DNA of 64,000 bases, taken from assembly GCF_001282785.1 (NCBI RefSeq), contig NZ_CVUA01000001.1, positions 2,170,001-2,234,000 of the forward strand. The letters run 5' to 3'. Positions 1 through 64,000 of this stretch are shown here, in pieces (position 1 is the stretch's first letter; each line of letters begins with the position of its first letter). Below the pieces are notes generated by a model. The model ran no database searches. It was not told the origin of the DNA and worked only from the letters and a program-made list of their open reading frames with translations. The translations under genes and the position numbers were made by a program. This DNA comes from Halolamina sediminis. GTDB lineage: Archaea; Halobacteriota; Halobacteria; Halobacteriales; Haloferacaceae.

Positions 1-779
1 AGGGCCTGCCCGGGCATGAGCAGCTTCTGGACGACCCCGAGGTAGACGAACGAGAACCCCAGCCCGACGCGGACGATCACCGGGACGAGCTCGTCGCGGG
101 CGGCGAGTCGCTCACCGATCGGCGCGAGCGTCTCCCGGATCGGGTCGATGCGCTGGTACACCGTTCCCCCGACGGCCGACATTCGCGAGAAGACGTGGTC
201 CGCGCTCGGGCGCCCGCCGCCGAGCAGTAGGATCGCCAGCAGCCCCGGGAGGAACTCGAACGCCAGCAGCAACGCCGGACTCAGCAGGAGGCCCACGAGG
301 TAGCCGAACAGCCCGATCGCAGCCGCGAGCCGCGTCGCGAAACCGAACACGAGCAGGAAGCCGACGCCGATGCCGAACAGCCGGACGAGCGCGCCCGGAA
401 GCCCGAGAAAGTCGGCGGTCGCCGCCGGCGAGAACAGGTAGCCCGTGAAGCCGGCGCCGACCATCGGCAGGCCGATCGCGAGGCGGGCGAGCCACGGCAG
501 GAGGTCGTCGTAGCTCCGGAGCGTCCGCCGGAGGACGGCGAGGTCCAGCCGGAACGGCCGGAGCCGGAGCCAGCCCGCGCCCGCGACGACAGCGCCGGCA
601 CCGCCGCCGAACAGCAGTGCCAGCGCGAGCGGGTCCGCCGCGACCGCGGCGAGCAGTTCCGCGGCCCGTTCCCCGCCGTCGCCCGGCGTGACGTACCGGA
701 CGTGTGCCAGCGCCCGATCCGGAACGACGGCGAGCAGCACCCCGACTGCGGCCGCCGCGGGAGCGATGTGGCGCGTCAT
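1..779 (-). CDS. DoxX-like multi-pass membrane protein (3' end cut by window edge)
   Basis: The frame is open from an ATG at 779 down to base 1, so the C-terminus lies outside the window. The product starts with an Ala-rich hydrophobic segment (residues 4-24, ending in ALAH, so possibly a cleaved signal). Several hydrophobic helices rich in Gly, Ala, Leu and Phe follow. Phrases such as GAGFTGYLFSP and a late VGLGFSFVYLGVVQK resemble DoxX/DoxD-type quinone-linked membrane proteins, but that assignment is inferred from composition and short motifs. It is divergent from the zinc-ribbon gene at 854. The other long minus-strand frame here, running through 112, is Arg-rich and not a protein. Confidence 0.7.
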   Translation of the reverse strand, partial: MTRHIAPAAAAVGVLLAVVPDRALAHVRYVTPGDGGERAAELLAAVAADPLALALLFGGGAGAVVAGAGWLRLRPFRLDLAVLRRTLRSYDDLLPWLARLAIGLPMVGAGFTGYLFSPAATADFLGLPGALVRLFGIGVGFLLVFGFATRLAAAIGLFGYLVGLLLSPALLLAFEFLPGLLAILLLGGGRPSADHVFSRMSAVGGTVYQRIDPIRETLAPIGERLAARDELVPVIVRVGLGFSFVYLGVVQKLLMPGQA

Positions 780-853
780 ACCCCCAACTGTGTCCGGAGG
801 GGCAAAGGCGTTCGCCCGGGGGAACTACGTCGATCGGGGACGGAGGCGCCAGC

Positions 854-1057
854 ATGGCGACGACGAGACGCTGTCCCGACTGTGGCGTCACACTCGAAGA
901 GATGACAATGCGCACCTCCGACGGGTTCGAACTCCACCTCGTCACTGACGAGCCCAAGGAAGGAATTCTGGGGAGCCTCGGCGCGAAGGAGAAGGTGAAG
1001 CCGACGACGTACGCCTGCCCGGAGTGCGGGCTCGTCCGGCAGTACGTCGAGGAGTGA
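854..1057 (+). CDS. Small zinc-ribbon protein
   Basis: This encodes 67 residues starting MATTRRCPDCG. Two CxxC pairs (CPDC near residues 7-10 and CPEC near 55-58) should hold one zinc ion in a ribbon fold. The stretch between them is polar and acidic. A longer frame upstream is open, but it overlaps the 5' end of the divergent gene and its extension is Arg/Pro-rich, so the ATG at 854 is preferred. Such proteins are common in haloarchaea and no specific function can be read from the sequence. Confidence 0.8.
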   Translation: MATTRRCPDCGVTLEEMTMRTSDGFELHLVTDEPKEGILGSLGAKEKVKPTTYACPECGLVRQYVEE

Positions 1058-1072
1058 GCCGGCAGCGAGGTT

Positions 1073-1210
1073 GGCTACACACAGCCGCGGCAGCACGCTC
1101 CTCGCGAGCGATCGAACGTCGCTCGCCGATCGCGAGGCGAGATCGGTTACACACAGCCGCGGCAACACGCTCCTCGCGAGCGACCAAGCGTCGCTCGCCG
1201 GTCGCGAGCC
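1073..1210. repeat. Tandem palindromic repeat, two units of 72-bp period
   Basis: Two copies of about 64 bp start at 1073 and 1145. Each opens with GGCTACAC or GGTTACAC, followed by ACAGCCGCGGCA, and ends in a GC-rich palindromic part (CTCGCGAGCG ... CGATCGCGAG) able to fold as a hairpin. A third partial start, GGCTACAC, at about 1217 contains the stop codon of the archease gene read on the minus strand. The repeat therefore looks like duplication of the archease 3' end or terminator region. Confidence 0.75.
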
Positions 1211-1218
1211 GCGGCTGG

Positions 1219-1644
1219 CTACACGTCGAAGACGACGTACGCCTCCCACTCCCCGTCGATGCGCTCGAGTCGCATCTCGGAGTACGTCACCGCCTTCACA
1301 TCCCGAGCGGTCACCGCCGAGAGCGGGACACCCCGGTAGCTGGCGTCGACGGTCCACGCCTCCCCGTCGGCCACCTCGGCCGCGTTGTCGACGGGCAGCA
1401 CCGACCGAACGTCGCGCTCGTAGATGAGCTGGTCGAGGTAGTCGTACAGCGCCGCCTCGCGGCTCTCGGCGGTCAGCCGGAGTTCGGCACGCTCCCCGCC
1501 GTCGGGGGCGTCCGCCGGCGGCCACTCCTCGCACATCGCCGCCGCGAGCCCGTCGGCGACGGCGGCGAACGTCGCCCCGAGCGTCGCGCCGCGGGCCGCG
1601 ACCGCCACGTCGGCCGTGTGCTCGCGGAGTTCGAACGCCGCCAT
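1219..1644 (-). CDS. Archease
   Basis: The 141-residue product has the archease pattern: N-terminal FELREHTADVAV with the conserved His-Thr-Ala-Asp, a central ALYDYLDQLIYERD helix, and C-terminal VKAVTYSEMRLE. Archease is a small metal-binding chaperone that activates the RtcB RNA ligase in tRNA splicing and RNA repair. The length matches the family. Its ATG overlaps the stop of the upstream DUF502 gene by one base (TGATG), so the two are probably co-transcribed and translationally coupled. No rtcB gene is in the window. Confidence 0.93.
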   Translation of the reverse strand: MAAFELREHTADVAVAARGATLGATFAAVADGLAAAMCEEWPPADAPDGGERAELRLTAESREAALYDYLDQLIYERDVRSVLPVDNAAEVADGEAWTVDASYRGVPLSAVTARDVKAVTYSEMRLERIDGEWEAYVVFDV

Positions 1645-2936
1645 CAGCCCCGGCCACCCCGGTCCTCGTTCGCCTCGTCCTCGGGCTCGCCCTCGGTGGC
1701 GTCGCGCTGTTCGTCCGCGCGATCGGCCGCCGTCGCCGGGCGTTCCTCAGTCGATTCGCGATCGGCGGCGTCACGGCCGGCCGCCTCCGCCGGAGGCTCG
1801 TCGGTTTCCCCACGCTGCTCGGCGTCGCGGCCGGCCGCCTCCGCCGGCGGCTCGTCGGTCCCCTCGCGGTGGGCGGCGTCCCGGCCGGCCATCTCCGCGG
1901 GCGGCCGATCGGTCGCGTCGGCCTCGGTGGCGTAGCGTCCCGACTCTTCCGCGGGGGTGACGTTCGCGTCGCCCGTGTCGACGCCGTGGGCTCGCTCCGC
2001 GGCCGTGTCGGCGTCGGCCGCGGGACCTTCGGCCTCGGGGCGTTCGCGACGGGCGATGTCGTCCGGCGTCGTCGCCCGCGCGGGTTCGACCGACTCGTCG
2101 TACGTGTCCGATCGGTCGGTGTCGACCGGCGCCGAGCGGCGGATCGTCGGCGAGTCGTCCTCGGGGTCGAACTGCTGGTCGGCGTGTTCGACGCCGGCCA
2201 GATCGCGAAGCTGCTCCTCGGACATCCCCCCGCTCGTGGCGCCCTCGCCCCCGGCGACGGCGACACCGCTGGTAACGATGGCACGGATACCCTCCTCGAC
2301 GGTCATGTCCACGTCCATCACGCGGTCTGCGGGCATGTGGACCAGATGGCCCCCCATCACGGGGTTGGGCGCCAGCGGGAGAAACAGGGTGAGCATCTCG
2401 GCGTGGCCCGCCGGGTCCGAGAGCGCGTCCGGCGTCTCGGTCGTGACGAACCCCAGCGTGTACGCGCCCTCGTGGGGGAACTCCACCAGCTTCACCTCCC
2501 GGAAGCTCTGGGTGTCGGACTCGAGCATCACGTCGCTCATCTGCCGGAAGGAGTCGTAGACGCCGCCGACCGCGGGGATCTGGGAGATGAAGTAGTCGAA
2601 ATAGTCCACCGCGCGCTCGCCCCACTTGGTGGTGTTCGTGAAGATCCCCACCACCATGATGATGACGAGGAGCACGACCGGCGTGGCCAACTGGATCACG
2701 AACACGCCGACCGGGATGTCGCCGATGATCGGGAGCTTCACGCGGCTGTCGGCGGCGACGATCCCCTGTGCGAACCACGAGAGGTAGTCGTAGACGTACT
2801 GGAACCCGATCGCCAGGACGATCACCGTGACCAGCATCGGCACGACGACCGCGAGCCCCGTGACGAACGACTCCCGGAGGGTCTCGCGGGTCGACTTTCT
2901 GACGCGCTGGTCCATCCGCAGATCCGACTCGTCCAT
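1644..2936 (-). CDS. DUF502 family membrane protein with repetitive acidic tail
   Basis: The 430-residue product has two strong membrane helices (about residues 25-50 and 80-105) and the DUF502 signature, including PIIGDIPVGVFVIQ and FPHEGAYTLGFVT. From about residue 230 onward it becomes an acidic, probably disordered tail with four tandem 18-residue repeats before the C-terminus. I chose the ATG at 2936 over a TTG three codons upstream. The gene is coupled to archease downstream. The role of DUF502 proteins is unknown, and the tail is the unusual part. Confidence 0.88.
   Translation of the reverse strand: MDESDLRMDQRVRKSTRETLRESFVTGLAVVVPMLVTVIVLAIGFQYVYDYLSWFAQGIVAADSRVKLPIIGDIPVGVFVIQLATPVVLLVIIMVVGIFTNTTKWGERAVDYFDYFISQIPAVGGVYDSFRQMSDVMLESDTQSFREVKLVEFPHEGAYTLGFVTTETPDALSDPAGHAEMLTLFLPLAPNPVMGGHLVHMPADRVMDVDMTVEEGIRAIVTSGVAVAGGEGATSGGMSEEQLRDLAGVEHADQQFDPEDDSPTIRRSAPVDTDRSDTYDESVEPARATTPDDIARRERPEAEGPAADADTAAERAHGVDTGDANVTPAEESGRYATEADATDRPPAEMAGRDAAHREGTDEPPAEAAGRDAEQRGETDEPPAEAAGRDAADRESTEERPATAADRADEQRDATEGEPEDEANEDRGGRG
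1689..1904 (-). repeat. 54-bp in-frame tandem repeat inside the DUF502 gene
   Basis: About four units of 54 bp encode 18-residue repeats of the form PPAEAAGRDAxxRxxTDE near the C-terminus of the DUF502 protein. The two central units are the most alike at DNA level, and the outer units have drifted. Unit length is a multiple of three, so copy number can change without breaking the frame. Confidence 0.8.
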
Positions 2937-3053
2937 TCGTTCCAATCAACGCAGTGACTCCCGCTAAAGCCTTCGGCCTCCCCGGAGTCGCGGCGTCGCC
3001 GGCCGGCCACGGCGCCCACCATCCTTTCCCCGACGCGACGCGTTGGTCGGGGT

Positions 3054-3413
3054 ATGGCCCTCATCGACGGACTGCTCGTCGGTATCGTCAGCCTGCTCGT
3101 CGGCGCGCTCGCGATTCACATCGGCGCGAGGGTGGTCGTCGGCGACGAGCCGGCGTTCGGCGACGCCGTCATCGCCGCGGCCGTGGGCGCGCTGGTGTAC
3201 GCGCTGTTCGGCTTCGTCGGCGGGATTCCCGTCGTCGGCCCGGCGCTGCTGCTCCTGCTGTGGATCGGCGTCGTGAACTGGCGCTACCCCGGCGGCTGGC
3301 TCAGCGCCGCGGGGATCGGCTTCGCGGCGTGGCTGGCGGCGATCGTGCTGCTGTGGATCCTCTCGCGGGTCAGCCTCGTCGAGATCGGCGCGCTGGGCAT
3401 CCCGGGTATCTGA
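3054..3413 (+). CDS. Small membrane protein, four predicted helices
   Basis: The 119-residue product is almost wholly hydrophobic, with helices near residues 3-26, 36-70, 80-100 and 100-112 and short loops. It begins MALIDGLLVGIVSLL. I do not recognise a named family. It is divergent from the DUF502 gene (118 bp between starts) and lies 39 bp before the short stress protein. The ATG at 3054 puts the first helix directly at the N-terminus, which fits a membrane protein. Confidence 0.8.
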   Translation: MALIDGLLVGIVSLLVGALAIHIGARVVVGDEPAFGDAVIAAAVGALVYALFGFVGGIPVVGPALLLLLWIGVVNWRYPGGWLSAAGIGFAAWLAAIVLLWILSRVSLVEIGALGIPGI

Positions 3414-3452
3414 GCCCGAGCGTTTATTCCGGCTCGCTCTCCCGGAGGAGGC

Positions 3453-3683
3453 ATGTACCGCCGAATACTGATCCCGACGGACGGGACCGCCCCCAGCGAA
3501 CTGGCCGTCGAGGAGATCGTCGACGCCGCCGTCGACTACGGCGCGGAGCTGATCGTGATGGGGACACAGGGCCGGACCGGGTTCTCCAGGATCGCCACCG
3601 CCGGGAGCACGGCCGAGCGGGTCGTCCGACTCACGGCGATCCCGACGCTGGTAGTCGGCGGAGTGGGCGCCGGAGCCGAGTAG
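3453..3683 (+). CDS. Universal stress protein, internally shortened
   Basis: The 76-residue product keeps the UspA N-terminus (MYRRILIPTDGT, strand 1) and C-terminus (GAELIVMGTQGRTGFSR with the ATP-binding G-2x-G-9x-G-type region, then STAERVVRLTAIPTLVV). About 65-70 central residues are absent, since family members usually have 140-150. The frame is intact and a good GGAGGAGG ribosome site precedes the ATG. A TTTATT box lies near 3424. It may be a mini-protein that still dimerises, or a decaying gene produced by an in-frame deletion. Confidence 0.8.
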   Translation: MYRRILIPTDGTAPSELAVEEIVDAAVDYGAELIVMGTQGRTGFSRIATAGSTAERVVRLTAIPTLVVGGVGAGAE

Positions 3684-3698
3684 TCCGTGGCTCTGCAC

Positions 3699-3929
3699 TC
3701 AAGCAGTCCCATCAACGACGAGCAGCAGGCCGACGACGACCGTGAGGCTCCCGACGACGAACCCGACCAGCCGCGCGTTGTCGTCCATCTCGATCTCCGA
3801 CGGCTGCTGGGTCGTTCCCGCCGACTTGAGCCAGCGGTTGAGCCAGTCGATCGCCGGGTGGTCGATCGCGAGGAGGGCACCGCCGACGGCGAGGAACACG
3901 CCGAACAGGACCTGTTCGACTGCGACCAT
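3699..3929 (-). CDS. Small two-helix membrane protein
   Basis: The 76-residue product has two hydrophobic helices, one at the N-terminus (VEQVLFGVFLAVGGALLAI) and one at the C-terminus, joined by a polar loop with QQPSEIEMDD. The ATG at 3929 was chosen because the upstream in-frame extension is polar and precedes the first helix without reason. The gene is convergent with the short stress protein. No family is recognised. Confidence 0.7.
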   Translation of the reverse strand: MVAVEQVLFGVFLAVGGALLAIDHPAIDWLNRWLKSAGTTQQPSEIEMDDNARLVGFVVGSLTVVVGLLLVVDGTA

Positions 3930-4061
3930 AGCGGGTAGCTGTCGGCGGGGAGGATAGTTCTGTTCGTTGTCGTCGCTCGTGATCGTTGGTGACTGCACAA
4001 TCGCGGTATTGGCTCCGCGGCCGCGCGACGGAGCGCGCGGCAGGTCACGAGCCGTGATCGA

Positions 4062-4748
4062 CTACTGCGTCGCGAAGCTCTCGGTCACGACCTCCTCGTC
4101 GAGTTCGGCCTCCGTCGGCTCGAACTCCTCGCGGTGGACGATGTCGTCGACGGAGCGGCGGAACTTCCGGGGCGTGTTCGTGTCGGCGGCGTTAGCCGCG
4201 GCGTGGCCCATCGTCACCAGCATCACCGGCTCGTACTGCTCGTCGACGTCGAACTCCTCGTGAAGCGCGTCGGGGTCGAAGCCGCCGACGGGACAGGTCG
4301 ACAGCCCCTCGGCGCGGGCGGCGTGCATCAGCGTCATCGCCGCCAGCGCGGTGCTCTTGGTGGCCCAGACGCGGTTGGTCTCCGCGTCGCGGTCGGCCAT
4401 CCCTTCGATCGTCTCCAGCAGGCCCGCCTTGGCCTCCTCGTTCGGGAGGTAGCCCTTCTGGAGCTGGTCCTCGGCGACCGCCTCGCCGTGGGCGCTGGGG
4501 TCGGTGTTGCCCAGCACCGCGACGGCGACGGGCGCGTCGGTGACGTGCGCCTGCCCGTAGGCGACCTCCTGTAGGCGCTCGCGGTTCTTCGCCTCGGTCA
4601 GCACGAGGAACTCCCACGGCTGGAGGTTGTAGCTGGAGGGGCTGTAGCGGACGCGCTCGAAGACGGCCTCGATTGTCTCCTCGGCGACCGACTCGTCGCT
4701 GTACTCGTGGACGCTGCGGCGGGTCAGGACGGCGTCGTCGAACTCCAT
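4062..4748 (-). CDS. Nitroreductase family protein
   Basis: The 228-residue product has the FMN-dependent nitroreductase layout: N-terminal DDAVLTRRSVHEYSDESV with the paired Arg, SPSSYNLQPWEFLVL for flavin contact, and a C-terminal CPVGGFDPDAL followed by VMLVTMGH. The family reduces nitro groups, quinones or flavins with NAD(P)H. The length is typical. It stands alone between a small membrane gene and a stress protein, so the substrate cannot be inferred. Confidence 0.92.
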   Translation of the reverse strand: MEFDDAVLTRRSVHEYSDESVAEETIEAVFERVRYSPSSYNLQPWEFLVLTEAKNRERLQEVAYGQAHVTDAPVAVAVLGNTDPSAHGEAVAEDQLQKGYLPNEEAKAGLLETIEGMADRDAETNRVWATKSTALAAMTLMHAARAEGLSTCPVGGFDPDALHEEFDVDEQYEPVMLVTMGHAAANAADTNTPRKFRRSVDDIVHREEFEPTEAELDEEVVTESFATQ

Positions 4749-4851
4749 ACCCGAGACGGGCGGTTCGCGGTTTAATGCCTGTCGAGTCGGCCGTAATTAG
4801 GTCACCGTCGGGTCAGCGGGTGGCGTCGACGTTACCGTCCTGTCGGCCGAC

Positions 4852-5292
4852 TCACCGGACGACCGTGACGGGGATCGGCGACTCCCGGACCACCTTCTCG
4901 GCGACGCTACCGAGCAGCATGCGCGAGACGCCGGTGCGGCCGTGGCTCCCGACGACGAGGTGGTCGTACGCCGGCGCGTCGACGTCGTCGCTCTCCCCGC
5001 CGGCGACCTCGACGATCGTCTGGGGCGGGCGCCCGACCGCGATCTCCGTCCGGAACTCGGCGTCGTACTCGGCGCCGGCCTCCTCGAACAGCTCCTCGGC
5101 GTCCGCCTTGGACTGCTCGAACCACTCCTCGCTGCCGCTGGGGATACCGACGCCGGCGCTGTAGCCGGCCTCGACGGGGTTGATGACGTACAGCAGCGTG
5201 ATGTCGTGGCCGTCCCACTCGTCAATCGCGAACTCCAGCGCTTCCTCGGCCTGTGGCGTCCCGTCGTACGCGACGAGTATTCGCTTGGTCAT
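4852..5292 (-). CDS. Universal stress protein (UspA family)
   Basis: The 146-residue product is a complete Usp domain: TKRILVAYDGTPQAEEALEFA at the N-terminus, and HLVVGSHGRTGVSRMLLGS with the ATP-binding glycines near the C-terminus, closing with SPIPVTVVR. An in-frame upstream extension exists, but the ATG at 5292 starts exactly at strand 1. It gives the full-length standard for the shortened paralogue at 3453. Confidence 0.93.
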   Translation of the reverse strand: MTKRILVAYDGTPQAEEALEFAIDEWDGHDITLLYVINPVEAGYSAGVGIPSGSEEWFEQSKADAEELFEEAGAEYDAEFRTEIAVGRPPQTIVEVAGGESDDVDAPAYDHLVVGSHGRTGVSRMLLGSVAEKVVRESPIPVTVVR

Positions 5293-5475
5293 GACTGGGG
5301 GTTCGGGGGCATCCGTGAAAAGCGAGGTGGCGGATCTCGTGACCTCGGCGGGCCACACAGTTACGGCGTTGGTTCGGTGCTCGCGACACGAGATCGCTTC
5401 GCGCTCACTCGCCGCGGCGAGTCACACACAGACACGGCATTCGTTCCGCCGCGACGACACGGAGGTCGTCGCAGG

Positions 5476-7311
5476 TCAGTCGCCGTGTCTGGTGACACAC
5501 TCGCTCAGCCCGATCAGCTCCACCGGCTCGGAGTTGTCCGGCGAGTACACCACCATCTGGCCCTTCTCCATGTAGGGGACCTTCTGTGCCAACTCCGTCG
5601 GGATGTTCACCGACGAGATCGCGTCCTCGTCGCCGAGGTTCAACACGACCTTCGTGTTCACCTGCTTGAACACCGGCTCCGCGATGTCCTGCGGGTCCTG
5701 CGTGATCAGGAACAGCCCGAGTCGCTCCTTCCGCCCCTGCTTCGCGGCCTCCGTGAACTTCTGGACGACTTTCCGGGCCTGCACGGTGTCGGCGTCGGAG
5801 AGGAAGTTGTGGGCCTCGTCCATCCCGAGCACCAGCGGCGTCTCCTTGATGCGCTGGCTCTGCGGGGAGTTCGAGAGCTTGTCGTCGACCAGCAACGAGG
5901 AGACCGCGAGCACGAACATCTCCTTCGCCCGCGAGGTCGAGAGGTGGTACGTCGGCACCACCGTCAGCCCGCCCGGCCGGACGAGCTCGTGGTCGAGTTC
6001 GGTGATCGGTCGAGCATCCTGATCGAAGATCCCGGAAGGAATCCCTCGAACCCGACGCTTCACGGCGTCGAACGTCGCCTCGTGGACCCGGCCCGACTCG
6101 TCGAGTTCCTCCTTGAGGCCGGGGTCGTCGAGGAACCGCTTGAACTCCTCGTACGTGCCCTCCTGCCCGTAGTCGCTAAAGAAGCGGTTCAGGAGCGTCA
6201 GCAGCGCGGGGTACTGATTGTCGTTCAGCCCGCCACCGGCGACCAGCCACGGCATCTCGTACTCTTTGACGACCGAGAACGGGATGGTGAACCGCACCTG
6301 CTCGGCGCGGTGGTTCTCGCCGCCGTAGCTCACGCCGTCCTCGACGGGCACCAGCGCGATCGTGTCGTCGTGGCCGCCGTGGGCGATCCCCTCGCGGTCG
6401 AGCGTGCGCGCGAACGCGTCGCTCATCCCGGGGTTGTCGTCGTGCATCTGGGCGTACTCGTCCTGCGGGTCGAACTGCACGACCGCGGGCTGGACCTCCC
6501 GGCCGTCGTCCAAGGGGTAGGCGCGCTCCTCGTCGAGGTACTGCCGGAGGACGTTCTTCGAGGCGTGGGTCTTCCCCGAGCCCGTGCCGCCGGCGACGAG
6601 CGTGTGGCGGAAGAGGAGCGGGTCGCCGTCGGCGTAGTCGTCCTTCACGCGGTAGTCGACCGTCGGCGGCTCCGCGGCGGTGCGGACCTTCTCGCCCCCC
6701 ACGGAGAGGTGCCCGAGGAACACGCCGTCGCCGGGGATCTTGAGTCCCGTCTTGATCTGTTCCTCGTCCGAGGCCTCGCGGGCGAGCGCGCCGGGCTTGG
6801 GTACGCGGTCGGTCATCCGGCGCTTGAGTTCGTCGCCCTCCTCGTAGATGACCGCGACGGGCTCCAGTTCGGCCATGAACTTGTAGTCGCGCTCCTCGAA
6901 CTCCTCGCGGCGCATCTGCCGGCGCGCGTGGATCTCGGTGGCGTCGTCGGACTGGAACTCCTGTGCGTACTCCAGCGCGGCGATCGAGCAGAACAGCACC
7001 TCGTCGTCGGGGTAGGGGACGAGCAGGTAGCTCCCCAGCCGCACCGAGTCGCGGTTCCCGGTGGTGATGAAGGCGCGCAGCGTCGTCTCGTCGCCATCCT
7101 GGGAGACGCGCAGCCCCTGCGAGACGGAGACGGTGCCCAGCCCCTCGTCGGCGCCCGCCGGCTCGGCGCCGTAGCGCTCGAACTCGGCCGCGTCGTCGCT
7201 CTCCCGGCCCGGGTCGTCCCCCGTGGCCGCGTCGCCGCCGTCGGTCGCCCCCGACTGCTCGGCGTCGTCGACGTAGTCGGTGAAGTCGCCGAGATCGCCC
7301 GAATCGCTCAT
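5476..7311 (-). CDS. HerA-like ATP-binding protein (DUF87 ATPase)
   Basis: The 611-residue product has an acidic N-terminal region, a beta-rich HAS-barrel-like section, then a RecA/FtsK-type motor: Walker A GGTGSGKT at residues 241-248, Walker B LVLGMDEAH at about 493-501, and LFLITQDPQDIAEP after it. HerA ATPases form hexamers that work with NurA nuclease in DNA end resection. A NurA-type gene lies at 11269 on the same strand, separated by the island at 7.9-11.2 kb. The ATG at 7311 is preferred to one nine codons upstream. It could be another DUF87 translocase, but the nearby NurA supports HerA. Confidence 0.85.
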   Translation of the reverse strand: MSDSGDLGDFTDYVDDAEQSGATDGGDAATGDDPGRESDDAAEFERYGAEPAGADEGLGTVSVSQGLRVSQDGDETTLRAFITTGNRDSVRLGSYLLVPYPDDEVLFCSIAALEYAQEFQSDDATEIHARRQMRREEFEERDYKFMAELEPVAVIYEEGDELKRRMTDRVPKPGALAREASDEEQIKTGLKIPGDGVFLGHLSVGGEKVRTAAEPPTVDYRVKDDYADGDPLLFRHTLVAGGTGSGKTHASKNVLRQYLDEERAYPLDDGREVQPAVVQFDPQDEYAQMHDDNPGMSDAFARTLDREGIAHGGHDDTIALVPVEDGVSYGGENHRAEQVRFTIPFSVVKEYEMPWLVAGGGLNDNQYPALLTLLNRFFSDYGQEGTYEEFKRFLDDPGLKEELDESGRVHEATFDAVKRRVRGIPSGIFDQDARPITELDHELVRPGGLTVVPTYHLSTSRAKEMFVLAVSSLLVDDKLSNSPQSQRIKETPLVLGMDEAHNFLSDADTVQARKVVQKFTEAAKQGRKERLGLFLITQDPQDIAEPVFKQVNTKVVLNLGDEDAISSVNIPTELAQKVPYMEKGQMVVYSPDNSEPVELIGLSECVTRHGD

Positions 7312-7415
7312 GTATCGGCGGTGGAGGGCTCCCGCCATACGCCTTTCCCTGTCCCGGGGATCGCGGCGGACGCCGGGGGCAGCACCCCTAAAGGCGCCGA
7401 CCGACTAGCTTCGGT

Positions 7416-7745
7416 ATGATTTACGTCCACGGTCGCGGCGGCGGGACCGCCCTCACCGGCACGCTGTTCGAGCGCGGCGAGGAGCCCCCGTCGTACAAGG
7501 GTGCCCCCGACGAGGACGCCGCCTACGTCTGGGTGTGTGACACGTTCTACCAGGTCGAGAGCGGCGGTTCGGCCATCGAGATCGACGGCGAGGAGATCCG
7601 GGTGGCGTTCGAGTCGCCGATGCCGCGGGGGTTCGACACCCGCGAGCAGGCGCTTTCGGCGGCGCGGGAGCACATCCGCACGCAGTTCGCCCGGATCGGC
7701 GTGGAGGACGTGGAGATCGACGTGGAGAAGGAGACACCGGCGTAG
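7416..7745 (+). CDS. Conserved haloarchaeal protein of unknown function
   Basis: The 109-residue product begins MIYVHGRGGGTALTGTLFERG and is acidic with mixed alpha/beta character and no membrane segment. I do not recognise a defined family. It is divergent from the HerA-like gene and its start codon is 104 bp away, so the two may share a control region. It is the last gene of normal high-GC composition before the island. Confidence 0.75.
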   Translation: MIYVHGRGGGTALTGTLFERGEEPPSYKGAPDEDAAYVWVCDTFYQVESGGSAIEIDGEEIRVAFESPMPRGFDTREQALSAAREHIRTQFARIGVEDVEIDVEKETPA

Positions 7746-7870
7746 GGGTTGTTTAGCGAACGGTCGGGGCTGGGCTTTCCGTTGACCGACGACAGGGATT
7801 CGGAACAGCGACCGCCGAGTTCGGTTGGACTGCGGACAGGACCGCGGAGTGAGCATGACCACTTATGACT

Positions 7871-7907
7871 GTGCCGGGCCACGTGCCCGGGGCCCTGCGA
7901 TCGCAAG
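7871..7907 (+). repeat. Left fragment of a split dispersed repeat
   Basis: These 37 bases match 62793-62829 at 31 of 37 positions without gaps (GCCGGGCC-CGTGCCCGG core hairpin, then TCGCAAG). In the 62.5-kb copy the match continues directly into the sequence found here only at 11193-11250, so this is the left part of a repeat interrupted by the island. Between 7746 and 7870 I see no gene. A weak further match to the upstream part of the repeat (CCGCGG ... ACTT) may be present. Confidence 0.65.
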
Positions 7908-7923
7908 TATCAAGCATCGAGAT

Positions 7924-7940
7924 GCTCTGTTGAAACCCTC
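7924..7940 (-). repeat. 17-bp terminal-type repeat, inverted copy (left edge of island)
   Basis: GCTCTGTTGAAACCCTC here is the exact reverse complement of 9165-9181 and matches 11176-11192 with one difference. Together with 9165-9181 it encloses 1,258 bp, an insertion-sequence-like size. I see no target duplication outside it. The ends resemble IS termini, but I cannot name the family. Confidence 0.7.
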
Positions 7941-8033
7941 AACCGGAGATCTGTTCTCAGCGTTCTGCTGAGTACAGAGCACGAATGCCGCAGTACCAGT
8001 ATCATTACAATACGTGGACACACATCAGGTGCC

Positions 8034-8504
8034 ATGCCCTCCAGACGTGAGCTGATAGCGGGTGTTGCTGCCACTGTGACTGCAACCGCTGGCTGTCTCG
8101 GTAATGAAGAACTCATCGCTCGGTGTTCCAGTCGAGGCGTGGGCAGCGATTCGCAATATCTTGGAAAGATTGCTCCAATACGAGGTGAAGATCAGGTCTC
8201 CCTCGGGATACTGGTTTCTGACCAAGCCATTACTGGAGAACGGTACCACGCAGTCAGGATACGAGATAGTGATGACGACCTCGTCGCGTCGATTCCACTC
8301 ATGAGCAATCGAGGGATGAGTAGTCTCGACCCCGAGGACTACCCCGTGTTTGGCTCCAGCAGTGACGAACTCTACGCGGTACCGTTGGGCCCCCCACCGG
8401 TTCACGGTGAATACACTGTCTCGTTGACTGACCCGGATGCCGAGCAGATCGCAACCGCAAGTGTTCGGTTCAACTGCTACGCAGAGGGCGAAACGCTTCC
8501 GTAA
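8034..8504 (+). CDS. Putative Tat-exported lipoprotein
   Basis: The 156-residue product starts MPSRRELIAGVAATVTATAGCLG: twin Arg, hydrophobic stretch and a TAGC lipobox with Cys near residue 21, the usual pattern of haloarchaeal Tat lipoproteins. The mature part is predicted to be a beta-rich extracellular domain (GILVSDQAITGERYHAVRI). No family is recognised. Codon use is less GC-biased than in flanking core genes, and it lies between the inverted 17-bp repeats, so it looks like a passenger gene. Opposite-strand frames here are less acidic and rejected. Confidence 0.7.
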   Translation: MPSRRELIAGVAATVTATAGCLGNEELIARCSSRGVGSDSQYLGKIAPIRGEDQVSLGILVSDQAITGERYHAVRIRDSDDDLVASIPLMSNRGMSSLDPEDYPVFGSSSDELYAVPLGPPPVHGEYTVSLTDPDAEQIATASVRFNCYAEGETLP

Positions 8505-8747
8505 CTGAGGCGTTCACCGTGCTGCCTACACCCTCTGTATCGCGTACGCCCCTACTGACAGAAGTTGAGTAGTTGTCGAAGCAAGCTGCTGCATACAGGG
8601 CGTGAGTCTTGCACGACGGTGCAGTCTATTCGAAACCGAGATCATCGGTTAGTTGTGAATACGGCACTTTCGATTGCGCTACGTGACGAGCCAGCGCGCA
8701 GATTTATGATCGTGCTCCTCGTAACTCGGAAGTGAGGAGAGCTACAG

Positions 8748-9056
8748 ATGTGCGGGGAGCAGATCTCGCTCGACACCATTCTCGATGCTGTCCGTGACCT
8801 CGGGTATGACGGCATTGATCGGGCTGAAGGGTTTCCAGACGAAGCAAGCGGACAAGTCGCACTCCCTGAACAACATCGCCGAGAACCCCCAGAAGGACTG
8901 CGGCGCTTTCTCCCGCGTGTCTACTGTGACGCAGGCAATCCAGACCTCGTTCCTGAGGACCTCCGCGCGGCTGTTGAACAGTACGGCTGGACTGTCCAAG
9001 CAATGGGACGGGACGGCCAGACAGTGACGGTTGTCATCTCGAAGAATGGTGTGTAG
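8748..9056 (+). CDS. Small protein of unknown function in the island
   Basis: The 102-residue product starts MCGEQISLDTILDAVRDLG. It is acidic and soluble, with a helical N-terminus and a C-terminal RAAVEQYGWTVQAMGRDG segment ending in a beta strand. A GAGGAG ribosome site lies about 10 bp before the ATG. It resembles no family I can name. A competing minus-strand frame (8742-9125) is Cys-rich and not acidic, so it is less likely. No gene is evident between 8505 and 8747 or between 9057 and 9164. Confidence 0.55.
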   Translation: MCGEQISLDTILDAVRDLGYDGIDRAEGFPDEASGQVALPEQHRREPPEGLRRFLPRVYCDAGNPDLVPEDLRAAVEQYGWTVQAMGRDGQTVTVVISKNGV

Positions 9057-9164
9057 TGGGTGAACGTCTCTGGTCGATTGGTCTGTCGAGATCGTCGTCC
9101 CACCAACGGACACCAAACGCCCCATTGATCCTCCGTATCTCGCACGCCGATCCTATCAGTTCTC

Positions 9165-9181
9165 GAGGGTTTCAACAGAGC
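9165..9181 (+). repeat. 17-bp terminal-type repeat, direct copy (internal)
   Basis: GAGGGTTTCAACAGAGC is the exact inverse of 7924-7940 and differs by one base from 11176-11192. Its last eight bases (AACAGAGC) became the target duplication of the IS6 element, so the IS inserted precisely at the edge of this repeat. Confidence 0.7.
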
Positions 9182-9926
9182 GGCACTGTCAAGTTAAGCC
9201 AGTTTGAGAAGTGAGCAGTTCGTTGGTTTTGGTGTCTATGCGAAACCAAGAACTGCTCAAAGAGACGTTGAACACAGCGAATGTTGAATGTTGGGAGCGA
9301 GAGCGGACGGCGACGCCCGTCAGGGCGTTCGCCGTCCGCCTCCACGCGACCGGCTGTTCGCTTCGAGAAACGAAAGAAATTCTCCGATTATTCGGCGTAG
9401 AACGCTCACATCAAGCGATCTGCCAATGGGTTCACCGAGTCGCTGATAGCGTCGGCGACCCGCCGACGGCGCAGCCGTCAAGGGTCGCAGTTGACGAGAC
9501 CGCTATCAAAATCAATGGCGAATGGTCTTGGCTGTACGCTGCAATAGATCTCGACACAAAACTGATTCTTGATGTGGAGCTGTTCGGACGACATGGGACT
9601 GATCCAGCGGCTGCGTTCCTTCACGGACTCCGTGAGAAACACGATCTCTCCGACGCTGTGTTTCTCGTTGACCAGTTCGGGTATAGGACTGCCCTCTCTC
9701 GCTTAGGGCTCAACGGTCGGGTTGACTATACCGACCGAAACCACATCGAAAAGTGGTTTCACACCCTCAAAATGCGCATCGACCGTTTCCACAACTCCTG
9801 GGTCGGCAGTCGGGCAAGCGCACGCGAATGGCTTGAACAATTTGTGCATTACTACAACTACCAGAGACCGCATCAATCGCTCGACGAACAAACGCCAGCA
9901 GAAGCCGTGCTTAACTAGACAGTGCC
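9182..9926 (+). mobile_element. IS6-family insertion sequence, complete, 745 bp
   Basis: The ends are GGCACTGTC-A-AGTTAAGC on the left and the reverse complement of GGCACTGTC-T-AGTTAAGC on the right, an 18-bp terminal inverted repeat with one mismatch. Both flanks carry the 8-bp direct duplication AACAGAGC (9174-9181 and 9927-9934), typical of IS6. The single transposase gene is intact. The perfect duplication suggests recent simple insertion. The right end lies 52 bp before the isomerase start codon. Confidence 0.95.
9238..9918 (+). CDS. IS6-family transposase
   Basis: The 226-residue DDE transposase has an N-terminal helix-turn-helix-like region (about residues 25-65, SLRETKEILRLFGVERSHQ), then catalytic Asp86 (AVDETAI), Asp145 (LVDQFG) and Glu171 (HIEKWFH). 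It closes with the family's FHNSWVGS and YYNYQRPHQSL motifs. The full catalytic triad and lack of frameshift indicate an active or recently active enzyme. The ATG at 9238 is chosen because upstream codons overlap the terminal repeat. Confidence 0.95.
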   Translation: MRNQELLKETLNTANVECWERERTATPVRAFAVRLHATGCSLRETKEILRLFGVERSHQAICQWVHRVADSVGDPPTAQPSRVAVDETAIKINGEWSWLYAAIDLDTKLILDVELFGRHGTDPAAAFLHGLREKHDLSDAVFLVDQFGYRTALSRLGLNGRVDYTDRNHIEKWFHTLKMRIDRFHNSWVGSRASAREWLEQFVHYYNYQRPHQSLDEQTPAEAVLN

Positions 9927-9978
9927 AACAGAGCCATACAACAGTATTGTTTTGCCACCTCCTGTACGAACTCGGGTA

Positions 9979-11061
9979 ATGACGGCGCAGGACTCCTCGG
10001 AGACTGAAGACCGAAAGGACGACCACCTTCAAATCGTTCAGGATCGGGACGTCGAAACGACAGGGACGGGCTTCGACGACGTCCGACTCATCCATAACGC
10101 GCTTCCGGAACTTGATTACGACGCGATCGATCCCTCCATCGACTTCCTGGGTCACGACTTATCTGCCCCGATCTTCATCGAGAGCATGACTGGCGGGCAC
10201 CAGAACACGACGGAGATTAATCGGGCGCTGGCCCGGGCCGCCAGCGAGACCGGCATCGCCATGGGTCTCGGTAGCCAGCGAGCGGGCCTCGAACTCGACG
10301 ACGAACGCGTCCTCGAATCGTACACCGTCGTCCGCGATGCCGCGCCCGATGCGTTCATCTACGGGAACCTCGGCGCTGCACAGCTCCGAGAGTACGACAT
10401 CGGAATGGTCGAGCAGGCAGTCGAAATGATCGACGCCGACGCGCTCGCGGTTCACCTGAACTTCCTTCAGGAAGCCACCCAACCTGAAGGCGATGTCGAC
10501 GGGCGGAACTGTGTAGCTGCGATCGAACGAGTGTCCGAGGCACTCTCGGTGCCGATTATCGTCAAGGAAACGGGCAACGGAATTTCCGGAGAGACTGCTC
10601 GCGAGCTAACTGCGGCAGGCGTTGACGCGATCGACGTCGCTGGTAAAGGCGGAACGACGTGGTCCGGGATCGAAGCCTATCGCGCAGCAGCCGCGAACGC
10701 GCCGCGGCAGCAACGAATCGGCACGCTGTTCCGAGAATGGGGCATCCCGACCGCTGCAAGTACGATCGAGTGTGTTACCGAACACGACTGCGTAATTGCG
10801 AGTGGTGGTGTCCGAACGGGATTGGACGTGGCAAAAGCGATTGCCCTAGGTGCCCACGCCGGCGGGTTGGCGAAACCGTTCTTGAAACCAGCCACAGACG
10901 GGCCAGACGCTGTCATCGAACGGGTCGAAGACCTGATCGCCGAGCTGCGGACAGCGATGTTCGTCACCGGCTCGGGGTCGATCGATGAACTTCAGCAGGT
11001 AGAATACGTGTTGCACGGAGAGACACGCGAGTACGTGGAACAACGAACCAGTAGCGAGTAG
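9979..11061 (+). CDS. fni: Type 2 isopentenyl-diphosphate delta-isomerase
   Basis: The 360-residue FMN enzyme interconverts isopentenyl and dimethylallyl diphosphate for archaeal lipid and carotenoid synthesis. Seen in the sequence are N-terminal [61 protein letters not shown] and [14 protein letters not shown]. The length fits the family. It lies inside the repeat-bounded island, away from other mevalonate genes, with lower GC than its neighbours. It may be an extra copy. The IS6 insertion lies 52 bp upstream, so its promoter may be altered or supplied by the IS. Confidence 0.95.
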
Positions 11062-11175
11062 TACCGAGTTCCCCAGCCTCAGCAGGATAGATTGAACAAC
11101 ACCAGGAAAGAGAGAGCCGACGGCGATATCTGTCCAGCCTGTACTTACTGACTATCGCGGAATCTCTCACAGGCG

Positions 11176-11192
11176 GAGGGTTTCAACAGCGC
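11176..11192 (+). repeat. 17-bp terminal-type repeat, direct copy (right edge of island)
   Basis: GAGGGTTTCAACAGCGC differs by one base from 9165-9181 and is the inverse of 7924-7940. With the left copy it bounds the 3.27-kb island. The right fragment of the split repeat begins at the very next base, so this marks the right boundary of the inserted DNA. Confidence 0.7.
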
Positions 11193-11250
11193 CCAACGAC
11201 CGAACTGCTGTCGCTATCGGAGTCGCTGTCCCAGTTACCAACGACCGAAC
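11193..11250 (+). repeat. Right fragment of a split dispersed repeat
   Basis: These 58 bases match 62833-62890 at 47 of 58 positions without gaps. The shared core is GAACTGCTGTCGC and a terminal CCAACGA-CGAAC. In the intact copy this segment follows three bases after the part found here at 7871-7907. Confidence 0.75.
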
Positions 11251-11268
11251 CACCACCGAGAACCGAAA

Positions 11269-12531
11269 CTACTCCTCCTCGCCCCAGCGCAGCCCGTCGT
11301 ACGTCGACCGCGACTCGCTGCCGAACGTCTCCTCGAACTTCCGGCGGATCGCCGCCTTCTCGCCGGCGCCGATCTTCGCGAGCTCGTCGGCCTTCCCGAT
11401 CGCCTCCGGCGGCCCGCGCTCGGTCGCGACCTCGCTCAGAAGCTGGGTCGTCAGCGCCTCGCGAGTCTCGGGGTCCCGCGTGACGGCGTAGGGGGCCTCG
11501 ATCTTGTACGTCACGTCGGTCCGCGGGTCGTAGAGGTAGCAGAACGTCACCTCGTAACACTCCGGCTCCAGTCGGCGCTCGATCCCCATCGCGTCGCCGT
11601 CGACGGACATCGGCTCGTCGGACGACCCGCGGGAGCGGAACCACGAGGTGAACGTGAGGTCGGACTCCTCCCGAGCAGCGGACGGGTCGTCGGCGCTCTC
11701 GTCGAGCGCGTCGTCGCGCTGCTCCAGCAGGCGGGTGAACAGCGCGGCGTCGTCGGTCCACGGCGTCGGCACGCGATCGGAGAGCGTCCGGACGATGAAC
11801 CGGGAGGTGGGGTTCTTCACGAACCCCGCGATCGGGACGCCGCGCTCGACGAACTGCTCGACCAGCCGGACGTAGTTCTCGACGATCGCCTGCGGCGCTG
11901 CCTCCTTCGTGGCCTCCGCCAGCGCGGGGTCGCGGGACTCCCAGTTGAACAGCCGCTTGGGGTAGAGCGGCCCATCGAGCAGCAGTAGCTCCTCCACCTG
12001 CTCGGCGTGTTCGAGCGCGTGGGAGGACTCCGCGAGATACAGCGCGAGCTCGTGGGTCACCTCGTCGGCGAACTCGCTCACCGCCGGGACTTGGAGCACC
12101 TTCCGGCGGCTGTAGCCCTCGTCGTAGTTGCGCCACTCCTCGCCGTACTCGCGGGTGGCGTCGCTGGCGTGGACGGTCGCGACCATCGAGCGCGAGCGGT
12201 GGAGATCGAGATCCGTCGGCGCCGAGGCCATCGCCGCCTGTGCCACGTCGAGCAGCAGCCCGTTCTTGAACCCGGTGGGGTTGAGCGTCCCCGCGTCGAG
12301 CCCGTGGGTCGTCTCGAACGGTCGGTCCGCGAGCGCCACGTCGTCGATCGCGGCGGCCCGGAGGGCCGGCTCGGCGAGCGGTTCGACCACGATCCGGCCG
12401 TCCTCCCGCAGCGGGTCGAGCAGCCCCCACGCGCGGTCGGCGTGGTCGTCGTGGTCGGAGTCGTCGACGGTGCCCGCGATGGAGGCCGCGATCCGGGCGA
12501 TAGTGTCGACGTGGATAGGATCGAGCGTCAC
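11269..12531 (-). CDS. nurA: NurA domain nuclease
   Basis: The product is about 420 residues with NurA features: an N-terminal Asp-rich nuclease core, a central PLYPKRLFNWESRD section, and VERGVPIAGFVKNPTSRFIVR near the middle. NurA is a nuclease that pairs with HerA at DNA double-strand breaks. The start is uncertain: a GTG at 12531 (VTLDPIHVDTIARIA) fits the family N-terminus as I recall it, while another GTG at 12576 adds 15 Pro/Arg-containing residues. Its likely HerA partner lies at 5476-7311, beyond the island. Confidence 0.82.
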   Translation of the reverse strand: MTLDPIHVDTIARIAASIAGTVDDSDHDDHADRAWGLLDPLREDGRIVVEPLAEPALRAAAIDDVALADRPFETTHGLDAGTLNPTGFKNGLLLDVAQAAMASAPTDLDLHRSRSMVATVHASDATREYGEEWRNYDEGYSRRKVLQVPAVSEFADEVTHELALYLAESSHALEHAEQVEELLLLDGPLYPKRLFNWESRDPALAEATKEAAPQAIVENYVRLVEQFVERGVPIAGFVKNPTSRFIVRTLSDRVPTPWTDDAALFTRLLEQRDDALDESADDPSAAREESDLTFTSWFRSRGSSDEPMSVDGDAMGIERRLEPECYEVTFCYLYDPRTDVTYKIEAPYAVTRDPETREALTTQLLSEVATERGPPEAIGKADELAKIGAGEKAAIRRKFEETFGSESRSTYDGLRWGEEE

Positions 12532-12614
12532 TGCCCGTCGGTGGGGCGCGGCCGGGGAAAACTCCCCCGGCTGCACACGGAAGAGCGAAGTGACCCCCGA
12601 TACAACGCCGACGT

Positions 12615-12821
12615 ATGGCTACGCTGCAGGAGTTCGTGACCCGGCTCGTCACCGACCTGCCCGAGATGGGACGGCTGTTCGAGGGCGTCGTGACACAGGA
12701 CCCGCTGTCGGCCGTCTCGGCCGCCGTCGGTGCCCTCTTCGTGATCGCCGCCAGCGGTGCGCTGGGCTACCTCGCGTTCGGCGGCCTGATCGACCTGCTG
12801 GGCGCGAGTTCGACGCGGTAG
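12615..12821 (+). CDS. Small single-helix membrane protein
   Basis: The 68-residue product has a soluble N-terminus (MATLQEFVTRLVTDLPEMG) and one hydrophobic helix at about residues 32-60 (AAVGALFVIAASGALGYLAFGG). It is divergent from nurA and convergent with the mer-like gene, ending eight bases before that stop codon. The family is not recognised, and the small size makes the function unreadable. Confidence 0.7.
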   Translation: MATLQEFVTRLVTDLPEMGRLFEGVVTQDPLSAVSAAVGALFVIAASGALGYLAFGGLIDLLGASSTR

Positions 12822-12829
12822 TCGTCCGA

Positions 12830-13840
12830 TCAGCCCTGTTTCTCCGCCTCCTCCAGCGCCTCGCTGGCTAGCTCGACCGCCGCGTCGAGATCCGGCCCCA
12901 GCGGCGAGCCACAGACGACGCCGTCGGCGTGATCCAACACCGCCGCCAGCCGGTCGGCCACCTCCTCGACGGTGCCCGCGGCGGCGAAGGCGTCGATCAT
13001 GGCTGGCGTCACGCGCTCGAACGCCTCGGTAAAGGCGCCCTCACTGATCCTCTCGCCCACCGCGGCAGCGCGCTCGGCGTCGATGTCGTGCCGGGCGAGC
13101 ACCGGCTCGGGCGCGCCGGCGGCGATGAACGCCACGGGCGGCCGTGCGGCCTCGCGGGCGGCCTCGCGATCGGCCGCGACGCTCACGCTGGCGTACGCGA
13201 GGAAGTCGAACTCGCCGCGGTGGTCGGGGCGCTCGTCCAGCCCCTCCGCGACCCGGTCGGCCGCCCACGCGAGGTCCCGGGGGTGTGAGCCGTTGAACAG
13301 CAGTCCCTCGGCGTGTTTCGCGGCCATCCGGCACATGTGTGGCCCCTCCCCGCCGACGTAGACGGGGAGCTCCCCCGGCGGCTCGTAGTTCAGGCCGGCG
13401 TCCTCGGCGGCGAACGTGCCGTCGTGGTCGACGCGCTCGCCGTTCCAGAGCCGCTTCGCGACCTTGAACGCCTCCAGCACCGAGCGCAGGCCGCGATCGT
13501 CGCCGTCGACGCCGAGGTTCCGCAGCGTCGAGGGGTCGCCCGGGCCGATCCCGAACACGCCGCGGCCGCCCGAGTGCTCGTCAAGCGTGGCCATTCGGGA
13601 CGCGAGCGCGACGGGATGGCTCTCGTGGGGGTTGGCGACCCCCGGGCCGAGCCGGATCGAGTCGGTTCGCTCGGCGATCGCCGTGAGCGCCTGGAACGGG
13701 TCGCGGTTGTTGTAGTGTGAGGAGACGAACGCGGCGTCGAACCCCGCCGCCTCGGCGGTTTCGGCGAGCTCGGCGAGGCGGCCAACGGGGTGTTCGGGGG
13801 TGAGTTCGATCCCGCGGCGGATGGGGGTGGGTTCGGGCAT
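12830..13840 (-). CDS. mer: F420-dependent LLM-class oxidoreductase, methylene-tetrahydromethanopterin reductase type
   Basis: The 336-residue product belongs to the bacterial-luciferase-like F420 enzymes: FDAAFVSSHYNNRDPFQAL, IRLGPGVANPHESHPVALA (the Mer-type motif) and GPGDPSTLRNLGV. Mer reduces methylene- to methyl-tetrahydromethanopterin in methanogens. In haloarchaea the homologue is thought to serve folate-type one-carbon metabolism. Its start lies four bases after the stop of cofE, so it shares an operon with an F420 tail-making enzyme. The cofactor is well supported and the exact substrate is inferred. Confidence 0.85.
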   Translation of the reverse strand: MPEPTPIRRGIELTPEHPVGRLAELAETAEAAGFDAAFVSSHYNNRDPFQALTAIAERTDSIRLGPGVANPHESHPVALASRMATLDEHSGGRGVFGIGPGDPSTLRNLGVDGDDRGLRSVLEAFKVAKRLWNGERVDHDGTFAAEDAGLNYEPPGELPVYVGGEGPHMCRMAAKHAEGLLFNGSHPRDLAWAADRVAEGLDERPDHRGEFDFLAYASVSVAADREAAREAARPPVAFIAAGAPEPVLARHDIDAERAAAVGERISEGAFTEAFERVTPAMIDAFAAAGTVEEVADRLAAVLDHADGVVCGSPLGPDLDAAVELASEALEEAEKQG

Positions 13841-13843
13841 CGA

Positions 13844-14602
13844 TCAGTCCTCGTACTTCCAGCCACGTAGCGCTTGGCGCACGAAGTCCCCGCGCATCTC
13901 GCGGAACATGTTGTCGCTGCCGTCGTGGTCGCCGAACGCCCAGTCCCGGACGACGACGACCGGGTCGCCGCCGTCACCCTCGCCGGAGAGGAGGTTGGCG
14001 GCGCCCGCGAGCTCGTCGACGACGCTCTGGACGGTCACCTGCAGTTCGTGGCCGTCGCGGTCGGTCTCGCCGCGCCAGTCCCGGGAGGCGGGCATCCCCG
14101 CCCAGCCGATCGCAACGCCGCGCTGGCCGTGGCGGAACGGCCGGCCGGAGGTGTCGGTGACGATCACGGGCGGCGACTCGGGGAGGTTCCCGTGAATGCG
14201 CTCGGCGGACTGACTCGGTCGTTCGGGCAGCAGGAGGAGGTCGTGGTCCGGGACGTTCGAGCGGTCGATCCCGGCGTTGACGCTGACGTGGCCAAAGGGC
14301 GCCTCGGTGAGGATGAACGGCTCGTCCATCACCACGTCGGTACTGTTCTCGAGGACGGCCTGTGCGAACCGCGGGTCCTTCTCGTCGCCGGAGATCTCCT
14401 CCAGGTTCCGGGCGATCTCCTTCGCCCGCGGGCCGGCGGGGAACTCCTCCAGGTCGGCGGTCCGGCCCTCGGCCTTGGAGACGACGGTCGAGGCGACACA
14501 GACCACGTCGTCGGGCCGGAGGTCGACCCGCTCGGCGATCATCGCGGCCAGATCGTCGCCCGCCCGTATCTCCGGGAGGTCGGAGACGGCGAACAGCTCC
14601 AT
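13844..14602 (-). CDS. cofE: Coenzyme F420-0:L-glutamate ligase
   Basis: The 252-residue product matches CofE, which adds glutamates to F420-0 using GTP. Seen are MELFAVSDLPEIRAGDDLA, VVCVASTVVSKAEGR, a VNAGIDRSN segment and PVIVTDTSGRPFRHGQ. The ATG at 14602 removes an unrelated upstream extension and gives the family's usual start. It is upstream of the mer-like gene in the same operon. cofD lies about 2.5 kb away on the other strand. Confidence 0.95.
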   Translation of the reverse strand: MELFAVSDLPEIRAGDDLAAMIAERVDLRPDDVVCVASTVVSKAEGRTADLEEFPAGPRAKEIARNLEEISGDEKDPRFAQAVLENSTDVVMDEPFILTEAPFGHVSVNAGIDRSNVPDHDLLLLPERPSQSAERIHGNLPESPPVIVTDTSGRPFRHGQRGVAIGWAGMPASRDWRGETDRDGHELQVTVQSVVDELAGAANLLSGEGDGGDPVVVVRDWAFGDHDGSDNMFREMRGDFVRQALRGWKYED

Positions 14603-14715
14603 ACCCGCTACTCCGGGCCGGCACACAAAAGTCGTGCTGAAGGGGCGAGCCGGCCTTCGAGGGGCCACGAAAACAACAGGAATACGTAGAACGACTGAGA
14701 ACCCCCCGGTAATTG

Positions 14716-15579
14716 ATGCGGGATCAGGATTTCCTCGAGTCCGAGTGGGACTACTGCCTGGTGCTCGACGCGTGTCGCTACGACGTGTTCAGCGAGATCT
14801 ACGACGAGTATCTGGACGGGCGGCTGGAGAAGCGACGCAGCGCCGGATCGTCGACGCCGGAGTGGGCGTACCGCAACTTCACCGGCCACCACGACATCGC
14901 CTACTTCTCGGGCAACCCGTTCATCAACGATCTCGGGATCCCGCTGAACGAGCTGAAGTGGGGCGCCAGCTGTGACTACGAGTGGACCGCCTCCGACCAC
15001 ATCACCGAAGTGTTCGACGTCTGGAAGACGGGCTGGGACGACGATCTGGGCACGGTCCCCCCCGAGGGGATCACCGAGGCGTTCCGGAACAACCGCGACG
15101 CCGTCGAGCGCGCCGAGCGCACCGTCCTGCACTACATGCAGCCCCACGCCCCCTACCTCTCCCGCGGGAAGGGACAGAAGCTCAAACAGATCCAGAAGGG
15201 GATCCGGAAACAGGAGGAAGCCGAGAACGGCGACGCGGAGGCCGACGGCGGCACGCTCGCGTCGATGAGCGACACGCTCCGGACCAACGTCGAGAGCGTG
15301 CTCGACGGCAGCGAACTCGCCCAGAAAGCCGGGCTCTGGCTCGAACTCGACCCGGCGGACGTGATGAAAAACGGCACGCAGGAGGCCGCACTCGGGCTGT
15401 ACGAGGAGAACCTCCGGATCGTGCTGGAGGACATCGCCGCGTTCGTCGACGAGCTCGACGGCGACGTGGTGGTGACGGCCGACCACGGCGAAGCGTTCGG
15501 CGAGGAGGGCGTCTGGGAGCACCACATCGAGACCCACATCCCGCCGCTGGTCGAAGTGCCGTGGCTGGAGCTTGATTGA
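14716..15579 (+). CDS. Sulfatase / alkaline-phosphatase superfamily protein
   Basis: The 287-residue product has the metal-site pattern of this superfamily: CLVLDACRYDVF near the N-terminus (metal-binding Asp and a possible nucleophile nearby), HYMQPHAPYL in the middle and DVVVTADHGEAFGEEG with the C-terminal Asp-His near residue 260. Haloarchaea hold many such proteins near surface glycan genes, but here it stands alone. A TTG one codon upstream is an alternative start. Substrate unknown. Confidence 0.82.
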   Translation: MRDQDFLESEWDYCLVLDACRYDVFSEIYDEYLDGRLEKRRSAGSSTPEWAYRNFTGHHDIAYFSGNPFINDLGIPLNELKWGASCDYEWTASDHITEVFDVWKTGWDDDLGTVPPEGITEAFRNNRDAVERAERTVLHYMQPHAPYLSRGKGQKLKQIQKGIRKQEEAENGDAEADGGTLASMSDTLRTNVESVLDGSELAQKAGLWLELDPADVMKNGTQEAALGLYEENLRIVLEDIAAFVDELDGDVVVTADHGEAFGEEGVWEHHIETHIPPLVEVPWLELD

Positions 15580-15602
15580 CCGCGGCACGTTGAGCCGCGG
15601 TC
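15578..15602 (+). terminator. Hairpin after the sulfatase-like gene
   Basis: A perfect 9-bp stem (GACCGCGGC with GCCGCGGTC) and 7-base loop start at the stop codon. There is no T-run, so its role as terminator is an inference. The remaining 190 bp to 15794 hold no gene I can support. Confidence 0.4.
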
Positions 15603-15794
15603 GATCGAGAGTGACGGCGGTACGGGGAGGCGCGGTCGATGCGGCGTAACGGCGAGACGAACCACTCATACTCGCCGAGGCGCAACGTCCCGCCGGGCGG
15701 CAGTGACGAGGGTTACCCCCACCGAGCCCCGTGTGACGATGGATTCTCCCGAGCCGCCCGTTCTACCCGCCGAGCGTCGCCGATAGCGACCACA

Positions 15795-16967
15795 TTACCG
15801 CTGCACGCGCTCGGGCAGCCCTAGCACGTCCACGGCCGCTTCCGCGACCGCCTCGCGCTCCTGCTCGGGCGCGTACACGCCCAACCGCCAGCTGTCGCGC
15901 TGTGTCTGTCGGATCGCGGTGACCAGCCCCGAGGCTTCCTCCAGTCGCTGGACCACGCCATCGACGACCACGCGGGCGTTGGACTCCTTCATCGACGGCC
16001 GGCGGGGGACGTCGACGATCACTTCGGACTCGTCGACGCCCGCGCGCTCCGCAATATCGTGCTCGGCGGCGCGCTCGTCCTCGTGTTCGAGTTCGAGGAG
16101 GTGTGCGGGCGTGTCCGAGAGGTCCGCCCACACCGCCCGCTTGTACAGATCCCGGCGCTCGACCCGGCCGCCGAGGTCGGGGACGTGTTCGCCTAGCGCG
16201 ACCAGCAGATCGTGGTCGGCCATCCGGGCGAACTCCTCGATCCCCACGTCGTTCTCGCCATCGAGCAGGCGCTCTGCGGCGCGTTCGAGCATCGAGCCCG
16301 CGATCCGGGAGACGTGGTGGCGGTAGACGATCCCGTTCATCAGCCCGCGGGCGAGCAGCAGCGACTCCGCAGTGCGGACGTTCCCCTCGGCGAGCACCAG
16401 TTCGCCGTCGCGGTAGCGCAGCGACCGCACCAGCCGCCCGTGGTCGATCGAGCCGTAGGGGACGCCGGTGTGGTGGGCGTCGCGGACGAGGTAGTCCATC
16501 CGGTCCACGTCGAGTTCCCCCGAAACGAGCTGGCCGAGTTCGCCCTCGCCCCGGACGAGTGCGGCGACGCGGGACGGCGAGAGGTCGTGCTCCCGGAGCA
16601 CGTCGGCGATTCCGGTGTCCGCGATCACGTCGCCGATCTCGTCGTGGTGCCGGCCCGCGCGGCGCATGATCACCTCCTCGGTCTGGTGACCGTAGGGGCC
16701 GTGGCCCACGTCGTGCAGCAGCGCGGCGGCGCGGACGTGATCCGCGCGCTCGCCGTCGACGCGGAGGTGGGTGAGCGCCTGTTCGGCGAGGTGGTAGACG
16801 CCCAGCGAGTGCTCGAAGCGCGTGTGCGAGGCCGAGGGGTAGACGAGCCGGATCGTCGAGAGCTGCTTGATGTGCCGGAGCCGCTGGAACGCCGGCGTAT
16901 CGAGCAGGTCCGTCGCAACCGGGGAGAGGGTGATCCAGTCGTGGACGGAGTCCTTGATCGCGTTCAT
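15795..16967 (-). CDS. HD domain phosphohydrolase
   Basis: The 390-residue product starts [16 protein letters not shown] and carries the HD metal site: His53 ([12 protein letters not shown]), His85-Asp86 ([12 protein letters not shown]) and a later Asp in [20 protein letters not shown]. This architecture is shared with dNTP triphosphohydrolase-like archaeal proteins acting on phosphate esters. The ATG at 16967 matches the family start, and the very long upstream frame crosses cofD on the other strand and is spurious. Confidence 0.9.
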
Positions 16968-17054
16968 ACCGGAGCCCCGTGGGCGAGCCCCAAAGTCGCC
17001 CCGGTGCGCCGTCGGGAGAGGAAGCTTCAACCCCGCGCCCACGAAACGCCGCCC

Positions 17055-18146
17055 ATGGTCACGTTCCTCGCCGGGGGGACCGGCACCCCCAAGCTGCTCT
17101 CCGGGGACGAGCACGTCTTCGCGCGCGACGCCGTCACCGTCGTCGGCAACACCGGCGACGACGTGGAGCTCGGCGGGCTGCTCGTCTGCCCGGACCTCGA
17201 CACGGTGCTGTTCGACGGTGGCGGCGTGCTCGACCGCGAGACGTGGTGGGGGATCGAGGGCGACAGCCACGAGACGAACGCGGAACTGTTCCGGCTCGCC
17301 GACGCGGCCGGCCTCGAAGAAGGACCGCGCTACCTCCCCGACGATGCGCAGACTGAAGGCCAAGAGATCGCGCGCTGGCGGCGCTTCTCGGGGATCGCGG
17401 AGTTCATGACGATCGGTGACCGCGACCGCGCGGTCCACATCACCCGGACCTCGCTGCTCGAGGAGGGGCACTCGCTGACCGAGGCCACCCACACGCTCGC
17501 CGACGCGTTCGACCTCGCGATCGACCTGCTGCCGATGAGCGACGACCCCGTCGCGACGATGATCCAGACGCCCGAGGGCGAGATGCACTTTCAGGAGTAC
17601 TGGGTCGCGAACCGAGCGGACCCTTCCGTCGAGGGCGTAGAGTTCCGGGGCGCGGAGACCGCCGAACCGACGCCAGAAGTCGAGGCTGCCCTCAGCGGCC
17701 CCGTCGTGATCGGCCCCTCCAACCCCGTCACCTCGGTCGGCCCGATTCGGTCGCTCCCGGGCGTCGACCGCGCGCTCGGGGAGACGCCGGTCGTCGCCGT
17801 CTCGCCGTTCTGCGAGGACGAGGCGTTCTCTGGCCCCGTCGCGGACCTGATGGCCGGCACCGGCCGCGAGCCGTCGACCGCCGGCGTCGCAGAGACGTAC
17901 GGCTTCGCGGACGCGTTCGTGCTCGACGAGGCGGACGGCACCGACCTCGATCGCCCGGTCGTCCGGACCGACACGAAGATCGACGACCCCGCGGACGCCG
18001 AGCGCGTCGGTCGGGCCTGCGCGCTCGCGCTCGCCGCCGTCGGCGCGGGCCTAGACAGTCTCGGGGTCGCAGTCGATGGCCCTGAAGCACTGGACGGCGA
18101 CGACATCGACACGAGCGATCTGCCCGCGCTCGGGGGTGAGCCGTGA
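17055..18146 (+). CDS. cofD: 2-phospho-L-lactate transferase
   Basis: The 363-residue CofD joins the phospholactate unit (or phosphoenolpyruvate) to Fo in F420 synthesis. Diagnostic stretches are [16 protein letters not shown] at the N-terminus, [22 protein letters not shown] and [17 protein letters not shown]. The somewhat long length comes from an extended C-terminus. Its stop overlaps the next start by one base (TGATG), so it leads a four-gene operon. The divergent HD gene starts 87 bp upstream. Confidence 0.96.
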
Positions 18147-18907
18147 TGTTCGAACCGCGGCTGGCGCTGGCGTCGCTCTCGGGCGAGGCCGACGCCGAGT
18201 GGGCCCGAGCGGGTGCTGACTGGGCCGGTGCGGCCGTCCTCGGTGGCGTCTGCCTCGATCGGTCGACCCGGGAAGCGGCCCGAGCGATGGTCGCCGACCG
18301 CGACCGCTCTGAGTTCCTGCCCGACGACCCGATCACGTTCGTCGACGACCAGCTCGCGGCGCTCTCCGGCGTCGACCTGCGACCGGGAATCAACGTCCGT
18401 TCGACGACGGCCGAGCCGGTCCGGGAAGTCGCCGCGGTGGCCGCCGATCACGACGCATTCGTGGAGATCAACGCCCACTGCCGGCAGGACGAACTCTGTG
18501 CGGCCGGTGCGGGGGAGTCGCTGCTCCGGGAGCCCGAGCGACTCGAAGCGCTCGTCGCGGCCGCCGCGACCGGCGCCGACGTGAGCGTGAAAGTCCGGAC
18601 CGAACTCGACGGCGTCGATCTCGTGGCCGTGGCCCGACGGGTCGAGGCCGCGGGCGCCGACGCGATGCACGTCGACGCGATGGACAGCGAGGCCAGAGTG
18701 GCCGACGTCGCCGACGCGACCGACCTGTTCCTGATCGCGAACAACGGCGTTCGCGGCCGGGAAAGCGTCCGGGAGTACTTGGAGTACGGCGCCGACGCAG
18801 TCAGTGTCGGTCGGCCGAGCGACGACCCCGCGGTGCTCGACCGCGTTGGGGACGCAGTGGCGGAGTGGTTCGCGGAGGAGCAGAGCCCACGAGAGGTGGA
18901 GCCGTGA
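18146..18907 (+). CDS. Dihydrouridine-synthase-like TIM-barrel protein
   Basis: The 253-residue product resembles a short Dus-type flavin barrel: VFVEINAHCRQDELC-like segment (DAFVEINAHCRQ), VSVKVRTELDGVDLVAVARRVEAAGADAMHVD, FLIANNGVRG and GADAVSVGRP. True tRNA Dus enzymes are about 320 residues and have a C-terminal RNA-binding domain, which is missing here. Placement between cofD and a CitG-like gene suggests a cofactor-related role instead. It is translationally coupled on both sides. Confidence 0.8.
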   Translation: MFEPRLALASLSGEADAEWARAGADWAGAAVLGGVCLDRSTREAARAMVADRDRSEFLPDDPITFVDDQLAALSGVDLRPGINVRSTTAEPVREVAAVAADHDAFVEINAHCRQDELCAAGAGESLLREPERLEALVAAAATGADVSVKVRTELDGVDLVAVARRVEAAGADAMHVDAMDSEARVADVADATDLFLIANNGVRGRESVREYLEYGADAVSVGRPSDDPAVLDRVGDAVAEWFAEEQSPREVEP

Positions 18908-19782
18908 GCGACAGCCCCCGAACCCCGGCGGAGAACGCCGAACTCGCGCTGTTGCTGGAGGTGGCCGGCACCCCCAAGCCGGGGAACGTCGACCGCCGGC
19001 GGGACCTCGACGACCTGCGCTTCGAGCAGTTCCTCGCCGGGAGCGTCGGGAGCGCGGCAGGGCTGCGGCTGGCGGCCGAGGGGGTACCGGTCGGCGAGGC
19101 GTTCGACCACGCCGTCGCGGGCATGAGTCGGCAGTCCGGCGGCAACACCCAGTTCGGCTGCCTGCTGCTGCTGACGCCGCTGGTGAGCGTTGCCGCGGCC
19201 GACGAACTGCATCGCGAGGCGGTTCGCGATCGCTGCCGGGCGACGACCGTCGACGATGCCGTGGATTTCTACCGCGCGTTCGAGCACGTCGACGTGGCGG
19301 TCGGCGATCCACCCGAGGGCGTCGCCGAGTTGGACGCACGGCACGGGAGCGACGCGGCGCCCGCGCTCCGCCAGCGGGAAATGACGCTCTGGGACGTGAT
19401 GGCGCTCTCCGCCGATCCCGACGACGGCGTGCCCGACACGAACGCCGCGGAGTGGGTCGAGGGGTTCCCGCGGACGTTCGATGCCGCCGAATCGATCCTT
19501 GCCGACGACGGCCCCGTACTGGACCGCGCGGCGGGCTGTTTCCTCCGGCAGTTGGCCGCGGAGCCGGACACGCTGGTCGCGACCACCCACGGCGAGGAGA
19601 CTGCGCGGGAGGTCCGCCAGCGCGCCGAATCGACCCTCGCTGCGGTCGAACGGACGGACTCGCTCGATCCGGCCGAGGAGCTGGCCGAGGCGTTCGTCGA
19701 CGAGGGGATCAACCCCGGAACGACCGCCGACCGCGTCGCCGCAGCGCTGTTCGTCGCGCTCGAACGGGGGCTGACGGTATGA
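18904..19782 (+). CDS. Triphosphoribosyl-dephospho-CoA synthase (CitG/MdcB) family protein
   Basis: The 292-residue product has the CitG pattern: ALLLEVAGTPKPGNVDR, a QSGGNTQFGCLLLLTPL motif and GINPGTTADRVAAALFVALE at the C-terminus. In bacteria CitG makes the citrate lyase prosthetic group precursor. Archaea lack that enzyme, so this homologue probably modifies a cofactor. It begins at a GTG that overlaps the preceding stop by four bases and overlaps the DUF447 start by four bases (ATGA). Confidence 0.9.
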   Translation: MSDSPRTPAENAELALLLEVAGTPKPGNVDRRRDLDDLRFEQFLAGSVGSAAGLRLAAEGVPVGEAFDHAVAGMSRQSGGNTQFGCLLLLTPLVSVAAADELHREAVRDRCRATTVDDAVDFYRAFEHVDVAVGDPPEGVAELDARHGSDAAPALRQREMTLWDVMALSADPDDGVPDTNAAEWVEGFPRTFDAAESILADDGPVLDRAAGCFLRQLAAEPDTLVATTHGEETAREVRQRAESTLAAVERTDSLDPAEELAEAFVDEGINPGTTADRVAAALFVALERGLTV

Positions 19783-20399
19783 CGGGGGCGGGCGGAGGCT
19801 GGGCGCCCGAAGACGACGCGCCCGACGGCTGGCCGGTCCCGCTGCGCGGGGTGACGGAGTCCGTCATCGCGACGAAGGGGCCGAACGATCTGTGGAATCT
19901 CGCCGCGCTCGGCCTCCACGCGGGCGATCCCGTCACCGCGCGGACGTACGGCAACACGCGGACGCGCCGGAACTTCGAGCGCCGCGGCGGCGGGGTCGTC
20001 CAGTTCGTCGCCGACCCGCGGCCGTTCGTCGACGCCGCGCTCTCGATCCGCGAGGAGCCGGAACCGGTGCTCCCCAGCGCGGACGCGTGGATCGGGGTCG
20101 ACGCGGCGCTCCTCGACACCTGGACGGAGGGGGAGACGACGATCCGGGAGTGGGAGCTCACACCCGGCGAGAGCGAGGTCGTCCGCGAGGAGGCGACGAC
20201 GATCAACCGCGGCTTCGGCGCGGTGGTCGAGGCGACGGTCGCAGCCTCGCGGCTGGGTGTCGCGGGGTTCGACGACGAGGAGCTCCGGGGGCGCCTCGAC
20301 TTCCTCACGGGCGTGGCCGAGCGCTGTGGCGGCGCCCGCGAACGCGAGGCAGTATCCCGGATCGAGGAGTACGCCGACTGGGATCGACCGGAGAACTAA
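19779..20399 (+). CDS. DUF447 family protein, probable flavin-binding
   Basis: The 206-residue product has the DUF447 layout: GVTESVIATKGPNDLWNLAALGLH, TARTYGNTRTRRNF and a central DPRPFVDAAL segment, forming a split-barrel flavin-binding fold in known relatives. DUF447 and CitG-like genes accompany methanopterin genes in methanogens and methylotrophs as I recall, which fits the F420/mer setting. It is the last gene in the cofD operon. Confidence 0.88.
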   Translation: MTGAGGGWAPEDDAPDGWPVPLRGVTESVIATKGPNDLWNLAALGLHAGDPVTARTYGNTRTRRNFERRGGGVVQFVADPRPFVDAALSIREEPEPVLPSADAWIGVDAALLDTWTEGETTIREWELTPGESEVVREEATTINRGFGAVVEATVAASRLGVAGFDDEELRGRLDFLTGVAERCGGAREREAVSRIEEYADWDRPEN

Positions 20400-20424
20400 G
20401 GCCACAGCCGCCGACTCCATACGC

Positions 20425-21171
20425 ATGGACGACAGTGCTCGGCCAGCGAGTCGGTTCGGCGTCGAGAGCAGCGAGGAACCCAAGGAGACGCTGCTCTGTG
20501 GCTTCGCGAGCTACGGGCTCGCCGGGCTGACGGCCGTCGACTTCCTGATCGACCAACTCGAGCTCACGGAGACGGGCCACGTGTCGGCCGAGGGGATGCC
20601 GAGCATCACCCCCTTCGAGAACGGGCAGCCGACACACCACACGCGGCTGTTCTCGCGGCCGGATCTGGAGCTGACGCTGCTGAAGAACGAGCTGTTCGTG
20701 CCGCCGGCGCTGAGCGGCCCGTTCGGCGAGGAGATCCTCTCCTGGACCGAGGATCACGGCGTCGAGGAGGTGGTCGTCGTCGACGCGGTGCCGATGCAGC
20801 ACGGCCCCGACGACCACCGGACGTACTACGTCGCGACCGACGACTACCGCGAGCGGCGACTAACCGGGAGCGAGATCGAGCCGATGTCGCGGGGGTACCT
20901 CGACGGCGTGACGGGCGCGCTGGTCGAGCAGGGGATCGACTCGCCGCTTGCTGTCGGCGTGTTCCGCACGCCGGTCCACGATCAGACGCCCGACATGGAG
21001 GCCGCGATCAGGCTGATCGAGACGATCGACGAGCTGTACGACCTCGACGTGAACACCGAGCCGCTGCAGGCCTTTGCCGACGAGATCCGGCGCTACTACG
21101 AGGAGCTCGCCGAGCGCTACGAGGCCGCCGCCGAAAAGGAGGCGGCATTCGCCGACCGGATGTTCATGTGA
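20425..21171 (+). CDS. PAC2 family protein (proteasome assembly chaperone-like)
   Basis: The 248-residue product shows LLCGFASYGLAGLTAVDFLIDQL, ELTLLKNELFVPP and VEEVVVVDAVPMQHGP, typical of the PAC2/ATP-grasp-like family found in archaea. The eukaryotic relatives help assemble proteasome alpha rings, but the archaeal function is not established. The C-terminus ends in a helical, Glu-rich segment (YYEELAERYEAAAEKEAAFA). It lies 25 bp after DUF447 and may share its transcript. Confidence 0.88.
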   Translation: MDDSARPASRFGVESSEEPKETLLCGFASYGLAGLTAVDFLIDQLELTETGHVSAEGMPSITPFENGQPTHHTRLFSRPDLELTLLKNELFVPPALSGPFGEEILSWTEDHGVEEVVVVDAVPMQHGPDDHRTYYVATDDYRERRLTGSEIEPMSRGYLDGVTGALVEQGIDSPLAVGVFRTPVHDQTPDMEAAIRLIETIDELYDLDVNTEPLQAFADEIRRYYEELAERYEAAAEKEAAFADRMFM

Positions 21172-21240
21172 CCGAGGGGGTCGGGGCGGGGGCGCCCGGA
21201 GTCAGTACCTTTAACGCGGCGAGTACGCACCTATCCAGTC

Positions 21241-22614
21241 ATGGAACGCGTAGACGTCGCCATCGTCGGCGGGGGGCCGGCCGGGACCGCGGCCGCCCAC
21301 GCCGCGGCCGAACACGGCGCCGACGCGGTGGTGCTGGAGAAGGGGGTCCCGCGCGAGGACCGCTCGGGGCTGGGTCCCGACTCCACCGACGCCGCCGGCA
21401 TCCTCGACTACTGGGTCGACATCATGGGTATTCACCCCGACGAGATGCCCGACGGGGTGGTGCAGAACGTGCTCGACCGCGCGGAGTTCCGCGGCCCGAA
21501 CACGGCGTGTAGCCTCCGCTCGACCGGGATCGAGTCGTCCTACGACGAGTTCGGCTACACCTTCCACCGCGCACGCTTCGACGACTTCCTGCGTTCGCGG
21601 GCCGAGGAGGTGGGCGCCCACTACCGCACGGAGGCGTCGGTGAAGGGCGTCCTGACGGAGGCGCACGACCACCCGCGGCACACGGTCGCGCTCGCCAATG
21701 GCGAGGAGATCGGCGCCGACTACCTCCTACTCTGTGACGGCCCCCAGCGCACCGTCACGATGGGCGTGCTCGACGAGTACCTCCCGGAGCACCGCTCGGC
21801 GAGCACAGTGCTCTCGCCGCCGACGGCCAACCACATCGCCTACCAGGAGTACCGGGAGTTCCCCGAGGAGATCTACGAGGAGGTGCAAGACGCCATCGTG
21901 TTCTGGTGGGGGCTGATGCCCGGCCACACCGCCTACCCGTGGATCTTCCCGAACCAGGACCGGGTCTGTCGGGTCGGGCTCACGATGCCGATCGGGATGG
22001 ACATCGACGAGGTCGAGGACCGCGAGAAGTACGACCTGCTGCGCCCCGAGGACGACCGGATCCCGCAGGGCGCCACCTACATCGAGCGCCTGCTCGAACG
22101 CGAGTACGGCGACGAGTACGATCTCGAGGACTTCCCGATCGTCGAGGACGCCGGCAAGAGCCGGGGCACCGAGACGTACCCCATCTCCTCGACGCGGCCG
22201 ATCGAGTCGCCCGTCGACGCCGGGATCGCGGTCTGTGGCGGCGCGATGGGCACCACGTCGGCGTTCCACGAGGGTGGCGACCACCTCGCGGTCCGAACCG
22301 GGGCGATCGCGGGGCGACTCGCGGCACAGGAGCGGCTGGGCCACTACAACCACGAGTGGCGCGACGCAATCGGCGACGAGGTGCTCCGGAACGTCTCGCT
22401 CGCGGAGCTCGTCCGCGGCTGGGGGCCGGATCAGTGGGACGAGGTGTTCGGCGTCGGCGAGGAGATGCTGGCCGAGGACGGCGCCAACGAGATGCTCTCC
22501 TGGAGCCCCAAAGCAGGGCTGCGCGGTGCGAAGCTGCTCGCGGAGTACAAGCTCGTGAAGTTCCGGAACCGGAACCGATACGTCCAGCTGACCGCCGACG
22601 AGTACAGCTACTAG
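21241..22614 (+). CDS. FAD-dependent oxidoreductase, geranylgeranyl reductase type
   Basis: The 457-residue flavoprotein has the Rossmann motif VAIVGGGPAGTAAAHAAAEHG at the N-terminus, a FHRARFDDFLRSRAEEVGA segment, CDGPQRTVTMGV and VCGGAMGTTSAFHEGG for the second FAD contact. Such enzymes saturate isoprenoid chains of archaeal lipids, though some have other partners. A TTTAA box lies near 21210. Substrate assignment is inference. Confidence 0.85.
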   Translation: MERVDVAIVGGGPAGTAAAHAAAEHGADAVVLEKGVPREDRSGLGPDSTDAAGILDYWVDIMGIHPDEMPDGVVQNVLDRAEFRGPNTACSLRSTGIESSYDEFGYTFHRARFDDFLRSRAEEVGAHYRTEASVKGVLTEAHDHPRHTVALANGEEIGADYLLLCDGPQRTVTMGVLDEYLPEHRSASTVLSPPTANHIAYQEYREFPEEIYEEVQDAIVFWWGLMPGHTAYPWIFPNQDRVCRVGLTMPIGMDIDEVEDREKYDLLRPEDDRIPQGATYIERLLEREYGDEYDLEDFPIVEDAGKSRGTETYPISSTRPIESPVDAGIAVCGGAMGTTSAFHEGGDHLAVRTGAIAGRLAAQERLGHYNHEWRDAIGDEVLRNVSLAELVRGWGPDQWDEVFGVGEEMLAEDGANEMLSWSPKAGLRGAKLLAEYKLVKFRNRNRYVQLTADEYSY

Positions 22615-22621
22615 CGGAGAA

Positions 22622-22825
22622 CTACGCTTCGGCTTCCTGTGCGGCGGCGCCGGCTTCCTTCCGCGTGATGTAGCCCGCGATGCGGTTGCGGACCTCCTTG
22701 GACTCGACGTTCGTGAGCGCGGTGACGCTCTCCTTGTTCGTCTCGAAGTTCTGGTTGAACGACTCGGGGTACTTCTCGAGCAGGATCGTCCCCAGCTGTT
22801 TGACGTACTTCGGCTTGATTGCCAT
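22622..22825 (-). CDS. rps17e: 30S ribosomal protein S17e
   Basis: The 67-residue product begins MAIKPKYVKQLGTILLEKYP and includes FNQNFETNKESV and VRNRIAGYITRK, diagnostic of archaeal S17e. Length is normal for archaea, with a short Ala/Glu-rich tail. It is convergent with the flavoprotein gene, ending seven bases from it. Confidence 0.96.
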   Translation of the reverse strand: MAIKPKYVKQLGTILLEKYPESFNQNFETNKESVTALTNVESKEVRNRIAGYITRKEAGAAAQEAEA

Positions 22826-22941
22826 ACGGTTGGATTCCCCGGAGAGCCACTAAAGCGATTCGTTCCGGGCCAAGGGTTTCAGTCCGGGGGGAGACCGACT
22901 CGGATAGAGTTATGCCGCGCCGGTCCCGCGAACGTAGTAAC

Positions 22942-23685
22942 ATGGAGGTCGAACTGCTGGAGGCCACGGAGGACCCGGAGGAGGTAATCTGTCGGGCCGC
23001 ACGCAACGACTACGCGTCGGCGTTCGTCGGCGAGCAGACGTTCGAGGAGACGATGGAGACCGTCGACGGCGACGACCTCGAAGCGAAAAAGGAGACGCTG
23101 ATCGGCCACCTGCTCTCCCACGGCCACTTCGGCCCGTTCGAGCACCCGCAGGCCACGTTCGCGATCGAGGGGATGTCCCGCTCCTGTATGGCCCAGCTCA
23201 CCCGCCACCGCCACGTCTCCTTCGACGTCCAGAGCATGCGCTACGTCTCGTTCGACGACGTGGACCCCGAGGCGGTGGGCGACGGCGAGATGGTCGTCAC
23301 GCCGCCCTCCGCGACCGACCCGGACTGGATCGGCCGCAATCAGCAGAGCGGCAGCGTCGACGAGGCGACCGTCGAGCAGCGCGAGCAGGTGTTCCGCGAC
23401 TCGGTGCAGCGCTCCGTCGAAGAGTACCAGCGCCTGCTGGAGTTGGGGATGCCGCCCGAGGACGCCCGGTTCGTGCTGCCGATCGGCACCGAGGTCAACG
23501 TCGTGATGAGCATGAACGCCCGGACGCTGATGCACGTCGCCGACATGCGCGCCGCTGCCGACGCCCAGTGGGAGATCCGCGGGCTGACCGAGGAGGTGCT
23601 CGACTTCGCTGCGGAGTGGTGTCCGGTGACGTTCGACTACTACGAAGAGAACATGAAAAACCGGAAGAACCGCCTCGCGCCGTAG
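22942..23685 (+). CDS. thyX: Flavin-dependent thymidylate synthase
   Basis: The 247-residue product makes dTMP from dUMP using FAD and methylene-folate. The ThyX signature is seen as RHRHVSFDVQSMRY at residues 88-101, slightly divergent from RHRxxSxNxxSxR in having Asp in place of Asn. The C-terminal ADAQWEIRGLTEEV and NMKNRKNRLAP also fit. The ATG at 22942 is chosen over an upstream in-frame Met that gives a basic, unrelated leader. Confidence 0.95.
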   Translation: MEVELLEATEDPEEVICRAARNDYASAFVGEQTFEETMETVDGDDLEAKKETLIGHLLSHGHFGPFEHPQATFAIEGMSRSCMAQLTRHRHVSFDVQSMRYVSFDDVDPEAVGDGEMVVTPPSATDPDWIGRNQQSGSVDEATVEQREQVFRDSVQRSVEEYQRLLELGMPPEDARFVLPIGTEVNVVMSMNARTLMHVADMRAAADAQWEIRGLTEEVLDFAAEWCPVTFDYYEENMKNRKNRLAP

Positions 23686-23721
23686 CCAACGCCTTTCCCG
23701 CTTCCCTCCGTAGCGCCGGCG

Positions 23722-24738
23722 ATGCACTCCGGCGCCCGCGCAGTCGCGCTCTGTCTGCTCCTCGTTCTCGCCGGCTGTGCCGGCGGCCCCGTCGCGACCG
23801 ACGGCGACGGTCGGATGCCGACGGATACCGAGACGGGCACGGCAGCCACGCCGTCGACTGCGATCGACGCCCCGCCGTCGGCGACGCCCAAGCCAGACGC
23901 GATCGAGGTCGAGGTGATCGACGTCGTCGACGGCGACACGATCGACGTGCGCTACCCCAACGGCAGCGAGGACACGGTTCGCTTGCTCGGCGTCGACACG
24001 CCGGAGGTCCACGCCGAGACCGACCCCGCGGAGTTCCCCGGCGTCCCCGAGGCCGAGGCGGGCCGGAACTGCCTCCGCGAGTGGGGTGAGCGTGCCAGTC
24101 AGCACGCCGAGGACGAACTGCTGGGCGAGACGGTGACGCTCTCCTTCGACGAGAACGAGCCCCGCCGAGGCTACTACGGCCGACTGCTGGCGTACGTCCA
24201 CGTCGACGGCGACTCGTTCAACTACGGACTGCTCACGCTGGGACTCGCGCGACGGTACGACAGTTCGAGCTTCCAGTACCGCGAGCGCTACGGCACCGCC
24301 GAGGGGATCGCGAGAGGGACCGACGCCGGGCTCTGGGGCGCCTGCGCGACCGGCGACCCCCAGACCGCGACTGAGACCCCCATTCCCATCGCCGACGGCG
24401 GCCCGCCGCTGTGGATCAGCGAGATCACCGCCGACGCCGCGGGCGACGACCGGGAGAACCTCAACGGTGAGTACGTCACGTTCGGCAACGCCGGCAACGA
24501 GACGCTCGACCTCTCGGGCTGGACCGTCAGCGACGAGGCCGATCACACGTACACGTTCCCCGAGGGCGCCGAGATCCCGCCGAACGGGACGATCACGCTC
24601 CACACCGGCAGCGGCGAGGACGGCAGCGGTGACTACTACTGGGGGCAGGGAAGTCCGGTCTGGAACAACGGCGGCGACACCGTTATCGTCCGGAACGAGA
24701 GCGGCGAGACGGTGATCGAGCGCTCGTACGACGGCTGA
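23722..24738 (+). CDS. Secreted lipoprotein nuclease: SNase domain plus lamin-tail domain
   Basis: The 338-residue product starts with a Sec-type lipoprotein signal (LCLLLVLAGC, lipobox Cys19), then a Thr/Pro-rich linker. A staphylococcal-nuclease fold follows (about residues 60-210): VIDVVDGDTIDVRYPNG, VRLLGVDTPEV and EPRRGYYGRLLAYV. A C-terminal lamin-tail-like beta domain has GEYVTFGNAGNETLDLSGW and VWNNGGDTVIVRN. It likely degrades external DNA or RNA at the cell surface. Confidence 0.92.
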   Translation: MHSGARAVALCLLLVLAGCAGGPVATDGDGRMPTDTETGTAATPSTAIDAPPSATPKPDAIEVEVIDVVDGDTIDVRYPNGSEDTVRLLGVDTPEVHAETDPAEFPGVPEAEAGRNCLREWGERASQHAEDELLGETVTLSFDENEPRRGYYGRLLAYVHVDGDSFNYGLLTLGLARRYDSSSFQYRERYGTAEGIARGTDAGLWGACATGDPQTATETPIPIADGGPPLWISEITADAAGDDRENLNGEYVTFGNAGNETLDLSGWTVSDEADHTYTFPEGAEIPPNGTITLHTGSGEDGSGDYYWGQGSPVWNNGGDTVIVRNESGETVIERSYDG

Positions 24739-24781
24739 CCGGACCGCAAGCCACATTCCGCGAGGTCACCGAGCCACGCCC

Positions 24782-25474
24782 ATGCACTCGGCCGTGATAA
24801 TCGCCGGCGGGCGCTCGACCCGCTTCGGCGACGACGACAAGGCGACCGCGCCGCTGGCCGGAACGCCGATGATCCGCCGCGTCGCGGACCGGCTCGAACC
24901 CGTGGTCGACGAACTAGTGGTGAACTGTCGGGACGATCAGCGCACGGCGATCGAAGACGCGCTCGCCGGCACGCGGTCAGCCGGCGAGGGCGACGCGCTC
25001 GAAGAGTACTCCCTCCCCACCAGCTTCGCGCTCGACCCCGAGACCGATCAGGGGCCGATGGCCGGGATCAGGAACGGCTGCCGGGCCGCGACGGGCGAGT
25101 ACACCGCCGTCGTCGCTTGTGACATGCCCTTCGTCGATCCCGACGCGATCAGCTACCTGTTCGACCGCGCGAGCGGCGAGATCGACCCGCCGGCGGACGG
25201 GGACGACGAAGGAACGCCGCCGTTCGACGGCGCGGTGCCGCGCCTCGGCGACGGCTGGTACCAGACGACGCAGGCGGTGTACCGACCCGACGCGATGGCC
25301 GATGCCTGTGACGCCGCGCTGGAACGGGGTGACCGCAAGATCCTCGCACCGCTGGAGGACCTCTCCTATGCGGTCGTCGGCGAGGACGAACTGACGGCCG
25401 TGACCGACCTCGAGACGTTCGAGAACATCAATACGAAGGCGGAGTTCGACGAGGCCGCGGCGCGGCTGGGGTAG
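24782..25474 (+). CDS. mobA: Molybdenum cofactor guanylyltransferase family protein
   Basis: The 230-residue product has the nucleotidyltransferase N-terminus VIIAGGRSTRFGDDDKATAPL, LDPETDQGPMAGI, VACDMPFVDP (metal Asp) and a C-terminal FENINTKAEF. MobA adds GMP to molybdopterin. It converges directly with the yqeC-like gene, which is itself linked to molybdoenzyme maturation, and an aldehyde:ferredoxin oxidoreductase family gene is 12 kb away. Confidence 0.93.
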   Translation: MHSAVIIAGGRSTRFGDDDKATAPLAGTPMIRRVADRLEPVVDELVVNCRDDQRTAIEDALAGTRSAGEGDALEEYSLPTSFALDPETDQGPMAGIRNGCRAATGEYTAVVACDMPFVDPDAISYLFDRASGEIDPPADGDDEGTPPFDGAVPRLGDGWYQTTQAVYRPDAMADACDAALERGDRKILAPLEDLSYAVVGEDELTAVTDLETFENINTKAEFDEAAARLG

Positions 25475-26206
25475 CTACTCGACGATCTCGCGAATCTCGG
25501 CGTCGGCCATCCGCGCGAGCACGACCCGCGGGACGACCGCGCGGTCGGCGTGTTCGAGCGCCGCGTTCGCGATCTCGCGGCCGACTGCGAGATCCTCGTC
25601 GTCGTCGATCTTGTTCACCAGCGGGATCGCCGTCGCGCCGGGCGGGACGCCCCGGAGACCACCCTGAGGGCTCGCGAGAGTGCGCCCCACGACTTCGGGC
25701 GTGATCTCGTCGCCGACCTCGATGCCCGCGACCGCGGCCACGCGCTCCGGCCGGTGGACCAGCTCCTCGGAGAGCGGTTTGCCGACCACGTGGGCGCTGG
25801 CGACCGGGATCACCGTGTCGGCCTGCTCGGGGATCTGTGGCTCGTTCGTGCCGGGCGCCTTGAACTCGCGCATCCGGGCGCCGTCGGCTTTGACGAGGAC
25901 CGGGCCGTCGTGGGCTGCCCCGATCTCGTCGACCGTGTCGGGCTCGTAGCCGCGGTAGCGGTCCTCGAACTCCTGCTCGGGGACGAGGCCGAGCGGCCAG
26001 TCGGTAGCGGTCATCAGCGCCGCGATCGGGTCCTCGGTCACGTCGACGCGGGCGACGTGGGGGTCGAAGATGGGGATGCGGACGGTGGCGGTGACGACAG
26101 CGCGGTCGCTCTCGGCCGCCAGCGCGTACATGGTGGTCTTCTTGCCGCCGGCGCCGACGACGCAGACCAAGCCCTCGGCGTCGAGCGCGGCAGTGAGTTC
26201 GGACAT
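25475..26206 (-). CDS. YqeC-type molybdoenzyme accessory protein
   Basis: The 243-residue product has an N-terminal P-loop-like LVCVVGAGGKKTTMYALA (GAGGKKT), VLVKADGARMREFKAP and PLVNKIDDDED, matching the YqeC family described as an accessory factor of selenium-dependent molybdenum hydroxylases. No such hydroxylase is in the window. Its stop codon abuts that of mobA in convergent orientation. Confidence 0.85.
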   Translation of the reverse strand: MSELTAALDAEGLVCVVGAGGKKTTMYALAAESDRAVVTATVRIPIFDPHVARVDVTEDPIAALMTATDWPLGLVPEQEFEDRYRGYEPDTVDEIGAAHDGPVLVKADGARMREFKAPGTNEPQIPEQADTVIPVASAHVVGKPLSEELVHRPERVAAVAGIEVGDEITPEVVGRTLASPQGGLRGVPPGATAIPLVNKIDDDEDLAVGREIANAALEHADRAVVPRVVLARMADAEIREIVE

Positions 26207-26251
26207 GCCTTCGAGTGGGAGCGCGAGGCTCCAAACGGTTTCGACACCGCG

Positions 26252-27073
26252 CTACACCACCTCGCCGACCGTCGCGAACTCGACGCCGGGCTTGGCGGCC
26301 ATATGCTCGATTAGCTCCCGGAGCATCGACGGCCGGGGGCTCCGGCCGCTAACCTGCGGGTGGAGCGTGAGGACGTACACGCCGCCCTCGACGGAGTTCG
26401 TCCCCTCGTACTGCTCGTACATCCAGTCGAACTGCCGGCGCCAGTGGTCGAACACCGCCGCCTCGTCGGAGAACGCGCGGTTGCCCGAGAACGCCAGCGC
26501 GGGGTAGTCGTCGCGCTGCCACGACACGGGGATCTCGGTGATCCCCACCGGCTCGCCGACCTCGTACGGTTCGTCGACGGGCGCGTGCTCGTCGGTCAGT
26601 TCGTACGGCTCGAACTCCCGGGCCATTCCGCTGGAGGAGTACTCGAAGCCGAACTCTCGGAGGATCGACACCGTGTGCGGCGAGAAGTCCCACGACGGCG
26701 AGCGGTAGCCCGCAGGCGGCGAACCGGTGAGGGACTCGATGCTTTCGATCCCGCGGGCCACGTCGGCGCGCTCGGCCTCGCGGCTCTCGTACTCGCCCGG
26801 CGGCGTGTGGCTCCAGCCGTGGTGGCCGATCTCGTGGCCGGCGTCGACGACGCGCTCGCAGGGCTCGGGGAAGGAGTCGATCGTGTGCCCCGGGACGAAC
26901 CACGTTGCCGGCACGTCGAGGCGGTCGAACAGGTCGAGCAGCCGCGGCGCGCCCACCTCGGCGCCGAAGCGGCCGCGGGAGCGCTGGACGGGCGAGTCGC
27001 CGAACTCGCCGGCGTGGAGCCACGGCGAGACGGCGTCGAAATCGACGGTAAGACAGACGGTGGCACGGGCCAT
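26252..27073 (-). CDS. Polysaccharide deacetylase family protein
   Basis: The 273-residue NodB-fold product has LTVDFDAVSPWL (catalytic/metal Asp11-Asp13 region), a GHEIGHHGWSH motif with the metal-binding His pair, GYRSPSWDFSPHT and LTLHPQVSG at the end. This set is typical of PuuE-type and peptidoglycan-like deacetylases. In haloarchaea the substrate may be an amide or imide ring compound instead of a sugar. No signal peptide, so it acts in the cytoplasm. Confidence 0.9.
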   Translation of the reverse strand: MARATVCLTVDFDAVSPWLHAGEFGDSPVQRSRGRFGAEVGAPRLLDLFDRLDVPATWFVPGHTIDSFPEPCERVVDAGHEIGHHGWSHTPPGEYESREAERADVARGIESIESLTGSPPAGYRSPSWDFSPHTVSILREFGFEYSSSGMAREFEPYELTDEHAPVDEPYEVGEPVGITEIPVSWQRDDYPALAFSGNRAFSDEAAVFDHWRRQFDWMYEQYEGTNSVEGGVYVLTLHPQVSGRSPRPSMLRELIEHMAAKPGVEFATVGEVV

Positions 27074-27233
27074 ACGTACGCCGGGGGCTAAGGCGGCATA
27101 AATCCCCGAACTGGGCAGGACAGCCGCGGCCGCGTCCCGTCTCACACGACGGCCCGAGATCGCCAGCAGCGATAGGGGTTGTAAAATCCCGCTTAGGCAG
27201 GGTTTTTCAGTCGGGGGGGCGTACCGATAGTCG

Positions 27234-27278
27234 ATGACCGACAGCGAAGCCGTCTCTGCGGCGGAGGGTTCCCGATGA
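27234..27278 (+). CDS. 14-codon leader ORF overlapping the proteasome alpha start
   Basis: ATG at 27234 opens a 14-residue ORF (MTDSEAVSAAEGSR) whose TGA overlaps the psmA ATG in an ATGA quartet. A GGCGGAGGG ribosome site for psmA lies inside it. It may couple translation or serve as a leader peptide. It could also be chance, as the frame is short. Confidence 0.4.
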   Translation: MTDSEAVSAAEGSR

Positions 27279-28033
27279 GAGGAAACGACCAGCAGGCCTA
27301 CGACCGCGGGACGTCGCTGTTCTCCCCGGACGGACGCATCTACCAGGTGGAGTACGCCCGCGAGGCCGTCTCGCGTGGCGCACCCAGCGTGGGCGTCCGA
27401 ACCGAGGAGGGCGTCGTCCTCGCCGCACAGGCCCAAGCGAGCTCCGAGCTGATGGAGTCCGAGAGCATCGAGAAGATCCACAAGCTCGACGACCACATCG
27501 GCGGCGCCTCCGCCGGCCACGTGGCCGACGCGCGCCAGCTGATCGACTTCGCCCGCCAGATGGCCCAGAGCAACCATCTGCGCTACGGCGAGGCGATCGG
27601 CGTTGAGACGCTCACCAAGTACATCACCGACCACATCCAGGAGAACACCCAGATGGGTGGGACCCGACCGTACGGCGCCGCGCTCCTGATCGGCGGGATC
27701 GAGGGCGGCGTCGAGGGCGAGAAGGGCACGCCGCGCCTGTTCAGCGCCGATCCCTCCGGGACGCCCCACGAGTGGAAGGCGACCATCATCGGCGGCGGTC
27801 GCGAGGAGATCCAGGGCGTGCTCGAGGACGGCTGGTCCGAGGATCTCAGTCTCGACGAGGGGCTGAACCTCGTCCTGCGGAGCCTCCGCGAGCACGAGGA
27901 GGAGATCGAGGCCGACGCGCTCTCGGTCGTCTCGATTACGATCGACGACGGGTACGAGACGTACGAGACCGAGGAGATCGCCGAACTGCTCGACGCGCTC
28001 GCCGAGGAGTCCGACGACGACTCCGAGGAGTAA
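27275..28033 (+). CDS. psmA: Proteasome subunit alpha
   Basis: The 252-residue product has the alpha-ring N-terminus AYDRGTSLFSPDGRIYQVEYAREAV, including the YDR and gate-forming region, and GGTRPYGAALLIGGIEGG. The stretch after VVLAA is AQAQASSELMESESIEKIHKLDD, resembling the second haloarchaeal alpha type (alpha2) more than the main alpha1. The acidic tail ends EESDDDSEE. No second alpha gene is in the window, and beta is at 58250. Upstream at 27181-27212 an imperfect inverted repeat with a T-run may be a terminator or promoter element. Confidence 0.95.
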   Translation: MRGNDQQAYDRGTSLFSPDGRIYQVEYAREAVSRGAPSVGVRTEEGVVLAAQAQASSELMESESIEKIHKLDDHIGGASAGHVADARQLIDFARQMAQSNHLRYGEAIGVETLTKYITDHIQENTQMGGTRPYGAALLIGGIEGGVEGEKGTPRLFSADPSGTPHEWKATIIGGGREEIQGVLEDGWSEDLSLDEGLNLVLRSLREHEEEIEADALSVVSITIDDGYETYETEEIAELLDALAEESDDDSEE

Positions 28034-28112
28034 CGCGAGCCCGAATTCCCGCCGCGGACCGCTTCTCGCCGCCACCCGACGCTTTAGGTAGTCGGCGCCA
28101 CCACCGACAGCC

Positions 28113-29267
28113 ATGCAGTTACTCGAAGGCGGCCACGTAGTCGACGCCGAGGGAGTGCGGACCGCGGACGTACTGATCGAGGACGGCACGGTCGCAGTCG
28201 TCGGCGACGCGAGCGACGAACAGCCCGACGAGCGCGTCGACGTCTCGGGACAGTTCGTCGTGCCGGGGATGATCGACAGCCACGTCCACCTGATGATGGA
28301 CGCCCGGCCCGACGCCGAGAGCGTGCAGGGCGACAGCGAGGCGACGCTCGCCTATCGCGCCGCTGAGAACCTCCGGAAGCAGGCCGAGGCCGGCGTCGTC
28401 GCGACCCGGGATCTGGGCGCGCCGGCGACGGTCGCGATCGACGCCGGCGCGGCAGTCGCGAACGACACCATCGCCGGCCCGCGCGTGCAGGCCGCGGGGC
28501 AGAACGTCGTCATGACCGGCGGTCACGGCCACTGGTTCGGCCGCGAGGCCGACGGCCCCGACGAGGTCCGCAAGGCGGTCCGCGAACAGCTCAAAGCCGG
28601 CGCCGACGTGATCAAGTGTATGGCCACCGGCGGCGTGCTGACGACGGGCGCCCAGACCGGCGCGCCCGAACTCACGCCCGAGGAGCTGGACGCCCTCGTC
28701 GACACGGCCCACACGGCCAGCCGCCCCACGGCGGCGCACTGTCACGGCACGCAGGGGATCAAAAACGCCGTCCGCGCGGGGATCGACAGCGTCGAGCACG
28801 GGACGTTCATGGACGAGGAAGCCGCCGAACTGATGGCCGATCGGGACACCTACTGGGTGCCGACGCTGTCGGCGCTGAAGGGGATCGTCGAGAACAGCGA
28901 CGCCGGCATCCCCGAGCAGGCCGTCGAGAAAGGGCAGGACGCCGCCGATCGCATGGCCGCCGCGTGGGAGTACGCGCTCGACGCCGACGTGCCGATCGCG
29001 ATGGGTACCGACGCGGGCACGCCGTTCAACGAGCACGCCGACGTCGCCCACGAGCTCGCCTACATGGTCGAGTACGGCCTCGACGAGCGGGGCGCGCTGG
29101 AGGCGGCGACGGTCAACGCCGCCGACCTGCTCGGCCTCGACGACACGGGACTGGTCGAGAAGGGGTACCGCGCGGACCTGCTGGTGCTGCCCGACAACCC
29201 GCTCGAAGACGTGCAGGCGTGGCAGTCACCCGAGCAGGTGTACCTCGGCGGCGAGCGGCTCCGGTAA
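28113..29267 (+). CDS. Amidohydrolase family metal-dependent hydrolase
   Basis: The 384-residue product has the amidohydrolase barrel: VVPGMIDSHVHLMMD (metal His pair), a KCMATGGVLT segment with possible carboxylated Lys, AAHCHGTQG, SVEHGTFMD and AMGTDAGTPF with the catalytic Asp. It resembles archaeal imidazolonepropionase/prolidase-like members, but the substrate cannot be read from sequence. It lies 80 bp after psmA. Confidence 0.9.
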   Translation: MQLLEGGHVVDAEGVRTADVLIEDGTVAVVGDASDEQPDERVDVSGQFVVPGMIDSHVHLMMDARPDAESVQGDSEATLAYRAAENLRKQAEAGVVATRDLGAPATVAIDAGAAVANDTIAGPRVQAAGQNVVMTGGHGHWFGREADGPDEVRKAVREQLKAGADVIKCMATGGVLTTGAQTGAPELTPEELDALVDTAHTASRPTAAHCHGTQGIKNAVRAGIDSVEHGTFMDEEAAELMADRDTYWVPTLSALKGIVENSDAGIPEQAVEKGQDAADRMAAAWEYALDADVPIAMGTDAGTPFNEHADVAHELAYMVEYGLDERGALEAATVNAADLLGLDDTGLVEKGYRADLLVLPDNPLEDVQAWQSPEQVYLGGERLR

Positions 29268-29364
29268 GGCGTCGACGGCCCCCTCGTGATCTGCGAATCC
29301 GCCACACGGCGGCGAGGAAACGCAACGGTTTTACGTTCAACCCGAATACGATTGGATGCGAAGC

Positions 29365-29439
29365 GCTCTGGTGGTGTAGTCCGGCCAATCATATCACCCT
29401 CTCACGGTGATGACCTGGGTTCGAATCCCAGCCGGAGCA
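29365..29439 (+). tRNA. tRNA-Glu (anticodon CTC)
   Basis: The acceptor stem GCTCTGG pairs with CCGGAGC (one G-U pair). The anticodon arm is TCACC-CTCTCAC-GGTGA, reading CTC, and the T arm is CTGGG-TTCGAAT-CCCAG. CCA is not encoded. A TTTTA box near 29331 is a plausible promoter. Confidence 0.95.
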
Positions 29440-29454
29440 TTTCTGTCGACGCCA
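29418..29454 (+). repeat. 37-bp direct repeat covering the tRNA-Glu 3' end (copy 1 of 2)
   Basis: The last 22 bases of the tRNA plus 15 downstream bases recur exactly at 29575-29611. The arrangement is that of attachment sites left by integration into a tRNA gene. Confidence 0.85.
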
Positions 29455-29574
29455 ATGTTCGAGCAGTGAGCGTAGCGAACCGCGAGTCGGCGTCGACGAA
29501 TCGACTCGGATTCGAAGCCTGCAAGTCGCAGCCCGGAAGCGCAACGAAGTGAGCATCCCGGAACGTCTTGCTCC

Positions 29575-29611
29575 GGTTCGAATCCCAGCCGGAGCATTTC
29601 TGTCGACGCCA
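29575..29611 (+). repeat. 37-bp direct repeat of the tRNA-Glu 3' end (copy 2 of 2)
   Basis: It is identical to 29418-29454. With the preceding TGCTCC it can fold as an 8-bp stem (TGCTCCGG with CCGGAGCA). The 120 bp between the copies hold no ORF or complete tRNA. Confidence 0.85.
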
Positions 29612-29676
29612 CGGTTCGAACGACCAGCTTCGCGAGTCGACATGTCGAAAAAAGCAACCGCGCTGAAAGCGGACAG

Positions 29677-29847
29677 TCAGGAGTTCAGGGCGTAGTGGAA
29701 CCGACTACCACACTCCTTACAGGCGGAGTGGTAGTTCCGACTCGAGCTCTGACTCCGTCCGATCTCCGCGATCTCGTCGGATTTCGAGTTCACGGTCGCG
29801 TTCGCGACTTCGCCGCAGTACGGGCAGGCGACTTTGACGACGGCCAT
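29677..29847 (-). CDS. Small double-CxxC zinc protein
   Basis: The 56-residue product starts MAVVKVACPYCGEVAN and has a second pair at CKECGSRFHYAL, forming a treble-clef or ribbon zinc site. The ATG at 29847 gives a compact domain, and the long frame upstream is an artefact overlapping the next gene. Function unknown. Confidence 0.7.
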   Translation of the reverse strand: MAVVKVACPYCGEVANATVNSKSDEIAEIGRSQSSSRNYHSACKECGSRFHYALNS

Positions 29848-29878
29848 ACACGACACACCGGCCGAGTGGTTGAAAAAC

Positions 29879-30361
29879 TCACTCCCGATACCCCTCCTCG
29901 TACCCCTCCTCGTAGCCGTCGACGTACCCCTCCTCGTACTCGTCGTGGCCGTCGTCCGGCGTGTCGTCGCTGGACCCGTCCACGCCCGACACCCCATCCG
30001 TCCCGGCCCCGAAGTCGTCGATTTCGGTCTCCATCGGGGGCAGGTCCGCGATAACGGCGAGCGCGTCGTCGCTGAGATCGTCGATCGTGTCGGCGTTGAG
30101 GGCGTCCAGCGGGTCCAACGGGTCGTCGCCGAGCGCGCCGTGGTCATCCAGCGGGACCGGCTCGCGGCGCTGCTGCTCCCGCCGGATCTCTCGGACCACC
30201 TCCAAGTCGTCGGCCTGTCGCTCCGCCGTCTGCAACACGAGGTCCGATGCGTACTGGAGATCGCGCTGGAACTCGGGACTGTACGGATCGGTCGGCTGCT
30301 GGTGTTCCCGCGGCGCGCGTTTGCCCAGCGGGTCGTGTGGGTTGTTCGAATCCAGTCCCAT
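29879..30361 (-). CDS. Acidic hypothetical protein with C-terminal EEGY repeats
   Basis: The 160-residue product is soluble and highly acidic, with a probable coiled region (about residues 28-65, LQYASDLVLQTAERQADDLEV) and a C-terminal tail of repeated YEEGY/VDGYEEGY units. I recognise no family. The small zinc-protein gene follows 31 bp downstream on the same strand, so they may be co-transcribed. Confidence 0.7.
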   Translation of the reverse strand: MGLDSNNPHDPLGKRAPREHQQPTDPYSPEFQRDLQYASDLVLQTAERQADDLEVVREIRREQQRREPVPLDDHGALGDDPLDPLDALNADTIDDLSDDALAVIADLPPMETEIDDFGAGTDGVSGVDGSSDDTPDDGHDEYEEGYVDGYEEGYEEGYRE

Positions 30362-30603
30362 ACGCCACAGTAGGTGGTGACACCTCTTAGCGGTTCGGTG
30401 CGGTTGGCTACCACCCCCGAATCACCCCTCGATATCGGGGGGCGGCAGTAGCCGGACACGCCGGCTTTTCCGGCAGCGACGGGCTGAGGACACTCCCACA
30501 CAGTCCGCGTACATTACGTTCCGACTGACGACACCGTCACCGACGACGGAGGAAACGAATCTTTATACCCTCGCCGTGGCCATTCTTCGGTAACAGACGT
30601 ACC

Positions 30604-31035
30604 ATGGCATCGACGATCTACCTCGTGAGTGCGGCGCTGATGGCAGTCCTCCTCGTCGCCGTCGTGGCGGCGACGGTAGGTCGGGGCTGGAAAAAGTACA
30701 CGCCGGGGCTGCAGCACGACCAGTCGGTCTGGAGCTCCCTCGCCGGCAACGAGTCGGCGTGGACGCTGGCGTTCATCGTCGCGGCGCTCGCGGTCGGTGG
30801 CGGCGCGACGCTGTTCGTCAGCGGCGACTCCTTCTCCGGCTCGATCGTCGCGGTCGGCGGCGCGGCGGTCGGCGGCGCGCTGGCGGCGGCGTTCGTCTTC
30901 TACCTCTTCTATGGCACCTACGCGGCCGCAAAGGCCCGCGGCTACCGGCGTGCGGCCGCCGTGATGGCCGGCTCGTGGGTGCTGGGGCTGCTGATCGTGC
31001 TCGTGATCACGGTGAACCTGCTGACTGGCGCCTGA
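30604..31035 (+). CDS. Membrane protein, four predicted helices
   Basis: The 143-residue product has helices at about residues 4-26, 53-72, 77-103 and 117-140. A CTTTATA box at 30561-30567 lies 37 bp before the ATG. It precedes two more membrane-associated genes and a cytochrome oxidase operon, so a respiratory or membrane role is possible. No family is recognised. Confidence 0.8.
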   Translation: MASTIYLVSAALMAVLLVAVVAATVGRGWKKYTPGLQHDQSVWSSLAGNESAWTLAFIVAALAVGGGATLFVSGDSFSGSIVAVGGAAVGGALAAAFVFYLFYGTYAAAKARGYRRAAAVMAGSWVLGLLIVLVITVNLLTGA

Positions 31036-31084
31036 ACCGGTTGCGAAACGTTCCTGTAGCTCCCGCCCCGAGTTTCGGGGAGAC

Positions 31085-32545
31085 GTGAGTACACACTGCC
31101 AGCGCTCGGTGTCGGCCCGAAAACGGGGCGACGCCCGCCGACTCGCAGCGTCCGTCCGATCGGCCGTGGCCGGCACGGGAACGCGCTGGCTCGCAGTCCT
31201 CCTGTCGGTGACGCTGTTCGCGGCGCCGGCGCGTGCCCACGGCGGCCCGGGGATCACTTCGGGCAACGTCGACACGCCGACGTGGCTGTTCCTGATGACC
31301 GGCGGCGGCGTCGTCGCGGTCTCCTTCCTGCTCACCAGCTTCGTCACCGACCGCGAGCTGCTGGAGTCCTACCACGATCGTCGCGTGTCGATCCCCGGCG
31401 GCGCGGCGATCCGCCGCTGGGGCGGCCCCGTCGGCGGCGCGATCGGCCTGCTCGGACTCGCCGGCGTCGTCGTGACGGGCGTGTTCGGCCCGCCCGAGGC
31501 CGCGCGGAGCTTCGCGGTGCTGCTGGTCTGGGTGGTCTGGTGGGCGGGGTTCACCGCCAGCGCCTACCTCGTGGGGAACAGCTGGCCGGCGCTGGACCCC
31601 TTCGGCCGCCTCGCGGCGCCGCTTGCGGGCGACGGAAGGCTCTCGCTGCCCGACTGGGTCGGGCGCTGGCCCGCGGTCGCCGGGCTGTTGCTGCTCGTCT
31701 GGCTGGAGGTGGTCACCGCGGTGGCGTCGAACCCGACACAGCTGACCGTCGTCGTCGGCGCGTACCTTGCCGCGACCGTGGCCGGGAGCGTGCTGCTCGG
31801 CCACGGAACGTGGCGGAGGCAGATCGATCCCATCTCGGGCGTGTTCGAGCTGTACGGCCGCGTGGCGCCGATCAAGCGCACCGACGACGGCCTCGAACTG
31901 GCCGCGCCCGGCGCGGCGCTGACGGACGTGGACGCCGACGCGACGACGATAGCCAGCGAGATCGGCTTCGTGATCGCGCTGCTGTGGGTGACGACGTTCG
32001 ACGGGTTCGTCGCAACCCCCGGCTGGCAGTCGATCGCGGCGCCGGTCGTCCGCGCGGGCGTGCCCGCCGAGCTCGCGTACTTCGGCGCGATGCTCGGCGG
32101 CTACGCGCTGTTTTTCGGCGTCTACTGGGGGGCCTCCAAGCGCGTGCGGAGCAGCGGGACGACGTACCGCTCGGCGCCACGGATCGCCGCCGCGTTCGCG
32201 CCCGCGCTGGTGCCCATCGCCGCAGGCTACCACTTCGGGCACTACTTCCCGTACTTCCTGACCCAGCTCCCGGCGTCGGTCGTCGTCACGCTGAGCCCGC
32301 TGTCGCCGCCGGTCGCACCGCCGGTGCTCGGGCTCCCAGGGTGGGTGAGCTGGGTCGGTCCCGTTGCAGTGCTGTCGGGCCACCTGCTCGCGGTGTGGGC
32401 CGCCCACACCCGGGCGTTCGACCTGTTCACCGGCCGACTCCAGCCGATTCGGAGCCAGTACCCCTACGTGATCGTGATGGTGCTGTACACGATCACGGGG
32501 CTGTGGCTGCTCGCACAGCCGACGATCGACGCCCCCTTCATCTGA
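31085..32545 (+). CDS. Polytopic membrane protein, about ten helices
   Basis: The 486-residue product starts from a GTG at 31085 with a basic N-terminus, followed by a first helix (LAVLLSVTLFAAPARA, possibly a signal) and an AHGGPG start to the mature part. Many hydrophobic helices follow. The C-terminal half has LVPIAAGYHFGHYFPYFL with clustered His residues, which could bind metal or haem. It is not a family I can name. The next gene starts three bases after its stop. Confidence 0.8.
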   Translation: MSTHCQRSVSARKRGDARRLAASVRSAVAGTGTRWLAVLLSVTLFAAPARAHGGPGITSGNVDTPTWLFLMTGGGVVAVSFLLTSFVTDRELLESYHDRRVSIPGGAAIRRWGGPVGGAIGLLGLAGVVVTGVFGPPEAARSFAVLLVWVVWWAGFTASAYLVGNSWPALDPFGRLAAPLAGDGRLSLPDWVGRWPAVAGLLLLVWLEVVTAVASNPTQLTVVVGAYLAATVAGSVLLGHGTWRRQIDPISGVFELYGRVAPIKRTDDGLELAAPGAALTDVDADATTIASEIGFVIALLWVTTFDGFVATPGWQSIAAPVVRAGVPAELAYFGAMLGGYALFFGVYWGASKRVRSSGTTYRSAPRIAAAFAPALVPIAAGYHFGHYFPYFLTQLPASVVVTLSPLSPPVAPPVLGLPGWVSWVGPVAVLSGHLLAVWAAHTRAFDLFTGRLQPIRSQYPYVIVMVLYTITGLWLLAQPTIDAPFI

Positions 32546-32547
32546 TC

Positions 32548-32847
32548 ATGACCGATTCATCCACCACCGACGAGGCCGAACGAGCGAGCACCGACGCGGC
32601 GTTCGCCGTCGACGACGACGCCGAACGCTGTCCGTACTGTGGCCGCCCGTTCCCGACCGAGCATCTCCACGCGCTGCACCTCGGCGAGGAGCACGGCAAC
32701 GCGCTGACCGAGGCGGAGGCCGAACGCTACGCCGCGGCCGACGACCGCGAGAGCGACGAGCTGTTCCAGTTCCACATCAAGGTGCTCGCGCTGTTGACGC
32801 TGATCACGTTCGTGTTCCTCTACAGCTACACGTTCGTCTGGACCTGA
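32548..32847 (+). CDS. C2H2 zinc-finger protein with C-terminal membrane anchor
   Basis: The 99-residue product has an acidic N-terminus, a C2H2-type finger (CPYCGRPFPTEHLHALHLGEEH, written in part: CPYC then HLxxLHLGEEH) at about residues 28-49, and one hydrophobic helix near the C-terminus (VLALLTLITFVFLYSYTFVW). A zinc finger tethered to the membrane is unusual. It is coupled to the polytopic protein upstream (gap of two bases). Confidence 0.8.
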   Translation: MTDSSTTDEAERASTDAAFAVDDDAERCPYCGRPFPTEHLHALHLGEEHGNALTEAEAERYAAADDRESDELFQFHIKVLALLTLITFVFLYSYTFVWT

Positions 32848-32857
32848 AGGCGGGGCG

Positions 32858-33478
32858 TCAGGCCTCGTGATGCGCCACGTCGACCTCGGCGTCCTCGACC
32901 GTGACGGTCATCATCGTCGCGCGCTCGGCGGGGTCGGCGCCCGTCACTGACCCGGGGTTGAGCACGCGGACGCCCTCGTGAACGGTGTCCTCGACGACGT
33001 GAGTGTGGCCGCCGATGCCGACGACTGTCTCGCCAGGCTCGGTCCGCCCGCGCGCTCGGGCCGTGTCCGCGACGGCGTCGGCCCACTGGTCGCCGCCGAG
33101 GACGAGTCCGGTGTCGCTCTCCAGCCGTGCCTCGAACGACGGGATCTCTCCTTTCTCACTTACTTCCATCTCCGTGTCGACGTGACGGGCGTCGACGGCC
33201 GCGGCGACGGGGTTGATCGTGCCGTGAGTGACGACGAACGTGACGCCCTCGAACGTGACCGCAGCTACGGCAGGGAGACCGAGCTCGTCGGGATCGACGT
33301 TGCCGTGGACGGCCGTGAGCCCGGCGGCGAGATCGCGCACGTCGTCGAGCACGTCGGCCGTCTCGAAGTCGCCGGCGTGGATCGTGTGGTCCGCGGCCGC
33401 GACGCGTTCGCGGAACTTTGCCGGGAGGGCGGTTTCGCGTTCGGGGACGTGACTGTCGGAGATGACTGCTAGCTCCAT
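32858..33478 (-). CDS. Calcineurin-like phosphoesterase (YfcE/MJ0936 family)
   Basis: The 206-residue product has the dimetal phosphoesterase motifs: ISDSHVPERE (Asp, His), HAGDFETADV, VHGNVDPDEL, VTHGT and GGHTHVVED. Its length fits the small archaeal group. The family cleaves phosphodiesters, and the natural substrate is unknown. It is convergent with the zinc-finger gene. Confidence 0.93.
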   Translation of the reverse strand: MELAVISDSHVPERETALPAKFRERVAAADHTIHAGDFETADVLDDVRDLAAGLTAVHGNVDPDELGLPAVAAVTFEGVTFVVTHGTINPVAAAVDARHVDTEMEVSEKGEIPSFEARLESDTGLVLGGDQWADAVADTARARGRTEPGETVVGIGGHTHVVEDTVHEGVRVLNPGSVTGADPAERATMMTVTVEDAEVDVAHHEA

Positions 33479-33575
33479 GTGTCCCGGTTGTCAGGATCCG
33501 GAATAACGGTATCGCCCGGGAGAGAACTGTTACCGAACGACGATGTCGCCGAAAAGCCGCGACCGCGGCGGCGCC

Positions 33576-33845
33576 TTACTGGATCGAGTACGACGCCGCG
33601 ACCGTGAGCGCCAGGAAGCCGACGAAGCCCAGCAGCATCACGTACGTCACCGAACGGGGCTCCCAGACGAGATGCTGGAAGTAGCCCGCGACCATCACCG
33701 CCTTGATCAGCGAGAGGGCGGTGATCAGGCCGAGCGCGAGCAGGTAGCTCTCCTCGAGCAGACCGATCTGCTCGACGCCGACCTGCATCGTCGCGATGAC
33801 GAACAGTGCCACGTAGATGCCGGTGTAGAGTTTTGTTCGTGCCAT
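33576..33845 (-). CDS. Cytochrome c oxidase subunit IV-like protein
   Basis: The 89-residue product has three membrane helices, with YLLALGLITALSLIKAVMVAGYFQHL matching the small subunit IV family in part. It begins four bases after coxAC and completes the oxidase operon. It probably stabilises the complex in the membrane. Confidence 0.85.
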   Translation of the reverse strand: MARTKLYTGIYVALFVIATMQVGVEQIGLLEESYLLALGLITALSLIKAVMVAGYFQHLVWEPRSVTYVMLLGFVGFLALTVAASYSIQ

Positions 33846-33849
33846 TGGT

Positions 33850-36381
33850 CTAGACGATGTAGAACATCGGGAACAGGAACAGCCACACGATGTCCACGAA
33901 GTGCCAGTACAGCCCGAAGTACTCCAGGGGCTCGTCGTCGCCGTTGACGTACGCCCCGTTCCAGGCGCGCCAGATCAGGTAGGCCGTGACGAGCAGCCCC
34001 GCGATCACGTGGCCCATGTGCAGGCCCGTCGTCAGGAAGTACGTCGAGGCGCGCACGCTGGAGTCCAGCGCGATCGGTGCGTACTCCTCGGTCCCCTGGA
34101 ACAGGACGACCCACTCGATCGCCTTGTTCACGAGGAACGCCAGCCCGAGCAGGAACGTCACGACGAGGCTCGCGACGACGCCCTTCCGGCTGCGCTTCTG
34201 GGCGGCGACCAGCGAGAGGATCACCGTGAACGAGCTGGTCAACAGCAGGTACGTGTTGACCAAGCCCGGGATGGGGTTGTGCGGGATCGGGTGCCACTGC
34301 GTCCAGCCGTAGGCCACACGCAGGAAGATGGCTGCGCCGATGAACGCCCCGAACAGCACCACGTCGGAGGCCAGGAACACCCACATCCCCATCTTCGTGT
34401 TCTCGACGCCGCCGAACGGCCACGTCTCGCCGAAGCCGCCCTCGTGGGCGGTGAAGTTCTCGTACCCCATGAACGAGACCGAGCCGATGAGCCCGATCAC
34501 GCCGAGCACGGAGGCCGCAGCGTAGAACGTGCCCTCGAGCCCGCTCGGGAAGCTCCCGGTCTGGAGCCCGGAGAAGCCGATCGCGGTGACCACCGTGAAC
34601 AGGCCGATCATGAACGGCCAGTAGCTGGCGTGATCGACGTGTCCGCCGTCGTCGTGTGCCGACTCGAGTGCGGCCGCGTGGCCGCCGTCGGTCGCGGTCG
34701 TGCCGCCGTCGGCGGCGGCCGCGCCCGTCGGTTCGTCGTCACGCAGGAACTCGAGCGAGCCGCTAGCGTACGACGGCGTGCCGGGGAAGTTCTCCATCGG
34801 CGGCGGCGAGGAGACTGCCCACTCCGCGGTCGTCGAGTACGGCCACGGGTTCGCCGCGGCGTCGTCGCCCGCGACGATGCTCTTCGCGAGGTTATAGATG
34901 ATCAACAGGAACGAAATCCCGAGGATCACCGCGCCCACCGAAGCGAGGCGGTGCCACGGCAGATACTCGGGACGGTAGGCGAACACGCGCCGGGGCGTCC
35001 CCCACGCGAGGAACAGCGGGAAGTACAGCAGGTTGAACCCGGTGAAGTACACCGCGAAGCTCAGCTTCCCGAGGAACTCGTCGTACGTCTTCCCGGTTAT
35101 CTTCGGGAACCAGTAGAACAGCCCCGCGATCAGGCCCGTCACCCCCGAGACCATCACGTAGTGGAAGTGGGCGACGACCCAGTAGGTGCCACGGAACTCG
35201 TAGTCGAGCACGACCGCGCCGAGGAACACGCCGGTGATCCCGCCGACGATGAACAGCACCATCGCACCGAAGGCGTACAGCATCGGCGTGTCCCATCTGA
35301 TTCGGCCCTTGATCAGGGTGTAGATCAGCGCGAACACCATCAGGTCGAACGGCAGCGAGATCCCGATAGTGGTCGCCATGAACAGCGTCTTCACCTCGAG
35401 GTTGATCGAGGTGAGGAACATGTGGTGCATCCAGACGATGAAGCTCTGCAGCGCGACGAGCACCATCGAGACGATGAACCACTTCCGGCCGACGATCCGG
35501 TTGCCGGTGAACGTCTGGAAGATCTCGGCCATCGCGCCCAGCGCCGGGAAGAACACGATGTACACCTCGGGGTGACCGAAGAACCAGAACAGGTGGGTCC
35601 ACAGCACGGACCCGCCCGCGGTCGTCGCCGCGAAGTACGTCGTCCCGAGCATGCGGTCCGAGAGCAGGATCATGACTGCCGCCAGCAGCGCCGCGAAGGC
35701 GAGCAGCATCATCCAGACGGTCAGCAGCATCGACCAGGTGAACAGCGGGAGCGAACGCATCGTCAGCCCGGGTGCCCGCATGCGGTGTATCGTAGTGATG
35801 AAGTTCACCCCACCGACCGTGATCGAGACACAGAACACCACGATCGCCAACACCGTCGTCGTCGCCCCGATACTCGGCATGAACGCCGGGATGTTCAGCG
35901 GCGCGTACAGCGTCCACCCGCCTGCGTAGGAGGCGCCCTGGAAGAACGACGCGAACACCAGGATGCCCGAGGCCAGGTAGAGCCAGTAGGAAAGCGCGTT
36001 CAGCCGCGGGAATGCCAGATCTTCCGCACCGATCTGCAGCGGGACGATGTAGTTGGCGAACCCGGTCGCGAACGGCGAGATGAACCAGAACACCATGATC
36101 AGGCCGTGCAGCGAGACGGCCTGGTTGTACGCCATCGCCGAGAGGATCCCCTCCCCGGGGGCCCGCGGCGCCCACATCTGGGCGCGGATCAGTAGCGCGA
36201 GCACCCCGCCGAAGATGAGGAAGAACATCGCGGTCGCGAGGTAGAGGATCCCGACGTCCTTGTGGTTGGTCGTGACGAGCCAGCGCTTCAGCGACCACCG
36301 CGGCGGGAGGTGGCCGTCGTCGTGGCTGTCACCCGGCAGTGCCGTGCCGCCGTCAGTTCGTGGTTGTGTGTCGTCTGTCAT
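33850..36381 (-). CDS. Haem-copper oxidase subunits I and III, fused
   Basis: The 843-residue protein joins subunit I (about residues 28-540) with subunit III (about 600-843) through an Asp/Gly/Ala linker. In subunit I, His92 (SLHGLIMVF), His270 in GHPEVY, His319-His320 in WMHHMF and His405/His407 in VAHFHYV are the haem and copper ligands. GHPEVY with Tyr274 marks an A-type oxidase. Subunit III is recognised by GMWVFLASDVVLFGAF and the late YWHFVDIVWLFLF. It reduces oxygen to water and pumps protons. Confidence 0.96.
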   Translation of the reverse strand: MTDDTQPRTDGGTALPGDSHDDGHLPPRWSLKRWLVTTNHKDVGILYLATAMFFLIFGGVLALLIRAQMWAPRAPGEGILSAMAYNQAVSLHGLIMVFWFISPFATGFANYIVPLQIGAEDLAFPRLNALSYWLYLASGILVFASFFQGASYAGGWTLYAPLNIPAFMPSIGATTTVLAIVVFCVSITVGGVNFITTIHRMRAPGLTMRSLPLFTWSMLLTVWMMLLAFAALLAAVMILLSDRMLGTTYFAATTAGGSVLWTHLFWFFGHPEVYIVFFPALGAMAEIFQTFTGNRIVGRKWFIVSMVLVALQSFIVWMHHMFLTSINLEVKTLFMATTIGISLPFDLMVFALIYTLIKGRIRWDTPMLYAFGAMVLFIVGGITGVFLGAVVLDYEFRGTYWVVAHFHYVMVSGVTGLIAGLFYWFPKITGKTYDEFLGKLSFAVYFTGFNLLYFPLFLAWGTPRRVFAYRPEYLPWHRLASVGAVILGISFLLIIYNLAKSIVAGDDAAANPWPYSTTAEWAVSSPPPMENFPGTPSYASGSLEFLRDDEPTGAAAADGGTTATDGGHAAALESAHDDGGHVDHASYWPFMIGLFTVVTAIGFSGLQTGSFPSGLEGTFYAAASVLGVIGLIGSVSFMGYENFTAHEGGFGETWPFGGVENTKMGMWVFLASDVVLFGAFIGAAIFLRVAYGWTQWHPIPHNPIPGLVNTYLLLTSSFTVILSLVAAQKRSRKGVVASLVVTFLLGLAFLVNKAIEWVVLFQGTEEYAPIALDSSVRASTYFLTTGLHMGHVIAGLLVTAYLIWRAWNGAYVNGDDEPLEYFGLYWHFVDIVWLFLFPMFYIV

Positions 36382-36384
36382 ACG

Positions 36385-37143
36385 TTACACCCCCGCCGCC
36401 GCGACGTTGGCGGCGGACTCGTTGCTCGCGGATTCGTTGTTCGCGGACGCGGTCTGGGACGTGTACCAGTCCTGATACTCGTCCTCGGGCATCACGATCA
36501 CTTCCGCGTCCATGTAGGAGTGACCTTGGCCACACAGTTCGTAACAGTGGGCCGTATACGTACCCGTGTCGGAGGCTTCGAACCACGTCTCCGTGGTCTC
36601 GCCGGGGATCGCGTCGGACTTCACCCGGAGCTCCGGGATGCCGAAGTTGTGGAACACGTCCGCCGACGTCACCCGTAAGTTGACCTGCCTGTCGACGGGC
36701 ACGCGGAGCGTGTTCGTCGTGTTCACCCCCGCGTAGCTCCCGTCGTCATTGAGATAGTGGAAGTTCCAGCCGAACTGGTAGCCTTCGACTTCCACCTCGA
36801 CGCCCTGCTCGCCGCTCTGTCCCTCGACGAACAGCAGCGTCCCGTAGGTCCACGCGATGAGCGAGATGACGATGATCGCGCTCAGACTCAGCGAGAGGAA
36901 CAGCTTCTTCCCCTTCCCCCCGCCGGTCGGGACCTCCCCCAGCTTCGGGCGATCCTTCTCGTCGCTGCCGCCCTCGTAGCTGTATTTATACGCATTGTAC
37001 AACATGTAGCCGATAACGACGGCTCCCACCAGGGTTCCGAGCGCGAGGAACACCCAGTAGATCTCGCTGAACACTTGCACCCGTGTCCCCTCGGGGATCA
37101 GCCCACTCTGGAGCACGGACGCGGCTGTGGCATCAGGTATCAT
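36385..37143 (-). CDS. coxB: Cytochrome c oxidase subunit II
   Basis: The 252-residue product has two N-terminal membrane helices (about residues 26-50 and 82-105) and a C-terminal cupredoxin domain with the complete CuA site: His165 (DVFHNF), Cys200, Cys204, His208 and Met211 in CYELCGQGHSYM. It accepts electrons, in haloarchaea probably from halocyanin-type copper proteins. It is first in the operon with coxAC three bases downstream. Confidence 0.96.
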   Translation of the reverse strand: MIPDATAASVLQSGLIPEGTRVQVFSEIYWVFLALGTLVGAVVIGYMLYNAYKYSYEGGSDEKDRPKLGEVPTGGGKGKKLFLSLSLSAIIVISLIAWTYGTLLFVEGQSGEQGVEVEVEGYQFGWNFHYLNDDGSYAGVNTTNTLRVPVDRQVNLRVTSADVFHNFGIPELRVKSDAIPGETTETWFEASDTGTYTAHCYELCGQGHSYMDAEVIVMPEDEYQDWYTSQTASANNESASNESAANVAAAGV

Positions 37144-37272
37144 CGGCGCCTTGATAGAGGGTATTCGCTCCGCTCCGACCTTAGTGGTTTCGAACGGTCA
37201 CGCACGCGCGCGAGGGAAAGCACCAGAAAACTGGGGACAGGAATAAGTCTCGGCGGTGCGAAGCGACCACGC

Positions 37273-38958
37273 ATGCTTCACGCGAAGGGGCCGATGCTCA
37301 CCGTCGACGTCGGGAAGCGCAGCGCTGACACCGTCGACATCGACAGCGTGCTCGAACGGACCATCGGCGGGCGCGCGACGGCGACCGCACTGGCGCACGA
37401 TCGGATCCCCTTCGGCGCCGACCCGTTCGGCCCGGAGAACCGCGCGTACCTCTCGACCGGGCCGATGCAGATGAGTCAGACCTCATTCACCGGCCGGATG
37501 AACATGACGGGGCTCTCGCCGCTGACCGACGGCCTCGTCTCCACCAACGCCGGCGGCTACCTCTCGCGAAACTTCGGCGCCGCAGGGCTCTCCGTGCTCG
37601 AACTGGTCGGCGAGAGCGACGAACTGCTCGCGATCCACGTCACCGACGGCCCGGAGGGCCCGGAAGTCGAGTTCGAGGAAGTGCCCGAACTCGAAGGCGC
37701 CGAGACCAGTCGCGTCTCGGCGTACATGGAGAGCCACCACGATCTCGGCCCCGAGAACTGCATCACGATCGGCCCCGCCGGCGAGAACCTCGTCCGGTTC
37801 GCGTCGGTGATGACGTTCGACTCCCGGGCGTTCGGCCGCGGCGGCATCGGCGCCGTACTCGGCAGCAAGAACGTCAAGTGCGTCACCTTCGAGGGCGACT
37901 CGACCCCCGAGATCGAGATCCCGGATCCGCCGGCGATGGACGTCCACCGCGAGGCCGCCACCAGCGACGACCTGATGCGCCGACAGGGGACCACCGGCAA
38001 CACGGAGTTCATCAACGACAACTTCTCGATCCCGACGCGGTACTTCGACGACTACGAGTTCGAGAGCATCGCGAACATCGGTGGCAACGCCGTCGAGGAG
38101 AAGAAGTACAAGAAAGGCGCCTGCTCACAGTGCGCCTACGCCTGCAAGCTCCCCACGAAAGACGAGGAGCGCGGCGTCGAGACCGAGGGGCCGGAGTTCG
38201 AGACGGTGTACTCCTTCGGCACCTGTCAGGGCGTCGGCGACATCGTCGACGTGATGATCTCGAACGAGCTCTGTGACGAGCTCGGGATGGACACCATCTC
38301 CGCGGGCGTCACCGTCGCCGCCTACCTCAAAAGCGAGGACGCCTTCGGCGACGCGGAGCTGGTCCACGAGACCCTGGAGAAGATCGCCCACCGCGAGGGG
38401 ATCGGCGACCTGCTCGCGGAGGGGACTGCCCGCGCCCACGAAGAGCTCGGCGTCGACAACTACACCGTGAAAGGGTTGGAGTTCGCGGCCCACGACGGCC
38501 GGACGCTCCACGGCCAGGGACTCTCCTACGCGGTCGCGAACCGTGGTGCCGACCACATGTACGGCGGGATGCTCGGGCTGGAGTACTCCGGCGAGGTCGA
38601 TCCCGAGGGGACGCTCGGCAAGGCCGAGACGCTCGTCGGACTGGAGAACCACAACGTCGTCCGCGACTCCGGGGTGATCTGCGCCTTCGGCGGCGACTAC
38701 ATGACCGACGAGCGCCTCGAACAGCTGTTCGGCGTCGACTACGAGCGACTGCAGTCGATCGGCGCCGAGACGATCGAGCGCGAACGCCACTTCAACAACA
38801 AGCGCGGGAAGGACGTCGACGACGACGACCTCCCCTACGAGATCCCGGACCTCGCCGAGGCTGTTCAGGAGTACTACGAGGCCCGCGGCTGGAACGAGGA
38901 TGGCACCGTCCCGGACGCGGCGGTCGACTCGGTCGCGCCCGCAAGCGCGGACGACTGA
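37273..38958 (+). CDS. Aldehyde:ferredoxin oxidoreductase family protein
   Basis: The 561-residue enzyme belongs to the tungsten (or molybdenum) pterin AOR family: AYLSTGPMQMSQTSFTGR, NAGGYLSRNFGAAG, SRAFGRGGIGAVLGSKNVK, and 4Fe-4S ligands Cys284, Cys287 and Cys291 (CSQCAYAC) with a fourth near residue 482 (VICAFGGD). It oxidises aldehydes using ferredoxin. The ATG at 37273 is chosen, since the upstream in-frame region overlaps coxB. It is convergent with a MoaD-like sulfur carrier, which fits pterin cofactor needs. Confidence 0.92.
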   Translation: MLHAKGPMLTVDVGKRSADTVDIDSVLERTIGGRATATALAHDRIPFGADPFGPENRAYLSTGPMQMSQTSFTGRMNMTGLSPLTDGLVSTNAGGYLSRNFGAAGLSVLELVGESDELLAIHVTDGPEGPEVEFEEVPELEGAETSRVSAYMESHHDLGPENCITIGPAGENLVRFASVMTFDSRAFGRGGIGAVLGSKNVKCVTFEGDSTPEIEIPDPPAMDVHREAATSDDLMRRQGTTGNTEFINDNFSIPTRYFDDYEFESIANIGGNAVEEKKYKKGACSQCAYACKLPTKDEERGVETEGPEFETVYSFGTCQGVGDIVDVMISNELCDELGMDTISAGVTVAAYLKSEDAFGDAELVHETLEKIAHREGIGDLLAEGTARAHEELGVDNYTVKGLEFAAHDGRTLHGQGLSYAVANRGADHMYGGMLGLEYSGEVDPEGTLGKAETLVGLENHNVVRDSGVICAFGGDYMTDERLEQLFGVDYERLQSIGAETIERERHFNNKRGKDVDDDDLPYEIPDLAEAVQEYYEARGWNEDGTVPDAAVDSVAPASADD

Positions 38959-38979
38959 GCGCCCGGCCGCGCCCGCGGC

Positions 38980-39273
38980 CTACCCGCCGTACACCGAGGG
39001 GACGATCCGGACCACGTCACCGTCTTCGAGTTCGGTGTCGAGCCCGTCGAGGTGGGTCACGTTCTTCTCGTCGACCGTCACGACCGTCGATCCTGCAGTC
39101 TCGTCCGCGTCCTCATCCACGAGCCGTCCCTCGAGGCTCGGATACTCCGCCTCCAGATCGCACAGGAGCTCTCCGACGGTCGTTCCGGGGTCGTACTCGC
39201 CGCCCACGTCCTCGACGCCGGCGTCGTCGCGGAACGGGCCGAACAGCTTGCAGTCGACGTGCACGGCTGGCAC
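38980..39273 (-). CDS. MoaD/ThiS-type ubiquitin-like protein (SAMP-like)
   Basis: The 97-residue beta-grasp protein starts from a GTG (VHVDCKLFGPFRDDAG) and ends in GG (PSVYGG), the sulfur-carrier or conjugation tail. Archaeal members serve molybdopterin synthesis and, as SAMPs, protein modification. Its place beside an AOR-family gene and not beside moaE suggests the cofactor role, but both roles remain possible. Confidence 0.88.
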   Translation of the reverse strand: MPAVHVDCKLFGPFRDDAGVEDVGGEYDPGTTVGELLCDLEAEYPSLEGRLVDEDADETAGSTVVTVDEKNVTHLDGLDTELEDGDVVRIVPSVYGG

Positions 39274-39303
39274 GTCGGGCGTCGGGGGAGAAGTAGCCAG
39301 CGG

Positions 39304-40494
39304 TCAGCCGGTGGTGACGATCTCGACCACGTCGCGGTGGGCGAGCTCGTGGTCCGAGCCGACCTGTCGGCCGGAGCGGCAGTCGATCCCGTGGAGCAGG
39401 CCGTCGCCCACGTCGGAGTGGATAGTGTACGCGAAGTCCTCGACGGTGCCGCCCTCGGGGAGGACGAAGCAGTCCCTGAACACGCCCTTCTCGTCTTTCG
39501 AGCCGTTGGCGCTGCCGGGGAACACGCCGATACAGCCCAGCGTCTCGAACAGCGCGGTCTCGAGCACGTCCTGGACGCCGGTGCCGCCGTAGTTCCCGAC
39601 GAACTCGCGGATCTGTTCGAGCCCCTCCTCCTGCTCGCCGCTCACGTCGCCGACGATCTCGAAGTCGGGTTCGCCGGGGGTGTACTCCACGACGCCGGCG
39701 TCGTTCGCCTTCTTCAGCGACTTCTCGGCGTGGGCGCTGACGGGCACGAAGTCGAGGTGGTCGTACTGTTGTTCCTCGGTGATTTCGGCCCAGTTCTCCT
39801 GTGCGGCGGGTGTGTCCATCTTGTTGGCCGCGATCACGATCGGCTTGGTGCGCTTGCGGATCTCCCGGGCCAGCTCCTCGCGCTCGTCGTCGCTCCACGC
39901 TTCGGGATCGAAGTCGATCCCCTGGCCGAGGATGATCTGCTTGATCTCCTCGGCGACGATCCCGAACGCGTCCATCTGCTCGCCGAGCGCGTCCTCCACG
40001 TCGCCGTCGCCGCCGTGGTAGCCCGAGAGGTGCCGCTCGATCCCCTTCTCCAGCACGTCGAGGTACCACATGTCGATCTCGTTCTCGAGGAACGCGATGT
40101 CCTCCCGGGGGTCGTGGCCCTCGGTAGCCTCGCCTTCGAGGTCGGTCTCGCCGGAGAAGTCGACGACGTGAACGAGGACGTCCGTCTCGTTCAGGTCCGC
40201 GAGGAACTGGTTGCCCAGCCCGTTCCCCTCGTGGGCGCCGGGGATGAGACCCGCCACGTCGACGAGTTTGACCGGGACGAACCGGGTGCCGTCGTCGCAG
40301 TAGCCGACGCTCGGCGTACACGTCTCGTCGAACTCCGGGGCGGCACACTCCACGCGGACGTACGCCTCGCCCACGCTCGGGTCGATCGTCGTGAAGGGGT
40401 AGGCCCCTTCCGGCACGTCGTTCATCGTCGCGGCGTTGAACAGCGTCGACTTGCCCACGGAGGGCTTGCCGACGAGTCCGATCCGATAACTCAT
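39304..40494 (-). CDS. YchF-type P-loop GTPase/ATPase with TGS domain
   Basis: The 396-residue product has Walker [10 protein letters not shown] at residues 9-17, switch II-like [21 protein letters not shown], the NKMD specificity motif (IAANKMDTP) and a C-terminal TGS domain ([22 protein letters not shown] region). The family is linked to translation and stress. It follows the MoaD-like gene on the same strand. Confidence 0.94.
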
Positions 40495-40610
40495 TGGAAC
40501 GATCGACGTGGTACCCGGACAAAAGGCGTCCCATCGGCACCGTCTCAGTCTGTGAGTCTCACACACGGGCGAGCCGGAGGGGATTTGCCCGACGGGAACC
40601 GAGGGCGGGT

Positions 40611-40925
40611 ATGAGCGACGACGCGGACGGGACGGAGGAGGCGGGCGATGGCGACACGTTCGGCGTCGGGGTTCGTGTGACCGAGAGCGAACTGCGCGTC
40701 GTGGTCCGGGTGCCATCGGACATCGACTCGGGGTGGACCGACCCCGACTCGTTCCAAGGGATGGTCGAGGAGGTGCTCTGGGAACGGCTCGATCGAAAAG
40801 AGACGCTTCGTGTGATCGCGTCGACGACCGAACCCGGGGAGACGACGATGCTCGGGACGGTGACGCTCCGGCCTGACGGCACCGTCGTCGATAGCTCGCT
40901 CGCGGCGCCGTCAGTCGGGCAGTAG
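40611..40925 (+). CDS. Small conserved haloarchaeal protein
   Basis: The 104-residue product begins MSDDADGTEEAGDGDTFG and has a beta-rich core (VRVTESELRVVVRVPSDID) with a helical SFQGMVEEVLWERLD segment. It shows no membrane or metal motif. Its 3' end overlaps the convergent gene by 15 bases. Function unknown. Confidence 0.75.
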   Translation: MSDDADGTEEAGDGDTFGVGVRVTESELRVVVRVPSDIDSGWTDPDSFQGMVEEVLWERLDRKETLRVIASTTEPGETTMLGTVTLRPDGTVVDSSLAAPSVGQ

Positions 40926-41750
40926 CTCGACCGCGAGCCCGAGCTCCGCGGCACGCTCGGGGTCGTAGCGCCGGCAGTCGTACCGGTTCGGGCCGTTCGT
41001 GTCGGCCCGGACCGCGAGCGCGTCTAACTGCGCCAGCGCCGACAGCGTCGCGCCGAGCGTGCGCGAGGAGAGTTCGGTGTCGAGCTGGCCGGCCTGCACG
41101 TACGAGCGGTCGACCCGGTCGAGGATCTCGATCGCGTCCCGCCAGTACTGTCGGAAGTAGCCGAACGTGGTCGGATCGGTCGCCCGGAGCCGCTGCACCG
41201 CGGTCGGCGCGTCGGAGTCGAACGACGGCTCGCCGACGGTTTCGGTGAACGCGTCGCCGAAAGCGACGGCGTCGCACACCGTGTCGGGGGAGACGGCGGC
41301 GACGACCCCCGAACCCTCCCGCTCGGTGCGCTCGCGGAACCGATCGAGCAGGGATTCGACAGTCTCCCGATCGGTGTCCTCGCGGAGATCACGCAGCGAC
41401 TCGACGTACACCACGGTCCCGCGCGGACTCTCGGCCCAGCCGTCGAAGAAGCGATCGGACACCGACTGGAGCCCCTCGCCGGTGAGGGGACGCTCCAGTT
41501 CGGTGACGACGAGGTCGTTCGAGACGACGTTCGTGCGCGTCTCCGCCGCGGCTCCCCGTGTGAAGTCGAAACAGTCGACGATCGCCAGCTGTGTCGCGTC
41601 GCCGCCGGATCGCTCCCAGCGGCGATGCCACTCGTCGGCCGTCGAGTCGGTCAGCACCGCGATGACGTTCCGTCCGGCCGCGTGCTCGCGTAGCGCCCGC
41701 ATCGCCCGGTCCACTCCAAACGAGAGGAGTGCCGGACCGTCGTCGGGCAT
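40911..41750 (-). CDS. Haloarchaeal RecA-like fold protein without P-loop
   Basis: The 279-residue product starts MPDDGPALLSFGVDRAMRALREHA. Its alternation of strands and helices (NVIAVLTDST, QLAIVDCFDFT, GTVVYVESLRDL, GVVAAVSPDTVCD) suggests a RecA/KaiC-like fold, as in the DUF7504-type haloarchaeal family, but there is no Walker A. The C-terminal part looks like a winged helix (SSRTLGATLSALAQLDALAV). The ATG at 41750 follows a TTTTTATG box. The role may be regulatory. Confidence 0.72.
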   Translation of the reverse strand: MPDDGPALLSFGVDRAMRALREHAAGRNVIAVLTDSTADEWHRRWERSGGDATQLAIVDCFDFTRGAAAETRTNVVSNDLVVTELERPLTGEGLQSVSDRFFDGWAESPRGTVVYVESLRDLREDTDRETVESLLDRFRERTEREGSGVVAAVSPDTVCDAVAFGDAFTETVGEPSFDSDAPTAVQRLRATDPTTFGYFRQYWRDAIEILDRVDRSYVQAGQLDTELSSRTLGATLSALAQLDALAVRADTNGPNRYDCRRYDPERAAELGLAVELLPD

Positions 41751-41888
41751 CGTGCCGATTACAACACCCGAGCAGGCATAAAAATACGTGTTGCGGCGGA
41801 TAGGATATCCGCTCGAGGTATCGAAAACGAGCGGAGAGCGATCGACTCGCTCACTCCTCACAACGTCAAGTATACCGCAATGAATAGA

Positions 41889-42007
41889 GAGACGGCGAGT
41901 GCACTTTCCCAGCGGGTCGCCCACGCCAGTACTCGCCCACACGTAGGTGAGCTTAACTTCCGTGTTCGGGATGGGTACGGGTGTTGCCTCACCACTCTGG
42001 CCGTCTC
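41889..42007 (-). rRNA. 5S ribosomal RNA
   Basis: The terminal stem GAGACGGC/GCCGTCTC defines both ends within a few bases. The inner CCCGTACCCATCCCGAACACGG-type segment is typical of archaeal 5S. It is the last gene in the rRNA operon. Between it and 23S I find no tRNA-Cys, unlike some haloarchaea. Confidence 0.92.
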
Positions 42008-42061
42008 ACGCCGAGTCGTGGAATCGAACCACGAGCATGCCATGCTCGGTGTGATCGAACC

Positions 42062-42118
42062 GTGTAATAAGCGTAGTCCAGTTCGCACCTGGACCCGTTC
42101 AAAACGGGTGCAGTGCAG
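42062..42118 (-). other. 3' half of the 23S processing stem
   Basis: GCGTAGTCCAG ... CTGGACCCGTTCA on the plus strand here matches the inverse of 45067-45120, so the transcript forms a long helix around 23S. The unpaired bulges (TTCGCA against GCACCCA) fit a bulge-helix-bulge endonuclease site. Confidence 0.8.
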
Positions 42119-42124
42119 AGATAT

Positions 42125-45043
<2,919 letters not shown>

Positions 45044-45066
45044 TGTCGGTAATCGTCTATCGTCGT

Positions 45067-45120
45067 TCCACTGCAACCCGGGTGAACGGGTCCAGTGGGT
45101 GCCTGGACTACGCTTACACA
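45067..45120 (-). other. 5' half of the 23S processing stem
   Basis: It pairs with 42062-42118 with an outer 11-bp perfect helix. Archaeal splicing endonuclease cuts such helices to release pre-23S. Confidence 0.8.
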
Positions 45121-45267
45121 CGGTCGTCAACGTACGTCCCGTGGGTGTCACGGGAGCGTACTCTGACCCTTCCCAGACGCGCTCTCGCGGTCTGGTGCAT
45201 CGATCGTTCTGGATTCCATCGTACTTCCGTCGGGCATATAACCCGCACGGTTTCCTTCTATCCGAGA

Positions 45268-45339
45268 TGGACTCGCGGGGATTCGAACCCCGGGCATCCT
45301 CCTTGCAAAGGAGGCACTCTCCCACTGAGCTACGAGCCC
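45268..45339 (-). tRNA. tRNA-Ala (anticodon TGC) in the rRNA spacer
   Basis: Read on the minus strand, the acceptor GGGCTCG pairs with CGAGTCC (one mismatch-tolerant G-U), the anticodon arm is CCTCC-TTTGCAA-GGAGG and the T arm CCGGGG-TTCGAAT-CCCCG. It sits between 16S and 23S as usual in haloarchaea. Confidence 0.95.
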
Positions 45340-45341
45340 TA

Positions 45342-45400
45342 TGGAGCTTTGGTAGTTCTAAGGTGCCCGGTCGAACCGGAAACACCGAACGGCGAAAGGT
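45342..45400 (-). other. 3' half of the 16S processing stem
   Basis: The plus-strand sequence AGCTTTGGTAGTTC and the following CGGTCGAACCGG pair with 46981-47032. The stem would bring both ends of 16S together for endonuclease cleavage. Confidence 0.75.
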
Positions 45401-45430
45401 GGGTCTGCCCAGAGGGCAGATCCCGGTCAG

Positions 45431-46902
<1,472 letters not shown>

Positions 46903-46980
46903 GTGTACGTGCTGATGCACGTGGGTGGCGGGTCGGATCACACGACGTGATCGTTACCAATCTGGTATTGCGTATCGGTT

Positions 46981-47032
46981 ACCGTTCGCTGTCCACCGGC
47001 CGAACCGGGGGACACCGAACTACCAAAGCTCA
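46981..47032 (-). other. 5' half of the 16S processing stem
   Basis: GAACTACCAAAGCTC and the flanking CCGGCCGAACCGG are complementary to the region just after 16S at 45342-45400. Confidence 0.75.
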
Positions 47033-47260
47033 CATCAGATTCCGTCCTACGGCGGACCGGGGGGGCGGAATCCTCATCTTTCTTCGGACCCGTATGTTTC
47101 GCTCGATGGGTCATAAACCCATCGAAGCGAGCCGGGCCCACGCACCGTCTCGGGTCGTCCCGGGCCACGGCGCGTTCTTCGCATTCCATCCGATGGGTGT
47201 GGAACACTTAACCCTGATGTTTCGATCGGCCACTGGGTGGCGTTACCGTGGGAATATCTT
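47033..47260 (-). promoter_or_regulatory. Probable rRNA operon promoters
   Basis: On the minus strand TTTATG lies inside a 9-bp-arm palindrome (47103-47125, TCGATGGGT arms around CATAA). A second box, GGGTTAAGTG, lies near 47206-47215 beside a GATGGG segment. Haloarchaeal rRNA operons usually have several tandem promoters. The transcription starts are inferred, not seen. Confidence 0.55.
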
Positions 47261-47290
47261 CTCACGATCCACCACCGACACCGGCGAGGC

Positions 47291-47316
47291 GGTATATAAG
47301 GGAACCGTTTATAAGG
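47291..47316 (+). promoter_or_regulatory. TATA-binding protein gene promoter with two TATA boxes
   Basis: TATATAAG at 47293 and TTTATAAG at 47308 lie about 50 and 35 bp before the ATG at 47343. The downstream box would place the transcription start within a few bases of the start codon, the usual leaderless haloarchaeal arrangement. Confidence 0.7.
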
Positions 47317-47342
47317 GCTGGGTGAGCAATAAAGGGTGAACG

Positions 47343-47903
47343 ATGAGTTCGCCGGCAGACTCAATAGAGATCCAGAACGTGGTCGCATCGACGGGTATCG
47401 GGCAGGAGCTCGACCTCGAAGCGTTGGCGGAGGACCTCCCGGGCGCCGACTTCAACCCCGACAACTTCCCCGGCCTCGTCTATCGGACACAGAGTCCGAA
47501 GGCGGCAGCACTGATCTTCCGCTCGGGGAAGATCGTGTGCACGGGCGCGAAGAGCATCGCCGACGTCCACGAGGCGCTGGGCATCATCTTCGAGAAGCTC
47601 CGTGACCTCACCATCCCGGTTGAGGACGACCCGGAGATCACCGTCCAGAACATCGTCTCGAGCGCCGACCTCGGGCACAACCTCAACCTCAACGCGCTCG
47701 CGATCGGGCTGGGGCTCGAGGACGTCGAGTACGAGCCCGAACAGTTCCCGGGCCTCGTCTACCGGATGGACGAGCCCGACGTGGTGATCCTCCTGTTCGG
47801 TTCCGGGAAGATCGTCATCACGGGCGGGAAACGCACCGAGGACGCACAGGAGGCCGTCGAGCAGATCGTCGAGCGCATCGAGGGGCTCGGCCTCCTCAGC
47901 TGA
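47343..47903 (+). CDS. tbp: TATA-box-binding protein
   Basis: The 186-residue general transcription factor has the two-fold TBP repeat: SIEIQNVVASTGIGQELDL ... FPGLVYRTQSPKAAALIF ... SGKIVCTGAKS and then ITVQNIVSSADLGHNLNL ... FPGLVYRMDEPDVVILLF ... SGKIVITGGK. It binds promoter DNA with TFB. It is divergent from the rRNA operon with 440 bp between them. Confidence 0.97.
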   Translation: MSSPADSIEIQNVVASTGIGQELDLEALAEDLPGADFNPDNFPGLVYRTQSPKAAALIFRSGKIVCTGAKSIADVHEALGIIFEKLRDLTIPVEDDPEITVQNIVSSADLGHNLNLNALAIGLGLEDVEYEPEQFPGLVYRMDEPDVVILLFGSGKIVITGGKRTEDAQEAVEQIVERIEGLGLLS

Positions 47904-47998
47904 ACCGGCGACGCCGCCTCCCGACCCGTTTTTCGTCGCGCTGACGCAGTGTGATACCGGCGCAAGAGGAATAACCCTCCAGTACGAAGCCGCCGGTA

Positions 47999-48610
47999 GT
48001 GGCATCCCGTGACCACGGCCCGGACGGCCGGGGCGCCCCGGGCCCAGAGACGACGCACCGTACGGCCGAGCAGGCGGCGGTCCCCGAGGCCACCCGGCGG
48101 CGGCCCGAAGACCCGCCGATCCGGAACCCGGGACAGTACTCCCTGACCGACCACGTCCGCAAGCGGCTCGCACAGGGCGGCCGCTACGTCACCCTCGACG
48201 GCATCGACGCCACGATCCGCGGGGGACAGCTTCGCTGGAACAGCAGCGACGGCTGGCGGTTCGCCCGCGTCGACGAGGGTGTCCGGCTCGTGGTGGTCGT
48301 CTGTGACACCGACACCGCCTCCCCGGTCGTCGTCACCGCGTGGACGGAGATCGCCGACATCGGCGCCGCCCAGCGCTCGGAGCGGTGGGACCGGACCGAC
48401 GTGGAGACGATCCGGCTCCGAAGCACGCTCTCGGAGCGCTCCGACGAGCACGTCCCCGAGCACATCCGCCCGCGCGACGTGCCCCGGCCGTTCTACGTCC
48501 GCGGCCACGATCTCGTCACCGAGCCCGGCGACGGCCACCTGCGCTGTGTCGACTGTCACGGCCGGTTCCGCTCGAAGGGCGAGCTCGACCGCGCGGACTG
48601 CTCGCGCTAG
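47999..48610 (+). CDS. Haloarchaeal protein of unknown function with C-terminal Cys/His site
   Basis: The 203-residue product starts from a GTG and has a Pro/Arg-rich N-terminus, a central beta-rich domain (LRWNSSDGWRFARVDEGVRLVVVV, in part) and a C-terminal CVDCHGRF ... DCSR motif that might bind zinc. The true start may be further in, since the first 40 residues are of low complexity. It overlaps the convergent esterase gene by four bases. Confidence 0.65.
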   Translation: MASRDHGPDGRGAPGPETTHRTAEQAAVPEATRRRPEDPPIRNPGQYSLTDHVRKRLAQGGRYVTLDGIDATIRGGQLRWNSSDGWRFARVDEGVRLVVVVCDTDTASPVVVTAWTEIADIGAAQRSERWDRTDVETIRLRSTLSERSDEHVPEHIRPRDVPRPFYVRGHDLVTEPGDGHLRCVDCHGRFRSKGELDRADCSR

Positions 48611-49911
48611 CCCACGATCGGCCGCGCCCGCGTGGTTTCCTCGACGTAACAGAGCGCGTCGAACGCCTCCGCGATCGGGTACGCAGTCAGATACCCCTCG
48701 GGACCGCCGTCGTACGTCGCCCCGACCGAGAACCGTTCTCGCTGCGCTGCCAGCCAGTCGACGAGCCGCGGATCCTCAGTTCCGCCTCGGAGATCGAGCA
48801 TCGCCGTCCCCACACCTGCATCGTCGAGCACTTCCTCGACCGTACCCGAAACTGGGTCGGGCAGCGTGAACGAGGTGAGTCCTCGCCCCTCGCCGGTCCG
48901 GTCGATCGCTTGGAACGACCCGCGGGCGAACGCGAACCCGACCACGTAGTACACCTCGCCGTACCGATCGGCAAGATGGTTCCCCATCGACGGCACGGCG
49001 GCCTCGGAATCCCGGACCGCGTGCCGGTCCCGGTTGACGTGCGCATCGTGGCCCCAGAGGACGACCGGCCCGTCGGCCCGCTTTTCGATCCACTCGACGT
49101 TCGCGGCCATCGCCCGGTCCCGGACCCGAAGCACCGCTTCCATCGCCGTCTCGGCGTCGCCGTCGTCGGCTGCCTCCCACTCGAGGAGTCGCCGCTTGTA
49201 CTCGGTCGCTTGTTCGATCACCCGGAGCCAGTGACGGGCACGCTCGTCGGCGTCGCCGTCCCCGAGCGCCGCGCGGACGCGCGGGACCACACGCTCCACG
49301 GCCTCGATGCGCTCCTCGGCTCGATCATCGTTTACGGGCCGAGTGCCGTCGTCGCCGATCAGTTCGAGATCGGCTGCGAGATCTGACTCCGGTTCGCCGC
49401 CGAAGTGGTCTCGGAGCGCGTCGACGGCGCCCTGCGTGTACTGGGCGTCGAAGCCGCGGAATCGGACCCAGTCGTCGATCGGCCGTTCCTCGTTGAACGC
49501 GCGAAGCCACTCCACCAGCGCGAGCACCTCCTCGGTCTGCCACGTCCAGAAGTACAGGTCTTCGAGCCCTGCCTCCGGATCGCCCCGGCCGTGGACGACG
49601 TACTCGTCGAGTGCCCGCGCTTCCGGCGCGTTCGCCTCCATCGCGAACGTCCGGACGCCCGCCTCGGTCACGAGCCAGCGCAGCAGTCGATGTTTGAGCC
49701 GGAAGAACTCCCGCGTCCCGTGAGTGCTCTCCCCGAGCGCGACGACTGCCGCGTCGTGGAGGCCGGCCGGAAGCACGTCGGGTGAGAGATTCGTTTCGGG
49801 GTCGCACGTGTCGAGTCCGCGTGCGTGTGTACGCAAGCCCGAACGAACGGCGGCCGGGGGAGTAGTCTCGTTCGATGCAGTCGATGTCGTGTCAGTCGTG
49901 TCGTTCGTCAT
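48607..49911 (-). CDS. Erythromycin esterase family protein
   Basis: The 434-residue product has the Ere fold motifs: VVALGESTHGTREFFRLKH near residue 57, FAMEANAPEARALDEYV, VRFRGFDAQY and VVLWGHDAHVNRD. Bacterial relatives open macrolide rings. Archaeal members more likely hydrolyse another ester or act in exopolysaccharide metabolism. No signal peptide. Confidence 0.9.
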   Translation of the reverse strand: MTNDTTDTTSTASNETTPPAAVRSGLRTHARGLDTCDPETNLSPDVLPAGLHDAAVVALGESTHGTREFFRLKHRLLRWLVTEAGVRTFAMEANAPEARALDEYVVHGRGDPEAGLEDLYFWTWQTEEVLALVEWLRAFNEERPIDDWVRFRGFDAQYTQGAVDALRDHFGGEPESDLAADLELIGDDGTRPVNDDRAEERIEAVERVVPRVRAALGDGDADERARHWLRVIEQATEYKRRLLEWEAADDGDAETAMEAVLRVRDRAMAANVEWIEKRADGPVVLWGHDAHVNRDRHAVRDSEAAVPSMGNHLADRYGEVYYVVGFAFARGSFQAIDRTGEGRGLTSFTLPDPVSGTVEEVLDDAGVGTAMLDLRGGTEDPRLVDWLAAQRERFSVGATYDGGPEGYLTAYPIAEAFDALCYVEETTRARPIVG

Positions 49912-50152
49912 CGTCGTCAGTATCGGTAGTGAGCGGGCGTTTCGAGGGCGAAGAAACGGGTGGCGACCGCAGTGACGGACGCGAGGCTACACCCCGCGTC
50001 AGACCGGCAGTCGACCGACGCTCACTGACGAACGGACAGCATCGTCTCACAGGTTATCCGGAGAGGGGAAGAGCGTTTCCCCGACAGTCGTCGGTGAAGC
50101 GTCGACGCCACAGGTCGCAAGCCGTATTCCCCACGACCGCCAACCGTGGGTA

Positions 50153-52075
50153 ATGACGGATCTCTCCCTCTCGGAGTTCTACGACGCCGTCGAGGCGGAG
50201 GGCCGGCCGCTGCTCACCGCCGACGAGTTCGCCCGTCGCCTCGAGGAGTCACAGGCCGACGCGGACGAGGCACTCTCCCGCCTCGCCGATCAGGGGCTGC
50301 TCGAACGCGTCGACGTGGAGAACGACCCCGTGGTCTGGTATCCGACGGAGTGGGGGGAGCTCGCCTCGCGCGAGCGCGTGATCGTCTTCCCGGAACGACG
50401 AGAGATCGTCGTCGACCGCCCGACGCAGTACACCCAGGCCCGCCTCTCGCAGTTCGCCCACCTCGTCGACACGACCGGTACCGAGCCCGGCACGCGCGGC
50501 TACCTCTACCGGATCCGCCCGGAGGACGTCTGGTCCGCACCCTTCGACGGCGTCGCCGACCTGATCCTCACGATGCGTGGGGTGTTCCCCCGACGCTACG
50601 AAGGGTTGGAGGAGTGGGTCGAGAGCCAGTGGAAGCGCGCCAACCGCTTCCGGCTCGACACCCACGAGGACGGCTACACCGTCCTCACCGCGGCCACCGA
50701 CGACCTCATGGGCAACGTCGCGATGGAGAAGCTCGACGACGACGCGATCCGGGCGCCCATCTCCGACACCGAGGCGTGGGTCAACGAGGACGCGATCGCG
50801 GGAATCAAGCGCACCCTCTACGAGGCGGGCTACCCCGTCGTCGACGACCGCGACCTCGAAAGCGGCGACCCCATCGACGCCGAGCTCACCACCGACCTCC
50901 GGGAGTACCAGCAGTCCTGGGTCGACAGCTTCCTCGAGAAGCAGGCCGGCGTCCTCGTCGGCCCGCCCGGGTCCGGGAAGACCGTCGCCGCACTGGGCGC
51001 GCTCACAGCGGTCGGGGGCGAGACACTGATCCTCGTTCCGTCCCGCGAACTCGCGGGGCAGTGGCGCGAGGAGATCGAGCGCCACACCACCGTCGACCCG
51101 GACCAAGTCGGCGAGTACCACGGCGGCACGAAGCAGCTCCGCCCGATCACGATCGCGACCTACCAGATCGCGGGGATGGACCGCCACCGCCGGCTGTTCG
51201 ACGAGCGCGAGTGGGGGCTGATCGTGTTCGACGAGGCCCACCACGTTCCGGCGCCGGTGTTCAGACAGTCCGCGGCGCTCCAGAGCAAACACCGCCTCGG
51301 CCTCACTGCCACGCCGGTCCGCGAGAGCGACGACGAGACCGACATCTACACGCTGATCGGCCCGCCGCTCGGCACCGACTGGTCGGCGCTGTTCGACGCC
51401 GGCTTCGTCGCCGAGCCCGAGGTCGAACTCCGCTACCTCCCGTGGGACGACGAGCTGGCCGAGAACGAGTACGCCAGCGCCGACGGCCGCGAGCGCCACC
51501 AGCTGGCCGCCACCAACCCCCGCAAAGTCGAGGAGATCGACCGACTGCTCGCCGACCACGAGGGCAAGGCGCTGGTGTTCGTCGACTACCTCGATCAGGG
51601 CGAGGCGATCGCCGACGAGCTCGACGCCCCGTTCGTCTCGGGGGAGACTCCCCACCACCGCCGCGAGCGCCTGTTCGAGTCGTTCCGCACGGGCGAGCGC
51701 GACGCGCTGGTGGTCTCCCGCGTCGGCGACGAGGGGATCGACCTCCCGAACGCGGAGCTCGCGGTCGTCGCGTCGGGGCTCGGCGGCTCCCGCCGCCAGG
51801 GCGCCCAGCGCGCGGGCCGCACGATGCGCCCGGTCGGGCGTGCGGAGGTGGTTGTGCTCGCGACCCACGGCACCCGCGAGGAGGAGTTCGCCCGCAAGCA
51901 GATGCGCCACCTCGCGGAGAAGGGCGTCCGCGTCAACGAGACGGTCGTCGGCGACGACGCCGACGGGTCGGGTAGCGACGAGGCGGACGAACCGGACGGC
52001 GACGAGAGAGACGACTCGAACGACGACGAAGGGGGCGGCGACGACGAGGAAGGCTCATCGGCGACAGACGCCTGA
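50153..52075 (+). CDS. XPB/Rad25-like DNA helicase
   Basis: The 640-residue superfamily 2 helicase has an N-terminal DNA-recognition region with a winged-helix-like start, Walker A GPPGSGKT at 270-277, DEAH at 360-363, LTATP near 384, then motif VI QRAGRTMRPVGRAEV. A long acidic disordered tail follows from about residue 600. Archaeal XPB works in repair or transcription. The stop is followed 93 bp later by the MgsA-C-like gene. Confidence 0.9.
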   Translation: MTDLSLSEFYDAVEAEGRPLLTADEFARRLEESQADADEALSRLADQGLLERVDVENDPVVWYPTEWGELASRERVIVFPERREIVVDRPTQYTQARLSQFAHLVDTTGTEPGTRGYLYRIRPEDVWSAPFDGVADLILTMRGVFPRRYEGLEEWVESQWKRANRFRLDTHEDGYTVLTAATDDLMGNVAMEKLDDDAIRAPISDTEAWVNEDAIAGIKRTLYEAGYPVVDDRDLESGDPIDAELTTDLREYQQSWVDSFLEKQAGVLVGPPGSGKTVAALGALTAVGGETLILVPSRELAGQWREEIERHTTVDPDQVGEYHGGTKQLRPITIATYQIAGMDRHRRLFDEREWGLIVFDEAHHVPAPVFRQSAALQSKHRLGLTATPVRESDDETDIYTLIGPPLGTDWSALFDAGFVAEPEVELRYLPWDDELAENEYASADGRERHQLAATNPRKVEEIDRLLADHEGKALVFVDYLDQGEAIADELDAPFVSGETPHHRRERLFESFRTGERDALVVSRVGDEGIDLPNAELAVVASGLGGSRRQGAQRAGRTMRPVGRAEVVVLATHGTREEEFARKQMRHLAEKGVRVNETVVGDDADGSGSDEADEPDGDERDDSNDDEGGGDDEEGSSATDA

Positions 52076-52168
52076 TCCGGGGCGAGTTTGTAGTCCGACG
52101 CCGATAGCCCGACAGCGACCACCCAACGGACCGAGAGCGTTTAGGCGCCGGCCGCCGGCGACGGGCAC

Positions 52169-52930
52169 ATGGGCGACGAGCGACAGGCGACGTTCGGCAG
52201 CGACGGCTCGCTGGAGACCGACCGGCCCCCGGAGGCGACCGGCGAGGACGACTTCGGCGAGGAGAAAGACCCCGACGAGACCGACGGCGGCTTCAGCCGG
52301 TACGTCGTCTCCAGCCTGCTCCAGAAGGCGGTCCGGCGCTCCGACGAGGAGATCGCGGCGTGGGCCGCGTGGGAGCTCGCACGCTCGGGGTTCGGCTGGA
52401 ACCTCTGGGAGCGCCTGAACCTCTACGTCGTCGAGGACCTCCGGGCCGGGCAGGACGTCGCGACCCAAGTGGCACGCTACGAGGAACTGGCGACCGACCG
52501 CTGGGAGCCCGACGAGTGGCGGGGCCGCCTCTGTGCTGTGCACGCGGCGCTCGCGTGTGCCCGCGCGCAGTCCTCCCGCGAGGCCGCTAACGCCGACGAG
52601 TACTTCGGCACCGTCGCAGAGCGCCGCGCCGAGGCCCGCAAGCGCGGGGAGGAGCCGAGCCACGACTTCCCCGTCAGCGATCTCGAACCGAACGGTCGAT
52701 TCGACGCGGTGTTCGACGGCCACACCGGCGAGGGCTCGCGCCGCGACCGCGGCACGGAGTTCTTCAAGACCCACGGCGCCCGCGTGGGCCCAGAGGGCGA
52801 GGGCGACCTCAGCGCCCGCTGGCAGCGCCTCGCGATGGTGCTGTCTTCGACGGAGTTCGACGAGGCCGACATCGAGCGCGCACTGGCGCCCACGGACGCC
52901 GACGATCCGTGGGCCGATCCGGATTCGTAA
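52169..52930 (+). CDS. Protein resembling the C-terminal domain of MgsA/RarA ATPases
   Basis: The 253-residue product has an acidic N-terminus, then an all-helical domain (about residues 45-145): VVSSLLQKAVRRSDEEIAAWAAWELA and CAVHAALACARAQSSREA, as in the MgsA tetramerisation domain. The AAA+ motor is absent. It might be an adaptor for the preceding helicase. The similarity is recognised by eye. Confidence 0.65.
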   Translation: MGDERQATFGSDGSLETDRPPEATGEDDFGEEKDPDETDGGFSRYVVSSLLQKAVRRSDEEIAAWAAWELARSGFGWNLWERLNLYVVEDLRAGQDVATQVARYEELATDRWEPDEWRGRLCAVHAALACARAQSSREAANADEYFGTVAERRAEARKRGEEPSHDFPVSDLEPNGRFDAVFDGHTGEGSRRDRGTEFFKTHGARVGPEGEGDLSARWQRLAMVLSSTEFDEADIERALAPTDADDPWADPDS

Positions 52931-53030
52931 GCGGTCGGCCTGTCGCCGAGACCGGCGATCGGCCGGGAGACGGTGAAAGGAGACCCCCCGCGGGACCACT
53001 TTTTAAGCGTGTTCGCGGTGGAGACGGCGT

Positions 53031-54194
53031 ATGGATCTCACGGGGGTTCGCGTTCTCGACCTGACGCGGCTGCTACCGGGCCCGTACGCGACACAGCTCC
53101 TCGCGGACATGAACGCCGACGTCGTCAAAGTCGAGGAGCCGGGGGTCGGCGACTACGCGCGGTCCATGGCGCCGAAGACGCCGGAGGGCGTCGGAACGAT
53201 CTTCACTGCGGTCAACGAGGGGAAGCGGAGCGTCACGCTCGACCTCGAGGACGACGACGGGCACGAACTCTTCGACGAACTGGTCGCGGACGCCGACGTC
53301 GTGATCGAGCAGTTCCGGCCGGGCGTCGCCGAGGAACTCGGTATCGACTACGAGTCGGTCCGCGAGCACAATCCGGAGATCGTCTACTGTTCGCTCTCGG
53401 GATACGGACAGGATGGGCCGTACCGTGATCGAGTCGGGCACGACCTCAACTACGCGAGCGTCGCCGGGCTGGTCGATATGACGCGGGAGCAGGCCGACGG
53501 GAAGCCCGCAATTCCGGGCTACCCAATCGGGGACATGGCCGGCGGCCTCTTCGCCGCGTTCAGCGTCGTGAGCGCGCTTCTCAGCCGCTCGCTCGGCAAC
53601 CGATCGGGGAGCTTCGTCGACGTCTCGATGACCGACACGATCCTGTCGTTCGCACAGCCGGTGGCGTCGGCGGCCTTCGCCGGGGACGACCCGCGCCCGC
53701 GGGAGACCGAACTGACCGGGAAGCTCCCCTGTTACGACCTCTACCGGACCGCGGACGATCGATACGTCTCGATCGCCGCGCTCGAGCCGAAGTTCTGGCG
53801 GAACCTCTGTGCGGCGGTGGACCACCCCGAACTGATCGAGAACCACCACGCCGAGGACGACGCCGTCCGGGAAGCGGTCCGGGACACCCTCGCGACGACG
53901 TTCCGGTCGAAGACGCAGGCGGAGTGGGAGGAGGAACTGGGCGAGTTGGACGTGATGTTCGCGCCGGTCCGGACGCCGAAAGAGGCGATCGCCGACCCCC
54001 ACATCAGGAGTCGCGGCATCGTCGAGGACGACGGCGTCCCACGGGTCGGTTTCCCCGCGAAAGCGACGCCGGAGCGCCGGCACGGGCCCGATTCCGGACT
54101 GCCGGAGATGGGCGAACACACGAGGGAGGTGCTCGAGTCGGTCGGCGTCGACGAGGCGACGATCGAGGCGCTCCGCGAGCGGGACGTCATTTAG
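53031..54194 (+). CDS. CaiB/BaiF family CoA transferase
   Basis: The 387-residue type III CoA transferase has LTGVRVLDLTRLLPGPYATQ, DVVKVEEPGVGDYAR (catalytic Asp in the family's region), YCSLSGYGQDGPYRDRVGHD and VDVSMTDTILSF. The length is normal. It moves CoA between acids, with no pathway clue from neighbours. A TTTTTAAG box lies about 28 bp upstream of the ATG. Confidence 0.93.
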   Translation: MDLTGVRVLDLTRLLPGPYATQLLADMNADVVKVEEPGVGDYARSMAPKTPEGVGTIFTAVNEGKRSVTLDLEDDDGHELFDELVADADVVIEQFRPGVAEELGIDYESVREHNPEIVYCSLSGYGQDGPYRDRVGHDLNYASVAGLVDMTREQADGKPAIPGYPIGDMAGGLFAAFSVVSALLSRSLGNRSGSFVDVSMTDTILSFAQPVASAAFAGDDPRPRETELTGKLPCYDLYRTADDRYVSIAALEPKFWRNLCAAVDHPELIENHHAEDDAVREAVRDTLATTFRSKTQAEWEEELGELDVMFAPVRTPKEAIADPHIRSRGIVEDDGVPRVGFPAKATPERRHGPDSGLPEMGEHTREVLESVGVDEATIEALRERDVI

Positions 54195-54262
54195 TGCGGC
54201 GCTCGAACCGTCGGTCTCGACGACACACACAGCGCTCGTCAATCTGATCGTCGTGAGGAGAA

Positions 54263-54286
54263 AGTCCGCCCTCCCCGATTGGAACG
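54263..54286 (-). repeat. 24-bp copy of the tRNA-Tyr 3' end
   Basis: AGTCCGCCCTCCCCGATT-GGAACG matches 54393-54416 (the tRNA 3' end) with one mismatch, 130 bp away and downstream in the sense of the tRNA. The gap includes an inverted repeat (TTCAACACC ... GGTGTTGAA at 54354-54388) and no ORF. The 54195-54262 stretch holds nothing I recognise. Confidence 0.75.
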
Positions 54287-54394
54287 CCGGAAGACGACCT
54301 CGCTGCGCTCGGCTGCGACTTCCGTGCTCGAATCGGATCGGTTCTCCCTCACATTCAACACCGTTCGCTATCGCTCACGGGTGTTGAAGTTCAG

Positions 54395-54468
54395 TCCGCC
54401 CTCCCCGATTTGAACGGGGGGCAAGCCGATCTACAGTCGGCTGCTCTACCAGTCTGAGCTAAGGGCGG
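54395..54468 (-). tRNA. tRNA-Tyr (anticodon GTA)
   Basis: On the minus strand the acceptor CCGCCCT pairs with AGGGCGG, the anticodon arm is GCCGA-CTGTAGA-TCGGC (GTA) and the T arm CCCCG-TTCAAAT-CGGGG. CCA is not encoded. A CCTTAAGTCC box upstream is a plausible promoter. I see no intron. Confidence 0.94.
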
Positions 54469-54636
54469 GCACTTCCACGTAGGTCCGGGTTCGGACTTAA
54501 GGATTGTCTCTTGGCCTCGCTACGTGAGTCAGTATCGCCCGACGACGACGGCCCCTCTGACGACGGTATCGAGCGGGGACGATACTGGATTGCTCCCTCC
54601 GAAACGGGTAAGCGCCCGGCGAGAGGAGCGTTCTGC

Positions 54637-55560
54637 GTGTCCCTCGCCGCCGTCGAGGAGCGAGTCCCGCCGATGGGCGCGCTGGCGGTCGCCGTCGTCG
54701 CCGTCAGCACCAGCGCCATCCTGATCCGCTGGTCGGGCGCGCCGAGCGTCGTGAAGGCGTTCTACCGCGTGCTGTTCACGACCGCGTTCCTGCTGCCGTG
54801 GGCAGTCGGCCGCTACCGCCACGAGTTCCGGGCGATCGAGCTCCGGGATCTGGGCGTCGCGGGGCTCACCGGCGTCGCGCTCGCGCTGCATTTCGCGTCG
54901 TGGTTCGAGAGCCTGAACCACACCTCCGTCGCCGCCAGCGTGACGCTGGTCCAGAGCCAGCCGCTGTTCGTCGCCGTCGGCGCGTGGGCGCTGCTCGACG
55001 AACGACTCACCCGGCGGATGCTCGTCGGCATCGCCGTCGCGCTGGTCGGCGCCGCCACGATGTCGCTAGGCGACCCGCTGCTGGCGGCGATGGGGATCGG
55101 GAGTTCGGACGGGCTCACGGGCACGAGCACGTACGGCAACGCCCTCGCGCTCGTCGGCGCCGTCTGTGCCGCCGCCTACGTACTCGCCGGGCGATCGCTC
55201 CGGCAGCGCGTCTCGCTCGTTCCCTACGTCGTCGTCGTGTACGTCGCCTGCTCGGTCGTGCTGCTCGTCGTCGCCCTCGCACAGGGCGCCCCGCTCGTCG
55301 ACTACCCGCGCCACGAGTGGCTGCTGTTCCTCGGGATGGCGGTCGGGCCGGGAATCTTCGGCCACACCGTTATCAACTGGGCGCTCGCCCACGTCGAGTC
55401 CGGCGTCGTCTCGGTCAGCTTACTGGGCGAGCCCGTCGGGAGCACCGTGCTCGCGTTGCTTTTGCTTCCCGGCGAGGTGCCGACGCCGACGACGATCGTC
55501 GGCGGCGCCGTCGTCCTGCTGGGGATCTACCTCACCGCGGAGGCACGGAACCGTGACTGA
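54637..55560 (+). CDS. EamA/DMT superfamily transporter
   Basis: The 307-residue product has ten predicted helices arranged as two EamA repeats: ALHFASWFESLNHTSVAASVTLV closes helix 3-4, and FGHTVINWALAHVESGVVSVSLLGEPV is the equivalent in repeat two. The family exports small metabolites. The start is a GTG at 54637 preceded by GAGAGGAG, and an upstream TTG gives a polar, less likely leader. It overlaps the next gene by eight bases. Confidence 0.9.
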   Translation: MSLAAVEERVPPMGALAVAVVAVSTSAILIRWSGAPSVVKAFYRVLFTTAFLLPWAVGRYRHEFRAIELRDLGVAGLTGVALALHFASWFESLNHTSVAASVTLVQSQPLFVAVGAWALLDERLTRRMLVGIAVALVGAATMSLGDPLLAAMGIGSSDGLTGTSTYGNALALVGAVCAAAYVLAGRSLRQRVSLVPYVVVVYVACSVVLLVVALAQGAPLVDYPRHEWLLFLGMAVGPGIFGHTVINWALAHVESGVVSVSLLGEPVGSTVLALLLLPGEVPTPTTIVGGAVVLLGIYLTAEARNRD

Positions 55561-56065
55561 CTCGGCCCACTCCGCGGCCGACCGCCCCATCGACGACGAC
55601 ACGGCGCGGCGCTACGTCGGCAGCCAGATCGTGCTGTTCCTCGCGACACTGCTGCACGCGCTGCTGACGTGGCCGCTCTCAGAAACGGTCGCGCTGTTCG
55701 CCGGCGGTATCGTGGTCGCGTTCGCCGTCGAGGCGCCCGCGATCCGGGCCGGGCTGTTCACCCACTACCTCCGGCCGAAGGTCGCCGGCGTCCCCGTCTC
55801 GATCCTGCTCGCGTGGCCCGCCGTCGTCTACCTCGCGGTCCGCGCAGCGTCACTGGCCGTCGAGGGCACGGTCGCCGTCGCCGGGCTGGCGGCGGTGCTG
55901 GCGACGCTCGCCGACGCCGCGGTCGAACCGAACGCGGTCCGCGACGGCGCGTGGGCGTACGCGGACGTCCTCCCCGGCCCGCGCGTCCGTGGCGTGCCGT
56001 GGTGGAACGCCGCGGGCTGGCTCGGGGTCGTGTTCGTAACGGCACTGCTGCCGACGATGGTGTGA
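55553..56065 (+). CDS. Multi-pass membrane protein
   Basis: The 170-residue product starts from a GTG inside the end of the transporter gene and has five hydrophobic segments. The late PRVRGVPWWNAAGWLGVVF motif faintly resembles the carotenoid hydratase (DUF422/CruF) group, but it is half the length of that family, so the call stays general. The overlap indicates co-expression with the transporter. Confidence 0.75.
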   Translation: MTDSAHSAADRPIDDDTARRYVGSQIVLFLATLLHALLTWPLSETVALFAGGIVVAFAVEAPAIRAGLFTHYLRPKVAGVPVSILLAWPAVVYLAVRAASLAVEGTVAVAGLAAVLATLADAAVEPNAVRDGAWAYADVLPGPRVRGVPWWNAAGWLGVVFVTALLPTMV

Positions 56066-56072
56066 GAAGTAG

Positions 56073-56552
56073 CTACTCAAGCAGCTTCTTCGTCTGCCGG
56101 TGGCGGTAGCGGAACATCGGCTCGAAGCCGACGACGCCCAGCGGCCCGAGCGCCCGGCCGAGCCCGCCGAGCGGGAGCCGGTAGACGACGCGGTCCTCGA
56201 TGATCGTCCCGTCGCCGTCCCCGCGGAAACGGTGGGTGTGTTTCCAGCGCGGGAACGGGCCGCCGCGCATCTCGTCGCGGAACCACGCCACGCCGTTGCC
56301 CTCCTCGCGGTCGGTGATGATCGAGGTCCAGCGCTGGCGCGGCCCGACGCCGAACGGGCGCAGCGACATCTCGATCTCGCTCCCCTGCATCAGCACCTCG
56401 GGGTCGGCCTCCCCGCCGGGGCCGCGGACTTCGCCGACGTCGAGATACATGAACCCGGGGGTGAGCGACTCCAACCCCTCGACCCGGGAGTGAAACGCCC
56501 AGACTTCCGAGAGCGGGGCATCGACGCGAGTGCGGCGCGTGTACGTGGGCAT
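56073..56552 (-). CDS. SRPBCC (START-like) ligand-binding protein
   Basis: The 159-residue product starts MPTYTRRTRVDAPLSEVWAFHSRVEGLESL, a typical SRPBCC entry strand and helix. It includes GPRQRWTSIITD and FPRWKHTHRFRGDGDGT, and ends with a C-terminal helix (FRYRHRQTKKLL). Such proteins bind lipids or polyketides. An in-frame Met three codons earlier is an alternative start. Confidence 0.88.
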   Translation of the reverse strand: MPTYTRRTRVDAPLSEVWAFHSRVEGLESLTPGFMYLDVGEVRGPGGEADPEVLMQGSEIEMSLRPFGVGPRQRWTSIITDREEGNGVAWFRDEMRGGPFPRWKHTHRFRGDGDGTIIEDRVVYRLPLGGLGRALGPLGVVGFEPMFRYRHRQTKKLLE

Positions 56553-56660
56553 GGGTCCCACTACGGGCGGCGCCGGGATAACGACGGGGGCTACCGGCCG
56601 TCGAGTACCGAGAACCGTCGCGATCGGTCGTCCGCGGCCGCACCGAGGCGGGGCTTGCGC

Positions 56661-56948
56661 TTACAGCCTGTCTGCGTCGATCTCCGTCCCGGGTGGGGTC
56701 ACGACGAGGAACCCCCGGAAGTGGGTCAGCGACCCGCCTTCCGCTCGGATCTCGCGGGCGAACCCCGCGGCCAGCGTGTTCAGGTCGCCCGCCACGTCGA
56801 GGACGAGCACGTCGCCCGACCGGACGGCGTCGATCCACTCGTCGGGATCGGTTTCGCCGTCCAGCACCCCCAGCACTACGTCACCCGTCGCGTCGTCGTC
56901 GGGGAGCTCCTCCTCAGCGCGGGTGAGGTCGAGGCCGAAATCGCTCAT
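56661..56948 (-). CDS. Small conserved haloarchaeal protein (DUF5779-like)
   Basis: The 95-residue product starts MSDFGLDLTRAEEELPDDD. It contains VVLGVLDGETDPDEWIDAV and ends with LTHFRGFLVVTPPGTEI, matching a widespread haloarchaeal family whose function is unknown. The ATG at 56948 was chosen because the upstream in-frame part is neutral and poorly conserved in style. Confidence 0.8.
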   Translation of the reverse strand: MSDFGLDLTRAEEELPDDDATGDVVLGVLDGETDPDEWIDAVRSGDVLVLDVAGDLNTLAAGFAREIRAEGGSLTHFRGFLVVTPPGTEIDADRL

Positions 56949-57029
56949 ACCCGCCGTTGGGCGGGAGACGGTTAAAAAAGAGTCGGCGACGGCCGATGTA
57001 CTGAAACGGGTGGCGGCACAAGGGCCGGT

Positions 57030-57242
57030 ATGGCCTGTGCCCACGAGCTCGACAGCGAGTACCTCACGACCACCGACAGCACCGTCACGGAGATCCGCGG
57101 TGCCGGCGAGTCGCTCCGCATCGACGTCATCCTCCCCTGCCCGGACTGCGGCCAGGCGCTCGAACTCACGCTGACCGAGGAGAGCCGTGAGGAGGTCGAC
57201 GTCGACTTCCCGCTCGACGACGCCGAGATCGCCAACAGCTAA
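57030..57242 (+). CDS. Small protein with one CxxC pair
   Basis: The 70-residue product begins MACAHELDSEYLTTTDSTV and has CPDC near residues 37-40 with an early Cys3/His5 pair that could complete a zinc site. It is acidic and soluble. It is divergent from the DUF5779-like gene and convergent with the next gene. Function unknown. Confidence 0.75.
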   Translation: MACAHELDSEYLTTTDSTVTEIRGAGESLRIDVILPCPDCGQALELTLTEESREEVDVDFPLDDAEIANS

Positions 57243-57261
57243 CGCCGGCGTCGGGGGCGTC

Positions 57262-57711
57262 CTACTCCTGGTACGCGATGCGGACCTGCTCCCAGCGCCC
57301 CTTCTCGACTAAGTGCTCCTGCAGCGCCTCCGCGTAGCGTTCGAGCAGCGCCTCGGCCTCCTCGGTCCGGTCGGGCTCGCCGCCGTCGCCGCCGCCACCG
57401 ACGCCGAGGGCGTCTTTCACCGAGGAGAACACGCCGTCGCCGCCACCGCCGTCGGCGCTGCCGCCCGGCCCGGCGCCCATCCCGCGTTCCATCTTCTCGA
57501 CCTCGGGCATGATCCCGGCCACCTTCTCCGTGTTCGGGACGATCCGGGCGTTCTCTGGGTCGTCGGCGTCGACGATATCGAACTCCGCCGCCGTCATGAT
57601 CAGCCCCCACTCCTGGTTCGAGAACGGGGAGTCACGGACCTCCGCGGCGAACTGCTGGTCGACCGCCATCCGTTCGCCGACGATGGCGTCGGTCCAGTCT
57701 GACTCGCTCAT
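57262..57711 (-). CDS. Conserved haloarchaeal protein (DUF5799-like)
   Basis: The 149-residue product starts MSESDWTDAIVGERMAVDQQF and has FSNQEWGLIMTA, a glycine-rich linker (GGSADGGGGDG) and a helical C-terminus (ALLERYAEALQEHL). The ATG at 57711 fits the family N-terminus, and a longer frame upstream adds 37 unrelated residues. Function unknown. The stretch 57712-57965 holds no other supported gene. Confidence 0.8.
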   Translation of the reverse strand: MSESDWTDAIVGERMAVDQQFAAEVRDSPFSNQEWGLIMTAAEFDIVDADDPENARIVPNTEKVAGIMPEVEKMERGMGAGPGGSADGGGGDGVFSSVKDALGVGGGGDGGEPDRTEEAEALLERYAEALQEHLVEKGRWEQVRIAYQE

Positions 57712-57965
57712 ACCACCCTCTACGCCGAGGGTGTGTTTCAGGGTTTCCCAAGCGGCGCTGCCCCCGCGCAGCATGGACCGACCGACTGTATAACTTACAG
57801 CGATACTCCGCATGAGCCCCACACGTTATCGCCCGTCTTTATCCGATATCCCATTCCGCTTTCGCTCGGAACAACCACAGTGGAAACGCCTGCAAGCGTC
57901 GAGGTATATCCGAAACGCGGCCCGACAAGTACTTATACCGGGACGCGATCCGAACGGGCACGGAG

Positions 57966-58133
57966 ATGAGCCGAACCATTCGCCGCGTCACACTGTTCGC
58001 ACTCTACCAACTCACGGTCCTGTTCGGGATCGCGCTGCTGCCGGTCGCGCTGTTCACCCGCCGACTTGGCGTCCCGCTGCCGCTCGGCCGAGCAGTCGAC
58101 AGCGCGAAGGCGGCCTACGAGGCGACGGAGTAG
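57966..58133 (+). CDS. Short membrane protein upstream of proteasome beta
   Basis: The 55-residue product starts MSRTIRRVTLFALYQLTVLFG and has one clear helix (residues 8-30) followed by a soluble, Ala-rich tail. The N-terminal Arg residues suggest the tail is outside. A TATA-like TACTTATA at 57930-57937 lies about 30 bp upstream. No family is recognised, but the frame is clean. Confidence 0.6.
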   Translation: MSRTIRRVTLFALYQLTVLFGIALLPVALFTRRLGVPLPLGRAVDSAKAAYEATE

Positions 58134-58215
58134 TCGGGGGAGTTTTTCGCGGAGCGCCCGCCCGCGAAGCGGCGCCGTCGGGGTTTCGGAACCGGGGAGT
58201 TCTCCCCGAAGGGGT

Positions 58216-58223
58216 GGCTTTAT
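58216..58223 (+). promoter_or_regulatory. TATA box of the proteasome beta gene
   Basis: GGCTTTATC lies about 30 bp before the ATG at 58250, the spacing expected for a nearly leaderless transcript. Confidence 0.55.
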
Positions 58224-58249
58224 CAGCGTTCCCCGATTAGCGTTCGTCA

Positions 58250-58975
58250 ATGCGAACACCTGCTGATCAGTCAGGGCTCGACCCGCTGAGCGGCGACCAG
58301 TCCGACGTCTTCGGCCCCGAACTCGGGGAGTTCCCCCACGCCGACGAGCGTCGTGCACAGGCCGGGACCGACGAGGGGATGAAGACCGGGACGACCACGA
58401 TCGGCATCAACGCCGGCGACGCGGTCGTGCTGGCGACGGACATGCGTGCCAGCATGGGTAACATGGTCTCCAGTAAGGACGTCCAGAAGGTCGAGCAGAT
58501 CCACCCGACGGGCGCGCTCACTATCGCCGGCTCGGTGTCGGCGGCCCAGTCGCTGATCGAGACGCTGAAAGCCGAGTCGAACCTGTTCGAGGTCCGCCGG
58601 AGCAAGCAGATGTCGATGCAGGCGCTCTCCACGCTGACGGGTAACCTCCTGCGCTCGGGCGCGTTCTACATCGTCTCCCCCATCCTCGGCGGCGTCGACG
58701 ACACCGGCGCGCACGTCTACTCCATCGACGCGCTGGGCGGCACCACCGAGGAGGACTACGCCGTCTCCGGCTCCGGCTCCCAGTTCGCGCTGGGCGTGCT
58801 CGAACAGGAGTTCGACGAGGAGATGGGTATCGAGGACGCGAAGACCGTCGCGACGAAGGCGATCAAGAGCGCGATGGAGCGGGACACCGCCTCCGGCAAC
58901 GGGATCAACATCGCCGTCGTGACCGACGAGGGCGTCGAGGTCACGAAGGAGAAGGAGATCGACAAGCTGCTCTAA
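58250..58975 (+). CDS. psmB: Proteasome subunit beta
   Basis: The 241-residue precursor has a 47-residue propeptide removed before Thr48 (KTG|TTTIGI), exposing the catalytic Thr. Asp64 and Lys80 (Asp17 and Lys33 of the mature chain) complete the active site, and SGSGSQFALGVLE supplies the later catalytic region. It forms the proteolytic chamber of the 20S proteasome with the alpha subunit at 27275. Confidence 0.97.
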   Translation: MRTPADQSGLDPLSGDQSDVFGPELGEFPHADERRAQAGTDEGMKTGTTTIGINAGDAVVLATDMRASMGNMVSSKDVQKVEQIHPTGALTIAGSVSAAQSLIETLKAESNLFEVRRSKQMSMQALSTLTGNLLRSGAFYIVSPILGGVDDTGAHVYSIDALGGTTEEDYAVSGSGSQFALGVLEQEFDEEMGIEDAKTVATKAIKSAMERDTASGNGINIAVVTDEGVEVTKEKEIDKLL

Positions 58976-59107
58976 ACCGACCGCGGCGCGCGACCGGCAG
59001 CGACCGTCGTGTCGCTGCTCGGAGCCGATGCCGCGATCGTGTCTGTACGAAAACACTCGCGTTTCACGTTCTCCGGTCTGCCACGACCGACCAGCCGCGC
59101 CGCCGTC

Positions 59108-60643
59108 CTACGCCCAGTCCGCGAACGCCCCCTGCAGCAGCGTCTCCCGCTGCTGGTGGACGTACTCGCGTTTGGTATCCTGCACCGCGTCGGCGAACGG
59201 TTCGCCGTCCTCGATCCGGCCGCGCGCGCGGTCGAGCTTCCACGACGCCGGCGTCACGCGGTTCTCGACGCGGTGGCGCAGCGGCGCGAGGTACTCCTCG
59301 GCGGCCGCCGTCGAGCAACCCGCCGACTGCAGCCCCGCACTCGCGTTCGCGAGCAGGTCGTCGTACAGGTCGTCGGTGTCGGTCGTCCGCTCGCCGTCGG
59401 CGGTGATCCAGTGGAGGTCGGCGTCCAGCCCCTCCCGTACTGCCTCGTAGAAGTTCGACTCGGCGGTCGCCCAGTCCAGTTCGTCGACCGGGTGGCCGTG
59501 ACGGGGGAGCTGCTGCATCAGCCCCGCGAACGCCGCGAGGAACGAGACGGTATCTTTCACGGTCGGCTGGCCGGGCAGCGGGCGGAACTCGATGCGGGCG
59601 TTGGCGTCCGAGCGGGTCGAGCCGCCGAACACCGGCCGGACCCAGCGCCAGTACGTGCCGTGTTTCGCCCGGAACGTCGGGAACTGGTCGTCGAAGCGCT
59701 CGCCGTCGTCGTCGGTCGGGATCGGCACCACCACGTCGTCGCCCGCGATGCGGTCGACCGCCTCCTCGACGGTGTCCAGATCCGCCGGGAACGCGACCTT
59801 CTCCGCGTCATCGGTGTTGAGCACCGACTCGAACACGGCGATGCGGTGTTCCATGTACGCCTCGTCGAGGATCGTCTCGGCGTCGACGCCGTCCTCGTAG
59901 ATGTCCGGCGGGAAGAACGGCGCGTTCACGCCGAGTGCGAGGAGCGGGCCGGCGATCCGCAGCGCGTACGTGTGGTGTCGGGGGAGGTCGGCCGCCCGGC
60001 TCATCTGGTAGTGGGGCTGGATCGACGTGATCAGGCTCTCGGGCATCACCGTGTCGGCTTCGAGGTCGACGTTGGGCGCGTCGACGGTCATCGGCGGATC
60101 GATCGCGTCGGTGTTGGACATCGCGTGGTAGCGCACGGCGTCGCTCATGTTGACCGCGATCCGGACGCCGTCGTCGACGACGCTGTCGGTGAGATACTCC
60201 CGAGCGGTCTCGCCCGCGGGCGGGATCGTCCAGATCCCGTCGCTGACCAGCCGCATCCCTTCGGCCTTGGTGCAGTCCCGGGCGTTCTGGAGGTGTGAGC
60301 GGATCTCGGCGGACTGTGCGGCCATCCCGTAGCTGTTGAACGGCTGCGGGCTGGTGGTCATCTCGGCGTTGTGCAGCCCGAGCTCCTTCTCGAAGTCGAT
60401 CAGGTCGAACAGCCGCCGGGGCACCCGCATCAGCGTGCCGTCGGTCGCGTCGTTCTCGGCCCACCGGCCGTCGGCGGCGGCGTAGAACTCGTACTCCATC
60501 CCCACCACCGAGCGGTGGTTGTCGAACGCCCCCTCGCGGAGCAGCGACTTCACGACTTCCGCGTCCTGGGCGGCCTGCTGGGCGAACGCGTCTGGGTCGA
60601 CCGACTGCAGCTCCCTGACGCGATCGGCGAGCGTCTGATCCAT
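59108..60643 (-). CDS. Glutamate-cysteine-ligase-like (GCS2 superfamily) protein
   Basis: The 511-residue product has VVGMEYEFYAAADGRW and ELGLHNAEMTTSPQPFN, typical of the carboxylate-amine ligase fold of GCS2 enzymes (ATP-dependent gamma-glutamyl bond formation). ARIEFRPLPGQPTVKD matches the C-terminal catalytic part. It is longer than the usual 360-380 residues. Haloarchaea use gamma-glutamylcysteine as a thiol, so this could be a paralogue with another amine. The ATG at 60643 is chosen, and the huge upstream frame is a shadow of ligA. Confidence 0.8.
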   Translation of the reverse strand: MDQTLADRVRELQSVDPDAFAQQAAQDAEVVKSLLREGAFDNHRSVVGMEYEFYAAADGRWAENDATDGTLMRVPRRLFDLIDFEKELGLHNAEMTTSPQPFNSYGMAAQSAEIRSHLQNARDCTKAEGMRLVSDGIWTIPPAGETAREYLTDSVVDDGVRIAVNMSDAVRYHAMSNTDAIDPPMTVDAPNVDLEADTVMPESLITSIQPHYQMSRAADLPRHHTYALRIAGPLLALGVNAPFFPPDIYEDGVDAETILDEAYMEHRIAVFESVLNTDDAEKVAFPADLDTVEEAVDRIAGDDVVVPIPTDDDGERFDDQFPTFRAKHGTYWRWVRPVFGGSTRSDANARIEFRPLPGQPTVKDTVSFLAAFAGLMQQLPRHGHPVDELDWATAESNFYEAVREGLDADLHWITADGERTTDTDDLYDDLLANASAGLQSAGCSTAAAEEYLAPLRHRVENRVTPASWKLDRARGRIEDGEPFADAVQDTKREYVHQQRETLLQGAFADWA

Positions 60644-60739
60644 GCCCGTGGCTGTGTGTACGGACAGGGAAGAACCCGTGGGCCGACGGCCGGCGCCGCA
60701 TCGGGGGCCTTTTTTGGGGGTTGGTCCTACCCCAGTCAG

Positions 60740-62455
60740 ATGCAGTTCGCCGCCTTCGCCGACCGCGCCGCCGAACTGGAGGCCGAGCCCGCCGACCTCG
60801 AGACCGGCTCGCTGGTCGCGGATCTGCTCCGGGACGCCGGCAGCGAGATCGAGACCGTCGCGCGCTTCCTCCAGGGCCGGGTGTTCCCGGGCTGGGACGC
60901 CCGTACGCTCGACGTGGGGCCCGCGCTCTGCTACGAGGCGCTCGCGAAAGCTGCCGGCACGAACGTCACCGCCGACGACGTCGAGGAGCGACTGGCCGAC
61001 GAAGGCGAGATCGGCGCCGTCGCAGCGGGGCTGAACCTCGGCGGCCAACAGGGGCTCGGTGCGTTCGCGAGCGGCGACGCGGGCGGCGACGGCCCCACGC
61101 TGGCCGAGGTCGACGAGGCGCTCCGGGAGGTCGCCGCCGCCGAGGGGGAAGGCAGCGAGGACACCAAGCTCGCGACGCTGTTCGGCCTGTTCTCGCGAGT
61201 GAGCGACGCGGAGGCGCGCTACCTCGCCCGGCTCGTGCTGGGGGAGATGCGGCTGGGTGTCGGCGAGGGCACCGTCCGTGACGCGATCGCAGAAGCGTTC
61301 GAGGTCGACCCGGGGCTGGTCGCCGACGCGCTCCAAGTGAGCAACGACTACGGTCGAGTCGCCCGGATCGCCCGCGATGAGGGCGACGACGGGCTCGCCG
61401 AGATGAGCCTCACTGTCGGCCGGCCCGTGCAGTCGATGCTCGCCCAGGCCGGCACCGTCACCGGCGCGCTGGAGTCGTGGGACGAAGTCGCCGCGGAGAT
61501 CAAGTTCGACGGCGCTCGCGTCCAGCTCCACCACCATCCGGAGGGGATCGCGCCGCCCGAGGCCAACCGCGAGCCGACGCCCGAGGACCCGACGGTCCGG
61601 CTCTACTCGCGGAACACCTCGGAGGTCACCGACGCGCTCCCGGAGATCCGGGAGTACGCGGAGGAGCGACTGACGGCGCCGGCGATCCTCGACGGCGAGG
61701 TCGTCGCGGTCGACGACGACGGCGGCCCGCTGCCGTTCCAGGAGGTGCTCCGGCGGTTCCGCCGGAAGCACGACGTCGAGCAGATGCGCGAGGCGGTCGA
61801 ACTCGAACTCCACGCGTTCGACTGCCTGCTCGACGGTCGGGAAGGAACCGAGGAGACTGATCTCCTCGACCGGCCGTTCCGGGAGCGCCACGACCGGCTC
61901 TCGGAACTCCTGCCCGAGGCCGCCAGCGAGGTGCTCTACAGCGACGACGCCGACGAGATCGAGGCGTTCGAGCAGGGCGCACTTTCGGCGGGTCACGAGG
62001 GGATCATGCTCAAACGGCCCGACTCGGCGTACACTCCCGGCGACCGCGGGCAGGACTGGCTCAAGCGCAAGCCCGACGTGGAGACGCTGGACTGCGTCGT
62101 CGTCGGCGCGGAGTGGGGCGAGGGGCGCCGCGCCAACGAGTTCGGGACGTTCCTGCTCGCGGTGGGGGCCGACGACGGCTACGAGACGGTCGGGAAGGTG
62201 GCGACGGGGATCACCGACGAGAAGCTCGCCGAGCTCACCGACCTGCTCGAACCCCACGTCGTCAGCGAGGACGGCCAGACCGTCGAGTTCCGGGCCGAGG
62301 TCGTGTTCGAGGTGGGGTACGAGGAGATTCAGGCGTCGCCGACCTACGGCGCCGGCTACGCGCTGCGGTTCCCGCGGTTCGTGGGGGTTCGGGAGGATAA
62401 GTCGCCGGGAGATGCGGATACTGTGGAGCGTGTAGAGCGGTTGGCCAACGACTGA
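60740..62455 (+). CDS. ATP-dependent DNA ligase
   Basis: The 571-residue product is a type I archaeal ligase: an N-terminal DNA-binding domain, the adenylation Lys255 in EIKFDGAR (about 253-260), LYSRNTSEVT, DGEVVAVD (motif III-IV), GIMLKR and WLKRKPD (motif V), then an OB-fold C-terminus. It seals nicks after replication and repair. The divergent GCS2-like gene starts 96 bp upstream. Confidence 0.96.
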   Translation: MQFAAFADRAAELEAEPADLETGSLVADLLRDAGSEIETVARFLQGRVFPGWDARTLDVGPALCYEALAKAAGTNVTADDVEERLADEGEIGAVAAGLNLGGQQGLGAFASGDAGGDGPTLAEVDEALREVAAAEGEGSEDTKLATLFGLFSRVSDAEARYLARLVLGEMRLGVGEGTVRDAIAEAFEVDPGLVADALQVSNDYGRVARIARDEGDDGLAEMSLTVGRPVQSMLAQAGTVTGALESWDEVAAEIKFDGARVQLHHHPEGIAPPEANREPTPEDPTVRLYSRNTSEVTDALPEIREYAEERLTAPAILDGEVVAVDDDGGPLPFQEVLRRFRRKHDVEQMREAVELELHAFDCLLDGREGTEETDLLDRPFRERHDRLSELLPEAASEVLYSDDADEIEAFEQGALSAGHEGIMLKRPDSAYTPGDRGQDWLKRKPDVETLDCVVVGAEWGEGRRANEFGTFLLAVGADDGYETVGKVATGITDEKLAELTDLLEPHVVSEDGQTVEFRAEVVFEVGYEEIQASPTYGAGYALRFPRFVGVREDKSPGDADTVERVERLAND

Positions 62456-62500
62456 TCGGTTTGAAGAGGGTTTGTTTCGACAGTCTGTCGACTCGTTAGC

Positions 62501-62890
62501 TACTGCAACGGCGACAGCATGTCGATCGTTGGCACCTTGTGACCGCACCGCCCCGCACAGCCCACAGCCCTCCCCAACCGATTCGGTCGCTCCTTCGTCG
62601 CTCCCTCGTCCTCCGAGAGAGCAAGCTCTCACGTGCCCTCGCTCGGTTCACTCGCGAGGACCTCGCGCTGACACGCCGCACGAGGCCGCGTGCGCTTCGC
62701 GCCACTGCTGGCTGCGGTGCGGTGGCGGAGCGGTGGACGCCGCGGCCTCGCACCGGTCGCGAGGCCGCGGGGAGGGGTGGGGACTTGGCGCTGCGCCGGG
62801 CCTCGTGCCCGGCGCACTGCAGTCGCAAGGTTCCAACATTCGAACTGCTGTCGCCGTCGCGGTTGCTGTCTCAGTTGCCAACGATCGAAC
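62501..62890 (+). repeat. Intact dispersed intergenic repeat with inverted ends
   Basis: The reverse complement of 62501-62540 matches 62825-62864 at about four of five positions. Between the arms lie hairpins (CCGCGGCCTCG ... CGAGGCCGCGG at about 62741-62770, and CCGGGCC-CGTGCCCGG at about 62796-62812). The right part resembles the two fragments at 7871-7907 and 11193-11250. Cys- and Arg-rich frames in it are not acidic and are not genes. The 530-bp gap 62456-62985 holds this element only. Confidence 0.7.
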
Positions 62891-62985
62891 TGCTGTCGTA
62901 GCAACTCCCGTCAGTAGCTGTTCGAAAAACCACGCCGAATACCGCTCCACCAACCCCTAAGAACCCCCCGACCCCACCGTCGAGC

Positions 62986-63765
62986 ATGACTGTCCACCAC
63001 GACGGCCTCGCCGTCACGTGGCTCGGCTACGCGACCACGCGCATCGAGACGCCGGGCGGCTTCGTCGCCTACCTCGACCCCGGCCGCTACGGCGTGCTCA
63101 CGGGCGACTGGACCCCCGTCGGCGGCGGCAACCCCAAGGACGCCGCCCACCCGCGGGCGACCGACTACCGCCCCGAGGACGCTAATCTGGTCTGCATCAC
63201 CCACGACCACCACTACGACGCCGACGGGATCCGCCGCGTCGCGAACGAGGACACCACCGTCGTCGTCTACGAGGCCGTCGACCCGGCGGGGATCGACCGC
63301 GACGTCGATCCCGTCTCCGAACTCCCGGGCGAGGTCGTCCGGATCGGCGAGGAGGACCACCTCGCGGTCGAGGGCGTCGACGGCGGCGCCGATGTCTGGT
63401 CCGTCCCGGCGTACAACGAGCCCGACGGCCCCCGGGCCGACGAGGACGGGAACGTCAGCCATCCGAAGGGGTTCGGCGTCGGCTACCGGCTCGCGATCGG
63501 CGGCACGTCGGTGTTCTGGCCGGGCGACAGCGACGCGCTGGACGCGTTCGCGGAGCTCTCGGTCTCGCTGTTCCTCGCGAACATCGCCGGCACCGTCGTC
63601 AGCAGCGCCGCGGAGTCGGCCGACCTCGCCGAGCGCATGGAGCCGGATCTGGTGCTGCCGGTCCACTACAACACGATCGAGATCCTGCAGGCGGACTCGG
63701 GGGAGTTCGTAAAGGACGTCGCGAAACGGGGCATCCCGGTGGTGTTAGACGAACGGGAGGGGTGA
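62986..63765 (+). CDS. Metallo-beta-lactamase fold hydrolase
   Basis: The 259-residue product has LAVTWLGYATTRIETPGGF and a HDHHYDADG metal motif at residues 73-81, in place of the standard HxHxDH but close to it. It also has SVFWPGDSD and LPVHYNTIE. It resembles UlaG-like MBL proteins acting on phosphoesters or lactones. It stands alone near the window end. Confidence 0.88.
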   Translation: MTVHHDGLAVTWLGYATTRIETPGGFVAYLDPGRYGVLTGDWTPVGGGNPKDAAHPRATDYRPEDANLVCITHDHHYDADGIRRVANEDTTVVVYEAVDPAGIDRDVDPVSELPGEVVRIGEEDHLAVEGVDGGADVWSVPAYNEPDGPRADEDGNVSHPKGFGVGYRLAIGGTSVFWPGDSDALDAFAELSVSLFLANIAGTVVSSAAESADLAERMEPDLVLPVHYNTIEILQADSGEFVKDVAKRGIPVVLDEREG

Positions 63766-63783
63766 AGCGGACCGTCGCGTCGG

Positions 63784-64000
63784 TCAGTGCGCGGCTTCCC
63801 CTGACGGCGCCGCCATCGACTCGATCTCGAGGATGACGACGTTCGCGGTCGTGTCCTTCCCGTCGACGGTGCCCTCGACGACCAGCGCCGACAGCGGGGT
63901 CGGACCCGCGCGCACGTCGTCGCCCTCGTGGAACTGCTTGACCGAGCCGCGCAGGTGGAGTTCCGCCCGGCAGAGGTCGGGGTTGTGGACGCTAGTGAGG
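63784..64000 (-). CDS. Partial gene, C-terminal 71 residues only
   Basis: The minus-strand frame is open from the window edge to a TGA at 63784-63786. The visible end includes VHNPDLCRAELHLRGSVKQF, and LSALVVEGTVDGKDT with regular beta-strand alternation. It suggests a small beta domain. I do not recognise the family from this fragment. Confidence 0.6.
   Translation of the reverse strand, partial: LTSVHNPDLCRAELHLRGSVKQFHEGDDVRAGPTPLSALVVEGTVDGKDTTANVVILEIESMAAPSGEAAH

What the first reader, a model, noticed from the sequence alone, without database searches (positions are those of the whole stretch)
7871..11250. Island of 3.3 kb inserted into a dispersed repeat, with the two repeat halves at its edges
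Bases 7871-7907 match 62793-62829 (31 of 37) and bases 11193-11250 match 62833-62890 (47 of 58), both without gaps. In the 62.5-kb copy the two matches are three bases apart, so 3.3 kb now separates them here. The left breakpoint falls between 7908 and 7924, and the right one at 11192/11193. This dates the island as later than the repeat and gives its exact edges.
Basis: partly seen in the sequence, partly recalled or inferred. Interest (0 to 1): 0.75.

Follow-up and report, generated by a model that had tools for sequence, protein, structure and literature searches.

The report
Two fused passenger-gene cassettes inside repeat
In a salt-loving archaeon, a 3.3-kb stretch that split an older scattered repeat turns out to be two fused "gene cassettes": ordinary genes held between the end sequences of a transposon that has lost its own transposase. 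Cassettes with the same ends occur across many salt-loving archaea and may be a simple way these organisms swap single genes.

Summary
A dispersed repeat with about 50 copies in the genome is split by an island, and three same-genus genomes carry the repeat at this site without it. The island is not one unexplained insert. It is bounded by matching inverted ends, L1 at 7923-7940 and R2 at 11176-11193, and has a third end, R1, inside (9165-9181 plus 9935). The 18-bp end GGCTCTGTTGAAAYCCTC occurs exactly in 168 of 295 haloarchaeal genomes, with none in the reversed-pattern control. In a 60-genome sample, 27 of 60 ends had a partner and an 8-bp target duplication: 12 IS5-family IS copies, 6 MITE-like, 9 with passenger genes and no working transposase. 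The window island fuses one passenger cassette (Tat-lipoprotein gene plus small ORF) directly to the right half of an fni cassette (type 2 isopentenyl-diphosphate isomerase), which is intact, with target duplication, in Halobellus and Halorubrum. An IS6 element then landed in R1. About 25 bp of the repeat are missing and the island edges show no target duplication, so the route of arrival is unresolved. Such cassettes resemble bacterial mobile insertion cassettes; I found no report of them in archaea beyond the small MITE ISH2 and one transposon passenger gene.

The parts
7869..7922 (+). Left half of the dispersed repeat, ending inside its first tandem unit (...CAAGCATCGAGA)
   Evidence: L038 matches through 7926
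7923..7940 (+). L1: outer-left terminal inverted repeat (TGCTCTGTTGAAACCCTC; consensus GGCTCTGTTGAAAYCCTC)
   Evidence: 17-bp perfect inverse of 9165-9181; subterminal 69 bp 85.5% to the end of TSD-flanked element L121
7923..9181 (+). Cassette E1 (last base is 9935, split off by the IS6 insertion): passenger cassette without transposase, GC 56%
   Evidence: Both ends match ends of TSD-flanked elements; GC
8034..8504 (+). Passenger gene: 156-aa Tat lipoprotein-like protein (twin Arg, lipobox TAGC)
   Evidence: ORF; relatives 75% (Halorarius halobius plasmid) and 53% (Halorussus pelagicus); no Pfam/NCBIfam hit
8517..8614 (+). Internal cassette-end-like module, also on several haloarchaeal plasmids; possible relic end
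   Evidence: 77% over 52 bp to end region of TSD-flanked L140
8748..9056 (+). Small ORF, 102 aa, no detectable relatives
9165..9181 (-). R1: right terminal inverted repeat of E1 (outermost base 9935)
   Evidence: subterminal 53 bp 88.7% to end of TSD-flanked L140
9174..9181 (+). Left copy of the IS6 target duplication AACAGAGC
   Evidence: Sequence; same 8 bases at 9927-9934
9182..9926 (+). IS6-family insertion sequence, TIR GGCACTGTCAAGTTAAGC (17/18), transposase 9211-9918
   Evidence: NF033587 208 bits, cut-off 125; up to 91% DNA identity on a plasmid of archaeon DL31
9927..9934 (+). Right copy of the IS6 target duplication AACAGAGC
   Evidence: Sequence
9936..11193 (+). Right half of an fni cassette, starting 43 bp upstream of the fni ATG
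   Evidence: 94.3% DNA identity over 9936-11148 to fni cassettes L156/L157/L065; 767 bp of their left part absent
9979..11061 (+). fni: type 2 isopentenyl-diphosphate Delta-isomerase, 360 aa; the genome also has a type 1 idi
   Evidence: TIGR02151 403 bits, cut-off 281; PDB 2zru E 4e-73; only copy, absent from 6 genus mates; idi1 at C1:2293707
11176..11193 (-). R2: outer-right terminal inverted repeat (GAGGGTTTCAACAGCGCC)
   Evidence: ends 132 bp after the fni stop codon vs 134 bp in the intact cassette L157
11194..11250 (+). Right part of the dispersed repeat, starting at a tandem-unit boundary
   Evidence: orthologous to L038
62480..62930 (+). The other copy of the dispersed repeat in the window

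Best explanation
The island is a composite of two transposase-less passenger cassettes of a haloarchaeal IS5-type transposon family, later struck by an IS6 element. The cassettes keep the family's 18-bp terminal inverted repeats and subterminal sequence but carry cellular genes where the IS has its transposase. SHOWN: the three family ends in the island; the same ends on 8-bp-duplicated elements in many genomes, some with transposase, some MITE-like, some with other genes; an intact fni cassette elsewhere; the IS6 insertion with its duplication; the pre-existing repeat. INFERRED: transposase of related IS copies acts on the ends in trans; E1 inserted (or its R1 end made an adjacent deletion) just upstream of the fni core promoter in an fni cassette; and the resulting L1...R2 unit entered the repeat as one compound element, with loss of about 25 bp of target. 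The fni copy keeps 43 bp of conserved upstream sequence, so it is probably expressed as an accessory second isopentenyl isomerase.
For: Island edges are mutually inverted repeats, and GAGGGTTTCAACAG occurs, allowing 1 mismatch, only 3 times in the 2.84-Mb genome, all three here. The exact 18-bp end occurs in 168/295 Halobacteriales genomes, reversed-pattern control 0. Sample of 60 ends from 60 genomes: 27 have a partner with target duplication >=7/8 at the correct register, against 1 in total at 16 other registers; of the 27, 12 carry the IS5 transposase, 6 are MITE-like, 9 carry other genes and no working transposase (largely separate set: 20 vs 0). Cargo includes glyoxalase, CAAX-protease-like, alpha/beta-hydrolase, BAT/HTH_10 regulator, HAD plus FilR1-type regulator, lipoproteins. 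E1's two ends match ends of such elements beyond the 18 bp. The fni cassette is 2,026 bp with identical duplication GAGAATTT in Halobellus rufus and Halorubrum laminariae, and with an ISH8B insert in H. trapanicum. fni homology begins at 9936, directly after R1's last base 9935, and the R2-to-fni spacing agrees (132 vs 134 bp). IS6 duplication AACAGAGC. Empty site with repeat in three relatives. Precedent for two adjacent elements sharing one duplication: ISH2 plus partial ISH8A (PMC10264941).
Against: No 8-bp duplication at the island's outer edges (CATCGAGA / CAACGACC, 5/8) nor around E1 alone, so a single clean transposition into the repeat is not shown. The first base of L1 (7923 T) departs from the consensus G. 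The genome holds no close cognate transposase, only IS5 relatives at 45-46% identity with somewhat different ends. The intact fni cassettes share flanks and duplication and so count as one event. Only 3 of 9 cassette-bearing genomes hold an intact close transposase. Action in trans is not tested.
Confidence: 0.8

Rival explanations
1. Two separate insertions: E1 and an fni cassette each landed in the same repeat, and one deletion from R1's outer edge to 43 bp upstream of fni fused them, taking both inner target duplications, the fni cassette's left end and the missing piece of the repeat.
For: One deletion explains the absent outer duplications, the missing ~25 bp of repeat, and the junction that starts exactly at R1's outer base. 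Deletions starting at an element end are a known IS effect (own knowledge).
Against: Needs two independent cassette insertions within ~40 bp in a genome with no other copy of these ends.
Confidence: 0.35
2. IS6-driven movement: the IS6 element brought fni in as a translocatable unit or composite, and the inverted ends are incidental.
For: An IS6 element lies directly upstream of fni here and also in Haloterrigena turkmenica pHTUR02.
Against: Only one IS6 copy; it has its own perfect 8-bp duplication inside R1, so it came last; the pHTUR02 copy sits at a different base with different flanks; the island ends belong to another family.
Confidence: 0.05
3. Homologous recombination between dispersed repeat copies brought in a pre-assembled island.
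For: About 50 repeat copies offer homology, and the flanks show a tandem-unit mismatch.
Against: Does not explain why the edges coincide with transposon ends; the repeat is nearly absent from plasmids that carry the cassettes (2 weak hits).
Confidence: 0.1
4. Chance: the two repeat matches and the inverted ends are random.
For: The window is GC-rich and the right match contains a simple GCTGTCG motif.
Against: 52 genome-wide matches, orthologous empty sites, duplication register control 27 vs 1.
Confidence: 0.01

Closest known systems
Mobile insertion cassettes (MIC231 type, Bacillus cereus; later Paracoccus and qnrD plasmids of Proteeae)
   Same: IS terminal repeats around passenger genes, no transposase, presumed movement by the transposase of a related IS (PMC3129680; MIC231 reference in PMC2266710; PMC3913671)
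   Different: MIC231 uses IS231 (IS4-family) ends and bacterial hosts; these use IS5-family (IS5_2) ends in haloarchaea, carry many unrelated cargos, and here two are fused
ISH2 and other haloarchaeal MITEs
   Same: Transposase-free, TIR-bounded, moved in trans; ISH2 holds a short ORF; ISH2 plus partial ISH8A was inserted as one unit with one common duplication (PMC10264941)
   Different: ISH2 is 531 bp, has ISH8-related ends and a 10-bp duplication; in Haloquadratum the ISH2-type HqIRS32 was the only MITE with a likely protein-coding ORF (PMC3119063). The cassettes here carry recognisable enzymes and regulators
Transporter IS (IS with passenger genes)
   Same: Passenger gene within one IS frame; L114 has transposase plus cargo
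   Different: tIS keep the transposase; the window cassettes do not
IS6/IS26 family
   Same: The 9182-9926 element: GGCACTGTC ends, DDE IS240 domain, 8-bp duplication
   Different: None noted; ordinary member

Membership tests
Mobile insertion cassette (MIC), as a class: the cassette family elsewhere | Terminal inverted repeats shared with a transposase-bearing IS | tested here: met
   Same 18-bp ends on IS5 elements and on gene-carrying elements
Mobile insertion cassette (MIC), as a class: the cassette family elsewhere | Passenger gene(s) and no transposase | tested here: met
   9 of 27 duplication-verified elements
Mobile insertion cassette (MIC), as a class: the cassette family elsewhere | Target duplication of the length the IS makes | tested here: met
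   8 bp for IS and cassettes alike; 27 at register 0, 1 at 16 other registers
Mobile insertion cassette (MIC), as a class: the cassette family elsewhere | Mobilisation in trans by the cognate transposase | not testable with these tools
   Needs an experiment; intact close transposase in 3 of 9 host genomes
MIC: the window island as one unit | Target duplication at its edges | tested here: not met
   CATCGAGA vs CAACGACC, 5/8; hence described as a rearranged fusion of cassettes, not filed as an intact MIC
IS5 family (IS5_2 group): autonomous partner | Transposase model over the curated cut-off | tested here: met
   NF033579 217 and 211 bits, cut-off 140
IS6 family | IS6 transposase, GGCACTGT-type ends, 8-bp duplication | tested here: met
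   NF033587 208 bits; TIR 17/18; AACAGAGC twice
Type 2 isopentenyl-diphosphate isomerase (Fni) | Equivalog model and solved relatives | tested here: met
   TIGR02151 403 bits; 2zru E 4e-73
ISH2-type MITE | ISH8-related ends, 10-bp duplication | tested here: not met
   8-bp duplications; linked to an IS5 transposase, not ISH8 (IS4)

The most novel reading that the evidence does not exclude
Haloarchaea have a widespread single-gene mobility system: IS5-type ends that repeatedly lose the transposase and capture cellular genes (enzymes, regulators, lipoproteins, transporters), giving MIC-like cassettes that are moved in trans, can fuse end to end, and spread genes such as fni between plasmids and chromosomes across genera.
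Probability: 0.5. Interest if true: 0.7.

Novelty: new variant of a known kind. Interest (0 to 1): 0.55.

Why it matters
A 2019 paper on thaumarchaeal mobile elements states that composite transposons carrying passenger genes had not been detected in archaea (PMC6563490), and the Haloquadratum survey knew one MITE with a likely coding ORF (PMC3119063). Here about a third of duplication-verified copies of one IS5-type family carry unrelated genes and no working transposase. If they move, they are a simple vehicle for single-gene transfer in haloarchaea, a group known for heavy gene exchange, and their ends are easy to search for. The window also gives a datable nested order (repeat, cassettes, IS6) and shows how cassettes fuse into larger units.

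Tried and rejected
CRISPR-like reading of the 17-bp repeats: rejected, the copies are inverted element ends. IS6-like origin of the GGCTCTGTTG ends (they resemble IS6-type TIRs at first sight): rejected, transposase-bearing elements with these ends encode IS5_2 transposases. Target duplication at the outer edges or at E1: not found. fni as essential sole isomerase: rejected, a type 1 idi match is present in all 7 genus genomes, below the family cut-off but also seen in Haloferax volcanii. Systematic scan of two replicons (G210:C3, G005:C3) plus part of G005:C2: 37 left and 39 right ends but only 3 duplication-verified pairs, so most ends there are solitary. Families for the 102-aa ORF: none. 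Rfam for the dispersed repeat: no match over threshold. Viral contigs: a single contig with the left end, not followed.
Full report
OBSERVATION. The two matches are exactly as stated (31/37 and 47/58; E 3e-7 and 1.8e-10 within the window). The 62.8-kb segment has 52 matches in the 2.84-Mb genome, one of them the right half at 11193-11250. Same-genus genomes (one, G005, has a 253,363-bp contig matching the length and coordinates of Halolamina sp. CBA1230 plasmid pCBA1230-02) show the herA / DUF7113 / nurA interval without the island. G003, G004 and G005 hold the repeat there; G001, G002 and G006 have neither. The island therefore postdates a repeat already at this site. Copies of the repeat read CAAG-TGGTC(A)AGCATCGAGATGCTGTTGCGGTTGCTGTCCCAGTTG-CCAACGATCGA.... 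The window's left half stops inside the first tandem unit and the right half starts at a unit start, so about 25 bp are missing and the 62.5-kb copy gives only approximate edges.

ANATOMY. Repeat searches show L1 (7924-7940) as a perfect 17-bp inverse of R1 (9165-9181) and a near-perfect inverse of R2 (11176-11192). GAGGGTTTCAACAG, with up to one mismatch, occurs three times in the genome, all here. An IS6 element (9182-9926; NF033587) sits one base inside R1's outer end, with duplication AACAGAGC at 9174-9181 and 9927-9934. It arrived last. Between L1 and R1 lie a Tat-lipoprotein gene and a 102-aa ORF. Between R1 and R2 lies fni (TIGR02151; PDB relative 2zru). GC is 56%, 54% and 60% in the three parts, against 68-71% in the flanks.

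WHAT THE ENDS ARE. With one mismatch allowed the end is found in 208 of 295 Halobacteriales genomes. The exact 18-mer GGCTCTGTTGAAAYCCTC is in 168 of 295, with none in the reversed control. Paired ends carry 8-bp target duplications. I then took one exact end from each of 60 genomes with up to 5 kb on each side. Twenty-seven have a partner with a duplication of at least 7/8 at the correct register; at 16 other registers one such case appears in total. Twelve of the 27 contain an IS5_2 transposase (NF033579; one of them broken by another IS), six are MITE-like (368-608 bp), and nine carry other genes with no transposase or only 35-78-residue remnants. Cargo with Pfam support in this and the earlier set: glyoxalase, Rce1-like protease, alpha/beta hydrolase, BAT/HTH_10 regulators, Na+/H+ exchanger (with a transposase fragment), HAD hydrolase plus FilR1-type regulator. 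The remnants suggest that cassettes arise by replacement of the transposase gene (inference). In complete scans of two replicons and part of a third most ends were solitary, so intact units are a minority on some replicons. An autonomous 1,450-bp copy and a 307-bp MITE sit on a plasmid of the window's genus.

E1 AND THE FNI CASSETTE. E1's left 69 bp match an end of the duplication-flanked element L121 at 85.5%, and its right 53 bp match an end of L140 at 88.7%, so E1 is a member of this cassette family. Its lipoprotein has relatives on plasmids of Halorarius halobius (75%) and Halorussus pelagicus (53%). In the former the gene is followed by an R1-like end (by eye). The fni segment 9936-11148 is 94% identical to a 2,026-bp cassette bounded by the same kind of ends: duplication GAGAATTT/GAGAATTT in Halobellus rufus and Halorubrum laminariae, 7/8 in Halobellus captivus, and on plasmid pCBA1232-02 of H. 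trapanicum with an ISH8B insert. The four share flanks, hence one insertion event by descent. In the window the R2 end lies 132 bp after the fni stop, against 134 bp there. The left 767 bp of that cassette are absent, and fni homology starts at 9936, the base after R1's outer base. The kept 43 bp upstream of ATG are where conservation begins in most fni copies and probably are the core promoter. Independent junctions lie near the same point in pHTUR02 (an IS6 end) and Natrinema sp. SYSU A 869 (another element end). fni is absent from six genus mates, and all seven genomes have a type 1 idi match, so fni is an accessory gain.

HISTORY AND MECHANISM. Shown: repeat first, IS6 last, the two cassettes in between. 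Not settled: how E1 and the fni half were joined and placed. Compound transposition of L1...R2 has a precedent in the ISH2 plus ISH8A unit with one common duplication (PMC10264941), but the expected 8-bp duplication is not seen (CATCGAGA / CAACGACC, 5/8). Two insertions followed by a deletion from R1's outer edge explain the missing duplications and missing repeat bases, but need two hits within about 40 bp. I give roughly 0.45 and 0.35 to these. The own genome holds only IS5 relatives at 45-46% with ends GGCTCTGGTGAATCGC, so the island may be stranded.

KNOWN OR NEW. The principle is that of bacterial mobile insertion cassettes (MIC231 and others; PMC2266710, PMC3129680, PMC3913671) and of ISH2, a MITE with an ORF moved by ISH8 (PMC10264941, PMC3119063). 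What I did not find in the open-access library is a report of an IS5-end cassette family with diverse cargo in archaea; a 2019 paper states that composite transposons with passenger genes were not detected in archaea (PMC6563490), though a transposon passenger gene is mentioned for Halorubrum lacusprofundi (PMC10544981). Subscription literature and ISfinder could not be searched. Verdict: new variant of a known kind.

Noticed in passing
62480-62930 and about 50 places in the own genome; C1:2699804-2700189: Dispersed repeat, perhaps 0.4 kb, with a GC-rich palindrome (GCGCCGGGCCTCGTGCCCGGCGC) and a tail of variable numbers of ~39-bp units, in one place about eight in tandem; no Rfam family, almost absent from plasmids.
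   Followed up: partly
9936-9978 (window), L066 about 4740, L267 about 5245: Three different element ends (E1's R1, an IS6 end, another IS-like end) abut the fni gene at nearly the same point about 43 bp upstream of its ATG, as if insertions are tolerated only up to the core promoter.
   Followed up: partly
8517-8614: A ~100-bp module inside E1 recurs on several haloarchaeal plasmids and resembles a cassette end with a decayed inverted repeat; E1 may itself be a fusion of two older cassettes.
   Followed up: partly
L037 about 1890-3170 (genome G002): In this relative the DUF7113-nurA gap instead holds a gene that looks like a major-facilitator transporter, so the interval is a recurrent insertion site.
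   Followed up: no
L114 1068-4865; L111 1104-3100: Duplication-flanked elements that carry both cargo (a DUF389-like membrane protein; a Na+/H+ exchanger) and all or part of the IS5 transposase: possible intermediates between IS and cassette.
   Followed up: partly
L199 (IMGVR_UViG_3300021255_000041, 64.6 kb): A viral contig holds one exact left end of this family, hinting at viral carriage.
   Followed up: no
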